From NCBI GenBank assembly GCA_001769195.1, contig MEOK01000029.1:1-61923 (forward strand): a stretch of 61,923 nucleotides of DNA, read 5' to 3'. Source of the stretch: Bacteroidetes bacterium GWF2_40_14 (lineage in GTDB: Bacteria > Bacteroidota > Bacteroidia > Bacteroidales > UBA932). Below are positions 1-61,923 of the stretch, piece after piece. The translations under genes were made by a program, and so were the position numbers. The notes under the pieces were generated by a model. That model was given only the letters and a program-made list of their open reading frames with translations. It was not told the DNA's origin and searched no databases. The stretch's first letter is position 1; each line of letters begins with the position of its first letter.

Positions 1-53
1 CGGCATCGGTGGACCAACTTAAACTGTTTCCACCATCTCAATTACAGCATGCA

Positions 54-212
54 GAACGTTCTTTTGCCGTTGTTCTGCTTCTCGGCACACCATGAAAAGT
101 TGCCGATTGCGGATTGTTTTCCTGTTGAACCGCATCGCCTTTGTTGGGGGCTGTGACCTTTGTTGTCCACACGAAACCGGCAATTAATTCTAGTGGTATG
201 TTATGGGCTGGG
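54..212. repeat. attC-like palindromic element, copy A
   Basis: This intergenic element resembles the one at 1456-1596 over most of its length (shared blocks such as TTTCCTGT, GGGCTGTG and CTTTGTTGTCC, and a GTTA..GGCTGGG end). An inner arm TTGCCG (100-105) pairs with CGGCAA (178-183). In the other copy the same arms are TTGGGG and CCCCAA, so both sides changed together and pairing is kept. This looks like a folded recombination site of the integron attC kind or a related structured repeat. It sits just downstream of the repeat-protein gene, as expected for a cassette boundary. No integrase is visible in the window. Confidence 0.55.
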
Positions 213-217
213 TTTCA

Positions 218-622
218 TTAATATGGGCCAATTAATGTAGCAATTAGTGAATATTTAAAAATTCCGTCTAACGTTGCTAAACAATCGGAATAACTCGTTG
301 AATTTCCTCTATATACTTTTTTATCTTCTATCGTTAGTAGGCAATCTGAATAACTTGTGGAGTTGCCTTTGTAAACTTTATCCTTGCTTATTGTATATAT
401 ACAGTCTGAATAACTGGTAGAGTTTCCTTTATAAATTGTATCACCACAAATAGTGAATAAGCAGTCGGAATAGCTAGTGGAATTTCCTTTATAGATTTTG
501 TCTCCATTAATAGTAAATAAACAGTCTGAATAGCCTGTAGAATTTGCTTTGTAAACTTTATTCCCGTCTATCGTGAATATGCAGTCAGAATACCCGGTAG
601 AATTTCCTTTATATACCTTCAT
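218..622 (-). CDS. Six-repeat small protein (possible 4-fold beta-flower type)
   Basis: 134 residues built of six near-identical 20-residue repeats, each running roughly K-[VI]-Y-[KR]-[GA]-NST-x-YSDC-[LI]-x-T-I-x-x-x, followed by a short hydrophobic tail (KYSLIATLIGPY). There is no signal peptide. Every repeat carries one Cys in the YSDC motif. Such glycine/asparagine-rich short repeats are typical of small beta-propeller-like or beta-flower folds; RefSeq uses the name 4-fold beta flower for similar Bacteroidota proteins, which I recall but cannot check here. The gene lies between two attC-like elements, so it may be a captured cassette. Function unknown. The repeats also make it prone to copy-number change. 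Confidence 0.6.
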   Translation of the reverse strand: MKVYKGNSTGYSDCIFTIDGNKVYKANSTGYSDCLFTINGDKIYKGNSTSYSDCLFTICGDTIYKGNSTSYSDCIYTISKDKVYKGNSTSYSDCLLTIEDKKVYRGNSTSYSDCLATLDGIFKYSLIATLIGPY

Positions 623-697
623 TTTAGTAAAGTTTTTTAAGTGTTATATTTTGAAATTTATAATAAACCATTGTCAGCTTCAATTTGAATTGGTTTG

Positions 698-1429
698 TCA
701 ACAATTAACATAAATCGTCGGACTACCATTTGATTTATAATTGGATAATGATCCATTTATATATTTGCTTCTAATGTTTTCGTCCGCAATTTGTCCATTA
801 AACCCAACTCTCATTTTTTGGGTGCTTTCATCAAATGTATCGTACCATTCATTTACTTCATATACCTCTCTTGCAAGACCAAGATACGCAGCAATCACAT
901 ATTTTACATTAATAACCCTATTGCAACTTAGCCGCCACCTCTCGTGGACAATTCTATATAACTCTTCAGGAGGCATACCGTACCAATAAAGTTTATTTAC
1001 AATTATTATTAAAGCTTTTTCTTCGACATTTATAGTTTTTGCTTCATAGAATTGAACTATATCTGTCGCCGTTTTTAGTCCTCTGTCAAAACTATGATGT
1101 CCTTTTACTAGATTTTTTAATTTAAAATTGAACCCTTCACAGAGTCTTGAATAATCTATTAATGTAGATTCTATTTCAAGAGCATGAAATGGTTCAAGCC
1201 CATGTCTAATGATATAATGAATAGGCTCTTGACCATCATTCTTGATTTTTCGTATCTGGTCAAGTTTGTCCGTTTCAAAAGATGATTCTAATGCTAAATT
1301 CATGTGTGCAAAAACTCTGTTTCCACACCCCTTACCAATGTAAAAAACTTCATTGTTCCTTGGATCAATGAGGCAATATACATAGTGATTTAATCTCTCA
1401 ATAACAGCTCGTGAAAATTCTTTTGTCAT
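698..1429 (-). CDS. GIY-YIG nuclease-domain protein
   Basis: 243 residues. The N-terminal 100 residues carry a GIY-YIG domain: YVYCL (16-20) and FYIGKG (29-34), followed by a conserved Arg (R38) and a His (H42) in GCGNRVFAHM, with a Glu near 92 (EIESTLI) that fits the metal-binding Glu. This variant resembles the COG3680/LEM-3-like GIY-YIG group. The C-terminal 130 residues are of unknown fold. The family cuts DNA or acts as a structure-specific nuclease; the target here is unknown. It lies alone between attC-like copies A and B, consistent with a mobile cassette. Domain call is firm, function is not. Confidence 0.75.
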   Translation of the reverse strand: MTKEFSRAVIERLNHYVYCLIDPRNNEVFYIGKGCGNRVFAHMNLALESSFETDKLDQIRKIKNDGQEPIHYIIRHGLEPFHALEIESTLIDYSRLCEGFNFKLKNLVKGHHSFDRGLKTATDIVQFYEAKTINVEEKALIIIVNKLYWYGMPPEELYRIVHERWRLSCNRVINVKYVIAAYLGLAREVYEVNEWYDTFDESTQKMRVGFNGQIADENIRSKYINGSLSNYKSNGSPTIYVNC

Positions 1430-1455
1430 AATTTAAAGTCGTGGTTAGTGGCGGT

Positions 1456-1596
1456 GCCCATAACGTTCGGAACTATATGCAGTTGGGGATTGCGGGTTGC
1501 TTTCCTGTCGAACCCCGATACCGTTGTTGCGGGCTGTGGGCTTTGTTGTCCGCACCGAAACCCCAATTGACATATAGTTTTTGTTAGCGGCTGGGC
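1456..1596. repeat. attC-like palindromic element, copy B
   Basis: A 141-bp element with nested inverted arms: GCCCATAAC (1456-1464) against GTTAGCGGCTGGGC (1583-1596) with a bulge, CTATATG (1473-1479) against CATATAG (1571-1577), and TTGGGG (1483-1488) against CCCCAA (1561-1566). The outer TAAC/GTTA ends match the conserved core of integron attC sites (RYYYAAC and GTTRRRY) only loosely. It separates the GIY-YIG gene from the metallo-hydrolase pair. Confidence 0.6.
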
Positions 1597-1613
1597 TTCT
1601 TTTTTGATCTCCG

Positions 1614-2507
1614 TCAACTTGTCCGAACATGCAAGAAGTTTTTAAAGTTTGTATCTGATGAAGTTCCAAAACTCACGTATATTTCTCCGTCAGAATTTGT
1701 TGTTAAACATTTTCTTTCAGATGATGTTCCATTTCCTTTGAAAACTGTCCAACCTCGACTTTTTTGCGAGTATCTTCCATTAGCACTTGTGTCGCAAAAC
1801 CTGCCGTCTGAGACAACAGTAAGTCGAGGATTTACAAGATTGACAAAGTCATTGTTATAACCGTTTTCTCTTCCATGATGTGGTGCAAGTAGAATATCTG
1901 CATCTTTAACAGCTGTTTTGAAAGTATCCCGTTTCATAAGTTCTTCAAATGAACATGCCTCATTGTCGCCTGGAATTACAACTTTAATTCCTGCGTATTC
2001 AACAACGGTAACTATGCTGTGATTATTAAAATTATCATGTGAACAAGTTGTGGGAGTGAAACTTAAAATTTTCATTGCACCAAAATTATCTGGATTATCA
2101 GGGTCGTCCGTTCCTCCTCCAATAGGTTGATTATATCTGTCGTTTATATCGCAATACTTTTCAAATTTTGGTTTGTCCTGATTTCTAAATGTTATTACGT
2201 CATTTTCTTCTTGCATTACCTCAGCATTCGTAATTTGTTTTGGTCTATGCAATACTTTGGGTTTTAGAGCGTCAAAATTTAAAATATCATCTATGTGGTC
2301 TAAGTGAGGATGGGTTATAATTACATAGTCTAATTGCTGAACGCCATAATTGTTTTTTAGGTGTAGTAAGGGGCTAAATGATGTGTTCCTTCCTGAATAG
2401 TCACCAATTCCTAAATCAATGACAATGTGCTTATTGTTTGGAGTTTTAATGTATGTCGCATGCCCATGCTGAACATCCCAAAAAACCATTTCTACTTGTG
2501 AACTCAT
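1614..2507 (-). CDS. Metallo-beta-lactamase-fold hydrolase (ComEC-like soluble domain)
   Basis: I start the gene at the ATG at 2507 (MSSQVEM), 10 bp after the stop of the upstream gene, rather than at the longer start at 2540 that would overlap it; this gives 297 residues. The metal motif is H66-P-H68-L-D70-H71, followed by VIPGDNEA and LLAPHHGRENG, the order seen in the ComEC/Rec2-like branch of metallo-beta-lactamase hydrolases. No signal peptide or membrane segment is present, so it is likely cytosolic. The family hydrolyses phosphodiesters or related bonds; the substrate here is unknown. It is probably co-transcribed with the membrane protein upstream (2518-3009), suggesting a two-protein unit. 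Confidence 0.75.
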   Translation of the reverse strand: MSSQVEMVFWDVQHGHATYIKTPNNKHIVIDLGIGDYSGRNTSFSPLLHLKNNYGVQQLDYVIITHPHLDHIDDILNFDALKPKVLHRPKQITNAEVMQEENDVITFRNQDKPKFEKYCDINDRYNQPIGGGTDDPDNPDNFGAMKILSFTPTTCSHDNFNNHSIVTVVEYAGIKVVIPGDNEACSFEELMKRDTFKTAVKDADILLAPHHGRENGYNNDFVNLVNPRLTVVSDGRFCDTSANGRYSQKSRGWTVFKGNGTSSERKCLTTNSDGEIYVSFGTSSDTNFKNFLHVRTS

Positions 2508-2517
2508 ATTTTTTTGT

Positions 2518-3009
2518 TTAAGGATTATTGTTAGCATCAATTCTTTTTGTGATGTAGTTTGTCTGTTTACGGTAAGAATAGAGAAACATCAGAAGAATTA
2601 GAAATACAAGAATTAAGGTTGTTACATTTTGTGGAATGTCCCAACGAACTTGAAAATGGTTGTATAATTTTAGAAGTAATAAAATGACAAACATGGCGGT
2701 GATAGTCCTGTAAGTATTATTTACCTCTGAAAATAATTCAATCTTATCATCCTTTTTTGACGCATAAACAAAACTTCTATAGTCCGCAAATTTTAGAAAG
2801 GAAATCTTCTTCAAGATTGGCTCAATGAATAAAGAACCGAACCTACTAATAACCATTCCAATGAAGTAGTAAAGAAATGCTCCGATGAAATCATTGTCTT
2901 GAATAAAATTATAGTCCGTAAACTGCTTAGAAATACAAACAAAAAGAATACCCGGTAGTAAGTAGTTAAACAAGTTGTAAGAAGAAATTTTGTCAAGTAG
3001 CTCTTTCAT
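2518..3009 (-). CDS. Four-helix membrane protein paired with the metallo-hydrolase
   Basis: 163 residues with about four membrane segments: NLFNYLLPGILFVCI (13-27), GAFLYYFIGMVISRFG (about 43-58), TAMFVILLLLKLY (about 103-115) and VTTLILVFLILLMFLYSY (about 128-146). A charged stretch (KKDDKIELFSEVNNTYRT) lies between helices 2 and 3, and a basic tail follows the last helix. I do not recognise a named family, though the arrangement (LLPG motif, then RxGSLFIEP) looks conserved. It is 10 bp upstream of the metallo-hydrolase and likely forms an operon with it. A membrane protein next to a soluble enzyme is a common layout in bacterial defence and toxin modules, but that is inference only. Confidence 0.6.
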   Translation of the reverse strand: MKELLDKISSYNLFNYLLPGILFVCISKQFTDYNFIQDNDFIGAFLYYFIGMVISRFGSLFIEPILKKISFLKFADYRSFVYASKKDDKIELFSEVNNTYRTITAMFVILLLLKLYNHFQVRWDIPQNVTTLILVFLILLMFLYSYRKQTNYITKRIDANNNP

Positions 3010-3103
3010 GTCTGTTTATTTATATCGACAGTTTTCGTCAGTTTCTATCTTGAAGTCAGTTTGCACGGTCGCCATAGCCTTGCCGCTAACTTTCTTGTTA
3101 GTA

Positions 3104-3393
3104 TTATAAAATATACATCAAGCCTTCTGTACCCCGAGGTGTTGTTGTGCCTTTGTATATAATTCACCTAATAAATTGTCTGCTAAATGAGGTTAGAAAA
3201 CTAAAACTGACCTCTAATTCGGCTTTGCTCCCTCTGCAATCAAATCAAATCAATTCAAACCAACCTAATCCCCCATCGTAATCTTTTGGCTGTCAAATAT
3301 AAATAAAATATTAAACACTAATAAATGAAAATAATCTATTTTACACCAAAGTTTTCAACAAAATGGACCTTAATATATTCGTATAACTAATTC
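3104..3393. repeat. About 290-bp direct repeat, copy 1
   Basis: This block matches 11591-11884 in the same orientation with many small differences; shared blocks include TTTGTATATAATTC, TTCGGCTTTGCTCCC, CGTAATCTTTTGGC and TTTTACACCAAAGTTTTCAA. It contains no open frame. The two copies enclose about 8.2 kb that holds the 833-residue gene and the queC operon. An intergenic stretch from 3394 to 3734 follows, in which I see nothing recognisable. Confidence 0.75.
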
Positions 3394-3734
3394 TAGTGAT
3401 TTTTATAAGCTTCGACTGAGGGTGGCCCCACAATTTGATATGTTTAGTGAAGGGGCACAATGAAAACGGAATGGGGTTCAAGATGCTCAGGAATATTCAT
3501 CACTAACTACAATATATGTTTTATCGGATGCTTACAAACATTTTTAAAAAAAACATGTCACTTAACGACCGAGTTTACATATAGTTGGTGATAATATAGC
3601 CTCTTATTATCAACTGTGAAGTAAGCTTGCAAGCGATAGAAAAGCTCGTATAACAATCTAAATCCCATTTACATGTAAGCTTTTTTTACTGGCCGTATTT
3701 TTCATGATATCTAGTTTCACCATTTTAAAAAGCA

Positions 3735-6236
3735 CTACCATATCCCATTTGCTACAATTCTATTATTATGTCCTGAGCATGCAGGGCAATTTGATCCACA
3801 ATAATTACATTGCAGTCCAGTGTGATTTGGGTCATTTGGTCTGCAACTCTTGCAATCTCTGCTGTCAAGGGGTTCACTTGTTTTGTGTGACTCACATTTC
3901 CCGTTCAAGCAATGCGTAAAACGAATTATTTGCTTATCATTGCATTTGTCATTGATGCAATGAAATAGAGGTACTGCATAATATCCTAACGTGCTTGGTC
4001 GGAATGGTAAAGGTCTAAGAACTTCTTTACAACTTCTACAAAATAGATGTTCCACAATTTGGTTCATTCTATTTGCCCATCCAGCTAAAGTGGCAAGTGC
4101 AATTTTTTCTATTTTGATGTTTAAAGCTTCAGAAATTTCTGAAAGTGTCCATTGGTCATAAGGCTGATTTATATTAACTATATCATTTCTAGTAGCACAA
4201 TAGCTACCCTTACACCAGTAAAATTCATATTGTTCGGTTGATGGTCTATTTGTTTGTGAATCCCAGAGAGATTCTTTCTTCCACGGACGCCCCTCACAAT
4301 AGCAACACAATGTGTCTTTTGTATAAGTTGACACCTCTCCTGCTACATACCAACGCCTAACCCCATTTTGTTGCCAAAGTTCCGCATTATAATATTTGCG
4401 CCCGTCGCAGAGACTTAAGATATTGCTGATTGTGAAATTGTCAAGGAAAGATTTAGATTCAAAGTTTTGGCTCGATAAAACTTCAAAATGTTTTTTAAAA
4501 ACTTCGCTTAACTTTCCTAGTAGTATTTTCTCTGTATAATTTGATTCTTGGATAAATGCTTTTATTAGTAGTGCACTGATTTCTGTCCATTGGAAAGAAT
4601 TTAATATTTCTAAAAGCTGACTTTTACTTAACCTTTGTTTGTGTAATTGAAAAATTAAAAACTTAACCGAAAGGCATTGAACAATTCCTTTATTGATTTG
4701 TAAGAATTGTTTGCAATCCTCTGTCAGATTGAAGTTTGATGAAGAATTCAAATATAGAAGAAAGGCAGTTAAGGGCTTGTTTGATATTCTTACTTCTTCA
4801 GATATATTGTAGTCTGAATATTCTTCAACGAAGTTTACAATTTCAGTTTCCGTTTTGAAAATAATGTTCTGATATGCAAATTTTTGTGAATTGAGGTGTT
4901 TTGTAAGAATGCCTAGTTCTAAGATTGCAATTGGATATTTTATTGAAAGCTGCTTATAGAATTTATCAATGAAGTGTATTGACAATACATGATTATTTTT
5001 CTCTTTTAAGAAACTAATTATTCTTAAGTAATCAGGACTTGAATTTTCTCTTTCAATAGAATAATATTCGTCAATAAGAACTTTAGCAAGTTCATTTTTA
5101 GGTTCACAGGATTCGATTAGTTTAATAATATTCGAAGATGATATTTCATTTATGTTATTTGATATGACTTTTCTAAAAGTATCCATTTGACAGTTATCGG
5201 TCAATTGTGAAATTAGAACTGTAAAAACAGAATCTTTTAAAGTTTTTTCAGATAAAAGTTCCAATAATTGATTTTCATCAATAATATGGTAATCCTTTAA
5301 TTCCATAAATATATTAATCAGCTCGTTTGCTGAAATACGTTCTCTCTCGGAAAGCAAATTATTTCTTAGCTTTTTAATTAAATTGTCTTCAATTGGATTT
5401 ACCGGAATAAGCGATTTTAACTTATCAACATAATTATAGACATTGAAGGAAAATAGATTTATAGTTTGAATAGCGATTCCTGAAACTTTAAAAACAGAAT
5501 ATATTTTCCAGATTTCTTCAAAACTCCATTCAATATCCTTTAAAATGTTTATAAAACTTTGGGGTATTTGCTCTTCAGTAAGTCTTTTATTTCTGATTGT
5601 TTCCGTTAAATTGAGGATATCATTCTTGTTTTGTGCTGTCCAGTTGATTAATATGTTATTAAGAAGTGAATTATTAAATGATTTTTTGAGAAAATTTATT
5701 TTTTCATCATATTTTAAAGGAGAAATATATTCTGAAATGTAATTATCAATAAATTGTTCATCGGCACCAATCTTAAGTAATAAACCCCAAGCATCTGCAT
5801 TATTTTCTCTTTGTAATATTTTAATAACTAATGCTTTGTCTTCTAAATCTAGGTACTTGTATTCATCCTTTACTGTATTATAAATTGCATTTTCAAGTTC
5901 GTGTATATCAATTAATTCTGCAAATTGGGAGACTGTTTTTAAATTAATTTCACTAATCGATTTTACATCGGTAGCAAAGAAACCTTTATAACCCTTATTT
6001 AGATAAAGTGTTACTGTTTCTCCATTATAAAGTTGCTTTTCTGTTGATAACGCACTTTCTGATACGTGCACTTTATCTGCTTTAACAACCTTTGCACACC
6101 TTATTTCAGAAATAATACCGAATTTATTTTTGTAGTAGTCAAAGAACAAAAGTTTGCCAATCGCAGCAACTGGTTGAATTATGTCAATCCTACTATCATA
6201 TTCTCTTTGTATGCTATTAATTCTCTTATTGTCCAT
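3735..6236 (-). CDS. Large protein with cold-shock-like N terminus and zinc-ribbon C terminus
   Basis: 833 residues. Residues about 27-95 match a cold-shock/S1-like OB fold: GKLLFFDYYKNKFGII, then VHVSESAL, NGETVTLYL and KGFFATDV, the order of a CSD nucleic-acid-binding domain. Residues 100-640 are mostly helical and unrecognised, possibly repeat-like. The last 190 residues hold at least eight Cys pairs (C645/C647, C675/C680, C733/C736, C760/C765, C776/C781, C795/C798, C810/C813, C817/C820), which suggests several zinc ribbons. There is no signal peptide or nuclease motif I can name. The layout fits a nucleic-acid-binding scaffold or sensor. It stands alone, between a direct repeat and a small mobile-like element, and its AT-rich composition is typical of the island. 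Confidence 0.7.
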   Translation of the reverse strand: MDNKRINSIQREYDSRIDIIQPVAAIGKLLFFDYYKNKFGIISEIRCAKVVKADKVHVSESALSTEKQLYNGETVTLYLNKGYKGFFATDVKSISEINLKTVSQFAELIDIHELENAIYNTVKDEYKYLDLEDKALVIKILQRENNADAWGLLLKIGADEQFIDNYISEYISPLKYDEKINFLKKSFNNSLLNNILINWTAQNKNDILNLTETIRNKRLTEEQIPQSFINILKDIEWSFEEIWKIYSVFKVSGIAIQTINLFSFNVYNYVDKLKSLIPVNPIEDNLIKKLRNNLLSERERISANELINIFMELKDYHIIDENQLLELLSEKTLKDSVFTVLISQLTDNCQMDTFRKVISNNINEISSSNIIKLIESCEPKNELAKVLIDEYYSIERENSSPDYLRIISFLKEKNNHVLSIHFIDKFYKQLSIKYPIAILELGILTKHLNSQKFAYQNIIFKTETEIVNFVEEYSDYNISEEVRISNKPLTAFLLYLNSSSNFNLTEDCKQFLQINKGIVQCLSVKFLIFQLHKQRLSKSQLLEILNSFQWTEISALLIKAFIQESNYTEKILLGKLSEVFKKHFEVLSSQNFESKSFLDNFTISNILSLCDGRKYYNAELWQQNGVRRWYVAGEVSTYTKDTLCCYCEGRPWKKESLWDSQTNRPSTEQYEFYWCKGSYCATRNDIVNINQPYDQWTLSEISEALNIKIEKIALATLAGWANRMNQIVEHLFCRSCKEVLRPLPFRPSTLGYYAVPLFHCINDKCNDKQIIRFTHCLNGKCESHKTSEPLDSRDCKSCRPNDPNHTGLQCNYCGSNCPACSGHNNRIVANGIW

Positions 6237-6285
6237 TTAATTATTCTTCTTTTCTTTAATGGCTCGTACTGTCCTAAAATGATTG

Positions 6286-6340
6286 GTAACGGTGGGCATG
6301 AGTCCAGTTGGGGAATTCGAAACACTTTCCTTACCAGGCT
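6286..6340. repeat. Remnant of attC-like element
   Basis: The segment GGTAACGGTGGGCATG through CAGTTGGGGAATTCG and CACTTTCCTTACC resembles the left half of copy B (TAACG, CAGTTGGGGATTGCG, GCTTTCCTG). The right half is missing; the small element starting at 6404 may have replaced it. It suggests the 833-residue gene was also once bounded by such a site. Confidence 0.35.
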
Positions 6341-6403
6341 TACTGCCTTGGTAAAAATACGATCCTATATATTTAACGCTTACATCCCAATTAAATTTAT
6401 GTT

Positions 6404-6773
6404 ATGTTGAACTAAATCCCTCCCGGGATAGTTTTTCAGCAAATAAAATTAAGCATAAATTCTGATTTGATGAACTTTACGGCAGTACAAACTTAAAAAG
6501 TAATGCCGTATGAGAAAAAAATCAGAATCAACCATTATTGAGAGGGCAATGGAATGCGTTCCAGGGTTCGACCGTGTCTTCCAGAGGCTTCATCAGCAGG
6601 TGGTTTTACGGGGTTAAAGCAATAAATCCTGTTCTTTAGGATCAGTTAAAAAAACTGCCTAGATCTTAAAAATTGAGGAATGAGAGTCTATCTTGGCAAA
6701 TAAAATATAATACCGGAAGACAGAAAAACGTTGATAAGTCCATAGTAAAATTGCCTAGGATGTAGTTCAACAT
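6404..6773. mobile_element. Small element bounded by 16-bp inverted repeats
   Basis: The ends ATGTTGAACTAAATCC (6404-6419) and GGATGTAGTTCAACAT (6758-6773) are inverted copies with one mismatch in 16. The 370 bp between them hold a truncated 35-codon frame at 6510-6617 and no full gene. This is the form of a decayed insertion sequence or MITE. The right end lies about 70 bp beyond the end of the membrane gene at 6845. Confidence 0.55.
6510..6617 (+). pseudogene. Truncated N-terminal fragment, recombinase-like
   Basis: An ATG-started frame of 35 codons (MRKKSESTIIERAMECVPGF..., ending QQVVLRG then TAA). It resembles, from memory, the N-terminal start of tyrosine-recombinase/integrase-type proteins that travel with IS91-like elements in Bacteroidota, which normally continue for some 300 residues. 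Here a stop ends it inside the element flanked by 16-bp inverted repeats. It is too short to work as a recombinase. The family assignment is tentative. Confidence 0.35.
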
Positions 6774-6844
6774 GGACTACAGGCTGGGCACTGCATGCCG
6801 CATAAAGTTCTATTTATTACCGCAAGTAGTTTAAGAATTTCTTA

Positions 6845-7462
6845 TTAGTATGGTTTACTATTTTCAGAATACGTGACTTTTAAATAACCATTTGCGATCT
6901 TAAAATAAAATAAATTCTGAAGTAATATGCTAAATATGAAAGTGCCACAAAAAATAAAAAAACTTTTCCATGTTATTATATCTTCTAAAAGATCAAACAA
7001 AAGAAGTATGCCCAAATACAAAATAAATCCATTAATAACTTGAATAACAAACTGCCACCAATAGGTGCCAGAGAATAGCCTTGCTTTTGGTAAAGTTTTA
7101 TCTGATAACTGAACAATATTCCACATAGTATAATCTAATTCAATGAAATACTTTCTTATATTATTAATAATTGCAAAATGTTCAAGTTGAACCTTTCTAA
7201 TTTTTGCTAAAACACAAATAAATAAATGGCCTAAAATTGCTACAATTAACATTATTATTGATACAATCTCATTCAAGTTAGAAATATTAATGGATTCATC
7301 CTTCCCTTTTATAACAAGAAGAAAACCTGCTATTGAAATACCAGCAATTGAAATAAAGAAACTTGTAATCTTATTTCGTAAAGAATCCATCTGATAAGTA
7401 AGTTGGACAGCTGTTTTATATTCTTCTAAAAGAAAAGTTTCCTTTTTATTCAAATCACTCAT
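6845..7462 (-). CDS. Four-helix membrane protein, last gene of the queC operon
   Basis: 205 residues. A charged N terminus (MSDLNKKETFLLEEYKTA) leads into four hydrophobic segments: SFFISIAGISIAGFLLVI (about 35-52), IVSIIMLIVAILGHLFICVLA (about 66-86), FVIQVINGFILYLGILLLF (about 138-156) and SFFIFCGTFIFSILLQNLFYF (about 167-187). The two helical hairpins are separated by about 50 polar residues. No enzyme motif is seen. It begins 69 bp after the deoxyribosyltransferase stop, with no clear terminator between them, so it is probably the fifth gene of the operon. Small multi-helix proteins often act as membrane-disrupting effectors in abortive-infection systems; that role here is inference. Confidence 0.55.
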   Translation of the reverse strand: MSDLNKKETFLLEEYKTAVQLTYQMDSLRNKITSFFISIAGISIAGFLLVIKGKDESINISNLNEIVSIIMLIVAILGHLFICVLAKIRKVQLEHFAIINNIRKYFIELDYTMWNIVQLSDKTLPKARLFSGTYWWQFVIQVINGFILYLGILLLFDLLEDIITWKSFFIFCGTFIFSILLQNLFYFKIANGYLKVTYSENSKPY

Positions 7463-7531
7463 ACTGCTTCTAATTTATCAAGTTGTTAATTTTACTGCTA
7501 TTTTTTTTATTGAAAGAACACTTTACAGATA

Positions 7532-8002
7532 TTAAACTAGAGTTCTGTCTTTGTATGTATTTTTTGCATAATGATCATTTTTTAGTGTACATATATATTT
7601 TATAAGTTCATTCCTATTATTAAATATTTGTTTTAATGCACAATCAATCATAATATTGTTACCAAACTTATCTTGTGTTCTATGATCAGTTTTATACCCT
7701 ATACATATTTTCCCTTTTGCAAAACCATAACCTAATTCAAAACACATTCCTTCGTCTAAAACTCGACCATCTAACAAACAAAGTATAATATCCGAATTAT
7801 CAATAGCTTCAATATCCTTTTTGAAAATGTAACTTCTAGAATCCTGGATAGAAAATCCTTGTTCTATATATTCGTAAAATAAACCCCCGTCACGTTGAGG
7901 AAGATAAACTTTAAAATCTTCTTTTTCAAGTGAGATTGTGAATTCATGATTTCTAGATCTTTCTATATCATTAAAGAGTGGTGCGGCAATATATATCATC
8001 AT
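7532..8002 (-). CDS. Nucleoside 2-deoxyribosyltransferase family protein
   Basis: 156 residues, near the family's usual length of 140-160. The N terminus MIYIAAPLFND and the motif LLDGR-x-x-D-E-G-M-C-F-E-L-G-Y-G (76-92) match the NDT superfamily; E89 fits the nucleophilic Glu and D78-G79 the ribose-binding loop. NDTs swap bases between deoxynucleosides or hydrolyse nucleotides to free bases; DNPH1-like and defence-linked relatives do the latter. The ATG follows the stop of the SIR2/kinase gene by one base, so translation is probably coupled. Neighbouring queC and the kinase-like domain point to nucleobase or nucleotide chemistry. The exact substrate is unknown. Confidence 0.8.
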   Translation of the reverse strand: MMIYIAAPLFNDIERSRNHEFTISLEKEDFKVYLPQRDGGLFYEYIEQGFSIQDSRSYIFKKDIEAIDNSDIILCLLDGRVLDEGMCFELGYGFAKGKICIGYKTDHRTQDKFGNNIMIDCALKQIFNNRNELIKYICTLKNDHYAKNTYKDRTLV

Positions 8003-8003
8003 T

Positions 8004-9626
8004 TTAACACTTTAAATATTTATCAATCACGGAATGGAGATCATCTGCATAATACTTCTCCAAATGAATTATCCTCGCAACTCGTCTTACTACTTCAAAA
8101 ACGGATAAATCACTTGTGTCAATAATTTTTAGGTGCTCCAATGAGTCAAAAATTTTTATAAATTTCTTATACATTTTTTCGATATCAGTAGATGTATATT
8201 GGTCTTCTGTTTTTTGCCTCATTCTAACTCTTCTAGCAATAACCTCATTATCACCATGGAGTAGAATTATACAACCTTTTTCTATTCTAAATTGGCTTGC
8301 ACCTCTGGTAATTTGGTTATTTAGGTCTTCCGCTTTCTCGCCCCATTCGCTTTCATCTTTAAAAGTAAAAGGATCTAAAGGTGTTCTATCAATTACATTG
8401 AAACCATATCTGCTATTTCTAATGTTCTTATTTTTTTTATAAAATTGTGATCCTATCCATTTATCAATAAACTTTGTTTCTTCGGGTAATAGATTATGTT
8501 CAGGAACAGCTAATAATGGATGTTTAGGGTCAGGCCATTCCGAAAATGTACTCATGTTTCTAAAATATGATAACGTTGTAGTTTTTCCACTACCAACCGG
8601 ACCAGTAATATAATAAATGTACTTTGTGTCAATTTTGTTTAAAATAGCTTCTTCCTCAAAGTCTGAATCTCCCATCTGCAATAATTCTCCAAATTCCTTA
8701 ATTTCTTTATCATTAAAAAAAAGAGTAATTAAATTATATAATTCAAAGTTAGATTCGATAATTGCTCTTTTTTGTTCATCAGAAATGCTTTCAGAATCTT
8801 TCGTATAAGCAATATAATAGTGAAAATGACCAGGGCTAATTTGAGAATTTTGTCTAAGTAAATGCTTCAAAGTACTATCTTCAAGTGATAAACCTAAGAA
8901 TAAGCACGTGTTTTTTGATAAGTGATGAAGTAAAGTAGAGTAATGACCTGACATCGTTGCAATAAGTTGGTCAGCAAATGAATCTTCAGAAAAAACAATA
9001 GTTTCGCTTGGCCCATCAATTAATTCTTTTGGTAAAAAACCATTGGGATGGTAAATAACTCCATTATTAGATTGAAATTGAAGTCTTGCATCCCAGACTG
9101 TTTCGTAACCCTTTATTCCAATTCTTTTTTCATCATCACTCCTTCTATCTGAAATAATAAGTTGCAAAGTATTGTCAAAATTATAATTAATAGTTAGAGA
9201 AGATCTTTTAATAATGTCAATATAAGCATCTAAGTAAGGATGTACACCTTTTTTTAGATATTCTGGCTTGAAATTTTTCCACAATTCTTGGTGTATAATA
9301 TCTTTCCATCTGTGATAAATTAATTTTTCGAATTCTTTTGAATTAATACTGTCACCCTCTTTCTCTTTTTCTTTTGCCTTAAAATGCTCATAAAGCATCT
9401 GTGTTACAGAAGCTTGTGGGCTTTCATTTTTTTTATAATTTAATATGTCTTCTCCATTAATCTCAGGGTTTTTAGAAATATTCTCAATTAATTCAGCCCA
9501 ATTGGGAAGAAGAAAAGGTTTACTAATTCCTGATCCTATAACTAGTCCAAATCTTCCAGAATTAAGTTGTTGTCTTATGTGTACTAATGGTTTAGCACAC
9601 TCTTTTAATATCGCACTTCTACACAT
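8004..9626 (-). CDS. SIR2-like domain fused to a P-loop nucleoside/nucleotide-kinase-like domain
   Basis: 540 residues. Residues about 20-310 form a SIR2-like fold: G31-SGIS, the TINYNFD segment (145-151), YHPNG (192-196), FSEDSFADQL (212-221) and FLGLSLEDSTLKHLL (243-257). N147 and H193 are the likely NAD-site residues by analogy with defence SIR2 NADases. Residues about 335-540 hold a Walker A GPVGSGKT (342-349), a DRTPLDPFTF segment (413-422) and an Arg-rich RRVRMR lid (465-470), the layout of deoxynucleoside or thymidylate kinases. I know no named system with this fusion. The start overlaps the upstream stop as TAATG and the stop is one base from the next gene. An effector-plus-sensor reading is inference. 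Confidence 0.75.
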   Translation of the reverse strand: MCRSAILKECAKPLVHIRQQLNSGRFGLVIGSGISKPFLLPNWAELIENISKNPEINGEDILNYKKNESPQASVTQMLYEHFKAKEKEKEGDSINSKEFEKLIYHRWKDIIHQELWKNFKPEYLKKGVHPYLDAYIDIIKRSSLTINYNFDNTLQLIISDRRSDDEKRIGIKGYETVWDARLQFQSNNGVIYHPNGFLPKELIDGPSETIVFSEDSFADQLIATMSGHYSTLLHHLSKNTCLFLGLSLEDSTLKHLLRQNSQISPGHFHYYIAYTKDSESISDEQKRAIIESNFELYNLITLFFNDKEIKEFGELLQMGDSDFEEEAILNKIDTKYIYYITGPVGSGKTTTLSYFRNMSTFSEWPDPKHPLLAVPEHNLLPEETKFIDKWIGSQFYKKNKNIRNSRYGFNVIDRTPLDPFTFKDESEWGEKAEDLNNQITRGASQFRIEKGCIILLHGDNEVIARRVRMRQKTEDQYTSTDIEKMYKKFIKIFDSLEHLKIIDTSDLSVFEVVRRVARIIHLEKYYADDLHSVIDKYLKC

Positions 9627-10819
9627 TAGTTGAATAATTTAAGTTGAGAATTATTTTTTTGCATTTGGTGCCAACTTTGTGGAACAATTGATTTACTAGT
9701 ATTTGCCTTAAGACCGATTGTTACATCCACATAGTGATCAAAAATATCCAGAAATTTTGGGTCATAACTTAAATCCACATAATTAACATTCCACAATGAT
9801 GATTCTTTAATAAAACCATTGTGATTTTGCAAGCCAAGCCATTGAGAACTTGCATTATCAATTTTGTAATTAAATGTAGATAAAAGAGCAATTAAGTTTT
9901 TTTCCAAATATGATCTATCACTAAATTTTGTTGGTTTATCATCAATATTTAACCAAAGAATTTTCATATTCCCAATATATTTGGAAACTTGCTTTTCTAA
10001 GTTTTCTTCCTTCAGTTTAATTTCTTTACTTGCATTTTGATCTATGCTCCAAGTTGGAATATTCAAATTTTCCTTGTCAATAATAGAATTGCCTACGTGC
10101 AATCGAAATATTGAACCTCGATGATTACCTTTTAACGCAGCTCCACCACGATGAGTACGTAATCTATTCCAAAGTGTCGAAGATGAACCTTCTGATACTG
10201 CATGAGTGCCAACTCGAACAATTCTTTCAACAAAAGGAGAAGACATTCTAAATTCATTTTCTTCAAAAAACAAATACAGGCCTCTTTTGGGTAATATCTT
10301 TGAACCATCAATTTCATTGAGTTTAGGAAAAATTTCAAGACCCGTTCTTAATTTATTTACTGAATCATATAACCGATCTAAGTGTTGAAGTCTTTCTGAA
10401 TAAGTTGAAAAGGATTTATACCATTGCAGTTGTTTGCCAATTGAATATTTATTTAAGGGGGTTTGAAAATAAATATTTTTCTCTTTTAATTTCTCCTCTA
10501 AAAATTCTCTATATTTTTCTCCTGCTAAGAAGACAATCCTATCATTTTTTTCAATTTTTAAATCAAGTTTTTGAAATACTTTATTAGCCCACTCAAGTCT
10601 TTCTTGTTTTGATTTATTATTTAAAGTTTCTTCATAAGGTTCAATAAAATCACTGGGTTCCAATAGTCCATATTTAGCAGAAAGAATGAAATATTTATCT
10701 AGTCGTTTTTCCGCATATTTTTTTGAATTAATAAATAATGGAGATATATAAAGATTTTTAGCCACAGATGGAAAATTCTGTTTAGCACTTACGCAAGATA
10801 TTAATCCAATCAACCCCAT
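9626..10819 (-). CDS. DUF6884 domain fused to a GIY-YIG-like domain
   Basis: 397 residues. Residues 1-140 match the DUF6884 pattern: LISCVSAKQ, NLYISPLF, FILSAKYGLLEP, IEPYEETL, FLAGEKYREFLEEKL and IGKQLQWY. Residues about 165-290 look like a GIY-YIG superfamily domain: RGLYLFFEENE, ERIVRVGTHA, STLWNRLRTHRGG and NHRGSIFRLHVG. The remaining 100 residues are unassigned. DUF6884 occurs with deazapurine and modification genes, but its chemistry is not known to me. The gene overlaps queC by one base (TAATG) and the SIR2 gene in the same way, so the products are probably made in balanced amounts. A nucleobase-dependent nuclease or transferase is a fair guess. Confidence 0.7.
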   Translation of the reverse strand: MGLIGLISCVSAKQNFPSVAKNLYISPLFINSKKYAEKRLDKYFILSAKYGLLEPSDFIEPYEETLNNKSKQERLEWANKVFQKLDLKIEKNDRIVFLAGEKYREFLEEKLKEKNIYFQTPLNKYSIGKQLQWYKSFSTYSERLQHLDRLYDSVNKLRTGLEIFPKLNEIDGSKILPKRGLYLFFEENEFRMSSPFVERIVRVGTHAVSEGSSSTLWNRLRTHRGGAALKGNHRGSIFRLHVGNSIIDKENLNIPTWSIDQNASKEIKLKEENLEKQVSKYIGNMKILWLNIDDKPTKFSDRSYLEKNLIALLSTFNYKIDNASSQWLGLQNHNGFIKESSLWNVNYVDLSYDPKFLDIFDHYVDVTIGLKANTSKSIVPQSWHQMQKNNSQLKLFN

Positions 10820-11499
10820 TATCTAAAACTTAAATCTGAAAATTTATTATCTGCCGCTTTTACATCTTTATTTATATTATTCCAAGCATAATTGTGTAAA
10901 ATGCAGGCATCACATTCATTGCATGGTTGTATCCCTTCTTCTGAAACCTTTGGGCTATAACAGCTCCATGTACCACCTTTTCTAATACCCAACCGATAAG
11001 CTTCTTGTGCAATTTCTGGTTTTGTTAAGTTGATTAGTGATGTTATTATTCTTGGGCCATTAGGATATCCATGTTTTAACATTTCAATAAAAGAATCAAT
11101 AAACTCAGGACGACAGTCTGGATAACCAGAGAAATCAAGTGAATTAACTCCAATCCAAACTTCACTAGCTTTGACTCCAGCCGCCTCAGCACACGCTAAA
11201 GCTAAGAAAACAATATTTCTTCCTTCCAGGAAAGCAGGTGAGACATCATTTCTTATCACATCCACACTTCTTCCTTTAGGTATGATTTTGAAGGGTTTAT
11301 CCCATTCAAGACTTATAATCTTTCTTTCAATATTTAATGTTTTGCATTGTGCATTTGCAAATTGATTTTCAATTTTATGTTTTTGATTATAATCAATTCC
11401 TAGACTAATAACTTCTTTTCCTTGTTCAATAGCTTGCAATAAACATACAGTAGAATCTAGACCTCCACTATGTAAAATAACAACCTTATTACTTTTCAT
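10819..11499 (-). CDS. queC: 7-cyano-7-deazaguanine synthase (QueC) homologue
   Basis: 226 residues, canonical QueC length. The PP-loop ATPase motif is at 10-17 (H-SGGLDST). LDFSGYPDCRPEF (121-133) is the family's substrate region. Four zinc cysteines are C180, C193, C196 and C199 (WSCY and CNECDAC). QueC converts 7-carboxy-7-deazaguanine to preQ0 using ATP and ammonia in the cytosol. It leads a five-gene operon that lacks queD and queE, so it is unlikely to be a plain queuosine locus. QueC-like proteins are known in type IV CBASS and Qat defence systems, so a role in an immune module is plausible; all catalytic residues look intact. Confidence 0.9.
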   Translation of the reverse strand: MKSNKVVILHSGGLDSTVCLLQAIEQGKEVISLGIDYNQKHKIENQFANAQCKTLNIERKIISLEWDKPFKIIPKGRSVDVIRNDVSPAFLEGRNIVFLALACAEAAGVKASEVWIGVNSLDFSGYPDCRPEFIDSFIEMLKHGYPNGPRIITSLINLTKPEIAQEAYRLGIRKGGTWSCYSPKVSEEGIQPCNECDACILHNYAWNNINKDVKAADNKFSDLSFR

Positions 11500-11524
11500 A
11501 TTTTGAGTATTAATTTAATAATTT

Positions 11525-11532
11525 CAAATTTA
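11525..11532 (-). promoter_or_regulatory. -7 box candidate for the queC operon
   Basis: On the minus strand TAAATTTG fits the Bacteroidota -7 consensus TAnnTTTG and lies 25 bp before the queC ATG. No convincing -33 TTTG is found at the usual spacing, so confidence is limited. Confidence 0.4.
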
Positions 11533-11590
11533 GTTTTTATTTCAATATTTTATTGTACAAATCTTTCTTATACTATTTGCGGTAGCCTTC

Positions 11591-11884
11591 TTATATGTAT
11601 ATAAAATATAGACCAAGCCCTTTCTACCCCGAGGCTTTATGTTGCTTTTGTATATAATTCCCCTAATAAATCTTCTGCTAAATATGGCTCGAAATCTAAA
11701 GCTGGTCTCGTATTCGGCTTTGCTCCCGCCGCAATCAAATTCAATTCAAACCAACCGAATCCCCTCTCGTAATCTTTTGGCATTCAAATATAAATAAAAT
11801 ATTATTCACTAATAGTTGAAAATAATATATTTTACACCAAAGTTTTCAACAATATGGCTTTTAAGATATTCGTATGACTAATTA
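11591..11884. repeat. About 290-bp direct repeat, copy 2
   Basis: Same orientation as 3104-3393 and clearly related along its full length, with scattered substitutions and small indels. It ends where the palindromic array begins. Together the copies look like the footprint of an insertion or of recombination that brought in the DNA between them. Confidence 0.75.
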
Positions 11885-11939
11885 GCTGGATAGAGTCTGC
11901 GAATGAAGAAAGTCACATAGCCAGAATTTTTTAGTGTAT

Positions 11940-13030
11940 AAAACTAAGCGCAGACAAGGCAATGGGGGCATCTCAGCCGGAGGGAGCGCAAAAACTTGGG
12001 ATGAAAACACATTCAGAATTGTTTAGTGCATTAACTAAGTGCAGACAAGGCAAATGGGGGCATCTCAGCCGGAGGGAGAGAAACGACTGAGGATGGAAAA
12101 TGCCCATAATACTTTGTCGACACTTATCCGCACATGCACTAAAAGAAGAATATCAGCCAGAAGGAGAGAACCGACTGAAGATGTAAACACAGCGAGAATG
12201 ATTTAGTAAATAGAACAGTAGTAGTGACTAAGCCATGGGGGCATCTCAGCCGGAGTGAAAGAGTCGACTGAAGACAGAACGACGGTTTGATGTATTTAGT
12301 GCATCGAACCCCAGCGCCGACATGGTTAAAGCAAAAGTGTGGAAAAAGTAGATCTAGGTGTGGAATTTGAGGATGCTTGCAAGGGAGGGTTTGGGCACCC
12401 ACTAAGTGAACGGAGCGTAAGAAAATCGAGCGCAGACCCGCGAGCTAATCTGCAAAAGCATAATATCGGGGCTGCCTTTGATTTTTAGCGGAAAACAATC
12501 CAGACTTTACCAGGAAGAGAGAGCCGACTGAAGACAGAAACACAGTGATAGTTTTTCAGTGCATAAAACTAAGTGCCGACAAAGCAATTGGGGCATCTCA
12601 GCCGGAAGGAGCCCTACTACCGAAGATAGAAACACAGTGTTAGTTATTTAGTGCATAAACCCAAAGCGCAGACAAGGCAAATAGGGGCGTCTCAGCCGGA
12701 AGGAGTACAAGCAACTGAGGATGAAAATACCGTAATAATTATTAGTGCATAAACCCAAAGTGCAGACAAGGCAAATGGGGGCATCTCAGCCGGAGGGAGT
12801 GAAACGACTGAGGATGGAAAATGCCCCCATTGCCTTGTCTGCACTTATCCGCACATGCACTAAAAAAGAGAATATCAGCCGGAAGAGTTTGTGCGACTGA
12901 GGATGGGAAATGCCCCCATTGCCTTGTCTGCACTTATCCGCACATGCACTAAAAAAAAGAATATCAGCCGGATAGAGTTTGCGCGACTGAGGATGGAAAA
13001 TGCCCCAATTGTTTTGTCGGCGTTCCAAGG
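11940..13030. repeat. Array of palindromic repeats with CTCAGCCGGA core
   Basis: About nine diverged copies of a unit with core [AG]TCTCAGCCGGA or ATATCAGCCGGA, beginning near 11970, 12062, 12149, 12243, 12595, 12690, 12783, 12872 and 12962. Typical parts in order are TTAGTGCATAAA, GTGCAGACAAGGCAA, GGGGGCATCTCAGCCGGA and CGACTGAGGATGGAAAA. Some units face each other: GTGCAGACAAGGCAAATGGG (from 12759) pairs with CCCATTGCCTTGTCTGCAC (12826-12844), making a hairpin of more than 20 bp. The unit is larger and less regular than a CRISPR repeat. No protein gene is credible here. Confidence 0.75.
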
Positions 13031-13041
13031 TATATGCACAC

Positions 13042-13069
13042 AAAAAAAAAGACCGACTGTGTAGTCGGC
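13042..13069 (-). terminator. Intrinsic terminator after tRNA-Cys
   Basis: On the minus strand GGCCGACT-ACAC-AGTCGGTC is followed directly by a run of nine T. It lies 6-33 bp after the encoded CCA of the tRNA and is a textbook rho-independent terminator. Confidence 0.9.
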
Positions 13070-13074
13070 CTCGT

Positions 13075-13148
13075 TGGAGGTACCCAGCAGATTCGGACTG
13101 CTGTAGACGGTTTTGCAGACCGTTGCCTAACCACTCGGCCAGGGTACC
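13075..13148 (-). tRNA. tRNA-Cys(GCA)
   Basis: Minus-strand cloverleaf: acceptor stem GGTACCC/GGGTACC, D arm GGCCGAGTGGTTAGGC, anticodon loop CTGCAAA with anticodon GCA between ACGGT and ACCGT, and T arm CAGCAGTCCGAATCTGCTG. Discriminator U73 is the known cysteine identity base. The 3' CCA is encoded (13075-13077). A terminator follows. The accessory island begins directly beyond its 3' end, where integrating elements commonly insert. Confidence 0.93.
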
Positions 13149-13179
13149 ATATTTGGGAAGGCAAAGGTAGGAAAAAAAA

Positions 13180-14067
13180 TCAATTGGCCAAACTTCTCAT
13201 ATTACTAATGAGAATACCCCCAATAACAAGCAAGAGCCCCGCAATAGTAAGATAACCTATAGATTCGCCCAAAGCAAAATGAATAAGCACAAGAGAAAGA
13301 ATAGGCGCAAGATAAGTAATCTGAGCCAGAGTCACCCTGTTAGTAGCCAACTGCAAAGCCTTTATCCACAAGATGAAGGTAACCCCCATCTCAAAACACC
13401 CCACATAAATGCCAGCAAGGAGCCCCTTAAACGAAGGCCACTCCATAGGAATGAACAAGCTGATTATAATGAGGTAAATCGAACCAAAGAGAAAGTTGAA
13501 AAAGAGTTCAACAACAGGATCAGCTTTGTTATTCAGCTTTGAAATCCAATATGTTGCCCATACAAATGCACTGCCCAGAGCCAGCAATATACCCAACAAA
13601 GAGAGCGACCCTGAACTGTCGGCAGAACTGTTGAATGACAAGAGCAGAATTCCGGTGAAGCTGACAAGCACCCCAAAAATCTGGATCAACCTTATTTTCT
13701 GCTTTAGAAAAACTGCCATCATCAAGATTAGCACCACCTGCCATGAAAAATTGAGAGGCTGGGCAATCTGAGCAGGGAGAAGCGAGTAAGCCTTGAAAAG
13801 TATAAGATAGTAGAAGAACGGGTTGAGAAAGCCCTGCCATGCACCTTTGAACAGGTCACTATTAGATTTAAAGAACGATTTAACCAGATGTAACTTGCCG
13901 GTTCTCAGAATATCGGCAAAACATACAACAAGTGCCGTAATTGAAGCTATCAGCAGAAACTGTACATAATTAACCTCTCCAAGCCCAATTTTGAAAGCGG
14001 TAGCTACCGTTGCCCAGAAGACAACCACAAAACAACCCATTATCAAGGCTTTGGACTGGCTGGTCAT
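13180..14067 (-). CDS. EamA/DMT-superfamily transporter
   Basis: 295 residues with about ten membrane helices in two related halves, the classic EamA duplication (each half ends in a G-x-x-L-x-x-x-G type helix, for example IQIFGVLVSFTGILLL and IGYLTIAGLLLVIGGIL). The family exports or exchanges small metabolites such as amino acids or nucleotide precursors across the inner membrane; the substrate cannot be told from sequence. Start ATG at 14067 gives MTSQSKALIMG. It lies 9 bp after the aminopeptidase stop, so it is probably the last gene of the operon starting at glnN. Confidence 0.85.
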   Translation of the reverse strand: MTSQSKALIMGCFVVVFWATVATAFKIGLGEVNYVQFLLIASITALVVCFADILRTGKLHLVKSFFKSNSDLFKGAWQGFLNPFFYYLILFKAYSLLPAQIAQPLNFSWQVVLILMMAVFLKQKIRLIQIFGVLVSFTGILLLSFNSSADSSGSLSLLGILLALGSAFVWATYWISKLNNKADPVVELFFNFLFGSIYLIIISLFIPMEWPSFKGLLAGIYVGCFEMGVTFILWIKALQLATNRVTLAQITYLAPILSLVLIHFALGESIGYLTIAGLLLVIGGILISNMRSLAN

Positions 14068-14076
14068 ATTTTTGCA

Positions 14077-16587
14077 CTATTTTTTCAATCTGTATAGATG
14101 GTCCGACTGCTGCAGAATCTTGTTCCTTAGCATAGGCGGGTAATCGGGATTTGCCGACAGGAACTCCTCCACTACCTGCAATGCCTCAAGAGAGTTGTGC
14201 CCCCCAAGAAGCGCCTTTAGCCAGTCTGTTGGAAAGAAGATATCACCGGTCCTCTGGATCTCCATTAAAACATTCAGTCCCATAGCTATGTACTCCACGG
14301 ATTTCATATCTCTCAGATAGTGATTCAGATAAGACAACGAGGTTGATGTCCATGGCTCTACATTTCTGTTTTCTTCTATTAGAAGTGAGTTGAAGACAGA
14401 ATCTCTCACTGCTTTATCTGACGACAGAGCAGGAATTACATATTTAAACTCTCTTTTTCTGTCGGGATTGGTAATTCTGGAAAGCTGAAGTTCAATAATT
14501 TGTGTATACTTTTCAGGGAGTCTGAGCATAAGTTCGTAGGATGCTTTAATAAGGTCGCGCTCCCCAAGTTTTACAGAGCGCAGGCTTTCTGGCTTGCTCC
14601 ATAGAGAAAACAGCCTCTCTACTCCTTTTTCGCTATTTACAACATCCATGAATACCCTTAGGGCCAGAGTTTTGTGTTGTACGTTTTTATTGTTCTCAAT
14701 CAGGTTCCAGAGGTTCTGTTCCAGCTCTTCATTGGCACCGTTTTTACAAAGATACTTGGTGTAAGTTGCGGACAGGTAGCCGATTGCTCTTGTAAACAGC
14801 AGTGTGTTCTCCTCTTGAGGAAGATATTCATACATGGCCCTGGCAAACTTCTCGGGTGCTATGGTTCCGTTCTGTAGATTTTCATAAAGAGTTATAAGCA
14901 AAGAGCCTCTTGTAACTACGTCATTTAAGAGCGTCATCTCTGCGTTTTTTCCGGAGCTGTATTTTGATAAGCTTTTAAGAATAAAATCAGATGTCAGCGA
15001 ATCGAGCTTGAAATATCCGTAGCCACATCCATCGGTATTTGGGATTACAAACTTACCTGCCATTTCGAACTTTAGCGGCTGCTCCCACCTGATTCCTCTG
15101 TTGAATGGATCGCTCTGTTCAACTAAAATAGTGTCGGCAGATAGCTTAGATGTGATGGTTGGCATCCCTCTCTCTTTTATCCACACGTTGCTCCACGAAG
15201 AGAGGTCCTCAGCTGTCAGTTCATCAAGAATAGATATAAGGTCGCTCCATGTGGCGTTTGAATAGGCAAATTTTGCCAGATAGAGGCGAATGCCCTTCTG
15301 GAAGTTCTCCTCGCCAACCTTCTTCACCAACATATCCATAACAATCGGGGCCTTGTTGTAAATTATGTTCCCGTAGACAAGCCCTGCATTGTTCATGTTG
15401 TCAAGCTCCTGCTGCACAGGATTTGAGCCCTGGGTACGGTCTTCGGAATAGGACGCCGGATAATAGCTGTTCAGGAAGTTGAGCTTATGGTTAATCTCAG
15501 GATAGAAAGGGGCAATCATCCTTGATGCGAACCAATTCGCAAATACCTCCTTGATCCACACGTCGTTGAACCACTCCATTGTTACATAGTCGCCAAACCA
15601 CATGTGCGCGGTCTCATGAGCAATCAGCTTGGCCCTGTTGAGATGCTCACTAATTGTGGCATTCTCATCTACGAACATTGTCCTGTCGGCATAGAGCGTG
15701 GCACCCATGTGCTCCATTCCTCCATACTGGAAACCGGGAAGAATGATAATGTCGTACTTAGAAAACGGATACTTTATTTCTGTATAGTTCTCGAGCCATT
15801 CAAGGGACATGAATATCTGACTGAATATTGTGTCACACTGGCTTATCTTTTTTGGGTCGGTTTCTCTGTGATATATGGAAATTGACCTTCCATTCCTCTC
15901 TTTAGTAAGCTTTTGCAATTTTCCGGCCACAAATGAAAACAGATAGGTAGGTATAGGTTCTGTCTGATTGAACTCCAAAAGTACCCTTCCGGTTGTTGCA
16001 GTTGTATCTCTTTTGCTTACGTTGGCATTTGCAACACCCTCCCACCCTGCCGGAATCTCCAGCGAGAGTGTGTATTTTGCCTTTAAATCAGGCTGGTCGA
16101 AACAAGGGAAAAGTGTTCTTGCCCTGTCAGGTACAAGCAGTGTGTACAGATACTCTTGCTGACGGTTAAGCGACTGGTCACCGGCTGTAAATACTATATC
16201 AACAACATTCTCTCCGCTCTTGCCCACACTCCGCGGTATGATTATATGCTCATTTTCAAACTTATACTCTCTCTCTTTGCCATTTACTAACAATGATTTT
16301 ACTGCGGATGGCTCACTCTTGAAGTCGATTATTATCTCTCTCTTTTCACGCTGTGTGAATTTCAATGAAGCTGTGCCTGAAACTGATGAATCCTTCTCTG
16401 GTGGAATTGAAAAGGACAATTTGTATTCGATGCCAGACATATTCTCTTTTCTGTTTACGGCAAGGGCCTTACTCACTCCGGGCTCAGTGAGAGCAGCAGG
16501 AATGGTTGTACAGCCGGTAATGGCGGTAATGGCAATAATCAACAGCAATACATAGTATATTACTGATTTTCCATATTTTACATTCAT
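14077..16587 (-). CDS. M1-family aminopeptidase, lipoprotein
   Basis: 836 residues from the ATG at 16587, 4 bp after the msrC-like gene; an upstream TTG start would overlap that gene. Residues 1-26 are an SPII signal (LLLIIAITAITGC). The zinc site is HETAHMWFGDYVTMEWFNDV (HExxH then E 18 residues on, in VWIKEVFANW). The exopeptidase motif reads GGMEH where most M1 enzymes have GAMEN. The C-terminal 400 residues are helical, as in ERAP/PepN-type enzymes. It should remove N-terminal residues from peptides at the cell envelope. The Asn to His change in the motif is worth noting but may be a subgroup feature. Confidence 0.9.
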   Translation of the reverse strand: MNVKYGKSVIYYVLLLIIAITAITGCTTIPAALTEPGVSKALAVNRKENMSGIEYKLSFSIPPEKDSSVSGTASLKFTQREKREIIIDFKSEPSAVKSLLVNGKEREYKFENEHIIIPRSVGKSGENVVDIVFTAGDQSLNRQQEYLYTLLVPDRARTLFPCFDQPDLKAKYTLSLEIPAGWEGVANANVSKRDTTATTGRVLLEFNQTEPIPTYLFSFVAGKLQKLTKERNGRSISIYHRETDPKKISQCDTIFSQIFMSLEWLENYTEIKYPFSKYDIIILPGFQYGGMEHMGATLYADRTMFVDENATISEHLNRAKLIAHETAHMWFGDYVTMEWFNDVWIKEVFANWFASRMIAPFYPEINHKLNFLNSYYPASYSEDRTQGSNPVQQELDNMNNAGLVYGNIIYNKAPIVMDMLVKKVGEENFQKGIRLYLAKFAYSNATWSDLISILDELTAEDLSSWSNVWIKERGMPTITSKLSADTILVEQSDPFNRGIRWEQPLKFEMAGKFVIPNTDGCGYGYFKLDSLTSDFILKSLSKYSSGKNAEMTLLNDVVTRGSLLITLYENLQNGTIAPEKFARAMYEYLPQEENTLLFTRAIGYLSATYTKYLCKNGANEELEQNLWNLIENNKNVQHKTLALRVFMDVVNSEKGVERLFSLWSKPESLRSVKLGERDLIKASYELMLRLPEKYTQIIELQLSRITNPDRKREFKYVIPALSSDKAVRDSVFNSLLIEENRNVEPWTSTSLSYLNHYLRDMKSVEYIAMGLNVLMEIQRTGDIFFPTDWLKALLGGHNSLEALQVVEEFLSANPDYPPMLRNKILQQSDHLYRLKK

Positions 16588-16591
16588 AATA

Positions 16592-17077
16592 TTAATGAAT
16601 AAGGTTGACAATCATTGTCAGGAAAGTATGGTCGGTCTCGTCAAAAGAGTCCAGATCCTTACTGTCTATATCCAGAACGGCAAACACCTCGCCGTCTCTG
16701 AATATGGGAACCACTATCTCTGAGCGGGAGAGAGAGTTGCAGGCAATATGACCGGGAAACTGATCTACATCTGGAACTATCATTGTTTTGCCCTCCATCC
16801 ATGCTGTGCCGCATACACCTCTACCGTAAGCTATTCTGGTACATGCAACAGGCCCTTGAAACGGACCCAGCACCAAAGACTTACCAAACTGAGAAGAGTC
16901 CTCTCTTACCAGATAGAAGCCCACCCAGAAAAGGTTGAATGTCTCCTTAAGTGCTGCAGCTATATTAGCCATGTTGGCACAAATATCATCCTCACCCTCT
17001 GTAAGAGAGATTAGCTGAGGAACCAGAACCTCGTAAATCCGGGTTTTATCCCCTCCTGACACTTCCAATTTCTCCAT
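16592..17077 (-). CDS. msrC: Free methionine-R-sulfoxide reductase, GAF domain
   Basis: 161 residues, a single GAF domain. The conserved Cys segments are PVACTRIAYGRGVCGTAW and HIACNSLSRSEIVVP, matching the fRMsr catalytic and resolving cysteines, followed by VLDIDSKDLDSFDETD. The enzyme reduces free methionine-R-sulfoxide in the cytosol, using thioredoxin-type donors, and protects against oxidation. It lies between the methyltransferase gene (35 bp upstream) and the aminopeptidase (4 bp downstream). Length and motifs are fully normal. Confidence 0.88.
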   Translation of the reverse strand: MEKLEVSGGDKTRIYEVLVPQLISLTEGEDDICANMANIAAALKETFNLFWVGFYLVREDSSQFGKSLVLGPFQGPVACTRIAYGRGVCGTAWMEGKTMIVPDVDQFPGHIACNSLSRSEIVVPIFRDGEVFAVLDIDSKDLDSFDETDHTFLTMIVNLIH

Positions 17078-17112
17078 AGTATATGTTATTAGTTTATAGT
17101 CCTTTAGTACGG

Positions 17113-18312
17113 CTACTCTACATAGATTACCAATCCCTTGAGATACTCCCCTTCAGGATGGTAAATGCTTACAGGATGGTCGGCCGGCTGCGAGAGCCTG
17201 TGCAATATCCTGACGTTTCTGCCGGTCTGGGCAGCAGCTGAGAAAACAACCTGTGCAAAAGCAATCTTGTCAACAACCTGAGAACAGCTGTAAGTTATTA
17301 TAATTCCTCCCGGGGCCACCCTATCGATTGCTGCTGCATTAAGCCGCTGATATGCCCTCAATGCATTTGATATTGCTCCTCTGTGCTTTGCAAACGCAGG
17401 GGGGTCAACTATCATAAGGTCATACTTTCCTGTGGGACAATTTCTCAGATACTCAATTGCATCTTCACATATTCCTTTGTGAATCTGCTCTTTGCCAATA
17501 ATTCCCGAAGCACGGTTTTTCTCTATATTAATCTCCAGCAGTTCCATAGCCTTTTGTGAGCTGTCTACTGAATCTACCGATGCTGCTCCCCCTGCAAGGG
17601 CATAAATTGAAAATCCGCCAGTGTAGCAGAACAGGTTCAGGACATTTCTGCCTGCCGAGTATTTTTTTACCAACGACCTGTTGTCACGCTGATCGAGGAA
17701 AAATCCTGTTTTCTGACCACTCTCCCAGTCTACCGAAAATATATGACCATTCTCCTTTATCTCTACCGGAAGTTGTGGATTTCCATAGATATATCCGTCG
17801 GAAAGTTCAAGCCCGGCTTTAAAGGGAGCTGTTCCGGAGCTTTTGTCATAAACAGAGGTGAGTTTTGAACCATATACATGCTTCAAGGCCTCAACAATCT
17901 TCTCCCTTGAGCGGAACATGCCGGCCGAATGTGCCTGTATTACAGCATGTCCATTGTAGTAATCAATTATTAGGCCCGAGAGTTGGTCACCCTCTCCGTG
18001 AACGAGACGGTAAGAATTTGTATCTTCCGAACCTGCGAGTCCGATGGCCGAACGCATCTCATAGGCTGCACCTATTCTTTTTTCCCAGAAATCCGATGAG
18101 AGGGCAAGTGAGTCGAAGCTGAGCATTCTTACTGTGATTGACCCGACCTGATAGTGTCCGCAACCCAGCAATGAGCCATCTGCTGCACATACCTGAACAA
18201 TATCACCCTCCAGTGGTTCTCCCTGAATATGGTGTATTGCACCTGAAAAAACCCACGGGTGAAATCTTTTAAGAGATTCCTCCCTGCCGTGTCTGAGAAA
18301 TATTTTTGTCAT
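17113..18312 (-). CDS. Class I SAM-dependent rRNA methyltransferase, RlmI-like
   Basis: I choose the ATG at 18312 (MTKIFLRHGREE), preceded by a strong AGGAGG site and overlapping the exonuclease stop as ATGA; this gives 399 residues. Order: PUA domain (HPWVFSGAIHHI, residues 1-75), an RlmI-type linker, then a Rossmann methyltransferase with VLNLFCYTGGFSIYA (motif I) and DLMIVDPPAFAKH (motif IV, DPPxF). The family makes m5C in 23S rRNA (C1962 in E. coli); the exact target here is assumed. The longer frame back to 18375 lies wholly inside the upstream gene and is unlikely. Confidence 0.87.
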   Translation of the reverse strand: MTKIFLRHGREESLKRFHPWVFSGAIHHIQGEPLEGDIVQVCAADGSLLGCGHYQVGSITVRMLSFDSLALSSDFWEKRIGAAYEMRSAIGLAGSEDTNSYRLVHGEGDQLSGLIIDYYNGHAVIQAHSAGMFRSREKIVEALKHVYGSKLTSVYDKSSGTAPFKAGLELSDGYIYGNPQLPVEIKENGHIFSVDWESGQKTGFFLDQRDNRSLVKKYSAGRNVLNLFCYTGGFSIYALAGGAASVDSVDSSQKAMELLEINIEKNRASGIIGKEQIHKGICEDAIEYLRNCPTGKYDLMIVDPPAFAKHRGAISNALRAYQRLNAAAIDRVAPGGIIITYSCSQVVDKIAFAQVVFSAAAQTGRNVRILHRLSQPADHPVSIYHPEGEYLKGLVIYVE

Positions 18313-18920
18313 GCCTCCTCCTTTTGAACTACTACCTTGGGTGTACTGAGAAGCTTGAGGTACATCTTCTGGCATGCCCAGGCATCAATTGCTGCATACT
18401 GAATCTGTGCAGGGGTGAGCTCCTGCGCCTCCCAGTTGGATAGTTGTTGTGATTTGGATATTTTAAAGCCCAGAATTATGGCTGCCATCTTCTTGACACT
18501 CTTCTCTTTTATTCCCCAGTTCTCCCCTACTGTCTGTAAATCGACGAATCCCTTTGCTATGAATTTCTTATAGTGCTGTAGACCTTTTATATCGTCATGA
18601 ACGGCAGCTCCAACCTTAATGTTACCTTTTGACGAAAGGATCATGCACAAATCATCGGTCAATCCGAGTGAATGGAGCCTGAAAATATAGGCCCTGTCCG
18701 ATCCAGACAGTTGCAGAAGAGCAACTCCGTTTCTTTTGGCATTTGCCTGAAATGTCGGTCGGGTTTCGGTATCGAATCCAATAATCCTCTGTCTGGACAA
18801 GTATTCTATTGCCTCTTTGTAATCTTCATTTTCGCTGTCTATAACTATTATCTCCCCCTTAAATGAAGCAGTCTGAAGTGCGTCTACCTCCTCGTGGGAA
18901 ATTGTCGGTGTGTAACCCAT
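18309..18920 (-). CDS. DEDD-type 3'-5' exonuclease domain protein
   Basis: 203 residues, one exonuclease domain. Exo I is IIGFDTETRP (DxE), Exo II is VGAAVHDDIKGL (D), and Exo III is IQYAAIDAWACQKMYLKL (YxxxD), so it is of the DEDDy type related to RNase D and WRN exonuclease. It lacks the HRDC domain of RNase D. Such stand-alone proteins trim RNA or DNA 3' ends. It starts one base after the racemase-like gene's stop and overlaps the methyltransferase by four bases, so it sits inside a tightly coupled operon. Confidence 0.88.
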   Translation of the reverse strand: MGYTPTISHEEVDALQTASFKGEIIVIDSENEDYKEAIEYLSRQRIIGFDTETRPTFQANAKRNGVALLQLSGSDRAYIFRLHSLGLTDDLCMILSSKGNIKVGAAVHDDIKGLQHYKKFIAKGFVDLQTVGENWGIKEKSVKKMAAIILGFKISKSQQLSNWEAQELTPAQIQYAAIDAWACQKMYLKLLSTPKVVVQKEEA

Positions 18921-18921
18921 T

Positions 18922-20361
18922 CTATTGAAGTATATTGTTAATTAACATATAAGATAGTGGGAGCCTCTCTTTGATTCTTTGTAAATTAAACGGGTTTATG
19001 TTTTTACCGGAGAACGGTACAACCTCTACACTCTGTTTTTCTGAACCGGTTTCACGGCCATACTTGAAATCGTAGGACAAGTTTCCATCCTGGTCCAGAT
19101 TTTCGGGAGCAAGAGTTGCTGCTGGGACAGATATGTATGCCTTAAGGGTGCTTATCTGATTGTCCTTGTTTTGTATCCCTGTGTTTTTCAATATTTTGTA
19201 TACTTCTTTAGCCGTATAAACCGAAGGATCAATAAAGGTCATGTTTTCTGAAAGGATATTCTCGTATATCTTTACCCCGTTTTGCTGGTAATTTCTCAGT
19301 TCTTCCACAACTTTTTTAAGAGTGTCAAGTAGAAACGGATAATGGGTGCATCCAAGAATAATGTTTTTCATCATTAGTCCGTTTCCCTTCTCCCTATGCT
19401 TTTCTATTAGTGATAATAGATGGAACCTGGCATAGTTTCCCTGTGAGTTTAGTTGCAGTTCAGAAAACTTACCATCCTTTTTCTCGAATAACATGGCACC
19501 GTTGCCAAACTGGAAATTGTACCGGTCAAGAATTTCAGGTTTGATGCTAAGACTGTCGGTGCCAATTTTAGGGCCCCTGTAATTTGCTCTTACCTTTGAA
19601 GATTTCTTGTCAATAAAATCGGGAACCATATCCACTGCCTCAGCAAATCCGTGGCCACCCTGGTTTACTACAACAAAGTTTCCCTTGTATCCTCTCTCTT
19701 TGATTAATTTGTTGATTGTCTTTTCATAACCTCCGGATGCAATTGTTCCAACAGCAGCCAGGACTCCAATTGCACCGCTATCCGATTTGTCTATGGCATC
19801 CAACGATGCATTCGCTCCTGCATTTATCACTCCAACCACTTTTATCCCCGCCTTGCTTCTTTCCAGAAGATTTTCAATGTCGTTCAATCCATAAGCCGTA
19901 GCTGTGTTACATGCAATCACGACTATTTTTGAACGGTTAGGCTCACGGGTGAGAAAAAGTGCATCTTTTACAACCAACTCTCTTAAATAGTCCGATTTGC
20001 CCTCCGATGAATAGTTACCGTATGGCATGTTGGCCTGGTCGGCAAGGTACGTGAAATTTTCTCCCTTGAAATCAGGAATGCCATCTGCTATTTCTTCTCC
20101 TGTAGTATTATTGAAAAGATCAAGTCCCAGAAATGCTTCCAGAACCGTCAATCCGCCGGTCCCTGAATCAAAAACCCCGATTGGCAGTTGCGTGAGGTTT
20201 TTAGGATAAGTTGCATAGTTTGCGTAATAAACAGATGATGTATCTGTTATCGCTTTTTCTGCAACGGGAATACTTTGGTATTGCTCTGTTTGTGTTCCCT
20301 TTGGGTTACACGACAAAAAAATTGTTCCTGCAAGCAGGATTAGCAGATGATTATTTTTCAT
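18922..20361 (-). CDS. Exported glutamate-racemase-like lipoprotein
   Basis: The ATG at 20361 overlaps the end of purM by 11 bp and gives 479 residues with an SPII signal, LLAGTIFLSC (Cys18). The core is a glutamate racemase fold: VFDSGTGGLTVLEAF (63-77), VIACNTATAYG (C141), VGVINAGA, and ILGCTHYPFLL (C328). Both catalytic cysteines are present. Normal MurI is cytosolic and about 270 residues; this one has a long insertion (about 235-315) and a 120-residue C-terminal extension. It may racemise glutamate or another amino acid in the periplasm, or bind it. The pairing of MurI chemistry with a lipoprotein signal is unusual. Confidence 0.8.
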   Translation of the reverse strand: MKNNHLLILLAGTIFLSCNPKGTQTEQYQSIPVAEKAITDTSSVYYANYATYPKNLTQLPIGVFDSGTGGLTVLEAFLGLDLFNNTTGEEIADGIPDFKGENFTYLADQANMPYGNYSSEGKSDYLRELVVKDALFLTREPNRSKIVVIACNTATAYGLNDIENLLERSKAGIKVVGVINAGANASLDAIDKSDSGAIGVLAAVGTIASGGYEKTINKLIKERGYKGNFVVVNQGGHGFAEAVDMVPDFIDKKSSKVRANYRGPKIGTDSLSIKPEILDRYNFQFGNGAMLFEKKDGKFSELQLNSQGNYARFHLLSLIEKHREKGNGLMMKNIILGCTHYPFLLDTLKKVVEELRNYQQNGVKIYENILSENMTFIDPSVYTAKEVYKILKNTGIQNKDNQISTLKAYISVPAATLAPENLDQDGNLSYDFKYGRETGSEKQSVEVVPFSGKNINPFNLQRIKERLPLSYMLINNILQ

Positions 20362-21538
20362 AAACAAATTCTCCATATTCGGTAAGAAGCTCAACCGAAG
20401 CTGTTTTCGCGTTTTCTACGCGGCCTGTTATCTGAGCATCTATGCCAAAACCTTTAGATATTTCAATAATTTTATATGCTGTGTTTGAGTCGGTGTAAAT
20501 TTCTAACCGGTGACCCATGTTGAAAACTTTGTACATCTCCTGCCATGGGGTTATGGATTCCTTCTGAATTGCATGGAAAAGCGGTGGCACAGGAAAAAGA
20601 TTGTCCTTTATTATCCTTAATTTTTCTATGAAATTCAGGACCTTAGTCTGCCCTCCTCCCGAACAGTGAACCATTCCATGAATCTCTCCTCTGAAACTCG
20701 CCAGAACCTCTTTGACTACAGGCGCATATGTTCTTGTTGGAGAAAGGACCAGTTTGCCGAAGGTTATTCCGGTTTCAGGTTCAACTTCATCCATTCTCTT
20801 GCTGCCGGTATAGGCAAGGTCCTTGGGAATCTGATTGTTGTAACTTTCGGGGTACTTAGTGCCAACATAAGATGCAAAAAGGTCATGACGAGCAGATGTC
20901 AGGCCATTGCTTCCTGTTCCGCCGTTGTACTCATCTTCATAAACAGCCTTGCCGTATGAGCATAACCCTACAATTACGTCACCCGCCTGTATTCTTGCAT
21001 TGTCAATAACATCAGTTCTCTTCATTCTTGCACATACGGTACTGTCTACTATGACGGTCCTCACAAGGTCCCCGACATCTGCAGTCTCTCCTCCGGTAAG
21101 GTGTATGTTTATCCCGTACCCCCGCATTTTATCTGCAAATTTCTGAGATCCTTCAATGATTCTGGAAATCACTTCGCCGGGAACCCTGTGTTTGTTTCTG
21201 CCTATAGTTGAAGATAACATTATATTGTCGCAGGCTCCTACACATATAAGGTCGTCTGTGTTCATCACAATTGCATCCTGAGCTATGCCGTCCCATACAC
21301 TCAAATCTCCTGTCTCCTTCCAGTAAACATAGGCCAGTGAAGATTTTGTTCCTGCTCCGTCTGCATGCATTACAATGCAATAGTCAGGGTCGTTGCTTAG
21401 ATAATCGGGTACTATTTTACAAAAAGCCTTTGGGAACAGACCTTTATCCACTTTCTCTATCGCCTTATGAACGTCCTCTTTTGATGAGGAAACTCCCCTC
21501 TGTGCATATTTGGGTGCCTCTGTGCTGTTTTGTGACAT
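20351..21538 (-). CDS. purM: Phosphoribosylformylglycinamidine cyclo-ligase (AIR synthase)
   Basis: 395 residues, the length of the Bacteroidota form. The PurM N-domain has MHADGAGTKSSLAY, QDAIVMNTDDLICVGA and HLTGGETADVGD; the C-domain has MVHCSGGGQTKVLNFIEKL and FNMGHRLEIY. It closes FGAM to AIR in purine synthesis, in the cytosol, using ATP. It lies 30 bp after glnN, which makes metabolic sense because purine synthesis consumes glutamine, and it overlaps the racemase-like gene by 11 bp. The other purine gene in the window is purD, at 28.4 kb. Confidence 0.9.
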   Translation of the reverse strand: MSQNSTEAPKYAQRGVSSSKEDVHKAIEKVDKGLFPKAFCKIVPDYLSNDPDYCIVMHADGAGTKSSLAYVYWKETGDLSVWDGIAQDAIVMNTDDLICVGACDNIMLSSTIGRNKHRVPGEVISRIIEGSQKFADKMRGYGINIHLTGGETADVGDLVRTVIVDSTVCARMKRTDVIDNARIQAGDVIVGLCSYGKAVYEDEYNGGTGSNGLTSARHDLFASYVGTKYPESYNNQIPKDLAYTGSKRMDEVEPETGITFGKLVLSPTRTYAPVVKEVLASFRGEIHGMVHCSGGGQTKVLNFIEKLRIIKDNLFPVPPLFHAIQKESITPWQEMYKVFNMGHRLEIYTDSNTAYKIIEISKGFGIDAQITGRVENAKTASVELLTEYGEFVYEK

Positions 21539-21568
21539 AATAATATTTTTAGTTAAAGACTCTGTAAA

Positions 21569-23755
21569 CTATCTCCAGAAAAGCAGTTCCCTGTATTTTG
21601 GCAAAGGCCACAACTCATCATCTACCAGCATCTCAAGTTTATCTACCACAGTGCGTATTTTGGAGAGATAAGGAAGTATATTGTTGGAGTATGCAGCAGC
21701 TTTTTCCGGGTAACTTGTTAGCTGGTTGGCCTCTTTTCTTGCCTCAACCATAGCCCTGAAATCTTCTCTAAGTGTTTTTATATATCCGGAGATTTTCTTA
21801 ATTGTAGCAAGCTGACTTTCGGACATCTCTTTATAATCCTCGGGGCCAAAAAGCTCCTTAAGACCCAATACATTATCTATCAGGGAATTTTGGAATTTAA
21901 TTGCTGTAGGAATAATATGGTTGATTGTCAGGTCACCTATGACTCTTGCCTCAATCTGAAGTTTCTTTATGAAAATCTCGTTCATTACCTCATATCTGGC
22001 TTCGGCCTCTCTCTCTGTGAGCACGTTGGTCTCTTTCATAAGCTTCAGGCTCTTTTCGTCAAGAAATACCTTGAAGGCCTCAGGAACGTCAGATACACCT
22101 TTTAAACCCCTGGCCTTTGCCTCTTCGCGCCACTCGTTACTGTAGCCGTTGCCTTCGAACCTTATCAGCTTGGATTCCTGTATATATTGTCTGATTATCT
22201 GAATGAGAGCATCCTCTTTTGGAGTACCTGATTTAACAAGGGCATCCACCAGTTTTTTGAATCTTGTCAACTGCTGGGCAACTGCTGAGTTCAGGATAAA
22301 CATAGCCGAAGCTACGTTTACAGACGAACCGACTGCCCTGAATTCAAACCTGTTACCTGTAAAGGCAAAAGGAGATGTTCTGTTTCTGTCTGTATTGTCA
22401 GGTAAAATCTCAGGTATCTTGTTTACAATATTCAGTCTGAGACTGCTTATTTCTGCTGAAGCATCTTCAATTGACATCTGTTCTATGGAGTCGAGTACAG
22501 ATGTGAGTGTCGTCCCTATGAAAACAGACATAACTGCCGGAGGTGCCTCACCGCCACCAAGTCTGTGTGAGTTGTTCAACGATGCTACACCGGCCATAAG
22601 CAGATGGTGGTGTTCGTATACTGCTCTTATAACCGATGCAAAAAAGCTGAGAAACTGAAGGTTTGTCCTTGGGGTCTTGCCGGGGGAAAGAAGGTTCACA
22701 CCTGTGTTGGTTACCATGGACCAGTTACAGTGCTTGCCTGAACCATTGATTCCGGCAAATGGCTTCTCGTGAAATATAACCTTGAGTTTATGTTTTTTAG
22801 CAACCTTTCTCATGAGAATCATCATCATGAGATTATGGTCCACTGCTAGATTTGCCTCTGTATAGTATGGGGCGAATTCAAACTGATTAGGTGCAACCTC
22901 ATTGTGACGGGTTTTTAGTACAACTCCCAGTTTATATGCCTCTGTTTCAAAATCTTTCATATAGGCCATCACCCTCGATGGAATGGCTCCGAAGTAATGG
23001 TCCTCCAACTGTTGGTCCTTTGCTGCAATATGACCTACAAGTGTTCTGTTGCAAAGCATAAGGTCTGGTCTTGCTCTGTAAAGTGCCTCGTCTACAACAA
23101 AGTATTCTTGTTCTAGACCCAGCATCGAATTTACTCTGTTAATCTTGTGGTCAAACATCTTGCAGATATCCACAGCTGCCTTGTCGAGTGCCTGTAATGA
23201 TTTCAAATGAGGTGTCTTCTGATCCAGTGATTCACCGGTATATGCTACAAAGACAGTTGGAATACAGAGTGTCTGGTCCATTATGAATGCCGGAGAAGAT
23301 GGGTCCCATGCTGTGTACCCTCGGGCTTCAAATGTGTTTCTGAGACCTCCGTTTGGAAAACTTGAAGCGTCTGGTTCCTGCTGGACAAGTGCCTCTCCTT
23401 TAAAGTTTTCGAAAACTCCGCCACTTTTTGCAGGATCTACAAAAGCTTCATGCTTTTCTGCTGTTGCGTCTGTGAGGGGATGGAACCAGTGTGTGTAATG
23501 CGTTGCTCCCATCTCAATTGCCCATGATTTCATACCTGATGCAATCTGGTTTGCGATTCCTCTGTCGATTTTTACTCCTTCGTTAATTGCAAGCTGGACA
23601 GCATCAAAAGCTTCTGCCGATAAATGCCTGCGCATTTTCTCAATATCAAAGACATACTGTCCAAAGTACTGAGATACAGGCTTGTTTTCCACATAAAATC
23701 TTTCTGCTTTGTGACTTGCAAACTCATCCAGAGCTCTTTTTCTGAAACTACTCAT
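21569..23755 (-). CDS. glnN: Glutamine synthetase type III
   Basis: 728 residues, as expected for GSIII and much longer than GSI or GSII. Recognisable segments are GGVFENFKGEALVQQEPDASSF, MLGLEQEYFVVD, KTRHNEVAPNQFEFAPYY, FHEKPFAGINGSGKHCNWSM and NRTSPFAFTGNRFEFRAVGSS. It forms glutamine from glutamate and ammonia with ATP; GSIII is the main form in Bacteroidales. It leads the minus-strand operon that continues through purM to the EamA transporter. The divergent promoter region toward dacB is short (95 bp) and holds TACATTTGC on the minus strand (23776-23784), a good -7 match. Confidence 0.95.
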   Translation of the reverse strand: MSSFRKRALDEFASHKAERFYVENKPVSQYFGQYVFDIEKMRRHLSAEAFDAVQLAINEGVKIDRGIANQIASGMKSWAIEMGATHYTHWFHPLTDATAEKHEAFVDPAKSGGVFENFKGEALVQQEPDASSFPNGGLRNTFEARGYTAWDPSSPAFIMDQTLCIPTVFVAYTGESLDQKTPHLKSLQALDKAAVDICKMFDHKINRVNSMLGLEQEYFVVDEALYRARPDLMLCNRTLVGHIAAKDQQLEDHYFGAIPSRVMAYMKDFETEAYKLGVVLKTRHNEVAPNQFEFAPYYTEANLAVDHNLMMMILMRKVAKKHKLKVIFHEKPFAGINGSGKHCNWSMVTNTGVNLLSPGKTPRTNLQFLSFFASVIRAVYEHHHLLMAGVASLNNSHRLGGGEAPPAVMSVFIGTTLTSVLDSIEQMSIEDASAEISSLRLNIVNKIPEILPDNTDRNRTSPFAFTGNRFEFRAVGSSVNVASAMFILNSAVAQQLTRFKKLVDALVKSGTPKEDALIQIIRQYIQESKLIRFEGNGYSNEWREEAKARGLKGVSDVPEAFKVFLDEKSLKLMKETNVLTEREAEARYEVMNEIFIKKLQIEARVIGDLTINHIIPTAIKFQNSLIDNVLGLKELFGPEDYKEMSESQLATIKKISGYIKTLREDFRAMVEARKEANQLTSYPEKAAAYSNNILPYLSKIRTVVDKLEMLVDDELWPLPKYRELLFWR

Positions 23756-23775
23756 ATTGATTATTTATTAACTCG

Positions 23776-23784
23776 GCAAATGTA
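23776..23784 (-). promoter_or_regulatory. -7 box candidate for the glnN operon
   Basis: Minus-strand TACATTTGC matches the Bacteroidota consensus TAnnTTTGY, 20 bp before the glnN ATG. No clear -33 TTTG is visible. A mirror candidate for dacB, TACATTTG, is at 23819-23826 on the plus strand. Confidence 0.4.
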
Positions 23785-23850
23785 GGCATATTTTTAAAAA
23801 ATCTTTAATCAATTTTAATACATTTGTACAATAATAAAATCATACTGAAA

Positions 23851-25311
23851 ATGAAACGTATTGCCGTTTTTATGCTTTTCTTGACACTGATTGCACAACC
23901 TGTGGAATTGTCTGCCCAAAACAATAATATCCAAAAGTATATAAACCGGATGAAGACCGACTCTCTGTTCAGGGATGCGGTTGTGGGCATAATGGTTATG
24001 GATAGCAAAGGCAAAATGGTTGCATCATGGAACCCCGACATGCCTCTTCTTACGGCTTCTACTATGAAGACAGTTACTACAGGGTTGGGGATGAAGCTTT
24101 TGGGACCCGATTTCAGGTTTGTCACAAAAATAGGACATACAGGTTATGTCGAGAACGGTGTTTTATATGGTGACCTTTTTATTGTAGGTGGAGGTGACCC
24201 TACGCTCGGATCAAAAGATACTGTAGCGGTTCCCGTTGAAAAGGTTTTTGAGGAGTGGACACAGGCAATTTCGGTTGCCGGAATTAAAAGGATAAACGGA
24301 AGTATTGTTGCTGATGACAGGTTTTTCGCAGATGAGACAATACCTTCAAGCTGGGCATGGAGCAATCTGGGCCCTTCTTATGGCAGTTCTGCCTCTGGTC
24401 TCTCATTTTGTGAAAACGCCCAGTTTTTCAGATTTGTTCCCGGAAAGAACATAGGTGACAAGGTTTTTCTGGAGAGTGTCTATCCTCAGGTACCGGGGAT
24501 GGAATACAAAAACGAGCTTGTATCATCTGACCCTTTTACGGGGGACAGAAGTTCCTATTATGTATCGGATCTGGCCAAGGTTGGGAAATTCAAGGGGACC
24601 ATGCCATCCGGAAAAGACTCTGTAATAGTAGAGGCGTCCAATAAATTTGCTAATTTCAGTTGTGCATGGGAGTTTCGTAAATATCTTGCATACAGGGGAA
24701 TAATAAGCGACCCCGAAATTAAGGACGCAAAAACATATAATGCTCCCTCTATAAACGAGCTGAGAATTATCTGTGAGACACAATCTCCTCCTTTATCATT
24801 GATAGTTAATGTAACAAACAGAATAAGCAACAATTTCTATGCTGAATCCATATTCAAAATGATTGGCAAAAAGGTGACCGGTATTGGTTCATACGATTCC
24901 TCGAGGGTTGCGGTACTAAGAACACTGAAGGATATGGGTATATCGCCAAGGGGTTATACTCAGGTAGATGGAAGCGGGCTATCAAGACAGAATTATGTTT
25001 CTGCAAGATTTTTCTGCAATTATTTTTCAAAACTGCGAGAAAGCGATAACTTTGGGGAGTTTTTTAGAAGTCTTCCCCAACCCGGTGGTCCCGGAACACT
25101 TAAAAGTGTACTTGGCAAAATTGAGACTGGAGAGAAGTCTAAAATTCATGCAAAGAGTGGGTCTCTAGCTAATGTTAAATGTTATGCCGGTTATGTAGAA
25201 AGAGGCGGCGGAGAGATTTTTACTTTTGCTATACTCACAAACAACTACTCAGCAAAAACAGCTCAGATACAGGTTGGGGTTGAGGCTTTTATGAGAGAAC
25301 TATTAAAGTAG
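23851..25311 (+). CDS. dacB: D-alanyl-D-alanine carboxypeptidase/endopeptidase, PBP4 type
   Basis: The ATG at 23851 gives 486 residues with a Sec signal (MKRIAVFMLFLTLIAQPVELSAQ). An upstream TTG at 23824 would add nine residues before the signal and is unlikely. Catalytic motifs are SxxK in TASTMKTVT, SxN-like region in YVDGSGLSRQNY, and KSG in IHAKSGSLANVK. The large insert between motif 1 and 2 is typical of the S13 family. It trims or cuts peptidoglycan peptides in the periplasm. It is monocistronic or the first gene before the aminotransferase 40 bp downstream. Confidence 0.9.
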   Translation: MKRIAVFMLFLTLIAQPVELSAQNNNIQKYINRMKTDSLFRDAVVGIMVMDSKGKMVASWNPDMPLLTASTMKTVTTGLGMKLLGPDFRFVTKIGHTGYVENGVLYGDLFIVGGGDPTLGSKDTVAVPVEKVFEEWTQAISVAGIKRINGSIVADDRFFADETIPSSWAWSNLGPSYGSSASGLSFCENAQFFRFVPGKNIGDKVFLESVYPQVPGMEYKNELVSSDPFTGDRSSYYVSDLAKVGKFKGTMPSGKDSVIVEASNKFANFSCAWEFRKYLAYRGIISDPEIKDAKTYNAPSINELRIICETQSPPLSLIVNVTNRISNNFYAESIFKMIGKKVTGIGSYDSSRVAVLRTLKDMGISPRGYTQVDGSGLSRQNYVSARFFCNYFSKLRESDNFGEFFRSLPQPGGPGTLKSVLGKIETGEKSKIHAKSGSLANVKCYAGYVERGGGEIFTFAILTNNYSAKTAQIQVGVEAFMRELLK

Positions 25312-25351
25312 GAACATACTTATAAATTTACTAATATAAACGTAACTAAAA

Positions 25352-26551
25352 ATGTTAACACTATCTAGAAAGGCAAATGAGATGCCTGCATCTCCAATTA
25401 GAAAACTGGTTCCTTTTGCCAACGCTGCAAAAAAACGCGGCATAAAGGTTTATCACCTGAATATCGGACAACCAGACGTTGCTTCACCTAAGGAGGCTCT
25501 TGAGGCTGTAAAAAATGCCTCTCCTACACTGATTTCCTATCCTGATTCTGCAGGTAACGAGTCTTACCGTATCGGTCTGGCCAAGTATTATCAAGGTATC
25601 AATATTGATGTCGCTTACGATGAAATTAACATTACTACAGGCGGTAGCGAAGCATTGCAGATTGCTCTTGCAATAACATGCAATCCAACTGACGAAGTTA
25701 TTGTTATGGAGCCATTTTATACAAATTACAACTCATTTGCTCTTCAGAATGATGTAATCTTAAAACCAATCGCTACAAACATAGAAGATGGCTTTGCTCT
25801 GCCCGATGCAAGTGAATTTGAAAAGCTTATCGGTCCAAAGACAAAAGGTATCATCATCTGTAACCCGGGTAACCCTACTGGTTGCCTTTACACTCAGGAA
25901 TCACTTGTGAAACTTGGCGAGATGGCAAAGAAACATGGTTTATTCATCTATTCCGACGAGGTTTACAGAGAGTTCTGCTATACTGATGCTCCTCACTTCT
26001 CTTGCATGCATATCAAGGGGCTGGAGCAAAATGTAATTTTGATCGACTCTGTGTCAAAACGTTATAGCCTTTGCGGTGTTCGTATCGGTGCAATTGTCTC
26101 AAAAAACAAAGAGGTTATGAAGGCGGTTTTGCGTTATGCTCAGGCTCGTCTTTGCTCTCCTGCATACGGTCAGATAGCTGCCGAAGGTGCTCTTGCTACT
26201 CCAAAAGAGTATTTTGCAGCAGTACGTCAAGAATACATGGAACGCAGAGATGTGATGGTTGAGGCTCTCAACAAGATGGATGGTGTATTTTCTCCTAAGC
26301 CTATGGGCGCATTCTATACAGTGGCCCGTCTTCCAATTGATGACAGTGACAAGTTTGCAAAATGGCTGCTTGAAGATTTCAGTTATGAAAACCAGACAGT
26401 TATGGTTGCTCCTGCAGCCGGATTCTATGCTACTCCGGGTAAAGGCCGCAATGAGGTTCGTATCGCATATGTTCTGAAAATTGAAGATCTTAAAGCCGCA
26501 ATGAAGTGCCTTGAAGTAGCACTCAAGCAATACCCGGGACGCACCAACTAG
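25352..26551 (+). CDS. Class I/II pyridoxal-phosphate aminotransferase
   Basis: 399 residues, fold type I. Motifs: LNIGQPDV near the N terminus, TGGSEALQIAL, IICNPGNPTG, YSDEVYREF and the PLP lysine in DSVSKRYSLCGVRIG. The family includes aspartate and aromatic aminotransferases; the exact donor and acceptor cannot be set from sequence. Codon use is richer in C and G than in the island genes, as in a well-expressed core gene. A strong hairpin follows at 26610-26655. Confidence 0.88.
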   Translation: MLTLSRKANEMPASPIRKLVPFANAAKKRGIKVYHLNIGQPDVASPKEALEAVKNASPTLISYPDSAGNESYRIGLAKYYQGINIDVAYDEINITTGGSEALQIALAITCNPTDEVIVMEPFYTNYNSFALQNDVILKPIATNIEDGFALPDASEFEKLIGPKTKGIIICNPGNPTGCLYTQESLVKLGEMAKKHGLFIYSDEVYREFCYTDAPHFSCMHIKGLEQNVILIDSVSKRYSLCGVRIGAIVSKNKEVMKAVLRYAQARLCSPAYGQIAAEGALATPKEYFAAVRQEYMERRDVMVEALNKMDGVFSPKPMGAFYTVARLPIDDSDKFAKWLLEDFSYENQTVMVAPAAGFYATPGKGRNEVRIAYVLKIEDLKAAMKCLEVALKQYPGRTN

Positions 26552-26609
26552 GTACATGTGGGCAACATGGGGACGCACAATGTGTACCCAATTTTCAATA
26601 AATACCATA

Positions 26610-26655
26610 AAAGACAGAAGCAAAACCGGCATTATTTGGTTTTGCTTCTGTCTTT
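26610..26655 (+). terminator. 18-bp-arm hairpin after the aminotransferase
   Basis: AAAGACAGAAGCAAAACC (26610-26627) pairs perfectly with GGTTTTGCTTCTGTCTTT (26638-26655) around a 10-base loop. It follows the aminotransferase stop by 58 bp. No T-run follows, so it may be a repeat-derived hairpin acting as a weak terminator. Confidence 0.5.
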
Positions 26656-26771
26656 GCGTCCCCATGGAACACCTTACTCTGCCAAAGCTTTTAACAGTTA
26701 CCAGATAATCAGTGAATTGCATATCTATTTGGTTTTCAGACCATTTCATAAGTATTTGTAAGTCATGCATA

Positions 26772-26960
26772 TGCTACCCCCTCTGGCAGAGACTCTGCCA
26801 GAGGGGGTAGCACTTCATTGTAAATGAGAGCAATGCATATTCGTGTACTAATCAATCATTTACTAAGTGCTCTGCCAAAGGTGTTAGTAGATGTCTGATT
26901 TGCAGCTGAATATAAAACCATGTGGAGGCAAATCTTGCCGACACATACCTTCTTGAGTTC
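26772..26960 (-). repeat. Dispersed about 170-bp repeat, copy 1 (inverted)
   Basis: This is the inverse of the repeats near 35764-35935 and 61585-61755. Shared parts are GGTATGTGTCGGCAAGATTT, CCACATGGTTTTATATTCAG and GGCAGAG. It includes a perfect 41-bp palindrome at 26772-26812 centred on CTCTGGCAGAGACTCTGCC. Confidence 0.65.
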
Positions 26961-27434
26961 TTTGAATCCTCCTCAGCATCAATTTTCAACAGGTTCCCAT
27001 GTGTTTAAGTGCTATACTTTGACGCAGTTTGAGGTATGTCGTTGAATATGTGTTTAGTAAAAAAATGATTTTCTGTGATTTTAAACTGCATTTTCCATGT
27101 AGTTTATGATTAGCAAATTACCTCAAACTGTGTCAATGTGTATTTCAATATTTCACAACTAGCAGTTGACTCCGGGGGACGCACATTGTGCCCAAAAAGG
27201 ATAAGGGGCGGGGTTTGAAGATACTTGCCTGGAGGGTTTGGGCACCCACTTAAGGAGCGGAGTGTCAAGAAAAATAAGAGCGGAAATTGGCAGCTGTTAC
27301 GTACTCGTAAACTATCAATTTCCGCCTTTTATTTTTTAATGTAGCAACAAAGTGGGTAAATCCGGGGCACATATCAGAAAACCCCGCCCCTTACCAGTAA
27401 ACAGGGTACACAATGTGCGTCCCCATGTACCCTT

Positions 27435-28409
27435 CTAAATGAAACAGGAGATCCGGTTGATTACAAGAAAGATGAGGACCAGCAGGAAGCCGACTTTCTT
27501 TTTTGACGGTTTCTCCGGTGAACTCACATATTCAAGTACAAGTACGGAAACCGGGATTGCTATGATTTGTGTGAGCCCCTCGCCAGACTGAGGATAAAAC
27601 AATACTATGAGCACACACAGCAACAAGAGGGATATGAATCTGGAAAAAGAGTGTGATTTGAGAATCTTGTACCTGTTCATGTTGTTTAACGCATAGCTCA
27701 CTGCAAACATCAGATAAAGGAAAAGCGACAGTGTGACAATTATGTCAGATACACTCATCAATCTCAGCGAAGGGTAGTCTATAGATGTGAGGTCGCTTAT
27801 GAAAATCTCTATAAAAAAAAGAGCGTCCTGGAAAAACAGATACCTGAAAGAGAGCATGAAGGCAAAGGGGATAACAAGAGAACCGGCAACAATTGCAACT
27901 GCTCTTGGAGTTACTACAGCCGATCTCAGCGCGAAGAAGATAATCAGGGGAAACAGCAGTGTTACATGTGGGTCAAAAAGAGCGGCAATGGAAATCAGAA
28001 ATCCAGAGATAAACAATTCCATGTCTCCTTTTTTTGAAAACATTGTGTAGTATAGAGACCAAACGACAAATAACGATGCAACAGAAACTCCTGAAAAAAA
28101 GATTGATTTTGGGGTGGTTATAGAAAAAATAAGATATACGATAGGAAATAAAATTCCTCTTTGTCCTATCATTAGATTTCTCTCGTTAAATACATATAAT
28201 GATATGGATGTAAGTATTATAAAAATAGTACCGAGAGTTATTGACAAATCTGGAGGTAAGGATTCAAGATCTACAAATCCTATAAGGGCAGGTATCCATC
28301 GTTCACTGTTTTCAACAGGTAAATATAGGGCTGAGACAAAATAGAGAACCAGAAACAGTCCCAGGAACAATGGTGACGTTACGAACTCATATCTTCTTTT
28401 TCTCTTCAT
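27435..28409 (-). CDS. DUF6427-type integral membrane protein
   Basis: 324 residues with about nine or ten hydrophobic helices, a basic start (MKRKRRYEFVTSP) and a basic C-terminal stretch (SSPEKPSKKKVG) before the last helix. It matches the Bacteroidota family called DUF6427, which is often found beside purD. No catalytic motif is apparent. It is 10 bp after the purD stop and is likely co-transcribed with it. A role in the inner membrane can be stated; the function is unknown. Confidence 0.7.
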   Translation of the reverse strand: MKRKRRYEFVTSPLFLGLFLVLYFVSALYLPVENSERWIPALIGFVDLESLPPDLSITLGTIFIILTSISLYVFNERNLMIGQRGILFPIVYLIFSITTPKSIFFSGVSVASLFVVWSLYYTMFSKKGDMELFISGFLISIAALFDPHVTLLFPLIIFFALRSAVVTPRAVAIVAGSLVIPFAFMLSFRYLFFQDALFFIEIFISDLTSIDYPSLRLMSVSDIIVTLSLFLYLMFAVSYALNNMNRYKILKSHSFSRFISLLLLCVLIVLFYPQSGEGLTQIIAIPVSVLVLEYVSSPEKPSKKKVGFLLVLIFLVINRISCFI

Positions 28410-28419
28410 TATTAATTAT

Positions 28420-29721
28420 TTATCCCTTGAAAGACAAAAGATCCAGCCCAATGTCCCTGCGATAGAAAATTTCCTTGTAATTGATTCTGTTTACTCGTGA
28501 ATATACTTTATCTCTTGCCTTTCCAATGTTTTGGTCAAGCACGGTAATGGCAAGTACCCTCCCTCCATTGGTCACTACTGTTCCTTCTGCCATTTTTGTT
28601 CCTGAGTGAAAAATCATTGTATCAGAATCTGTATCCGTATCTGTATCACTCTCCAATCCAGAAATCTGATACCCTTTAACATACTCCTCCGGATAACCTC
28701 CCGATACTGTTACAACAGTCAGTGCAGTCATTGGATTTATCAGTATTTTCTCATTATTCAGGGTACCCTCTCCAAGAGCGATGAAATGAGAAAGAAGGTC
28801 GCTGCTGATTCGCGGAAGTACTGCTTCTGTCTCCGGGTCACCCATACGGACATTGTACTCTATAACATACGGATCACCCTTGCAATTCATCAATCCAATA
28901 AAAATAAATCCTTTATAGGTTATGCCATCGGCCCTTAGTCCGGCAATTGTAGGTATGACAATTCGCTCCTCTACCTTTTTCATAAACACTTCGCCTGCAA
29001 ATGGAACAGGAGATACTGCTCCCATACCGCCGGTGTTAAGCCCCATGTCGCCATCTCCGATTCGTTTGTAATCCTTGGCTTCCGGCAGAATCAGATAATT
29101 ATGGCCATCTGTAAGGACAAAAACCGATAATTCTATGCCATTAAGGTACTCCTCAATAACAACTTTGTTGCCGGCAGAACCGAACCTTCCGCCCAATACG
29201 GACCTTAACTCTCTTTTTGCCTCTGCAAGATCATCCAGAATAAGAACCCCTTTGCCTGCCGCAAGACCGTCGGCCTTAAGCACATATGGAGGGGTAAGCG
29301 ATTCCAGGTAACTATCGCCTTCGTCTGTATTTGTTGAATCAAAGCATTTGAATCCGGCAGTAGGAATTGACCATCGTTTCATAAAGCTCTTTGCAAAATC
29401 CTTACTACCTTCCAATTGAGCCCCCAACCTGTCGGGCCCTATGAATATTACATCTTTGAGTTGTGGGTCGCTTTCGAAATAGTCCCTTAATCCATTCACC
29501 AGAGGGTCCTCGGGTCCAACAACAACCATCTTTATGGAATGCTGCAAAACCGCACTTTTTATCAAACTGAAATCCTTGATGTTTATCTCGATATTGGCTG
29601 CAATTTGCGCAGTTCCGGGATTTCCGGGTGCACAAAACAACGCCTCAAGCAAAGGACTCTTACTTAATTTCCATGCAAAGGCACTCTCTCTTCCTCCTGA
29701 ACCAATAATTAAGACTCTCAT
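28420..29721 (-). CDS. purD: Phosphoribosylamine-glycine ligase
   Basis: The ATG at 29721 starts MRVLIIGSGGRESAFAWKLS and gives 433 residues; a longer frame to 29778 would run into the divergent gene's start region. Motifs of the ATP-grasp GARS family: GPEDPLVNGL, KADGLAAGKGV, VVIEEYLNGIELSVF, NTGGMGAVSPVP and YNVRMGDPETEAVLPR. It joins glycine to phosphoribosylamine in purine synthesis. The Asp/Thr-rich stretch SDTDTDTDSDT near residue 375 is a small local oddity, encoded by short repeated codons. It is transcribed away from the DUF4296 gene. Confidence 0.95.
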   Translation of the reverse strand: MRVLIIGSGGRESAFAWKLSKSPLLEALFCAPGNPGTAQIAANIEINIKDFSLIKSAVLQHSIKMVVVGPEDPLVNGLRDYFESDPQLKDVIFIGPDRLGAQLEGSKDFAKSFMKRWSIPTAGFKCFDSTNTDEGDSYLESLTPPYVLKADGLAAGKGVLILDDLAEAKRELRSVLGGRFGSAGNKVVIEEYLNGIELSVFVLTDGHNYLILPEAKDYKRIGDGDMGLNTGGMGAVSPVPFAGEVFMKKVEERIVIPTIAGLRADGITYKGFIFIGLMNCKGDPYVIEYNVRMGDPETEAVLPRISSDLLSHFIALGEGTLNNEKILINPMTALTVVTVSGGYPEEYVKGYQISGLESDTDTDTDSDTMIFHSGTKMAEGTVVTNGGRVLAITVLDQNIGKARDKVYSRVNRINYKEIFYRRDIGLDLLSFKG

Positions 29722-29750
29722 TTTTTTCCGCAAAAATAACAATAAAAAAT

Positions 29751-29758
29751 TAACTTTG
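29751..29758 (+). promoter_or_regulatory. -7 box candidate for the DUF4296-dipeptidase run
   Basis: TAACTTTG fits TAnnTTTG and lies 19 bp before the ATG at 29778. A minus-strand TATTTTTG at 29731-29738 could serve purD. Neither has a clear -33 box. Confidence 0.4.
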
Positions 29759-29777
29759 TGGCTTGTAATATAAAGCA

Positions 29778-30419
29778 ATGAATCAATTTTTCAGAATACT
29801 AATATTAGCAGCTTTTGTTGCCATCTCTTGCTCCAGAGAAGTAATTGACGATGACGACATGCCAAAGATACTTGCGGATATATATATGACTGACAGGGCC
29901 ATACTCAACAATCCTATGAGTATACGCGGCACCGACAGCTCCCGGGTATATGAATCGTTGCTCAACAAATATGGATATAAGACAGAAGATCTTACATATA
30001 CTCTGGATTACTATCTCCCAAGACCCACCAAGTTGAAGATTTATTTTACCGAAGCAAAGACAATTCTTGAAAACAAGGAAAAGCGGGTGAGCGAAAAAAT
30101 ATCAGCACTAAAATACAGAGACTCCTTGCTGGCTCCCGTAAAGAGAATAATTGACCAACCGGATTCTCTTAAAGATATTGATTCTTATATACGATCTTTG
30201 AGATGGATGCTATCACCGGAGAAACATCCTGGCTGGCGCCTTTTTATGGCTGACAGTATTCAAAAAAGATACGAAATTCCTATGCTTACAAAATGGTGGA
30301 TAAACAATCTGTCATCAAAACAAAATTCATTTCTTAAATATGAGAAAAATAGCCGCCCAATATCTCTTCCCCTTGACAAGCCCGCCGATCCTGAGAGGTT
30401 ATCTCTCCCTGAGCACTGA
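29778..30419 (+). CDS. DUF4296 lipoprotein
   Basis: 213 residues with an SPII signal ending AAFVAISC (Cys18). The mature start DDDDMPKILADIYMTDRAILN and the following SRVYESLLNKYGYKTEDLTYTLDYY match DUF4296, a small helical family of Bacteroidota lipoproteins of unknown role. It overlaps the next gene by 80 bp in another frame, so its tail from about residue 188 is encoded together with that gene's first 27 residues. It heads a plus-strand run to 35436. Confidence 0.8.
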   Translation: MNQFFRILILAAFVAISCSREVIDDDDMPKILADIYMTDRAILNNPMSIRGTDSSRVYESLLNKYGYKTEDLTYTLDYYLPRPTKLKIYFTEAKTILENKEKRVSEKISALKYRDSLLAPVKRIIDQPDSLKDIDSYIRSLRWMLSPEKHPGWRLFMADSIQKRYEIPMLTKWWINNLSSKQNSFLKYEKNSRPISLPLDKPADPERLSLPEH

Positions 30420-31536
30420 CGGGACCATACTTGAAATAGGCAAGTTGGAGGAGGAGGTTGAGAGCACTGAATTCTATAATGGAATTCTTTGCCCCGGGTT
30501 TGTGAACTCTCATTGTCACCTTGAACTCTCACATCTTAAAGGAAGTTTTGAACAGGAGACTGGAATGGCCGGATTCATCCGTCAGATAAACCAGATGAGG
30601 AACAATTCCGACCAGGTTGAAAGACAGGCAGTAATGGAGAGAGAGATGCAGCAGATGTACGAAAGCGGCGTATCTGCAATGGCCGATATAAGCAATGGAG
30701 ATGAAAGTTTAGGAATCAAATCCTTATCTAAAATCTATACCCGCACATTTCTTGAAGTCTTTGGAACAGATTCAAACGATGCTTCAGCTATAATGAAGCG
30801 AGTACGGGATCTTGCCAGTAGGGCACACGAATATGAGATAAATGCCTCTCCTAACCCACATGCCTGTTATTCAATGAGTCCTGAGTTGCTGAGGGAGTCA
30901 ATTGCCGACGCTCTAAAAGAGGGATTCCTCTCTATTCATAGTCAGGAGAGCATGGAAGAGGAGGAGTTTATAATGAACGGGACAGGTCCGCTTGCCGATG
31001 AATACAGAAGCAGGGGACTCAGCGCACTTCCAGCTCGTGGTATCTCTCCCCTGCACTACTTTCTTCAGGTACTAAAATCTGTAGAAGGAGTTGACCAATC
31101 AAAAATTAAAGAACAGATACTTTTGGTTCACAACACATTTGCAAGTGCAGAGAGTATAGACGATGCTATAGAATCTATAGAAAACCTGTACTGGGCAATT
31201 TGCCCATTGTCAAATCTTTTCATTCACAGCGCATTGCCAGATCTTAATCTGTTAAGAAAGAAGGGAGCAAACATAACTATCGGAACAGACAGCTTGTCGA
31301 GCAATACAGTTTTGTCAATTGTTGAGGAGATAAAAATCATTCAAAAATATTTTCCGGACATTCCTCTTGAGGAGATTTTAAGATGGTCATCGCTCAATGG
31401 AGCAAAGTTCCTGAAGCTCGATGACAAGCTCGGATCTTTAGAAGTTGGCAAAATGCCTGGCATAGTTTTGGTTGAAAATATAGACTGGCAAAACATGAAG
31501 CTGACAGAAAGGAGCCGGTCGTCGAGATTAATTTGA
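30340..31536 (+). CDS. Amidohydrolase-superfamily deaminase-like protein
   Basis: 398 residues, TIM-barrel amidohydrolase. Metal and active-site motifs: GFVNSHCHLELSHL (HxH), SIHSQES, LVHNTFAS (H) and TIGTDSLSSN (D). The arrangement is of the cytosine deaminase / chlorohydrolase / aminofutalosine deaminase group. In menaquinone-by-futalosine organisms such an enzyme deaminates aminofutalosine; I cannot confirm this because no other mqn gene is in the window. The start at 30340 is inside the DUF4296 gene; no later ATG would keep the N-terminal beta-domain. Confidence 0.82.
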   Translation: MRKIAAQYLFPLTSPPILRGYLSLSTDGTILEIGKLEEEVESTEFYNGILCPGFVNSHCHLELSHLKGSFEQETGMAGFIRQINQMRNNSDQVERQAVMEREMQQMYESGVSAMADISNGDESLGIKSLSKIYTRTFLEVFGTDSNDASAIMKRVRDLASRAHEYEINASPNPHACYSMSPELLRESIADALKEGFLSIHSQESMEEEEFIMNGTGPLADEYRSRGLSALPARGISPLHYFLQVLKSVEGVDQSKIKEQILLVHNTFASAESIDDAIESIENLYWAICPLSNLFIHSALPDLNLLRKKGANITIGTDSLSSNTVLSIVEEIKIIQKYFPDIPLEEILRWSSLNGAKFLKLDDKLGSLEVGKMPGIVLVENIDWQNMKLTERSRSSRLI

Positions 31537-31549
31537 AAAATAACACAGA

Positions 31550-32326
31550 ATGTCTACAATACTATTCAATCAGATAATATTCGGTCCTGTAAAAAGCAGG
31601 AGATTAGGAACATCGCTGGGAGTAAATCTCTCTCCTCAATTCGGGAAGCTTTGCAGCTTTGACTGCCTTTATTGTGAGTGTGGCTTTAATGAAGATGGCA
31701 GGAAGGATAGCCGGATACCTACTATTGAAGAGGTAAAGCTGGCCCTTGAGACAAAACTGAGTGACTATACAAAAAACGCAGGAAAGATTGATACAATAAC
31801 ATTTTCGGGCAACGGAGAGCCCACAATGCATCCTAAGTTTGCAGATATCATCGACTTTACTCTGGAGATGAGGTCGAAATACGCACCTGAGGCCAAGGTT
31901 TCGGTACTATCAAACGGCAGTCAGATTGGAAAACAAAATGTTGCGGATGCTCTTCTGAAGGTAGACAATGCAATCCTCAAGATAGACTCTGCATTTGAAG
32001 CGACTACAATTCTTATGGACAGACCTCAGTATAAATATTCTCTGGCCAAACTTCAGGAGAACCTCATTCCTTTCAAGGGAAAATTCGTTCTGCAGACTAT
32101 GTTCCTCAGGGGTGAATTTGAGGGTAATATTATTGACAATACTACAAAAGAAGAGGTTGATGCATGGAGAGTGCTGGCAGAAAAGGTGCAACCAAGGGAG
32201 ATAATGATATATACCATCGACAGGGATACTCCTGCAAAAAATCTTAGCAAGGTTTCTGTTGCAGAGATGAGGCAGATTGCAGGGCCTCTAATGGAAAAGG
32301 GTTATAAAGTGACAATTAGCGGATAA
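31550..32326 (+). CDS. Radical SAM protein
   Basis: 258 residues. The Fe-S motif is CSFDCLYC (Cx3Cx2C) near residue 36, preceded by FGPVKSRRLGTSLGVN, followed by TFSGNGEPTMHPKF, the SAM-binding GGE-like segment. This FGPVxSRRLGxSLG start is shared by a widespread group of radical SAM proteins that include wyosine-type and uncharacterised members. The specific reaction is unknown. It lies 13 bp after the amidohydrolase and 7 bp before dtd. Confidence 0.85.
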   Translation: MSTILFNQIIFGPVKSRRLGTSLGVNLSPQFGKLCSFDCLYCECGFNEDGRKDSRIPTIEEVKLALETKLSDYTKNAGKIDTITFSGNGEPTMHPKFADIIDFTLEMRSKYAPEAKVSVLSNGSQIGKQNVADALLKVDNAILKIDSAFEATTILMDRPQYKYSLAKLQENLIPFKGKFVLQTMFLRGEFEGNIIDNTTKEEVDAWRVLAEKVQPREIMIYTIDRDTPAKNLSKVSVAEMRQIAGPLMEKGYKVTISG

Positions 32327-32333
32327 ATTTAGT

Positions 32334-32783
32334 ATGAGGGTACTTGTTCAGCGTGTTTCTGAGGCTTCCGTAAAAGTAAACGGAAAGATTATTGGTTCCA
32401 TTTCAAATGGATTGCTTGTTTTTGCCGGGTTCGAGGATGACGACAATGACAAGGAGATTGAGTATGTTACTAAGAAAATTGTGAATCTCCGTATATTTGA
32501 CGATTCCGATGGTGTCATGAACTGCTCTGTTCTGGAAAAGGAGGGCAACATACTGCTTATCAGTCAATTTACCCTTCATGCCCAGACAAGACGCGGAAAC
32601 AGACCATCATACATAAAAGCTGCGAAACCCGATATTGCTATTCCTCTGTACAAAAAACTTATTGCTTCGCTTAATTTTGCACTGAACAGACAGATAGAGA
32701 CGGGTGAATTTGGAGCAGACATGAAGGTCTCCCTTGTAAATGACGGGCCCGTAACAATTTGGATTGATACTAAAGAAGAATGA
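32334..32783 (+). CDS. dtd: D-aminoacyl-tRNA deacylase
   Basis: 149 residues, the standard length. Motifs: MRVLVQRVSEASV at the N terminus, LLISQFTLHAQTRRGNRPSY with the SQFTL motif, and VNDGPVTIWID with the Gly-cis-Pro motif near the C terminus. It removes D-amino acids (and glycine from tRNA-Ala) from charged tRNA in the cytosol. The stop lies 4 bp before the deoC ATG. Confidence 0.95.
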   Translation: MRVLVQRVSEASVKVNGKIIGSISNGLLVFAGFEDDDNDKEIEYVTKKIVNLRIFDDSDGVMNCSVLEKEGNILLISQFTLHAQTRRGNRPSYIKAAKPDIAIPLYKKLIASLNFALNRQIETGEFGADMKVSLVNDGPVTIWIDTKEE

Positions 32784-32787
32784 TTAT

Positions 32788-33585
32788 ATGGAAACAAATG
32801 TAAAAGCACTTGATAAACCTGATATTTATGCAGCCTGTCTGGGTTTGATTGACCTGACAACCCTCAACAGCACCGATACTCCATCCAAAGTGGCATCCAT
32901 GATAGAAAAGGTAAATCAGTTTACCTCCCTTTATCCAAAATATCTTCCTGTTGCGGCAGTTTGTGTTTATCCCAATTTTGCCGCATTGGTCAAAAACAGC
33001 TTGAATGATCCCGGTGTCAAAATAGCTGTGGTGGCCGGTGTTTTTCCCTCTTCGCAAAGCTTTATTGAGATAAAGGTTGCTGAGTGTAAAATGGCAGTTG
33101 AACAAGGGGCCGGTGAGGTTGACATTGTTCTTGCACTTAATCACTTTCTTGAGGGAAAGTACGAGGCAGCATCTGATGAGATACGTCAGATAAAGAAGGC
33201 AATAGGCAAGGCTCATCTTAAGGTAATTCTCGAGACAGGGGCTCTTACCCCGGAGCAAATAGCCAAAGCATCTGATCTTGCCATTGAGGCAGGGGCAGAT
33301 TTTATAAAGACCTCTACAGGTAAGCTTGAGCCGGCAGCTACTCCCGAGGCCGCTTATATAATGTGTAAGAGTATTAAGAAATATTTCCTAAAAACCGGAA
33401 AAAGGGTCGGATTCAAGGCTGCCGGTGGAATTGTAACTCCCGAAGATGCTCTTGTCTATTATTCAATTGTAACCGAGGTTCTGGACCAGGAGTGGCTAAA
33501 TCCTGAACTTTTCAGACTTGGAGCGAGCAGACTGGCAAATAATTTGTTGTCGAAACTTGAAGGTAAAACAATTAACTTTTTTTAA
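32788..33585 (+). CDS. deoC: Deoxyribose-phosphate aldolase
   Basis: The ATG at 32788 (METNVKALDKPD) gives 265 residues; an upstream frame to 32764 uses a non-ATG start inside dtd. Motifs: LIDLTTLNSTDT, VDIVLALNHFLEG, KVILETGAL and the Schiff-base lysine in DFIKTSTGKLEPAAT, then KAAGGI. It splits deoxyribose 5-phosphate to acetaldehyde and glyceraldehyde 3-phosphate in deoxynucleoside salvage. The class is the longer Bacteroidota/E. coli-type DeoC. Confidence 0.92.
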   Translation: METNVKALDKPDIYAACLGLIDLTTLNSTDTPSKVASMIEKVNQFTSLYPKYLPVAAVCVYPNFAALVKNSLNDPGVKIAVVAGVFPSSQSFIEIKVAECKMAVEQGAGEVDIVLALNHFLEGKYEAASDEIRQIKKAIGKAHLKVILETGALTPEQIAKASDLAIEAGADFIKTSTGKLEPAATPEAAYIMCKSIKKYFLKTGKRVGFKAAGGIVTPEDALVYYSIVTEVLDQEWLNPELFRLGASRLANNLLSKLEGKTINFF

Positions 33586-33593
33586 TAATAAAT

Positions 33594-34055
33594 ATGAAAA
33601 GATCACTACTAATTATTGTTGCATTATTCGTAACCCTTAGCGCATTTTCTCAAAATTACAACAAGGCAATAGGCTTTCGTGCAGGTTCCGTTATAGGAGT
33701 AAGCTATAAGGAGTTCATGACTGAGACAGAAGCAGCAGAAGCAATTTTTGATATAGATTTCACCGGCAGGAGAAGCACTAAAGTAAAGGCATCAGCTTAC
33801 TATCTCCGTCATTTTGACGTAAATGTAGATGGTCTCTCTCTTTATGCAGGACCGGGTGCATCTGCAGGTGTATTTATTGAGGGTCTTTACCAAAATAATT
33901 TTGTAATGTCGCTGGACATAATGGGGGGGGTCGAATACAAGTTTAACAATATTCCTGTAGTACTGGCTTGCGACTGGACTCCAAAATATCAGTTTATCAC
34001 CCTTGCGGGATTCAGGTCGGGCAACTTCGGTCTTACGGTACGATACACATTTTAA
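33594..34055 (+). CDS. Small exported beta-barrel-like protein
   Basis: 153 residues with a Sec signal (MKRSLLIIVALFVTLSAFSQ). The mature part alternates hydrophobic and polar residues and ends in an aromatic (LTVRYTF), as in outer-membrane beta-barrel proteins with about eight strands. GFRAGSVIGVSYKEFM begins the first hairpin. It is likely an outer-membrane or periplasmic protein of unknown role. It lies 8 bp after deoC. Confidence 0.65.
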   Translation: MKRSLLIIVALFVTLSAFSQNYNKAIGFRAGSVIGVSYKEFMTETEAAEAIFDIDFTGRRSTKVKASAYYLRHFDVNVDGLSLYAGPGASAGVFIEGLYQNNFVMSLDIMGGVEYKFNNIPVVLACDWTPKYQFITLAGFRSGNFGLTVRYTF

Positions 34056-34083
34056 TTAGTAATTACAAATAAATCAATATATT

Positions 34084-35436
34084 ATGAAAGAATACATTCA
34101 AAATAACAGCGAAAAGTTTCTGGCGGAGCTTTTTGAGCTTCTGAGAATCCCATCGGTCAGCTCAATGGCTGCCCATGCACCCGATATGCAGAAAGCTGCA
34201 GAGAAATATGCGGAATTACTATTGGCAGCGGGTGTCGACAGGGCTGAGGTATACCCTACAGCAGGTCATCCGGTTGTTTTTGCCGAGAAGATTATTGACA
34301 AGAACAAACCTACCATTCTTGTTTACGCTCACTATGATGTTCAGCCTGCCGACCCGATGAACCTTTGGACTACTCCTCCGTTTGAGCCTGTTGTAAGGGA
34401 CGGAGCTATATACGCAAGGGGTGCAAATGACGATAAAGGTCAGGGATTCATGCATATAAAGGCTTTTGAATACTTACTCAAAACAAATCAGCTTAAGTGC
34501 AATGTCAAATTTATTATTGATGGTGAGGAGGAGATAGGTTCTCCAAGTCTGCCTGCTTGGGCCGTTGAACATAAGGATCTGCTTGCCTGTGACGATATTC
34601 TGGTTTCTGACACGACTATGATTGATGAAAAGATTCCTTCGCTTAACGTTGGGATGAGGGGTCTTGCATATGTTGAGGTTGAGGTTACAGGTCCAAATAA
34701 AGATCTCCATTCAGGTCACTATGGCGGTGCCGTTGCAAACCCTATTAATACGCTTTGTACTATGATTGACAAGCTTATTGATGATAAGGGCAGGGTTACA
34801 ATAAAAGGTTTTTACGACGATGTTGTGGAGCTCAGCAAAGAGGAGAGAGAGATGCTTGGTCGTGCGCCTTTTGACATTCATGAATACAAACACTTCCTTG
34901 ATATTGAAGAAGTTAAGGGTGAAGAGGGCTATACTACAATGGAGCGTACCGGAATAAGGCCATGTCTGGATGTTAACGGTATTTGGGGTGGCTACATAGG
35001 TGAGGGGGCAAAGACTGTCCTGCCATCTGTTGCCCATGCCAAGATATCTATGCGTCTTGTTCCTAACCAGGATTGCAAGAAGATTGCGGAGTTGTTCGAA
35101 AAGCATTTTATGAGTCTTGCTCCTAAGGGAGTTAAGGTTAAGGTGATTCCTCATCATGGCGGTCAGGGCTTCCTGTGTCCTATGTCTTCAAATGTATACA
35201 AAGCTGCAGCCCGTGCGGTGAGAGAGGTATATGGCATTGAACCTGTTCCTAACAGAGGTGGCGGCAGTATCCCTATCCTGGCAGATCTTCAGCAGTTGCT
35301 TGGGGCCAACCCGCTTCTTATGGGTTTCGGTCTTGAGCGTGACGTGATTCATTCGCCTAACGAGAGTTATTTGCTGAGTCAGTTCTACAAGGGAATCGAA
35401 TCTATAGGTCTGTTTTACAAATACTATACGGAGTAG
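34084..35436 (+). CDS. M20-family dipeptidase
   Basis: 450 residues. Zinc ligands lie in LVYAHYDVQPAD (H, D), ARGANDDKGQ (D), FIIDGEEEIGS (catalytic EE) and in a late HSPNES (H). The central dimerisation lid is present (LHSGHYGGAVANP). Members of this branch (DapE/ArgE/CPG2 type, often annotated dipeptidase) cut dipeptides in the cytosol; there is no signal peptide. The gene ends the plus-strand run; a strong hairpin at 35503-35578 follows 66 bp after the stop. Confidence 0.88.
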   Translation: MKEYIQNNSEKFLAELFELLRIPSVSSMAAHAPDMQKAAEKYAELLLAAGVDRAEVYPTAGHPVVFAEKIIDKNKPTILVYAHYDVQPADPMNLWTTPPFEPVVRDGAIYARGANDDKGQGFMHIKAFEYLLKTNQLKCNVKFIIDGEEEIGSPSLPAWAVEHKDLLACDDILVSDTTMIDEKIPSLNVGMRGLAYVEVEVTGPNKDLHSGHYGGAVANPINTLCTMIDKLIDDKGRVTIKGFYDDVVELSKEEREMLGRAPFDIHEYKHFLDIEEVKGEEGYTTMERTGIRPCLDVNGIWGGYIGEGAKTVLPSVAHAKISMRLVPNQDCKKIAELFEKHFMSLAPKGVKVKVIPHHGGQGFLCPMSSNVYKAAARAVREVYGIEPVPNRGGGSIPILADLQQLLGANPLLMGFGLERDVIHSPNESYLLSQFYKGIESIGLFYKYYTE

Positions 35437-35502
35437 TTACTTCTTTAATACAAGCAGCACACCCTCTCTAGAGCTTTCCAGTTTTGTTCCAAAACCTGAC
35501 TG

Positions 35503-35578
35503 AGCACAACACATCTCCCTTAGCAGCTTTCCAGTTTTCTTCGAAAACCTGAGGCTGCTTCGGGAGATGTGTTGTGCT
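35503..35578. repeat. Large hairpin with 17-bp arms
   Basis: AGCACAACACATCTCCC (35503-35519) pairs with GGGAGATGTGTTGTGCT (35562-35578); inside, AGCAGC pairs with GCTGCT. No T-run follows. It may end transcription of the preceding operon, but its form also fits a palindromic repeat. Confidence 0.6.
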
Positions 35579-35597
35579 TTAATGAATGTACAGTTTT

Positions 35598-35705
35598 CAG
35601 CCCTATGCTTTCATGGCCAAATACTGATAATCAATGATTTAACTGATTTTTGCAAAATGCACAATTCTCTGGATATCAAATATATGCCATGAAAGCATAG
35701 GGCTG
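35598..35705. repeat. 108-bp palindromic element, copy 1
   Basis: Perfect 19-bp terminal inverted repeats, CAGCCCTATGCTTTCATGG and its complement, bound 70 bp of AT-rich DNA. A second copy of the same length is at 40539-40646, with the same ends and a diverged centre. It contains no gene and looks like a MITE or REP-type unit. Confidence 0.75.
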
Positions 35706-35763
35706 GGAGACTAGTAGGACAGGGACTCATCGGGACACAAAATATTTTCAAATAACTCAAGTA

Positions 35764-35935
35764 GGTATGTGTAGGCAAGATTTGCCTACACATGTTTTTA
35801 TATTAAGCTGCATATCTGGTATTTGCTAACTACTCTGCCAAAGTAGTCAGCAGATCATTGATTAACAGATAAATATTTATACATCTCATTTCCAATGAAC
35901 TACTACTTGCTCTGGCAGAAATGTTAGCATATGAA
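35764..35935 (+). repeat. Dispersed about 170-bp repeat, copy 2
   Basis: Related to 61585-61755 in the same orientation and to 26772-26960 inverted. GTGTAGGCAAGATTTGCCTACAC forms a local hairpin; GCTAACTACTCTGCC, GTAGTCAGCAGAT and CATTTCCAATGAACT are shared. The rest of the gap 35437-36094 holds no gene. Confidence 0.65.
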
Positions 35936-36094
35936 TGATTTGCAAATACTTGCGAAATTGTCTGAAAATCAAACAAATATACAATTCGCTGATTATCTGA
36001 TAACTGCTAAGGGCTTTGGCAGAGTTTAGTATTGGCATGTATGTTGTTACTTACACAAACAATTTGAAGAGTTGTAATTAACAAGGTAAATCCC

Positions 36095-37768
36095 ATGCAA
36101 AAGTTTTTTTTGATTCTGTGTATGATTCTGTTGTCCTTGAATATACACGCAGAGACCCATTTGTCCTGTAGCAAAATTGCTAATAAGGATCTTGCACAAA
36201 TTGGAAAAGTATGGGGACTTTTAAAGTACCACCACCCTTCAGTAACATCAGGTAAATATGATTGGGATGAGGAGCTCTTTAAATTGATTGATTGTGTGGC
36301 AACGAATCCAGACAATCTGACCCTGAATTCAATACTTGAAAATTGGATCAATAGTCTGGGACAAGTCAAGACCATCAGACTTAAAGCAAATTACATAGAG
36401 GAAGACATAAAACTTGTACCAGACAATGACTGGATACATGACACTGTACTATTGGGTGCTGCATTAAGTGCAAAGCTTGTAACAATAGAATCGGCTAATC
36501 GGCCAAAAAGATCTTACTACTTCTATGACGTAGCAAAGGAAGGAATAGCAACCCCTGCTAATGAAAATAGTTATAAGGATATTGACCTAAATGAAAATTA
36601 CAGATTGCTCTCTCTGTTTAGGTTCTGGAATATTATTCAATACTTTTACCCATACAGATATGCCATGGGTGAGAAGTGGGAAAATGTACTTACTAAATAT
36701 ATTCCCCAAATGGTAAGCCATCAAACAAGGAAAGAATACATTCTCACTTTGATGCGGTTAACTGCAGAGGTTAATGACGCGCATGTTGCAATACGGGAGC
36801 AGGACTGGGTTTTTGGAAAGAATTCCCTTCCGTGTGTACTCTCTGTTATTGAAAATAAGGTAATTGTTACTGATTTTTATGACAAAGAGCTGGTTGATAG
36901 CAGCGGAATTACTATTGGTGATGAGATATTGGAGCTCGATGGCGTACCTGTAAATAAAATAGTTGATGGTCTGATGCCTTATTGTTCAGGAGTAAATATG
37001 CCGACAAAATTGAGAATTGCATGCGAGAAACTTGTGCTTACAGATAAGTCGGCTATTTCTTTAAAAATTGCTAATGAGAAAGGAGTATTCAACAATAAAG
37101 AGGTCACATGTTCCCTTTCTGAAAAGATGAACATAAAAACAAGATTCCAGGCTAAGAGGGAACCTGTTAAAATTGAAGATAATATTGCATACATCTATCC
37201 GGGAAGCCTAACCAGTGACGATCTTGATAAAAGATTGCCCGAAATATTGAATACGACTGGTCTGATTTTGGATTCCAGAAGCTATCCTAAAGATGATGCT
37301 ATCGGGTATTTGCTTGATTACTTGCTTTCTAAGGAAAAAATAAAATTTCATCAGACTACAGCCCCTGACGTTATAAGACCTGGTACTTTTTATTTTCAGG
37401 AAGAAAATCCAGATCATTTCATCTTCTCTACATTAAAAAACCATAAACCATATTCTGGAAAAATAGTAGTGTTAGTGGATGAGTGTACTCAAAGCACAGC
37501 GGAGTTTTATACAATGATGATTTCTACGATACCAGGAATCTCTATTATTGGATCTCAGACAGCTGGATCAGATGGTCCGGCGATACCGCTTTTGCTTCCC
37601 GGAGAAATATTGACCATGTATACAGGAATGGGTATTTATTATCCCGACCGGAAAGAGACCCAACGGCTTGGAATTAAACTGACTGAGGGAGTTCACAGAA
37701 CAATCGAAGGAATTCGTACAGGTGTTGATCCTTTAGTAAGAAGAGGGAAGGAACTGATTCTTAATTAG
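36095..37768 (+). CDS. S41-family peptidase, exported
   Basis: 557 residues with a Sec signal (MQKFFLILCMILLSLNIHA). A tricorn/CtpA-type N-terminal region (IGKVWGLLKYHHPSV and FRFWNIIQYFYPY) is followed by a PDZ-like segment (ITIGDEILELDGVPVNKIV) and the S41 core. The nucleophile Ser is in DECTQSTAEFYTMM and a downstream GSQTAGSDG shapes the active site. It should cut peptides in the periplasm or at the cell surface. It converges on the propeller gene with a 4-bp gap. Confidence 0.88.
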   Translation: MQKFFLILCMILLSLNIHAETHLSCSKIANKDLAQIGKVWGLLKYHHPSVTSGKYDWDEELFKLIDCVATNPDNLTLNSILENWINSLGQVKTIRLKANYIEEDIKLVPDNDWIHDTVLLGAALSAKLVTIESANRPKRSYYFYDVAKEGIATPANENSYKDIDLNENYRLLSLFRFWNIIQYFYPYRYAMGEKWENVLTKYIPQMVSHQTRKEYILTLMRLTAEVNDAHVAIREQDWVFGKNSLPCVLSVIENKVIVTDFYDKELVDSSGITIGDEILELDGVPVNKIVDGLMPYCSGVNMPTKLRIACEKLVLTDKSAISLKIANEKGVFNNKEVTCSLSEKMNIKTRFQAKREPVKIEDNIAYIYPGSLTSDDLDKRLPEILNTTGLILDSRSYPKDDAIGYLLDYLLSKEKIKFHQTTAPDVIRPGTFYFQEENPDHFIFSTLKNHKPYSGKIVVLVDECTQSTAEFYTMMISTIPGISIIGSQTAGSDGPAIPLLLPGEILTMYTGMGIYYPDRKETQRLGIKLTEGVHRTIEGIRTGVDPLVRRGKELILN

Positions 37769-37772
37769 AGGT

Positions 37773-38861
37773 TTAATTATGGGTTTCTACAATAATTAAT
37801 ACCGGGTTCGAATTTTCATCGAGCTTTTTTAATCTTGAATCTATGTTGGTTTTAGAAAGTGAATCATTTCTTTCTGCTAAATAAGAGGCGGAGATATAAT
37901 CAATCAGAATATTATCGTGATATTGCCATTTTGGCCAGAAATTATACTGTAGTTCTGGTATTTTGAAACATGGAAGATGGCATTTCCCAGTATGCTTTTC
38001 TATTACATACCTTAGTTGTTTCCCTCTATTTCTTATATCGACATATATGTATTTCAAATCTTCGGTTATTCCTGTTACAGAAATTACCTTGTTATGCGCT
38101 TCTCCACCTTCATTTAATGTCTGTTCTGTTATCTTAAAATCTCCGAAATCAAATGAATATCTATAAGTCAGAGAACGGTCAACTGGATTAAGGGTGAATA
38201 TTGTATCACAGAATTGTTGATGAAATATAAACATGTTCTCAAGTCTGGACAGGCTTTTCAGTTGTGGCCACATTGATATGTTCTTTGGCTCAAAACGTAT
38301 TGCATTGTTAAACATGGCCAATGTATCTCCTTTCATATCCCTAACTATTAGTTTGTTCGGTTCATTGCCAAAAATAATTATCGGATTAATTAAAAAATTT
38401 CCCTCATCGGACACTTCAAATTTCCACCAAAATTTTGCCTGATACGTTGAACAATACTCTCCTGCGAAATTAAAATCAAGTACCTTTTGTTCATCTGCAA
38501 TGAATACTTTCTCTTGCTTTTCGTTAACAGCAATGTCATATATGTCTAAATATTCCTCTGGCCCACGGCCATAATTTCCGATACAACGTACAAAGGTGCC
38601 GTTGCGAAGAAATTGATAAACTACATTCTTGCTCCAAATAAAAAAATATTCTGAACTCAGAACCAATTTTTGGATATTCCCTATCAGGCACTCTTTTCTG
38701 CTTTCAAGAGGGACAAAGGAGATTCTGGCATTAATATCGGTCAGGGTTAAAGAATCTTTGCAATTTTCCAAATTTTTGAGTGTTATTCTGCCATCGTATG
38801 AATCCTGCTGACTACATGCGAAAAACAATAATATCCCGAATATGTATGTAATAATCTTCAT
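37773..38861 (-). CDS. 6-bladed beta-propeller lipoprotein
   Basis: 362 residues with an SPII signal, IFGILLFFAC (Cys16). The mature part starts with SFVPLESRKECLIGNIQKLV and contains repeated blades such as FVRCIGNYGRGPEEYLDIYDIAV and FIADEQKVLDFNFAGEYC, the pattern of the NHL-like 6-bladed propeller family common in Bacteroidota. Such proteins sit at the outer membrane and their ligands are mostly unknown. Confidence 0.82.
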   Translation of the reverse strand: MKIITYIFGILLFFACSQQDSYDGRITLKNLENCKDSLTLTDINARISFVPLESRKECLIGNIQKLVLSSEYFFIWSKNVVYQFLRNGTFVRCIGNYGRGPEEYLDIYDIAVNEKQEKVFIADEQKVLDFNFAGEYCSTYQAKFWWKFEVSDEGNFLINPIIIFGNEPNKLIVRDMKGDTLAMFNNAIRFEPKNISMWPQLKSLSRLENMFIFHQQFCDTIFTLNPVDRSLTYRYSFDFGDFKITEQTLNEGGEAHNKVISVTGITEDLKYIYVDIRNRGKQLRYVIEKHTGKCHLPCFKIPELQYNFWPKWQYHDNILIDYISASYLAERNDSLSKTNIDSRLKKLDENSNPVLIIVETHN

Positions 38862-38893
38862 GGTATCAAATCGAAACTATTTTTTCAATCTAA

Positions 38894-39766
38894 TTATTTC
38901 TGTTTATCTCCATCCTCATTTCCCTCAATTTCTTGCGAGAGGCTATTTTTAAGAAGCGATTTGGCATTCAAGGAGGTAACTACCTTTTTCCCTGTATTCG
39001 CCTCCAGCTCTTTGCGGGCTACTTTTGCAACATTGCCTCCTTTCATTGCAACTTTCTTGCTTTCTTCAAATGTGCCGGGTTTTACTACTTGTGAAATATC
39101 TTTGGTGGATATCTCAGCTAGCATATTGAGAATAAGCTCTGTATTTGTCATATTGTCACGCAAACTCTCTTTTTTCAATCCTTTGAACTGTTTGAACTCC
39201 TTGGTTGTTTTATCGGCCCAAGCCTTCGTAATAATATCGGTCAGAGTCGCAAATTGCACACCTTCTTCCAATCCGCGTTCTTTCCATTCATCAGTAAGCT
39301 CCTTTCGTACTTCGATACTTTTCAAACGTTGGTTTATCCAAGTCTCAGAATAACCTAACCGATGATATTGCTCCATGGCTCTGTCAATGGTTAGTTCCGG
39401 ATCTTGCATCTCGTCCAACCGCTCTTTTGCTGTTTGTGCCAGCCATAGCTTAAATGGTTCTGCTTTAGGTGAAGGAATTGATTGAATCAGACGGAAAACC
39501 TGCTCTTTATCAGCAACATCGGTTAAGCGCATTTTGCCATCTTCTGCTAATAATTTCAACTGGTTACATTTTGTAACCGTTTCATTTCCCTCATTCATCA
39601 GTCGATTCTTTAGTACTTTCCAATAATTCCTTGCTCTTTGGAAATCTGATTCTGTGAGTACTTGAATTATATCAACAATCGAGAAATACCATTTCTCCAA
39701 CTCATCGTCCCAAATGGTTCGTACCTTTTTTTCTTCAAATAATTTTAAATCGTTTTTCTGTGTCAT
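38894..39766 (-). CDS. BRO-N domain protein, DinD/antirepressor-like
   Basis: I prefer the ATG at 39766 (MTQKNDLKLFEEKKV), preceded by AGAGGCG, giving 290 residues; an ATG at 39793 is also possible. The N terminus (KVRTIWDDELEKWYFSIVDIIQVLTES) is a BRO-N domain. Then come SPKAEPFKLWLAQTAKERLDEMQDPE and a YRRLGYSETWINQRLKSIEVRKEL-like segment, shared by DNA-damage-inducible protein D-like and phage antirepressor proteins. The C-terminal 60 residues are basic and disordered. It is a probable DNA-binding protein of phage descent with unknown targets. Confidence 0.8.
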   Translation of the reverse strand: MTQKNDLKLFEEKKVRTIWDDELEKWYFSIVDIIQVLTESDFQRARNYWKVLKNRLMNEGNETVTKCNQLKLLAEDGKMRLTDVADKEQVFRLIQSIPSPKAEPFKLWLAQTAKERLDEMQDPELTIDRAMEQYHRLGYSETWINQRLKSIEVRKELTDEWKERGLEEGVQFATLTDIITKAWADKTTKEFKQFKGLKKESLRDNMTNTELILNMLAEISTKDISQVVKPGTFEESKKVAMKGGNVAKVARKELEANTGKKVVTSLNAKSLLKNSLSQEIEGNEDGDKQK

Positions 39767-39872
39767 ACGCCTCTTTTCTTTTGATTTAACCATGCCTGTA
39801 ATGCTCAATAAATTTAGTACTTATTATGCAAACAGCAAATGATTTTACACAAAAAATTTCACAATTTTGCTC

Positions 39873-40472
39873 TTAGATATGTGCAGAACAGATTTTTTTG
39901 AGCAAGGGCAACCCCTTGTCTATTAGCACATCGAGATGATCGTCCAGATATACCCAGTAGTTTGTTTCTATGCCGACAATCATTTTTCCATCGAGGGCGG
40001 GCAGGTTTGGCAGATAGTCGTTTTGAAAAACTATGTAGGATGGTCTTACCTTCTCATAGATTTTTCTGAACTCATATATGTCCCCTTCTCTTATTATATT
40101 ATCCGGCAGCGATTTCTGATTGGTGGTTATTGTCAGTTGCCGGTCAATTTCGGGATTGCCTGTCTTTTTGCGGTTCCATCTGAAAATACCGTCAAGAGTC
40201 TCTTTTATATGAATCTTGCAGCTGAACGACGGGTCCATGTTTATGGTTGTATAGATGCCGGTAAATGTACTACCTGAACCGGCCTTTCCGGCAAAGGAGT
40301 CGGCAGCAAAAAACCAGAAGCCTTTTTCTATTTCAAACAAAAAGAATTTTCTGGATAGAAAGGTATCTGATACCGAGATCAGTCTTTTGAAATTGCTGTT
40401 TGTTGCATAGTCATACCCCTTTTTTTGGGCATATTCTGCCAATAGAATCCGAGCGTCTTTTTCCTCTTCCAT
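39873..40472 (-). CDS. Protein of unknown function
   Basis: 199 residues, no signal peptide or membrane segment. It starts with a charged helix (MEEEKDARILLAEYAQKKGYDYATNSNF) and continues as mixed alpha/beta sequence (FFLFEIEKGFWFFAADSF, ITTNQKSLPDNIIREGDIYEF, MIVGIETNYWVYLDDHLDVLI). I do not recognise a family. Codon use is like the core genes rather than the AT-rich island. It lies between the BRO gene and a 108-bp palindromic element. Confidence 0.6.
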   Translation of the reverse strand: MEEEKDARILLAEYAQKKGYDYATNSNFKRLISVSDTFLSRKFFLFEIEKGFWFFAADSFAGKAGSGSTFTGIYTTINMDPSFSCKIHIKETLDGIFRWNRKKTGNPEIDRQLTITTNQKSLPDNIIREGDIYEFRKIYEKVRPSYIVFQNDYLPNLPALDGKMIVGIETNYWVYLDDHLDVLIDKGLPLLKKICSAHI

Positions 40473-40538
40473 ATTGTCAAGTTTTATAAGTCATTATTTT
40501 TGATAAAGTTATAAAACTCTTTCGGGAATACAAATATT

Positions 40539-40646
40539 CAGCCCTATGCTTTCATGGCCAAATGCTTATAATCAATCATTTAGCAAAATTTCCTCTTAAG
40601 CATAATATCCTGAATATCAAATACATACCATGAAAGCATAGGGCTG
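40539..40646. repeat. 108-bp palindromic element, copy 2
   Basis: Same 19-bp terminal inverted repeats and exact length as 35598-35705, with a diverged interior. It ends 6 bp before the kdgA stop codon, so it may act as a terminator for the minus-strand PUL operon. Confidence 0.75.
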
Positions 40647-40652
40647 GTGTCC

Positions 40653-41321
40653 TCACCTTGCCTTCTCCACTACATTCAGACAGTAAATGCACAGATCTGT
40701 GATTTTGCTCCACTCTTTGGCCTTGATTACCTCGGCAGGAAAGAGGTTAGAGCCCATTCCAATGCAGGTAACGCCGGCTTTGATCCAGGCGGTAAGATTC
40801 TCTTCTGTTGGTTCCACTCCGCCAGTCACCATAATCATGGACCACGGCATAGGTGCCAATACGGATTTTATGAATGAAGGGCCGCCTACGTTTCCTGCTG
40901 GGAAGACCTTGCATAGGTCACAACCGGCTTCCTGGGCAAATCCGATTTCTGTAACCGTCCCGCAACCGGGTGAGTATGGAACCAGCCTTCTGTTGCAGAC
41001 TTTTGCAACATCGGGGTTGAACAGTGGTCCTACAATGAAGTTTGCGCCAAGCTGTATGTAGAGGGCGGCTGTCGGGGCATCTACTATTGAGCCAATTCCC
41101 AGAATCATCTCCGGGCACTCTTTGGCGGCGAATTTTACAAGCTGTGCAAATACGTCCTGCGCAAAATCGCCTCTGTTTGTGAATTCGAATGTTCTTATGC
41201 CACCTTTATAACAGGCTGACAGAACCTCTTTTGCAACTTCTATGTCGCTATGATAAAACACAGGAACGATTGCTGTATTTTTCATAGCGGTCAGTGTCTG
41301 GATTTTTGTGAACCTTGCCAT
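40653..41321 (-). CDS. kdgA: KDPG/KHG aldolase
   Basis: 222 residues, class I aldolase of the Eda family. [38 protein letters not shown] and the Schiff-base lysine in [19 protein letters not shown] are present. It splits 2-keto-3-deoxy-6-phosphogluconate to pyruvate and glyceraldehyde 3-phosphate in the cytosol. It follows kdgK by 4 bp and is the last gene of the minus-strand operon, the final step of uronate breakdown. Confidence 0.92.
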
Positions 41322-41325
41322 AATA

Positions 41326-42366
41326 TTATCTTACGACCCTTCCTGAGCCGTCTCCTTTCATTAAATTTTCAACTTCAGAAACCTTTACCAGATTAAAATC
41401 ACCATAAATAGTGTGTTTGAGGCACGATGCAGCAACAGCAAACTCAAGAGCATTCTGGTCATTCTCCGGGTAAGTCAGCAAGCCATAAATCAATCCCCCC
41501 ATGAACGAATCACCCCCTCCCACTCTGTCAACAATATGGGTGATATCATAAGACTTTGACTCATAAAGCTTTTTACCATCATATAGAACTCCTGCCCAGG
41601 TATTGTGATTTGCATTTATCGAACCACGCAGGGTTATAATTACTTTTTTTGCCCTTGGAAATTTTTCCATCATCTGTTCGCATACCGACTGGAATGCAAC
41701 TGATTCTATGTAGCCTCCGGTGGCATGCACTACAAATCCTTTCGGCTTGATTCCGAACACCTTCTCTGCATCCTCTTCGTTCCCCAGTATTATGTCGCAA
41801 CCCTCAACAAGTGCAGGCATGACATCCTGTGGAGCCTTGCCGTATTTCCATAGGTTCTTTCTGTAGTTAAGGTCACAGGAAACAGTTATGCCCATTTTAT
41901 TTGCCACTTTTATTGCCTTAAGGCAAGCATCCGCAGCAGCCTGTGACAAAGCCGGAGTTATACCTGTCCAATGGAACCATGAAGCCCCTTTAAAAACCTT
42001 CTCCCACTCAATTTCTTCGGGATTGATTGTGCTTATTGATGAGTGTGCCCTGTCATATACTACTTTTGACGGACGGGCAACAGCACCTGTTTCCAGAAAA
42101 TAGATACCCAGTCTTTCGCCGCCTCGTACGATATTGCCAGTCTTAACTCCATATTTTTTCAATTCCGAAATGCAGGAATCGGCAATTTCATTTTCCGGCA
42201 AACGGGTAATGAATTCTGCATCTATCCCATAATTAGCAAGTGATACTGCTACATTTGCCTCGCCCCCGCCAAATGTGGCATTAAACGATTTTGCCTGAAT
42301 AAATCTTTCAAAACCCGGAGTGGAGAGCCTGAGCATTATCTCTCCAAATGTAATCACCTTGTTCAT
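41326..42366 (-). CDS. kdgK: 2-keto-3-deoxygluconate kinase
   Basis: 346 residues, PfkB family. [20 protein letters not shown] and [17 protein letters not shown] at the N terminus and [18 protein letters not shown] near the C terminus (catalytic Asp in the GGGD motif) are clear. It phosphorylates KDG to KDPG. It lies 10 bp after the MFS transporter and 4 bp before kdgA, so the two last steps of the pathway are translationally close. Confidence 0.93.
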
Positions 42367-42376
42367 AATATACTAC

Positions 42377-43843
42377 TTATGCTTTTTTGTCTAAATCAAT
42401 ATTCTGGATTTTGCCTCCGAGCACGAAGATAAAAAATAAAGAGAGAGGAAATAGCATTCCACCTAAAATAAAGAAAGGAACCCATGAAACCTTAGTAATA
42501 AAAGGAACAAGCAACATTGCTGTAATTGTACCAAGAACAGCTGCGGCACCACCTAATCCGGCTAGTGAACCCACTGTCTTTCCATAATGGAAATCGGCGG
42601 CAAGTGTCTGTACATTAACACAGAAGAATTGATATCCAAATAAAATTATAGCCATCATCAACACTGCCGATGTTGCAGTTGTAGCCATTGTAGCTCCAAT
42701 AATTCCAGGCATGGCTAAGCATGCTCCCACTACCATTGCAGTTTTGCGGGAAAAGTTAAGACTTTTGCCTCTCTTTTGTAAGTATCCTGAGAACCAACCG
42801 CCTGCAAAAGCACCAATGGCAGCTCCAACGTATGGAACCCATGCACTAAAAGCCACTTGCTTTATATCAAGATTGAATTGCTCGATAAGGTAAATTGGAA
42901 TGAATGTTACAAACATCCACCAGATAGGGTCAAGGAAGAATCTCCCGACTATGAGCGCATAATTTTTTTTCTTCTTCAATAATTCACCCCATGATTTTCC
43001 TACAATTGGTGCGGTAGTCAGTGCCTCAGGCTGACCAGAAAGAATATACTCTTTCTCCTTATCTGTTATCCATGGATGGTCCTTAGGCCCCTTCTTGTTG
43101 ATAATGAGCCATGGAATTACCCATATTACAGCCAACGAACCTACGATAACAAATGTGAATTTCCATCCAAACGACAAAAACAGGAACCCTATAACAATAG
43201 GAGCCAAAATTGCTCCCACCGAGGTTGATGCGTTAAACAAACCTTGCCCGAATGCTCTCTCCTTTGTTGGAAACCATTCTGCATTGGATTTTGTCACTCC
43301 CGGCCATGGTCCTGCCTCTCCTAGTCCCAGCATGAAGCGGAACCCCGTAAGAGATTTTATTCCGGAGGCAAAAAATGTTAAGGCGTCAGCTGCTCCCCAT
43401 ATTATTGCAGAGAGTGCAAACCCCTTTCTTGTACCGATTTTGTCATATAACTTGCCGGAAAAGATCTGACTCAGACCATATGCAATCATAAAGAAGATTG
43501 TAATGTTAGCCAATATCTGCTTTGTCTTTACCTTGAATTCTGCTTCCGGTAGATTTGAATCAACAATACCAAGTTCAACAGCTAATCCACCCACTTTAGT
43601 ATATTGGTAATTTCCGTCTTCCAGTTGCTTCACCCTGTCATAAGGGGCTGTTATTTTACTTCCATCCTTGTCTGTTATAATGAATGTTTTTGTCAAGGAA
43701 TCTCTAAGTACGTCATTTGCAGAATAGTTTACTTTAATATTTGCAACCCACATATAGCTTAGTGTTCCACGGTCGAGGTAGTTGATTATTGAAACCAACA
43801 TGATCATTCCAAGTACGACCCATCTAAGTCCTTTTACTTTCAT
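42377..43843 (-). CDS. MFS hexuronate-type transporter
   Basis: 488 residues with twelve predicted helices. MLVSIINYLDRGTLSYM begins helix 1, and YDKIGTRKGF is the loop 2-3 signature; the match is to the ExuT/GudP anion:cation symporter family. There is a polar insertion of about 70 residues between helices 1 and 2 (about residues 35-105), longer than in most MFS proteins. It should import uronate monomers or KDG-type acids across the inner membrane. It is the second gene of the minus operon. Confidence 0.88.
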   Translation of the reverse strand: MKVKGLRWVVLGMIMLVSIINYLDRGTLSYMWVANIKVNYSANDVLRDSLTKTFIITDKDGSKITAPYDRVKQLEDGNYQYTKVGGLAVELGIVDSNLPEAEFKVKTKQILANITIFFMIAYGLSQIFSGKLYDKIGTRKGFALSAIIWGAADALTFFASGIKSLTGFRFMLGLGEAGPWPGVTKSNAEWFPTKERAFGQGLFNASTSVGAILAPIVIGFLFLSFGWKFTFVIVGSLAVIWVIPWLIINKKGPKDHPWITDKEKEYILSGQPEALTTAPIVGKSWGELLKKKKNYALIVGRFFLDPIWWMFVTFIPIYLIEQFNLDIKQVAFSAWVPYVGAAIGAFAGGWFSGYLQKRGKSLNFSRKTAMVVGACLAMPGIIGATMATTATSAVLMMAIILFGYQFFCVNVQTLAADFHYGKTVGSLAGLGGAAAVLGTITAMLLVPFITKVSWVPFFILGGMLFPLSLFFIFVLGGKIQNIDLDKKA

Positions 43844-43871
43844 AGATTTAAGTTATTATAATATTGTTGTT

Positions 43872-44858
43872 TTACTTTAAGTTACTTACAATGAATTTGA
43901 ATGACTCCAAAAACAGTTTCTCCTTCATATCCGACTTTGTCGATGATAAATTATGATCATAGTTGGGATATAAGTCAAGTTTAAGAATTTTTATCTGATT
44001 TTCTTTCAGTTTCTCTGCAAATTCCTGACTTTGCTGCCATTCAACTGTTATATCACCTGTTCCATGAATCAGATATACTGCCGGAAGATTATTCTTGTCT
44101 ATGAGATTTACAGGAGATACCTGCTCCAGTGTTTTTGGATCCTTATTATTAAAATATGCCAGCCTCTGTGGGTCAGTGGCTGCAGAACTTATTTTTGCAG
44201 ATAAAAGGTTGTATATCCCGGAAACTCCCACAAGTACTTTTGTTCCTGGTATTGATAATGCAGCTACTGCCGACAGATGTCCCCCTGCCGAACCTCCCAT
44301 AAAACCAAACAAATTTGGATTTACATTCAACTCCTTTGCATTCTTCTGAACCCACTTAACTGCATCCTTAACATCCTGTACTGTAATCAAAATATTTGCA
44401 CCCGGCTTATCTGCAAGAGTATAGCTAATTCTTACACCTGTGATTCCTGCCTTCTTTGCACAATACTGAGAAATGTCCCTGTTTGCACTAAAATCACCTC
44501 TTGCCCAACCTCCTCCGTGAATATATACCATAAAAGGTGAAGACTTGTCCGATTCTGCAAAATCAACCGCAAGCTTTAAACTATAAGTGGGATATGTTTT
44601 ATATACATACTCTTTTGTAACTATGCCTTCATAGTCGGCGCTTGATATGAGTGTTGGTTTGTATGTATATGGAACAAGCAAATCCTGAACCTTGCTCAGG
44701 TCAACTATTTTTGAATACTTTTCTTTGTTGATAAGGGAGAAGCTACCATCATTTTCCCTGTTTAATTTCATTGCATATTTGTTTGTATACTCCTCCTGTG
44801 CATTCAGGGAAAATAGCGATAAAAAGAAAAAAGCCACAAGGAAAGTTATCTTCTTCAT
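43872..44858 (-). CDS. Alpha/beta-hydrolase carbohydrate esterase-like, exported
   Basis: 328 residues with a Sec signal (MKKITFLVAFFFLSLFSLNAQ). The oxyanion motif is VYIHGGGWARGDF and the nucleophile Ser lies in FGFMGGSAGGHLSA; the Asp and His are plausible in IHGTGDITVEW and YPNYDHNLSS. It belongs to the BD-FAE/esterase D-like group. Being first in the PUL's minus operon, it probably removes acyl groups from the polysaccharide or oligomers in the periplasm. Acetylated alginate of bacterial origin is one possible substrate. Confidence 0.82.
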   Translation of the reverse strand: MKKITFLVAFFFLSLFSLNAQEEYTNKYAMKLNRENDGSFSLINKEKYSKIVDLSKVQDLLVPYTYKPTLISSADYEGIVTKEYVYKTYPTYSLKLAVDFAESDKSSPFMVYIHGGGWARGDFSANRDISQYCAKKAGITGVRISYTLADKPGANILITVQDVKDAVKWVQKNAKELNVNPNLFGFMGGSAGGHLSAVAALSIPGTKVLVGVSGIYNLLSAKISSAATDPQRLAYFNNKDPKTLEQVSPVNLIDKNNLPAVYLIHGTGDITVEWQQSQEFAEKLKENQIKILKLDLYPNYDHNLSSTKSDMKEKLFLESFKFIVSNLK

Positions 44859-44874
44859 TTTTTTTATGTCTTTA

Positions 44875-44888
44875 ATTGGTCAACCAAT
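44875..44888. promoter_or_regulatory. Candidate operator, esterase-kdgA operon
   Basis: ATTGGTCAACCAAT has 6-bp arms around a 2-bp centre. The same site, read on the other strand, is at 45734-45747. It lies 10 bp downstream of a minus-strand -7 box TAGGTTTG (44899-44906), where a bound repressor would block transcription. The GntR-type regulator encoded next to it is the natural candidate. Confidence 0.7.
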
Positions 44889-44898
44889 AATATTTTTA

Positions 44899-44906
44899 CA
44901 AACCTA
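44899..44906 (-). promoter_or_regulatory. -7 box of the esterase-kdgA operon
   Basis: Minus-strand TAGGTTTG followed by T fits TAnnTTTGY exactly. It lies 40 bp before the esterase ATG. A -33 box is not clear. Confidence 0.5.
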
Positions 44907-44945
44907 ATATTTTTTTTCATATATTGCGCAATCTTTAATTATTTT

Positions 44946-45644
44946 ATGCCAATGCTAAGCAAATTCAACCACAAAGAAAACGCAACCGTTAAGGTACTAA
45001 AGCATTTATATGACCTTATAAATGAAGGCAAACTTAAACCCGGAAGCAAGTTGCCCGCAGAGAGAAAACTAGCAGAGGAGCTCTGCGTTGGTCGCACTCA
45101 TGTGAGAAACGCATTTGCAGAACTAGAGTTCTATGGCATAGTCAAAACGTTCCCACAGAGCGGTTCCGTAATAGCTGCAATTCATCATAATGCACTTCAG
45201 GGATTGATTTCAGATATAATGTCCATAGAGAATTATGACTTTTTCTCATTGGTTGAGACCAGGTTAATACTCGAAATGGAGTCTGTAAGACTGGCTTGCG
45301 AAAGGGCAGATGAAAAAGATATTGAAGCACTTAAGCTAGCACATAAAGACTATCTTGACAATTTTCATTCTCCAAGAAGGGTGGAAAAGGATATGATTTT
45401 TCATAGGGTTATTGCACAGGCATCAAGAAATGATGTGATCAAAAGCATGCTTCTCATTATAACCCCGGATATACTCTCCCATTACGTCACCAAAGATTTC
45501 TGCTCTACTCCTCTGCCTACAGACAAGCATGAACACCAGATAATTATTGACGCCATTGAGGCCAGGAGTTCATCAAAGGCTGTCTCCGCAATGCGACTTC
45601 ATCTGGACAGGCTGTATACATTCGCAAAGCAGCAAAAAATCTAG
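44946..45644 (+). CDS. GntR/FadR-family transcriptional regulator of the PUL
   Basis: 232 residues. Residues about 12-75 are a GntR winged helix (LYDLINEGKLKPGSKLPAER, then LAEELCVGRTHVRNAFAELE and GIVKTFPQSGSVI). The rest is an FCD ligand domain (VETRLILEMESVRLACER, DMIFHRVIAQASRN, HEHQIIIDAIEAR) with the His/Asp pattern of metal- and acid-binding FadR relatives. It likely binds the paired palindromes at 44875 and 45734 and responds to a uronate intermediate such as KDG. It is transcribed from its own short promoter region, divergent from the esterase. Confidence 0.88.
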   Translation: MPMLSKFNHKENATVKVLKHLYDLINEGKLKPGSKLPAERKLAEELCVGRTHVRNAFAELEFYGIVKTFPQSGSVIAAIHHNALQGLISDIMSIENYDFFSLVETRLILEMESVRLACERADEKDIEALKLAHKDYLDNFHSPRRVEKDMIFHRVIAQASRNDVIKSMLLIITPDILSHYVTKDFCSTPLPTDKHEHQIIIDAIEARSSSKAVSAMRLHLDRLYTFAKQQKI

Positions 45645-45733
45645 AGATTTTTCATTTTTTAACAATTTTTGCAATTTTTAACATTTAATAAAAATTTCTT
45701 TTTTTATTAAGAAAATTCTTATATTGCGCTCAT

Positions 45734-45747
45734 ATTGGTTGACCAAT
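45734..45747. promoter_or_regulatory. Candidate operator, main alginate operon
   Basis: ATTGGTTGACCAAT, the exact reverse complement of the site at 44875-44888. A -7-like TATATTGC (45720-45727) lies 6 bp upstream, and the first ATG is 38 bp downstream. Same placement as at the other operon. Confidence 0.7.
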
Positions 45748-45784
45748 TTAACCGAAAAGGACCTTAACAACAAAATTTGAACTG

Positions 45785-47113
45785 ATGAAAATAATCAGAC
45801 TTGCAGTAGTATTTCTACTTGTATCATGCCAATCTGTAAGTGCAGAAAGCTACAGGATAACAAATCCCGATGAACTTTCGACCCTGAAATCCCTCAAACC
45901 GGGAGATATCGTCGTTCTTGCCCCTGGAATTTATGATTCCCGTTCAATGCAGTTCTCTGCAAATGGTACAGCAGAGGCACCAATAATACTTGAAGGAGAG
46001 AAACCGGGTGCGGTTATCTTTACAGGCAAATCATTATTGAAATTAACAGGCAACTATATTATTGTAAGAAACCTCTATTTTAAAAATCTTTCACCCATTT
46101 CCGGAAAATCTCCTATTGAGATGAGGACAAAGGATTCAAAATTGGAAAACTGCGTAATCTCCGGAGTTGATACTAAGGAGGACCCTGTTACTGACAACAA
46201 ATGGGTATCCATTTACGGAGAGAGGAATACTATAGAGAAGTGCTCTTTCATAGACAAGAAAAACATAGGTTGTCTGCTCGTAGTCTGGTTGGAAAACAAC
46301 ATTATTCCTAATCACAAAATAGTGAACAACTATTTTTCGCGACCAACCATTATAAGAGGGTCCGACGGCAGCAAAACAAACGGACAAGAGTGTGTAAGAA
46401 TAGGTACAAGTGATTTTTCCATGCAGGAGGCCCGCTGCCTGGTTGCAAACAATACTTTCTACAGATGTGACTCTGAGATAGAGGTGATATCAAACAAATC
46501 ATGCTATAACAATTATATTAACAATCTCTTTCTTGAAACACAAGGCGCACTGACTCTGAGACATGGCAACAACTCTCTAGTGGAGGCAAACTTCTTCATA
46601 GGGAACAACAGGGAAGGAACTGCCGGAATAAGGGTTATAGGTGACCATCAGACAATAAGGAACAACTATTTCGAAAACGGTACTGGTGAGAATTATCAGG
46701 CTGCTATTTGTCTTATACAAGGTGTTAAAAACTCGCCATTAAACAGATATTTTCAGGTTACCGATTCCAAGATTGAGGGTAACATAATCAAAAACTGCAA
46801 TAATGGAATAGTTATAAGCTATGGATCTGCTCCTGATCAGTCATTGCCTGTAATATCTACAGAAATCATCAATAATATAATATATAACGACAACTCTTCG
46901 AATTATTCAATAGTATGGGTGGATAATCCGGAAAAACCGCAAATAACGTTCAGGAACAATGTTATATACGGCGGAAGATTTGATAACTTCAATGCGGAAT
47001 TGACTCCTATGACTAACGAGAAACCGGTTATTGGAGATATGACCGGAAAGTGGAAAAGTTTAAAGAACAATTCAGGGGCAATATGGGCCAAAAATGTGAT
47101 AAATAATTTATAA
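45785..47113 (+). CDS. PL6-family polysaccharide lyase (alginate lyase type)
   Basis: 442 residues with a signal peptide (MKIIRLAVVFLLVSCQSVSA; a lipobox-like SC is present but not standard). The rest is a right-handed parallel beta-helix, as in PL6. The catalytic region reads CDSEIEVISNKSC, with the Lys in SNKS, then GALTLRHGNNSLVEANFF, with the Arg in LRHGN, as in chondroitinase B and alginate PL6 enzymes. The single domain points to a mono- or oligo-alginate PL6. It opens the 15.8-kb main operon. Confidence 0.9.
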   Translation: MKIIRLAVVFLLVSCQSVSAESYRITNPDELSTLKSLKPGDIVVLAPGIYDSRSMQFSANGTAEAPIILEGEKPGAVIFTGKSLLKLTGNYIIVRNLYFKNLSPISGKSPIEMRTKDSKLENCVISGVDTKEDPVTDNKWVSIYGERNTIEKCSFIDKKNIGCLLVVWLENNIIPNHKIVNNYFSRPTIIRGSDGSKTNGQECVRIGTSDFSMQEARCLVANNTFYRCDSEIEVISNKSCYNNYINNLFLETQGALTLRHGNNSLVEANFFIGNNREGTAGIRVIGDHQTIRNNYFENGTGENYQAAICLIQGVKNSPLNRYFQVTDSKIEGNIIKNCNNGIVISYGSAPDQSLPVISTEIINNIIYNDNSSNYSIVWVDNPEKPQITFRNNVIYGGRFDNFNAELTPMTNEKPVIGDMTGKWKSLKNNSGAIWAKNVINNL

Positions 47114-47117
47114 GAAT

Positions 47118-47960
47118 ATGAAACCAATATGTGAGGTGAGATATGCATCACACCCAAATGATGCAAAAAATTACGATACAAAAGCTATTCGGGAAAACTT
47201 CCTGATTGAAAAGCTTTTTATTGAAAATGAGGTTTGTATGACCTATTCTATGGTCGACAGGATGGTTGCCGGAGGAGCAATGCCTGTTGCGGGAGAGCTA
47301 GAGTTGATTGCCCCCGCAATTTTCAAGGCAGATAATTTTACATCCAGAAGAGAATTAGGGATAGTCAATATTGGAGGAGAAGGCACTGTAAGCATTGGCG
47401 ACACAAAATACACCCTTAACTTCAAGGAAGCCCTTTATGTTGGAAAAGGAGAAAATAAGATTCTCTTTGCAAGCAAGGATAGTTCTGCACCTGCAAAATT
47501 CTACTTCAACTCCGTTCCGGCGCATGCAAGCTATCCCGACAAGCTGATTACCAGAAAAGATGCAATAGTTATTGAGTTAGGCAAACAGGAGGAGTGCAAC
47601 AAAAGAATCCTGAACAAGCTTATTGTTTCTGAAACTGCTCAAACTTGTCAACTCCAGCTTGGAATGACAGAATTGCAGACGGGTAGTGTATGGAACACAA
47701 TGCCAGCACATACACACGAAAGAAGAATGGAGGTTTACTTCTATTTTGAGGTACCAAATGGACAATCGGTATGTCACTTCATGGGTCAGCCAGATGAAAC
47801 CAGACATATCTGGCTATCAAACGAACAAGCAGTCATTTCTCCCGTGTGGAGCATTCACAGTGCTTGTGCAACAAGTAATTATACATTTATCTGGGGTATG
47901 GGTGGAGAGAACTCAGACTACACCGACATGCAGCCGGCTCCAACATCAGAATTAAGATAA
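47118..47960 (+). CDS. kduI: 5-dehydro-4-deoxy-D-glucuronate isomerase
   Basis: 280 residues, normal KduI length. Starts MKPICEVRYASHPNDAKNYDT; the cupin metal site is MPAHTHERRMEVYFYFE (H, H, E) with a late His near HSACATSN. It isomerises the open-chain 4-deoxy-5-keto-uronate (DEH/DKI) to 3-deoxy-D-glycero-2,5-hexodiulosonate in the cytosol. It lies 4 bp after PL6 and 2 bp before the kduD-like gene, its usual partner. Confidence 0.93.
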   Translation: MKPICEVRYASHPNDAKNYDTKAIRENFLIEKLFIENEVCMTYSMVDRMVAGGAMPVAGELELIAPAIFKADNFTSRRELGIVNIGGEGTVSIGDTKYTLNFKEALYVGKGENKILFASKDSSAPAKFYFNSVPAHASYPDKLITRKDAIVIELGKQEECNKRILNKLIVSETAQTCQLQLGMTELQTGSVWNTMPAHTHERRMEVYFYFEVPNGQSVCHFMGQPDETRHIWLSNEQAVISPVWSIHSACATSNYTFIWGMGGENSDYTDMQPAPTSELR

Positions 47961-47962
47961 AA

Positions 47963-48745
47963 ATGGAAAATTTGTTTTCTTTAGAGGGTAAAGTAGCTCT
48001 GATTACCGGAGCATCATACGGAATAGGATTCGGACTTGCTGTGGCTTTAGGCAAGGCGGGAGCAAGAATTGTCTTCAACGACCTTAAACAGGAAAAAGTT
48101 GATGCTGCCATTTTGGAATATAAAAAAGAGGGAATAGATGCCAAGGGTTATGTTTTCGATGTTACGGACGAAGTTCTGGTAAACAGACACATAGCACTAA
48201 TTGAGCAAGAGGTTGGAGTAATTGACATTCTTATAAACAATGCAGGAATCATTAAGAGGATTCCAATGCATGAGATGTCTGCCGCCGATTTCAGGCAGGT
48301 TATAGACATAGATCTGAATGCCCCATTTATTATGGCTAAGGCCGTGATTCCTTCAATGATAAAGAAGGGGGGCGGAAAAATCATAAACATCTGCTCGATG
48401 ATGAGCGAACTTGGTCGTGAAACTGTAAGTGCCTATGCCGCAGCAAAAGGGGGGCTAAAAATGCTCACAAGGAATATTGCGTCGGAATACGGCAAATACA
48501 ATATCCAATGTAATGGCCTGGGGCCTGGGTATATAGCTACTCCCCAGACTGCACCTCTAAGAGAGGAGGGAAATCCTTTCAACTCATTCATAATAGCAAA
48601 AACACCTGCTGCAAGATGGGGAACACCAGAAGACCTGCAAGGGCCGGCTGTTTTTCTCGCATCCAAGGCCTCCGATTTTGTAAACGGCCATATTTTGTAT
48701 GTAGACGGTGGAATATTGGCATATATCGGAAAACAACCTGAATAA
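47963..48745 (+). CDS. kduD: SDR oxidoreductase, KduD-like
   Basis: 260 residues. NAD-binding ALITGASYGIGFGLAVALGK, NNAGI, the Ser in INICSMMSELG and YAAAKGG (YxxxK) are all in place. It matches gluconate 5-dehydrogenase / 2-deoxy-D-gluconate 3-dehydrogenase-type SDRs and, directly after kduI, most likely makes KDG from the 2,5-diketo acid. The symbol rests partly on context. Confidence 0.85.
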   Translation: MENLFSLEGKVALITGASYGIGFGLAVALGKAGARIVFNDLKQEKVDAAILEYKKEGIDAKGYVFDVTDEVLVNRHIALIEQEVGVIDILINNAGIIKRIPMHEMSAADFRQVIDIDLNAPFIMAKAVIPSMIKKGGGKIINICSMMSELGRETVSAYAAAKGGLKMLTRNIASEYGKYNIQCNGLGPGYIATPQTAPLREEGNPFNSFIIAKTPAARWGTPEDLQGPAVFLASKASDFVNGHILYVDGGILAYIGKQPE

Positions 48746-48746
48746 C

Positions 48747-51014
48747 ATGAAAAGAATATCTCTCATTTTCATTTTGGTGTTAATTGCTGGTACATTTTCG
48801 TTACAGGCAAGGAACATAGAAATTTCCCTGACCGATTTGAACAAGAAAATTGAGTTGGCTCAACCCGGCGACACACTTTTTATATTATCCGGATTATACA
48901 GGGATATCAATATTGAGCTTAAAACCAACGGTAACAAAGAGAATCAGATAGTTGTCAAAGCGCGAAAACCCGGTGAAGTTATAATTACAGGAGCCTCATC
49001 TCTTAAAATGGCAGGAAGTTGGATAGTGGTAGATGGCTTATACTTTAAAGAGGGCACCCCTCCCACCGGTAGTTCAGTTATTGAATACAGGTTAGGTGAA
49101 GATGCAGCCAATAATTGCACGGTAACAAACTGCGTGATTGACTCATACAATCCCAAAAGCAGGGAGACAAATTACAGCTATGTACTTATGTTTGGGCGGA
49201 ATAACCGTTTTGACCATAACTCACTTTTAAACAAACTTAATATAGGAGTTACACTAATAGTTATGCTTAATCAGGAGAGGGATCAGCAAAACTTCCATTC
49301 AATTGATCACAACTATTTTGGACACAGACCTGTTTTCGGCTCAAACGGTGCAGAAACCATAAGGGTGGGAACTGCAACTCAGGCTCTTAAATCTTCAAAT
49401 ACAGTAATAGAATACAACTACTTCGACAAGTGCAACGGAGAGGTGGAGGTTGTCTCTATCAAATCGGCCGACAATATTATCAGATACAATACTTTCAATG
49501 AGTGTCAGGGGGTACTTGCATTGCGTCACGGCGACAGGAACATTGCCAACAATAATTACTTTGACGGAAAAAATGTAAGAAATACCGGAGGAATAAGAAT
49601 AGTCAATGCCGGTCATAAGGTTTTCGGCAATACATTTTACAGATTAAAGGGTGACAGGTTTTTTGCGGCACTGGCGGTGATGAATGCCGTACCAAATTCG
49701 TTGCCAAACAGATACTGTCTGGTAGAAAATGTTGATATCAAAGATAATACATTCATCAATTGCGACCATATCTCCTTCGGGGTAGGAAATGATGAAGAGA
49801 GAACATTGGAACCTTTTGATGTAAGGTTCACCAAAAACATAATCATAAATGATAAGATTGCATATCCATATGAAGAGAAAGCCACAGTCAAGGGATTTAT
49901 TTTCAAGGAGAACAGGGTTAAACTTGCAAGCGGAGCCAAGCTTCCAGCAGGATTTGTGAACGATGGAGGTCTCTCACCGGATAATCAAATAGTACGGGTT
50001 CCAGCTAAAAGAGAGGAGTGCGGACAAATTTGGAGCCTGACATCAACTGTCAAAACCGGGAGGTCCCAAAATATTATAACCGTAAAGGCCGGACAGGATA
50101 ACATTCTAAAGGCCATGGCTCAGGCTAAAGCAGGAGATGTGTTGGAGTTGTCGGAAACCGGGGAGTATCCGGTTTCATCAGACATTTTTATTGATTTTCC
50201 TGTAACAATAAAAGCTTCAACAGGGCTGAAATCCAGACCAGTTATCAGATACAACGGTTCCAGAGAGGGTAATATAGTAACAATAAGAGATGGAGGAGAG
50301 CTCATTGTTGAGGGGCTCTCTTTCAATGGTATGAGTCAACCCGGAAAAACGACTCCCGGTTCCGGAATCTCTACACTGGCAGGTATGATAAAGCCGTATT
50401 ATCTGGTGGTAGACAATTGTGAGTTTTTTGATTTTCCAGAGGGCAGCACAGTTCCGGTAAGAGGATTGAAGAACACCTTCTCCGAGAAAATCATTATAAA
50501 AAATTCCTTATTCAGAGCAATTTCTGCAGATGCAATAAATTACGCCGGGGAGCGTGATGATGCAGGGAAATATAATGTAGAGGAGCTAGTCATAGAGAAT
50601 TGCTCCTTCAACAGAATCCTGGGTCTAGGAATAAATGTTTACAGAGGAGGAAGTGACGAGAGTACTGCAGGACCGGAGGTGAATATTTCGAACTGCACAT
50701 TCGAAGATGTTTGCAACAAGGAGAGAGGTTCGGTACTGAGACTTATTGGTCCGCAGGTTTTGAACATCTCAAACTGCAACTTCAGCAACAGCGGCAGAGG
50801 AGGCGTATCAATAAGGCTAGATGAAGCTACGTTTGAGAAGGTGAAAATATGGAACTGCAACTTCTGGAACTCAGGCAGAATCCTGACAATGACCAACAAG
50901 GTTGTCGAAGGCGAAATGTCTGCAATTAGGCCAGAATATCTGGATGCCTCAAAATTTGATTACAGATCTGCAAAATCAAGTCAATTATTTATTAAAAACA
51001 TCGGAGTCAGATAA
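48747..51014 (+). CDS. Two-domain PL6-family lyase
   Basis: The ATG at 48747 starts a signal peptide (MKRISLIFILVLIAGTFSLQA) and gives 755 residues; the longer frame to 48708 overlaps kduD. Residues 22-about 430 are a PL6 beta-helix with Lys in GEVEVVSIKSADN and Arg in GVLALRHGDRNIANN. A second beta-helix follows from about 440 (DNILKAMAQAKAGDVLELSE onward). This two-helix layout is known from AlyGC-like PL6 enzymes that dimerise through the second domain. It likely cleaves alginate in the periplasm. Confidence 0.9.
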   Translation: MKRISLIFILVLIAGTFSLQARNIEISLTDLNKKIELAQPGDTLFILSGLYRDINIELKTNGNKENQIVVKARKPGEVIITGASSLKMAGSWIVVDGLYFKEGTPPTGSSVIEYRLGEDAANNCTVTNCVIDSYNPKSRETNYSYVLMFGRNNRFDHNSLLNKLNIGVTLIVMLNQERDQQNFHSIDHNYFGHRPVFGSNGAETIRVGTATQALKSSNTVIEYNYFDKCNGEVEVVSIKSADNIIRYNTFNECQGVLALRHGDRNIANNNYFDGKNVRNTGGIRIVNAGHKVFGNTFYRLKGDRFFAALAVMNAVPNSLPNRYCLVENVDIKDNTFINCDHISFGVGNDEERTLEPFDVRFTKNIIINDKIAYPYEEKATVKGFIFKENRVKLASGAKLPAGFVNDGGLSPDNQIVRVPAKREECGQIWSLTSTVKTGRSQNIITVKAGQDNILKAMAQAKAGDVLELSETGEYPVSSDIFIDFPVTIKASTGLKSRPVIRYNGSREGNIVTIRDGGELIVEGLSFNGMSQPGKTTPGSGISTLAGMIKPYYLVVDNCEFFDFPEGSTVPVRGLKNTFSEKIIIKNSLFRAISADAINYAGERDDAGKYNVEELVIENCSFNRILGLGINVYRGGSDESTAGPEVNISNCTFEDVCNKERGSVLRLIGPQVLNISNCNFSNSGRGGVSIRLDEATFEKVKIWNCNFWNSGRILTMTNKVVEGEMSAIRPEYLDASKFDYRSAKSSQLFIKNIGVR

Positions 51015-51015
51015 A

Positions 51016-53160
51016 ATGAAAAAACCGTTAATTATAATTACACTACTGATATTTGCAAATGTTATTATTGCAAGGGAGCACCCATCTCTAATGATGACTG
51101 GCAAAGGGGTAGCGGAGATGAAAAAAGGGATGGGCAAATATCCTGCATTTGATGCTTCAATAGAGGAGACCAAAACTAAAGCTGATTTTGCAATTGCCTC
51201 ACCAATAGTTGTTCCTGTCCCTAAAGACGGTGGAGGTGGAGCAACCCACGAGAAGCACAAAGATAATTACTACTCTATGTACTATTGTGGTATAATGTTT
51301 CAGCTGACAGGAGAGAAAAAGTACGCCGGCTTTGTAGAAAAGATGCTGGATGAATACCTTAAGCTCTACCCTACTCTTGGATATCACCCTGTAAAAATGT
51401 CTTCGAACCCCGGCAGACTCTTCTGGCAGACTTTGAACGATTTCGTCTGGCTGGTTCACACATCAATCGCCTATGACTGTGTTTACAACTACCTGCCGGA
51501 ACAAAAGAGGACAGAATACAATAACAAGCTTTTCAAGCCCATGGCTCAGTTCCTCATGGATGGAAGTGATGCCAACAACAAGATTTTCAATAAAATGCAC
51601 AATCATGGCACATGGGCATGCGCAGCCGTGGGTATGATTGGCTATGTGATGGACGACAATGAACTTATACAGAAGGCTCTGTATGGCAGCGACAAGACTG
51701 GAAAAAACGGCGGTTACATGCAGCAACTTGATGAACTGTTCTCACCAGACGGGTATTTTACAGAGGGGGCCTATTATCAGCGTTATGCTATATGGCCCTT
51801 TGTCATTTTTGCCCAAGCAATAAATAACAATGACCCTGACAAGAAGATTTTCTTATACAGGGATGCCATTCTCAAAAAAGCTGTAAGTACCCTAATACAG
51901 ATGACTTACAACGGGGAATTCTTTACAATAAACGATGCATTGAAAAAGGGATTCAGTGCTCAGGAGCTGGTTTTTGCCGACAATATCCTTTATGCCGCAG
52001 ACAACTCCCAGAAAGAGCTACTTACAATATCAAAGAATTACCAAAGCTTCTTCTTGCCTTCTGACGCAGGTTTTGCAGTTGCCCGGGACATTGCCCGAGG
52101 TGAAGCTAAGGAGTTCAAGCTTATAAGTCAGCTGTTGAGAGATGGCAGCGATGGAAAAATGGGAGGTCTGGCTATTTTCAGAAGTCCCAAACCTGCAGAA
52201 AATACAACATTTCTAATGAAGGCCACATCTCATGGATTGAGCCATGGACACTTCGATAAACTTACAATTTCCTATTATGACGATGGCAATCCAATTCTTG
52301 TCGACTATGGTTCGTCCCGTTTCCTGAACATTGTAGTGAAATACAATGGAGGATACACCCCACTGAACGATAAGTATTCCATGAGCACTATCTCTCACAA
52401 TACAGTGAGTGTAGATATGAAAAGTCACTATGAAGGCGACATAAAGGTCTCTTCGAACTACGCTCCTACAATCTATTGTTATGATATATCAAATCCTGAA
52501 ATACAGGTATGTTCGGCTTATGAAACCAATGCCAGCCCGGGGGTAAAAATGCAAAGGACAAATGCAGTCATCGAGAACCTTGGAGGAGTAAGAATCATTC
52601 TGGACATCTTTAAACTGACAAGTGAAAAAGAGCACACATACGATCTTCCATTCTTTTATAATGGCGATATGATAAGCTTGAGTACCCCATATACAAAGGC
52701 ACTTGAACAGATGGGAATATTTGGCAATTCCGACGGTTATAGGTATCTCTGGAAGGAGGCATGGGCAAAACCTAACGATTCAAAAGTCTGCTTTACATGG
52801 CTCAAGGGCAGGAGATTTTACAGCGTGACCACTGTAACGGATTCAAAATCTGATCTTTTCTTTGTCCGTTCAGGCGCCAATGATCCTGAATACTATCTGA
52901 GGACAGATCCGGCATTTATTATTAGACAAAATTCTGCCAAAAACCACACCTTCCTCTCTGCTATTGAGACCCACGGAAAATATGACCTGGTAGTTGAAAA
53001 GACAGAGAATGCAGTATCATCGGTCAAATCTTTAAGGATTATTGAAGATAATGACAATTATACAGTTGCAGAAATAGAAGTAAACGAAGTAAAAGCAAGG
53101 TTCCGGATAGATTACAATAAGGAATCTTCAGCAGCAAAATGGACATTCAATAAATATTAA
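51016..53160 (+). CDS. PL17-family oligoalginate lyase
   Basis: The ATG at 51016 starts MKKPLIIITLLIFANVIIA and gives 714 residues; the frame's earlier starts lie in the preceding gene. Residues 20-350 are an alpha/alpha toroid with KMHNHGTW (N196, H197) and GAYYQRY (Y253). These match Asn, His and Tyr of the PL17 enzyme Alg17C with a constant offset. The C-terminal beta-sandwich has SHGLSHGHFDKLTI and VDYGSSRF. It is an exo-acting lyase releasing unsaturated monouronate. It is a key reason to call the locus an alginate PUL. Confidence 0.92.
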   Translation: MKKPLIIITLLIFANVIIAREHPSLMMTGKGVAEMKKGMGKYPAFDASIEETKTKADFAIASPIVVPVPKDGGGGATHEKHKDNYYSMYYCGIMFQLTGEKKYAGFVEKMLDEYLKLYPTLGYHPVKMSSNPGRLFWQTLNDFVWLVHTSIAYDCVYNYLPEQKRTEYNNKLFKPMAQFLMDGSDANNKIFNKMHNHGTWACAAVGMIGYVMDDNELIQKALYGSDKTGKNGGYMQQLDELFSPDGYFTEGAYYQRYAIWPFVIFAQAINNNDPDKKIFLYRDAILKKAVSTLIQMTYNGEFFTINDALKKGFSAQELVFADNILYAADNSQKELLTISKNYQSFFLPSDAGFAVARDIARGEAKEFKLISQLLRDGSDGKMGGLAIFRSPKPAENTTFLMKATSHGLSHGHFDKLTISYYDDGNPILVDYGSSRFLNIVVKYNGGYTPLNDKYSMSTISHNTVSVDMKSHYEGDIKVSSNYAPTIYCYDISNPEIQVCSAYETNASPGVKMQRTNAVIENLGGVRIILDIFKLTSEKEHTYDLPFFYNGDMISLSTPYTKALEQMGIFGNSDGYRYLWKEAWAKPNDSKVCFTWLKGRRFYSVTTVTDSKSDLFFVRSGANDPEYYLRTDPAFIIRQNSAKNHTFLSAIETHGKYDLVVEKTENAVSSVKSLRIIEDNDNYTVAEIEVNEVKARFRIDYNKESSAAKWTFNKY

Positions 53161-53170
53161 CATAAAAATC

Positions 53171-53515
53171 ATGAAAACAAGAAGCGAAAGATTTGTAAAA
53201 GACAATACGGTACAGTGGGAAACTGTAGCCGAAGGGCTGAATCGTAAAGTTCTGACCTATGATGGTCAGATAATGCTGGTAAGGGCTAATTTTAAGGTTG
53301 GTGCCATTGGCAGCAGGCATGAACATTACCACTCTCAGGTGACATACGTTGCAAGTGGCAAGTTTGAGGTTACATTAGGTGACAAAACTGAAGTACTTAC
53401 AGCCGGCGACAGTTTCTATGTGGAGCCAGACCTTAATCATGGAGCAATTTGCCTGGAAGAGGGCGATTTAATTGATGTTTTCACACCACACAGAGCAGAT
53501 TTTTTAAAAAAATAA
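53171..53515 (+). CDS. kdgF: KdgF-type cupin
   Basis: 114 residues, a single cupin. Metal ligands lie in GSRHEHYHSQVTYV and EPDLNHGAICLEE. KdgF turns the cyclic 4,5-unsaturated monouronate into the linear ketone (DEH), in the cytosol. It lies 10 bp after PL17 and 12 bp before the next SDR gene, so it stands between the enzyme that makes its substrate and the one that uses its product. Confidence 0.9.
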   Translation: MKTRSERFVKDNTVQWETVAEGLNRKVLTYDGQIMLVRANFKVGAIGSRHEHYHSQVTYVASGKFEVTLGDKTEVLTAGDSFYVEPDLNHGAICLEEGDLIDVFTPHRADFLKK

Positions 53516-53527
53516 CAAAAGTGAATT

Positions 53528-54280
53528 ATGAAATTAAAAGATAAAGTAGCAGTTGTTACCGGCGGAGCCAGGGATCTGGGACGTGCAATCTCCGTCAAAC
53601 TTGCTTCAGAAGGGGCTAATGTTGTTCTAAACTATTTTGACAATAAAGAAGATGCAGATATCACACTTGAACTGATAACCAATGCCGGAGGTAAGGCTGT
53701 TGCAGTGCAGGGCGATATGACAAAAGCTGCAGATGTCAAAAAATTGTTTGATGAGTCAAAAAAGGCCTTTGGTCCTACTGTAGATATCCTTGTGAATGTT
53801 GTAGGAGGGCTTGTGGGTCGTAAAGCAATAACAGAACAGGATGAGGCTTGGTACGACTTTTTGATGGATGTAAACATGCGTAGTGTTTTTCTGTGCACAA
53901 AAGAGGCCGTCCCTGCAATGGCCAACGGAGGCTCAATTATAAACTTCTCCTCACAGGCAGCAAGAGATGGTGGAGGACCGGGAGCATCAATGTATGCAAC
54001 AGCTAAGGCGGCTGTAATGTGTCACACCCGTGCCATGGCAAAGGAGCTGGGGCCTCTTGGAATAAGGGTCAATGCTCTTGCCCCTGGAATGATAGCAACA
54101 TCTTTCCACGACAGGTTTACAAATCCTGCAGCCCGAGAAAACCTGGAAAAAACAGTTCCTCTGCGTCGTCAGGGAGCTGCAACCGACATTGCTGATCTTG
54201 TATGTTACCTTGCAAGTGACGAATCGGCGTACATAACGGGCACCAATATCGACATTAACGGTGGAGCCTGGTTTTCTTAA
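53528..54280 (+). CDS. SDR oxidoreductase, probable DEH reductase
   Basis: 250 residues. VAVVTGGARDLGRAISVKLAS, the Ser in IINFSSQAARDGG, YATAKAAV (YxxxK) and INGGAWFS at the C terminus are typical of SDRs. Its place after kdgF suggests it reduces DEH to KDG, the alginate-specific step. A second SDR (47963) follows kduI, so the operon holds two routes to KDG. The substrate is inferred from context only. Confidence 0.8.
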   Translation: MKLKDKVAVVTGGARDLGRAISVKLASEGANVVLNYFDNKEDADITLELITNAGGKAVAVQGDMTKAADVKKLFDESKKAFGPTVDILVNVVGGLVGRKAITEQDEAWYDFLMDVNMRSVFLCTKEAVPAMANGGSIINFSSQAARDGGGPGASMYATAKAAVMCHTRAMAKELGPLGIRVNALAPGMIATSFHDRFTNPAARENLEKTVPLRRQGAATDIADLVCYLASDESAYITGTNIDINGGAWFS

Positions 54281-54311
54281 ATGATATAACAAATACTTAA
54301 TCAATATTCAT

Positions 54312-57300
54312 ATGAAAAATAAAAAACTAATTAAAGTAGTGACCATATTGTTAAGCACTATGTTGCTTTTCAATCTGAACCTGTTCGCCCAGAATATAGG
54401 CGTTTCCGGAACAGTTACAGCAGAAAACGGTGATCCTCTAACCGGTGTCTCTGTTGTTGTAAAGGGTACTTCCAATGGTGTAGTTACCGACCTTATTGGT
54501 AACTATTCGCTAAAAAATGTTCCCACCAACGGAACACTGGTCTTCACATATATTGGCTTTGTTTCCAGAGAAGTAGCAATCAATTCCCAGAAAACAATCA
54601 ATATAGTGTTAAAGGAGGATGTCCTGTTGCTTGATGAACTTGTTGTAGTTGGATATGGTGTGCAAAAAAAATCACACCTCACAGGGTCAATAGCAAAGGT
54701 AAATACCTCTGGTATGGGAGATGTTCCTGTATCACGCCTCGACCAGGCACTTCAAGGCAAGGTTGCCGGTTTGAATGTTCAAAACACATCATCCGAGGCA
54801 GGTGTTGCTCCAACTATCAGAATCCGCGGTATGGGCTCTATCAGCGCAAGCACCTCTCCTCTCATAGTTGTGGACGGTTATCCAATTTCAGGAGGTCTTG
54901 AAATGGTTAACTCTTCCGATGTAGAGTCTATAGAGATTCTTAAAGATGCTGCTTCTGCTGCTATCTACGGTTCCCGTGCAGCGAGTGGTGTAATACTTAT
55001 AACCACAAAAAGCGGAGCTGCAGACAAACCTTCATACAATATCAAATTCAGCACCGGTATAAAGCAAACTTATAAAAGGGTTGACCGCTATTCCACTCAG
55101 GAGTACACCGACCTAAGACGTTCTCAAAAGGTTGCTTATGATGCTTATATGGCATCAATTGCAAGTTCATCAAAGCTGAACATCAATAACGACCTGGCTG
55201 CCTATTCAGTTGGTGAAAAATTCGGATTCAGGGACTGGCAGAGTCTGGGTCTTCAGACCGCAACCATTTCCAACATACAGGCTAACGTGTCTGACGGGAA
55301 TGAAAAATATAAATACTATCTGTCCGGTAATTACGACTTTGACGAGGGTATTATGATAAACAGTCAGTACAATAAGTTTAACATGCGCGCCAAGATAGAT
55401 GCCAAGCTATCAAAATATATTGAAGTTGGTATTTCACTTACTCCTCAATATACAAAGAGACAACGTCCTTCAAATTCATCGGGAGGCTGGTATAATAATC
55501 TGATACGTACCGGTGACTGGATGCCTGTTTACCATACTCCGGAAAGTATAGCTTTCATCACGGGGCAAAAACCTACGTTTGCAAAGAAAGCAGGCGACTA
55601 TGCTATGGGTGCCGATTTCTCCGGTTTGAACTATACTTTGTTGGACGGGACTGTTGTGACCAACGCAACTCCTTGGAATACATCTGACAACAGCCCAATC
55701 AATATTGCAGATAAAACTACATTTATAGAAGAGAACTATAGCTTGAACACAAATTCATACGTAAATATCAATTTTACGAAAGACCTTACATTCAGAACAT
55801 CCAACGGTTTCTATATGGCATATATGGGTCAGGACTACTTTATAAAATCAGATGGTCTTAAGCCTGGTGACCTGGCTAACGGTACGTACAGAAATGATTT
55901 GCTGATAGACCTTTTGTCGGAAAATACCCTGACATATAACAAGAACCTGGGAAAACACAGCTTCAACCTGCTTGCCGGCTTTACTTCGAACCTCACAAAA
56001 CACAGGACTGCTGCCATTGCCGGAACATTTGGCAATGATTATGTCTCCACTTTCAATGCTGCAACAGCAATTACGCAAAAGGATGCCAACGGGAACATTC
56101 TAACCCAGACATTCAGTGAGAGCATTGCAATGGTATCTTACCTGGCACGTATCAATTACAGCTATGCCGACAAATATCTGTTGTCTGCTAGCTGGCGTGC
56201 AGACGGAAGCTCAAAGTTCGGTCCTAATAACAGATACGGATATTTCCCTTCTGTTTCTGTTGGCTGGAGAATTACCGAGGAGGGATTCATGAAAAACATT
56301 ATATGGATAGATCGTCTGAAACTTCGTGGAAGTTATGGTGTTACAGGAAACAATAATATTGCCAACTATGCAGCTTACAATACTTTAAGTTTGGTAAACT
56401 ATCCTTTGGGCACAGGTACTGGTACAGTAACTCCGGGATTTATAAATACAAATCCTACCCTTGGTAACCGTTCTCTCACATGGGAACAGACAAATGAAAT
56501 CAACGCCGGTCTCGATTTTTCGTTCTTTGACGGCAGGCTGAATGGTACCGTAGACTACTATAATTCAGAGACCAAAGCTCTTCTTTTGCAACAGGATATA
56601 CCATCTATTACAGGGTCTCTGAATTACTGGAACAATATTGGGAAGGTTCGCAATCAAGGTATTGAAATAGAAGTAGATACATACAATATCAGAAAAAAAG
56701 ACTTCACATGGCAGACAGCTTTCAATATTGCCGCAAACAGAAATAAATTGTTGAGCCTTGGAGGAACTCAGACCTTCAACCTTCAGCTTGGTGAAAGAAA
56801 TGAAGGTTATGCAGCCATAGTTGGTCAGCCAGCAATTCAGTACTATCAGTTTAAAGTGCTGGGTATATACAAGACTCAGGCAGACGCTGTTGCATCAGGC
56901 ATTTCCGGTGCAGCCGGCGGTTCATTGCAGGTATGGGATAATGGGGACAAGATTCTTGACCAGAATGACAGGGTTGTGTCCGGATCTCCTTTCCCTGATT
57001 TCACTTGGGGTATTACTAATAATTTCAAATACAAGAGTTTTGACCTTTCCTTCCTGATTCAGGGTTCTCAAGGTGGCAAGATTATGAACGGCGATATCAA
57101 CTATGTGGAAACCCGCAGATATGTGAAGAAATATAATTATGCAAGCGCTTGGTTGTGCGATGGTGTACAGGGTGACGGAGTTACTCCTGTAAGCAGTGGT
57201 GGTATTAACTGGATGTGGACCGACTATGTTCTGGAAGATGCATCTTATGCAGCTCTTCGCGAGGTAACTTTTGGTTTCACTCTAAAATCTAAGTATGCTA

Positions 57301-57503
57301 AAAAGATTGGCATGAAATCATTAAGAGCTTATATTTCCGGACAGAACCTGTTCTTCCTTACAGCAAAAGGTTTGAGGCTTGTTAATCCTGAAGCTCGTAC
57401 AAAACCTACAAATGCCTATAATTCACCTCTTGTAGATGGTTACTCACGCGGAGGTTTCCCTCTCCAGAGAACCATTTCATTTGGACTTAATGTTTCATTA
57501 TAA
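54312..57503 (+). CDS. susC: SusC-like TonB-dependent outer-membrane transporter
   Basis: 1063 residues. Signal peptide to about 27 (LFNLNLFAQ), then a carboxypeptidase-D-like domain (ISVSGTVTAENGDPLTGVSVVVKG-type start at GVSGTVTAENGDP), a TonB box region (LDELVVVGYGVQKK), a plug (RIRGMGSISASTSPLIVVDG) and a 22-strand barrel ending FGLNVSL. It imports oligosaccharides with SusD. It starts 31 bp after the SDR and 18 bp before susD. Confidence 0.95.
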   Translation: MKNKKLIKVVTILLSTMLLFNLNLFAQNIGVSGTVTAENGDPLTGVSVVVKGTSNGVVTDLIGNYSLKNVPTNGTLVFTYIGFVSREVAINSQKTINIVLKEDVLLLDELVVVGYGVQKKSHLTGSIAKVNTSGMGDVPVSRLDQALQGKVAGLNVQNTSSEAGVAPTIRIRGMGSISASTSPLIVVDGYPISGGLEMVNSSDVESIEILKDAASAAIYGSRAASGVILITTKSGAADKPSYNIKFSTGIKQTYKRVDRYSTQEYTDLRRSQKVAYDAYMASIASSSKLNINNDLAAYSVGEKFGFRDWQSLGLQTATISNIQANVSDGNEKYKYYLSGNYDFDEGIMINSQYNKFNMRAKIDAKLSKYIEVGISLTPQYTKRQRPSNSSGGWYNNLIRTGDWMPVYHTPESIAFITGQKPTFAKKAGDYAMGADFSGLNYTLLDGTVVTNATPWNTSDNSPINIADKTTFIEENYSLNTNSYVNINFTKDLTFRTSNGFYMAYMGQDYFIKSDGLKPGDLANGTYRNDLLIDLLSENTLTYNKNLGKHSFNLLAGFTSNLTKHRTAAIAGTFGNDYVSTFNAATAITQKDANGNILTQTFSESIAMVSYLARINYSYADKYLLSASWRADGSSKFGPNNRYGYFPSVSVGWRITEEGFMKNIIWIDRLKLRGSYGVTGNNNIANYAAYNTLSLVNYPLGTGTGTVTPGFINTNPTLGNRSLTWEQTNEINAGLDFSFFDGRLNGTVDYYNSETKALLLQQDIPSITGSLNYWNNIGKVRNQGIEIEVDTYNIRKKDFTWQTAFNIAANRNKLLSLGGTQTFNLQLGERNEGYAAIVGQPAIQYYQFKVLGIYKTQADAVASGISGAAGGSLQVWDNGDKILDQNDRVVSGSPFPDFTWGITNNFKYKSFDLSFLIQGSQGGKIMNGDINYVETRRYVKKYNYASAWLCDGVQGDGVTPVSSGGINWMWTDYVLEDASYAALREVTFGFTLKSKYAKKIGMKSLRAYISGQNLFFLTAKGLRLVNPEARTKPTNAYNSPLVDGYSRGGFPLQRTISFGLNVSL

Positions 57504-57521
57504 ACTTTACAATTGATGATT

Positions 57522-59066
57522 ATGAAAAATAATATATTTAAATTGCTTATATTAAGCATTATAGTATTAATGAACTCTTGCAAGCTGGATTATTTGCCAG
57601 AGTCTGCAATGAGTGAAGATGTCTACTATAAAAACACCAAGGAGATTGGAAGCGGCATAATTGCATGTTACAATGGTCTTATGGATGTTGTTAAGGAAGA
57701 GTGGCGCTTTAGCGAACTCCGTTCAGATAATGCTCATCTTGAATCAACATCATCATCTGATGCTAATAACGAGGAACTTCGCCGTCTTGACCATATGACC
57801 GCAACAGCTCAGGATAAGTTTATCAATGATTTTTGCTGGGTTCCAGCCTACAAGGTCATAGCCCGATGCAATACACTGCTTGCAGTTATTGACAATGTCA
57901 GTGATCCAGATACAAAAGCAAAATACAAATCAGAATTGCTTTTTATCCGTTCTATGATGTATTTCAACCTTACTCGTCTTTTTGGAGATGTGTGGCTGGT
58001 TACAGAGCCTATTACCGGAGAAGATGCATTAAAATTGACTAAAAGCTCAGTGGATGTAATTTACGCCAAAATCATTGAAGATCTGGAAATTGCAGCATCA
58101 CCAGCAGGAAAATTACCTTATCCTACATTTACAACTACTTCAGGAGTTACTAAACAACCAACAGCTGAAATCGGTCGTGCTACAATTTATGCAGCAAAGG
58201 CTCTTCTTGCAAAGGTATACCTTACTCGTAAGAACTATGCCAGTGCAAAGGCCAACCTTATGCCGATTGTCCAGGATTACGGAACAGCAGGCTTAATTGC
58301 ATATAACCTCGTTTTTGCAACAAGCAACGAGATGAACAAAGAGATCATTTTTGCAGTGAGATTTAAGGCAGGTGGTCTGGGAATCGGTTCACCTTTCGTA
58401 AATTATTTCGCGGCACGTAACTCATCCGCCACAATAGTTGTAGGTAATGGCATGGGCTACAACACACCTACAGAAGGTATTACCGAAAAACTGGGTAATG
58501 TTACAACATGGAGCTATACTTCTGGAGGAACTCCTATTGACCCTATTTCTACTGTCCGCAATCTTACAGATAAACGAAACGCAGTTTCTGTATCATTTTT
58601 CAACAACAAGGTGTGGTGGACTGCAAAATATTGGGAGTCGCCAACAGCCGTGCTCATTCTGAATGATGCAGAGACAGACTGGCCGGTTATTCGTTATGCC
58701 GATGTTCTTTTAATGTATGCAGAAGTGCTTAACGACGGAACTGACAATGACCAGAGTTCTGCAAGAACTTACGTTAATGCAATCCGCACACGTGCCGGTC
58801 TTCCTAATCTTGATGTTGCAGCAACCAGCAGCAAGGCAACAATGCATACAGCAATTCTTGATGAGCGACGTCTGGAGCTTGCTTTTGAAAACCAAAGGTT
58901 CTACGACATGTTACGCGAAGGCAGTCAATATGTTGTAAGCACATTGAATACACAGTTCGCAAATGAGAACTTCTATAAGAGCTATACTCAGGGAAGAGCT
59001 CCGCAGCCAATGACTGCAGCCAACCTTTTGTTACCTATACCACTTAACATGACCAAGCTATATTAA
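57522..59066 (+). CDS. susD: SusD-like substrate-binding lipoprotein
   Basis: I choose the ATG at 57522; it gives an SPII signal ILSIIVLMNSC and 514 residues. The RagB/SusD pattern is clear: EMKxx-type helices (VYYKNTKEIGSGIIACYNGLM), WPVIRYADVLLMYAEVLND, RTRAGLPNLD and LDERRLELAFENQRFYDMLR. It binds glycans on the surface and closes the SusC barrel. The stop and the next ATG overlap as TAATG. Confidence 0.95.
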   Translation: MKNNIFKLLILSIIVLMNSCKLDYLPESAMSEDVYYKNTKEIGSGIIACYNGLMDVVKEEWRFSELRSDNAHLESTSSSDANNEELRRLDHMTATAQDKFINDFCWVPAYKVIARCNTLLAVIDNVSDPDTKAKYKSELLFIRSMMYFNLTRLFGDVWLVTEPITGEDALKLTKSSVDVIYAKIIEDLEIAASPAGKLPYPTFTTTSGVTKQPTAEIGRATIYAAKALLAKVYLTRKNYASAKANLMPIVQDYGTAGLIAYNLVFATSNEMNKEIIFAVRFKAGGLGIGSPFVNYFAARNSSATIVVGNGMGYNTPTEGITEKLGNVTTWSYTSGGTPIDPISTVRNLTDKRNAVSVSFFNNKVWWTAKYWESPTAVLILNDAETDWPVIRYADVLLMYAEVLNDGTDNDQSSARTYVNAIRTRAGLPNLDVAATSSKATMHTAILDERRLELAFENQRFYDMLREGSQYVVSTLNTQFANENFYKSYTQGRAPQPMTAANLLLPIPLNMTKLY

Positions 59067-60280
59067 TGAAGAGACATGCAAAAAGGTTATTATTCGTGGT
59101 CATTTCAATGGTATTGCTCCACTTGAGCCTCTCTGCTCAGAATACCATTTCTTGGAATGACCAACGGATAGTAAATTTAAAAAATGCATATGTAAATATG
59201 GATGCAAGGGTTGTTCCCTTTGTCAACTCAATTATTGAGTCTTCTGAAAAGTATTTTGAAAGCAGACCATTCAATATAGTGACCGACAAGAAAAAAATTG
59301 CACCCAGCAAAGACCCACGTGATTATATGAGTCTTTCCAGATATTGGTGGCCCGACCCTGAAAAAAGGGACGGGTTGCCATATATCCGTTTTGACGGCAA
59401 GTCAAACCCGGAACTCGAAGAGTATGATTACCGGAAGATTACAGAATTGGAAACTGCCGTAACAACATTGGGAATGCTCTATTACATAACAGGAAAGGAG
59501 AGGTATGCAAAACGCACATCGGAAATCCTGAAGGAGTGGTTCCTTGACCCTGTTAAAGGAATGAACCCCAATATGGTATATGCTCAATATGTGCCAGGCA
59601 TGACAATTCTGAGAGGGACAGGTATCCTTGATGCACGGTCAATAATGTATGCCCTTAACGGAGCAAAATTGATTGAGGGCAGCAGATACTGGTGTGCAAA
59701 AGACAAAAATGATTTGCAGGATTGGGTGAAAGCATTTCTATACTGGATACAGAACAGCACCCAGGGTCAACTTGAGATGAAGGCAGACAACAACCATGGG
59801 TTGTGGTATGACATTATAAGAATGGGGCTCTCCTATTATATCGATGACATTTCACAACTAAGGAGTGTATTGGAAAATTCACTTTATAAACGTCTGGATT
59901 CTCAACAAGATAAGAACGGCAGCTTTCCGGAGGAGTTGGCGCGCACCTTAGGGTTGAGTTATTCCACATTTGTTCTGGATGCATTTTACGAAGCTAACGA
60001 GATTGCTATGAAGATTGGGACAGATATGTGGAAGCACACAACTCCCAATGGACGTTCAATATCCCGCGGAGTGGAGTTTGTATATCCATATTATCTGGAA
60101 CCACAGAAATGGCCATATCAGCAAATATCTCCTTTTGAAACCAGCAGAGGCTCAATGGCACTCTATATTGCTGGATTGCAGCTGAATAAAAAGGAGTATA
60201 TAGAGGCAGCAAGAAAGATAGGGTATACAACTAAACCAAATTTTAAAAGCCTGCTTTACTTCGACATAAATAATAAGTAA
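59066..60280 (+). CDS. Alginate_lyase-superfamily enzyme, PL38-like, copy 1
   Basis: 404 residues with a Sec signal ending SLSAQ. Matches the alpha/alpha-barrel Alginate_lyase superfamily (PF05426; PL5/PL38 type). KKIAPSKDPRDYMSL, YWWPDP (93-98), FDGKSNPELEEYDYRKI, and DNNHGLWYD with N242/N243/H244 are the conserved parts; the NNHG motif holds the likely catalytic pair. It is in the periplasm. It shares about half its residues with the next gene, so they are tandem paralogues. PL38 enzymes act on mannuronate- or glucuronate-rich chains; the substrate is not certain. Confidence 0.82.
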   Translation: MKRHAKRLLFVVISMVLLHLSLSAQNTISWNDQRIVNLKNAYVNMDARVVPFVNSIIESSEKYFESRPFNIVTDKKKIAPSKDPRDYMSLSRYWWPDPEKRDGLPYIRFDGKSNPELEEYDYRKITELETAVTTLGMLYYITGKERYAKRTSEILKEWFLDPVKGMNPNMVYAQYVPGMTILRGTGILDARSIMYALNGAKLIEGSRYWCAKDKNDLQDWVKAFLYWIQNSTQGQLEMKADNNHGLWYDIIRMGLSYYIDDISQLRSVLENSLYKRLDSQQDKNGSFPEELARTLGLSYSTFVLDAFYEANEIAMKIGTDMWKHTTPNGRSISRGVEFVYPYYLEPQKWPYQQISPFETSRGSMALYIAGLQLNKKEYIEAARKIGYTTKPNFKSLLYFDINNK

Positions 60281-60308
60281 CAGATCATTATATAACAAAT
60301 ATCACAAT

Positions 60309-61562
60309 ATGAAGCAATTAAAAATATTCTGGATATTCCTGTTTTCTGCTCTTCTTCTAAACAGCTGTTCAAGTAAAGTTGAAATCATATCAATTTTATA
60401 TGACGACGCATTGTTGAAATCGGCCAAAGAGGCTATTGCAGCAAATGATAGCGCAATAATGCCAAAATTTACTGATTTCCGTCAATATACCGACTCTGTG
60501 TTCATGAATATGGAACCACTGAGTGTTGTCAAGAATAAGAAACGGGTGGCCCCAAGCAAGGATCCGCGTGATTATATAACACTCTCTCCATACTGGTGGC
60601 CCGACTCGACTGCAGAAAATGGTGTTCCGTATATCCGCAGAGATGGTGAAAGAAACCCGGAAGTATATGAATATCTGGAGCGGGCAAACAGCACGACATT
60701 TGCCGAGGCTGTCCAATCCCTTGCAGTAATGTACTATCTGAGCGAAGAAGAGAAATATGCCGACAAGGCGGCCCAAATGTTAAGGGTATGGTTCCTCGAC
60801 ACAATAACCGGTATGAATCCCAACATGACCTACTCTCAGACCGTACCGGGAATGGTTGAGATTCGAGGTACAGGAATAATAGATGCCCGCAGAATAGCAG
60901 GTGCTCTTAATGCTGCAAAAATAATCGAAGGCTCAGCTGCGTGGACAGAGACAGATAAGGCTGAGTTGAAAGACTGGGCCAACTCATTCAGATACTGGCT
61001 TGAACATAGTGTTAACGGACTTAAGGAGGCCAAGGCAGCTAACAATCATGGTCTGTGGTACGAAGTAACCCATCAGGCGGTTGTGATGTACGGCGGCGAT
61101 TATGAATATTTACGTAAGATTATTGTTGAGAATCAGCTTCCTCGAATTGATATTCAGATGCAGCCCGACGGCTCATTGCCAATGGAACTTGCAAGAACGC
61201 TGGGATTGCATTATTCTTCATTCGCATTGGAGGCTCTTAACATTTCTGACAATATTGCCGGAAAAGTCGGGTTGAACCTTTGGGAATACAAGGCACAGAA
61301 TGGTCGCAGCATGCTCCTCGGTCTTGAATACCTCAAACCCTACTGGACAGAACCACAAACCTGGCCACATATGCAGATCAAGCCGTTCAACCAGGATCGC
61401 GGAGCTTTACTCCTTTACTGTGCCGGCAAAAGGACAAACAACAAAGAGTATATCGAACTTGCCAAAAAGATAGGCTATAACCCTGATATAAGCGGAACAG
61501 AGAATACAGACGCACTACCAAGAATCAACTCTCTGCTTTACTACAAAATAAATATGAAATAA
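60309..61562 (+). CDS. Alginate_lyase-superfamily enzyme, PL38-like, copy 2, lipoprotein
   Basis: 417 residues with an SPII signal LFSALLLNSC (Cys20), so unlike copy 1 it is membrane-anchored. KKRVAPSKDPRDYITL, YWWPDS, RRDGERNPEVYEYLER and ANNHGLWYE (N245/N246/H247) repeat the motifs of copy 1. The N terminus is about 15 residues longer. Anchored and soluble paralogues may cut at different places, for example at the surface and in the periplasm. It ends the main operon; the terminator hairpin at 61868-61898 is 305 bp downstream. Confidence 0.82.
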   Translation: MKQLKIFWIFLFSALLLNSCSSKVEIISILYDDALLKSAKEAIAANDSAIMPKFTDFRQYTDSVFMNMEPLSVVKNKKRVAPSKDPRDYITLSPYWWPDSTAENGVPYIRRDGERNPEVYEYLERANSTTFAEAVQSLAVMYYLSEEEKYADKAAQMLRVWFLDTITGMNPNMTYSQTVPGMVEIRGTGIIDARRIAGALNAAKIIEGSAAWTETDKAELKDWANSFRYWLEHSVNGLKEAKAANNHGLWYEVTHQAVVMYGGDYEYLRKIIVENQLPRIDIQMQPDGSLPMELARTLGLHYSSFALEALNISDNIAGKVGLNLWEYKAQNGRSMLLGLEYLKPYWTEPQTWPHMQIKPFNQDRGALLLYCAGKRTNNKEYIELAKKIGYNPDISGTENTDALPRINSLLYYKINMK

Positions 61563-61584
61563 TTACTACGCTGACCTAAAGAAG

Positions 61585-61755
61585 GTATGTGTCGGCAAGA
61601 TTTGCCTCCACATGGTTTTTATATTCAGCTGCAAATCAGATATCTGCTAACTACTCTGCCTGAGTAGTCAGCAGATATTTGATTAGTAGGCAAATATGTA
61701 TTCTTCTCATTTCCAATGAACTGCTACTCCCTCTGGCAGAGACTCTGCCAGAGAA
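61585..61755 (+). repeat. Dispersed about 170-bp repeat, copy 3
   Basis: Shares GGTATGTGT, GGCAAGATTTGCCT, CAGCTGCA, GCTAACTACTCTGCC and CATTTCCAATGAACT with the copy at 35764, and ends in the palindrome CTCTGGCAGAGACTCTGCCA also found at 26781. The remaining DNA to the window end holds a terminator and no gene. Confidence 0.65.
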
Positions 61756-61867
61756 ACTTTAAAAACTTCCTTGAAGTTTTTCTAAAGTATCAGATTTCTA
61801 GGTCTATACAAAATATTTTCCATATCATTTTTGTAACCGTTCATTGAGCCCCGCCTTTATAGACAAA

Positions 61868-61898
61868 AAAAGAGATCTTCATATTGAGGATCTCTTTT
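61868..61898. terminator. Bidirectional terminator-like hairpin
   Basis: AAAAGAGATC (61868-61877) pairs with GATCTCTTTT (61889-61898), an A-tract/T-tract hairpin that would work in both directions. It probably separates the PUL from the next gene beyond the window. Confidence 0.7.
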
Positions 61899-61923
61899 AG
61901 ATTTGATTATACTCCAGTGGTTT

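What the first reader, a model, noticed from the sequence alone, without database searches (positions are those of the whole stretch)
6845..11499. Five-gene operon joining QueC, DUF6884/GIY-YIG, SIR2/kinase, deoxyribosyltransferase and a membrane protein
Seen: the first four genes have 1-bp overlaps or a 1-bp gap, and the fifth follows after 69 bp. Known: QueC makes preQ0; QueC-like proteins take part in type IV CBASS and Qat; SIR2 domains deplete NAD in several defence systems; NDT-fold enzymes act on nucleotides. Inferred: the operon makes or senses a modified nucleobase (deazaguanine) and triggers NAD loss or membrane damage on infection. It lacks a CD-NTase, QatA/B/D or Dpd gene, so it fits no named system I know.
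Basis: partly seen in the sequence, partly recalled or inferred. Interest (0 to 1): 0.92.

Follow-up and report, generated by a model that had tools for sequence, protein, structure and literature searches.

The report
Deazaguanine-linked SIR2 defence-like operon
Four genes that travel together across distant bacteria join an enzyme that normally makes a rare guanine-like base to a protein predicted to destroy the cell's NAD, which points to an unnamed anti-virus system that uses this base; nothing has been tested in the laboratory.

Summary
In detail: five minus-strand genes at 6845-11499, the first four with 1-bp overlaps or a 1-bp gap. QueC - "M57" (DUF6884 plus a second domain) - SIR2/kinase - NDT is a conserved unit. 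A scan seeded only with the SIR2/kinase gave 33 loci. Eight carry the same four genes in the same order; a ninth seems split by a contig break; a viral-collection contig adds one. The membrane gene is not part of the unit. The operon QueCs form one clade, support 0.999. Eight of nine other hosts also have an ordinary QueC. The window's host has none; the best QueC-like hit in 24 congeners is 6.9e-5. In two Clostridia the unit lacks QueC but has a transporter gene of the queuosine-precursor family inside it. This favours free preQ0, not Cap9-type protein tagging, as the needed product. Key SIR2, kinase, NDT and DUF6884 residues are kept. Best reading: an unnamed preQ0-using, NAD-depleting anti-phage system. 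The GIY-YIG label was not supported. No structure could be predicted.

The parts
10819..11499 (-). QueC-family protein, 226 aa; operon-specific QueC clade; keeps SGGLDST, YxQxHxxE, RN, SGYPDC and the Zn-type CxxCxxC region
   Evidence: 5.9e-50; TIGR00364 148.7 bits against cut-off 150.3; tree and alignment
9626..10819 (-). M57 fusion, 397 aa: DUF6884 (residues 4-135; invariant C9xxxK13 and S47-A-K) plus PDC-M57B domain (142-368); GIY-YIG-like only by motif (GLY, RVGTH, LWxRLxTH, E)
   Evidence: (PDC-M57A 3.5e-43, PDC-M57B 1.9e-76); no profile support for GIY-YIG
8004..9626 (-). SIR2 domain fused to a P-loop (deoxy)nucleotide-kinase-like domain, 540 aa; G31, G33, N149, D151, H193 and Walker A G342, G347, K348 invariant in 31 of 31
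   Evidence: ThsA 4e-9, KomC 1.1e-6; thymidylate kinase PHROG 2.4e-7
7532..8002 (-). Nucleoside 2-deoxyribosyltransferase (NDT), 156 aa; candidate nucleophile E89 and D63, D83, N116 invariant in 29 of 29
   Evidence: (7o62 2e-57)
6845..7462 (-). Membrane protein, 205 aa, several hydrophobic segments; neighbour, not part of the conserved unit
   Evidence: 8xMP, below cut-off; one distant relative, L033

Best explanation
A horizontally moving four-gene anti-phage module, QueC - M57 - SIR2/kinase - NDT, that needs free 7-cyano-7-deazaguanine (preQ0). QueC makes preQ0 from the host's 7-carboxy-7-deazaguanine (the window's host has QueD- and QueE-type genes); in two Clostridial versions a transporter gene stands in for QueC. 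The NDT and the kinase half of the SIR2 protein would put a deazaguanine base on a deoxyribose and phosphorylate it, or handle such a nucleotide. The DUF6884 (DpdC/YaaA-type) domain would act on or read the deazaguanine, in nucleotide or in DNA. When infection disturbs this, the SIR2 domain degrades NAD and stops the cell. Shown here: gene order, conservation, a separate QueC clade, retained active-site residues, a transporter gene in place of QueC, defence-gene neighbours. Inferred: preQ0 as the real product, the nucleotide step, the trigger, NAD loss, phage defence.
For: Same four genes and order in 8 of 33 loci found by SIR2/kinase only, plus L040/L093, on two contigs, and L072. Operon-type QueC is tied to M57: 8 of 16 loci with M57, 0 of 17 without it in the fetched stretch, Fisher p 0.0009 (loci not all independent; the Cap9-like QueC of L032 not counted). 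Operon QueC clade 0.999. A second, ordinary QueC in 8 of 9 other host genomes, so the operon copy is not simply housekeeping. QueC replaced by PF02592 (Vut_1; YhhQ, the preQ0 transporter, is COG1738 in PMC6884629; that PF02592 is the same family is recalled) between NDT and M57 in L047 and L057 (62% identical); it is the only Vut_1 match in those two genomes, whose QueC hits are weak and partial. QueE and QueD types in the window's host: (the QueE hit is under the model's cut-off, as are those of 9 of the 10 control genomes that ring). NDT relatives directly after a QueD-QueE-x-QueC series in two actinobacterial plasmids; in the NDT tree these two sit next to the NDTs of L047, L051 and L057 (no support values printed). 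DUF6884 given for dpdC (PMC11888242, passages); CxxxK and LSAxxG motifs proposed as active site (PMC11701544, passages). Catalytic residues kept. Defence neighbours: window; L031, L034, L037, L052.
Against: SIR2/kinase occurs without M57 and QueC in the fetched stretch in 16 of 33 loci, 13 of them with NDT (a few stretches are cut short upstream), so the effector pair can do without them, or uses the host's preQ0. L051's genome has M57, SIR2/kinase and NDT but only weak QueC hits (best 2.1e-5, in a 390-aa frame), no Vut_1 and no PTPS (a MAG). L038's genome (SIR2/kinase and NDT) has no QueC better than 7e-4; Vut_1 was not tested there. L056's has neither (no NDT seen there either). The NDTs of four-gene loci do not form one clade. 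M57 also occurs without the rest: of 13 viral-collection M57 loci one has the other genes (several short contigs), and the 4 other same-phylum genomes with M57B showed no QueC, SIR2/kinase or NDT in the stretches fetched (L015, L017, L018; L016, a 3.6-kb contig, by reading its ORF list). Ordinary QueC is common, so its presence in hosts proves little. No phage, NAD or mass-spectrometry data. No structure model: structure prediction was busy every time.
Confidence: 0.5

Rival explanations
1. QueC does not make free preQ0 but joins 7-carboxy-7-deazaguanine to the N terminus of a partner (M57, SIR2/kinase or NDT), as Cap9 does in type IV CBASS and as is proposed for QatC; the tagged partner is the immune switch.
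For: Both well-studied defence QueCs are linked to protein modification (PMC13279940, PMC13329287, passages). The operon QueC keeps the RN and YPDC residues that Cap9 also keeps (the Cap9 motifs are). In the nine M57s of the window and its eight single-contig relatives, the Met just before the DUF6884 core is followed by Ala or Gly.
Against: No conserved MGGS/MGTS-type start on M57, SIR2/kinase or NDT of the QueC-bearing loci (true start codons are not known); the second residue of M57 is mostly Ala, and His in L072. Two Clostridial versions carry a transporter gene in place of QueC. The operon QueC is ordinary in length and scores higher with 13 ordinary QueCs (72-134 bits) than with the Cap9-like protein of L032 (47 bits).
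Confidence: 0.2
2. Two independent systems that like to sit together: an M57 (+QueC) deazaguanine module and a SIR2/kinase-NDT abortive-infection pair.
For: Each half occurs alone: SIR2/kinase with NDT but without M57 in 13 of 33 loci (L040 left out); M57 without a SIR2/kinase match in the Deinococcus, Halorientalis and Rhodococcus plasmid stretches. In Rhizobium the pair follows a KAP NTPase instead. NDTs of four-gene loci are scattered in the NDT tree.
Against: In the four-gene loci the genes abut or overlap in fixed order across distant lineages, and the Clostridial version mixes the halves (NDT - Vut_1 - M57 - SIR2/kinase).
Confidence: 0.17
3. A modification-dependent nuclease: M57 reads 7-deazaguanine in phage DNA and cuts it, with SIR2/kinase-NDT as backup; QueC tunes host deazaguanine pools.
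For: Phages carry deazaguanines in DNA (PMC6884629, passages); DUF6884 is the domain given for dpdC; 311 of 50,697 phage records have a QueC-like match.
Against: A nuclease domain is not established; carrying a QueC of one's own is odd for a system that attacks deazaguanine DNA.
Confidence: 0.08
4. A small biosynthetic cluster for a deazaguanine nucleoside, or queuosine metabolism, and not defence.
For: NDT follows QueC in actinobacterial plasmid clusters; the window's host has no other QueC.
Against: The unit includes a SIR2 protein with kept catalytic residues (the loci were found through this protein, so its presence in each is by construction), has defence neighbours in the window and in 4 of 6 loci looked at, and 8 of 9 other hosts have a second, ordinary QueC.
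Confidence: 0.05

Closest known systems
Type IV CBASS (Cap9 QueC, Cap10 TGT-like)
   Same: A QueC-family protein in an immune operon; RN and YPDC residues kept.
   Different: No CD-NTase, TGT-like or OGG match among the ten window proteins scanned; the QueC is not Cap9-like (PADLOC model PDLC00911 'QueC' 66.9 bits against 250 for the Cap9-like protein of L032); SIR2 and NDT instead. In L032 what looks like a type IV CBASS set lies just beyond SIR2/kinase and M57 (its TGT and OGG matches are under the Pfam cut-offs).
qatABCD
   Same: A QueC-family protein in a defence operon.
   Different: QatC models only 19.4 and 22.4 bits; no KAP NTPase or TatD match among the ten proteins scanned.
Dpd DNA deazapurine islands (dpdA-K)
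   Same: A DUF6884 domain and preQ0 chemistry; a YhhQ gene can neighbour dpd genes (PMC11888242, passages).
   Different: No DpdA match; the DpdC model matches only at 16.8 bits; SIR2 and NDT are not among the dpd genes named in the passages read.
Kongming (KomABC)
   Same: A SIR2 NADase tied to a non-standard deoxynucleotide (dITP; PMC12948488, PMC12774641, passages); the SIR2/kinase profile finds KomC (1.1e-6).
   Different: No deaminase or HAM1-type match among the ten proteins; here the nucleotide genes are NDT and a fused kinase, with QueC and DUF6884.
Thoeris ThsA
   Same: Best PDB match of the SIR2 half (6lhx, 4e-9).
   Different: A kinase-like domain instead of SLOG or Macro, and no TIR match.
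PADLOC candidate PDC-M57
   Same: Both M57A and M57B models match the 397-aa protein.
   Different: The output names only these two models for it; the QueC, SIR2/kinase and NDT of the window matched no PDC-M57 model.

Membership tests
Type IV CBASS | CD-NTase in the operon | tested here: not met
   No SMODS/nucleotidyltransferase Pfam match in the ten proteins of window 218-11499; the rest of the window was not scanned.
Type IV CBASS | Cap9-type QueC | tested here: not met
   27.9% identity, 47 bits to the Cap9-like protein of L032; PDB Cap9 1.7e-7 against QueC 4.4e-26.
qatABCD | QatC with QatA/B/D | tested here: not met
   QatC 19.4 (PADLOC) and 22.4 bits (NCBIfam, cut-off 280); no KAP or TatD match in the ten proteins.
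Dpd island | DpdA transglycosylase | tested here: not met
   No TGT/DpdA match in the ten proteins; the genome's one TGT match is on another contig.
Canonical queuosine QueC | Equivalog score and placement with ordinary QueC | tested here: not met
   TIGR00364 148.7 against 150.3 bits, only just under; operon QueCs are one clade, support 0.999, set among ordinary QueCs.
Canonical queuosine QueC | Makes preQ0 from CDG | not testable with these tools
   Motifs retained; activity needs an assay.
SIR2 NAD-depletion defence | SIR2 catalytic residues | tested here: met
   G31, G33, N149, D151, H193 in 31 of 31 aligned; their roles are recalled from the SIR2 family.
SIR2 NAD-depletion defence | NAD loss on infection | not testable with these tools
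   Needs an experiment.
Kongming | KomA deaminase and KomB beside the SIR2 protein | tested here: not met
   No deaminase or HAM1-type match among the ten proteins; that KomA is a deaminase and KomB HAM1-like is recalled.
Thoeris | TIR-domain ThsB and SLOG/Macro sensor | tested here: not met
   No TIR, SLOG or Macro Pfam match in the ten proteins.
NDT family | Family match and catalytic Glu/Asp | tested here: met
   7o62 2e-57; E89, D63, D83, N116 in 29 of 29.
GIY-YIG nuclease | Profile match | tested here: inconclusive
   No GIY-YIG Pfam match at E<=10 in any of 10 sequences (one had two weak unrelated matches); none in the PDB search; motif and conserved Y, R, H, E present.
PDC-M57 (PADLOC candidate) | M57A and M57B | tested here: met
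   3.5e-43 and 1.9e-76.

The most novel reading that the evidence does not exclude
A new immune chemistry: preQ0 made or imported by the operon is turned by NDT and the fused kinase into a 7-deazaguanine deoxynucleotide that works as (or is the precursor of) the signal controlling a SIR2 NADase, with the DUF6884 domain adjusting or reading the nitrile group.
Probability: 0.27. Interest if true: 0.93.

Novelty: new variant of a known kind. Interest (0 to 1): 0.74.

Why it matters
QueC-family proteins are a current theme in immunity, yet those followed so far (Cap9, and by proposal QatC) point to tagging proteins. Here an almost canonical QueC, which a family-wide study could easily have left in its dominant 'canonical' cluster (my inference from PMC13329287, passages read), sits in a mobile operon with a SIR2 protein, and a transporter gene can take its place. 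If confirmed, a free deazaguanine base would be an ingredient of NAD-depleting immunity. It would also give DUF6884/M57, a candidate without a mechanism, a testable substrate.

Tried and rejected
Rejected: five-gene unit (membrane gene not conserved). Rejected: ordinary queuosine QueC. Rejected: Dpd, Qat, CBASS, Kongming, Thoeris membership (table). GIY-YIG could not be confirmed (the hhalign test used only three GIY-type sequences and has little power).

Led nowhere: first genome-contig scan with P0002 alone (no relative); first viral scan with P0003 alone (no relative); P0003 against phages (none) and against 395 same-phylum genomes (5 with a match: the window's own and 4 weak ones). The search for DpdC relatives to build a DpdC profile gave 3 weak hits in 395 genomes and was dropped. 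PDC-M57 is named in no paper of the library. The library lacks most subscription papers, so 'unnamed' means not found in these searches and not in the PADLOC models scanned. Of the ten papers opened (which is nine) I saw passages only.

Correction found on checking: nine papers were opened, as the call list shows; PMC11996544 was seen only in the listing.

Alignments left out some rows: A4 (SIR2/kinase, 31 rows) omits L035, L057, L058, L024, L025; A3 (M57, 14 rows) omits split or later-found copies (L032, L035, L058, L072, L093); the QueC tree omits L072 and L093. The 13 ordinary QueCs in the tree are those of 13 of the 17 genomes; the other four (G000, G396, G407, G408) had none.
Full report
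THE OBSERVATION. They lie in a stretch of low G+C (0.29-0.34 per 2 kb over window 2001-12000, 0.36 for 1-2000, against 0.37-0.45 in the rest). A tRNA-Cys gene stands at 13075-13148, near where G+C rises. Other genes of that stretch match defence models: PDC-M48A/B and PD-T4-3. So the operon is probably in an acquired, defence-rich stretch.

IT IS A CONSERVED UNIT OF FOUR. I searched the genome-contig collection (84,980 species by its description) with a profile of the SIR2/kinase protein only (alignment A1: window, Rhizobium, Eleftheria) and obtained 33 loci. Scanning the ORFs of these loci: 8 of 33 have QueC, M57, SIR2/kinase and NDT in the window's order on one strand (L030, L031, L033, L034, L036, L037, L043, L052). 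By record title they come from two Desulfobacterales MAGs, Desulforapulum, a Geobacter MAG, an Ectothiorhodospiraceae MAG, Bradyrhizobium, a Sphingomonadales MAG and a Sedimentisphaerales MAG (a planctomycete order, recalled). L030 and L036 are close relatives (81-88% DNA identity over the matching pieces); of the other pairs compared, two gave no blastn match and one a short one. In a ninth, L040, the SIR2/kinase begins at a contig end, and the same genome has operon-type QueC and M57 at the end of another contig; most simply this is one operon cut by the assembly. A tenth, L072, comes from the viral collection. Gaps between the genes are short or negative, up to 104 bp in L030 and L036. Eight of 33 have M57 but no operon-type QueC (L032, L035, L044, L045, L047, L051, L057, L058); 17 have no M57 in the fetched stretch, L040 among them. 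Operon-type QueC goes with M57: 8 of 16 against 0 of 17 (Fisher p 0.0009; loci not fully independent). NDT sits near the SIR2/kinase in 28 of 33 (counted; M57, with or without Vut_1, lies between them in three). The membrane gene has one distant relative, in L033, on the other side of the unit (blastp only).

THE QUEC IS NOT THE HOSTS' ORDINARY ONE. Of nine other host genomes with the full unit (L040's included), eight also have an ordinary QueC with a far better family score (6.8e-67 to 1.8e-78 against 6.0e-51 to 3.2e-54); the MAG of L030 does not. In a tree of window + 8 operon QueCs, 13 ordinary QueCs and one Cap9-like protein, the operon QueCs form one clade with support 0.999, set among the ordinary ones. 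They share 46-63% identity with the window's QueC; the ordinary QueCs share 27-37%. Conserved features are SGG(L/M)DST, a YxQ...E motif in which the histidine varies, RN, SGYPDC and a WSCY...CxxCDACxLHxxAW tail. The window's own genome has only this QueC, and in 24 congeners, several of them 73-90% complete, the best QueC-like hit is 6.9e-5. The window's genome does have one TGT, a QueD-type gene and a QueE-type gene with the CxxxCxxC motif (6.9e-19, under the model's curated cut-off). So CDG can probably be made in this host.

WHAT POINTS TO FREE preQ0. In two Clostridia (L047, L057) the unit reads NDT - Vut_1 - M57 - SIR2/kinase, with PF02592 matches of 2.1e-50 and 8.5e-51. YhhQ, the E. coli preQ0 transporter, is a COG1738 protein (reference in PMC6884629, seen in passages); that PF02592 is this family is recalled. 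The two transporters are 62% identical. Each is the only Vut_1 match in its genome, and the QueC hits of both genomes are weak and partial (best 1.5e-7 and 2.4e-4). A gene for import standing where a gene for synthesis stands elsewhere suggests that both serve one free small molecule. Further support: NDTs 41-45% identical to the window's follow directly on a QueD-QueE-hypothetical-QueC series in Streptosporangium and Amycolatopsis plasmids, and in the NDT tree these two sit next to the NDTs of L047, L051 and L057 (no support values printed). DUF6884 is the domain given for dpdC (PMC11888242, passages). Against it: L051's genome shows only weak QueC hits (best 2.1e-5 in a 390-aa frame), no Vut_1 and no PTPS (a MAG); L038's and L056's genomes lack QueC too (Vut_1 not tested for L038, absent for L056).

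THE OTHER PROTEINS. SIR2/kinase: the SIR2 half matches ThsA (4e-9) and KomC (1.1e-6) in the PDB by profile; the second half matches a thymidylate kinase PHROG (2.4e-7) and dNK weakly. The residues G31, G33, N149, D151, H193 and the Walker A G342, G347, K348 are invariant in 31 of 31. NDT: profile match to 7o62, 2e-57, named as Desulfotalea psychrophila NDT in PMC9570332 (passages); E89, D63 and D83 probably correspond to E88, D62 and D82 of the purine-preferring CtNDT (PMC10913048, passages; not aligned here). The NDTs of the four-gene loci do not form one clade. M57: DUF6884 with CxxxK and LSAxxG motifs, distantly related to YaaA, proposed to bind nucleic acid (PMC11701544, passages); our profile finds YaaA at 0.0019. 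The second domain has no known fold by the searches made.

MECHANISM. I favour a NAD-depleting system in which preQ0 is made or imported and then handled by NDT, kinase and DUF6884 to control the SIR2 domain. The nearest working parallel is Kongming, where a non-standard deoxynucleotide, dITP, switches on a SIR2 NADase (PMC12948488, PMC12774641, passages). The order of steps and the trigger are guesses. Protein tagging as by Cap9 remains possible: the M57 of the window and its eight single-contig relatives has Ala or Gly after the Met that precedes the DUF6884 core, but L072 has His there, and no conserved MGGS/MGTS start was seen. Because SIR2/kinase-NDT pairs occur without M57 and QueC, and once with a KAP NTPase (Rhizobium), I see that pair as the core and M57 +/- QueC as an added sensing or fuelling part.

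DEFENCE SETTING. I chose ten neighbour proteins from six four-gene loci; five of the ten, from four of the six loci, match PADLOC models: LmuB beside L031, type III R-M genes beside L034 (two proteins), IetS beside L037, a type III methyltransferase fragment beside L052; the five others (three of L033, one of L043, one of L052) match none. L030, L036, L040 and L072 were not looked at in this way. L049 (pair only) has a PglX/type IIG-like gene directly upstream. In L032 what looks like a type IV CBASS set (Cap9-like QueC, weak TGT, SMODS, weak OGG) lies just beyond SIR2/kinase and M57.

LIMITS. No structure model could be made. No experiment exists in the material seen. Most relatives come from MAGs. 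The literature search covers only the open library.

Noticed in passing
window 1614-3009 (-): An MBL-fold protein and a small protein match the PADLOC candidate pair PDC-M48B (6.7e-147) and PDC-M48A (1.1e-66), overlapping genes.
   Followed up: no
window 698-1429 (-): A GIY-YIG (LEM-3-like) protein matching PADLOC PD-T4-3 (1.1e-46).
   Followed up: no
window 3735-6236 (-): An 833-aa protein with a cysteine-rich C terminus and no match in Pfam, PADLOC or NCBIfam at E<=0.1, between M48 and the operon.
   Followed up: no
window 13075-13148 (-): tRNA-Cys near the point where G+C rises from about 0.32 to 0.45, perhaps the insertion point of the defence stretch.
   Followed up: partly
window genome and 24 congeners: The host has TGT, QueD- and QueE-type genes, and 22 of 24 congeners a QueE-like match (E<=0.001, none over the curated cut-off), but none of the 24 an ordinary QueC; the enzyme for CDG to preQ0 may be missing or of another kind in this genus.
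   Followed up: partly
L090 3237-6477, L092 3009-6453: Actinobacterial plasmids with QueD, QueE, a hypothetical protein, QueC and then an NDT, followed by sugar-phosphate and HAD genes: perhaps a deazaguanine nucleoside cluster.
   Followed up: no
L032 1008-8162: SIR2/kinase and split M57A/M57B directly before what looks like a type IV CBASS set in a contig binned as Lokiarchaeota; a 90% identical copy of the first part is binned as Bathyarchaeota (L035), so the binning is doubtful.
   Followed up: partly
L030 6016-8390, L036 6999-9630: A queuosine salvage protein (PF10343, tested in L030; relative in L036 by clustering) and a second TGT-family gene downstream of NDT in both Desulfobacterales loci.
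   Followed up: no
L024 5348-11096: Rhizobium sp. CC1099 plasmid: a 1212-aa KAP NTPase gene overlaps the SIR2/kinase gene, followed by NDT, another partner for the pair.
   Followed up: no
window 218-622 (-): A 134-aa repeat protein of the 6-fold beta flower type (PF21786).
   Followed up: no
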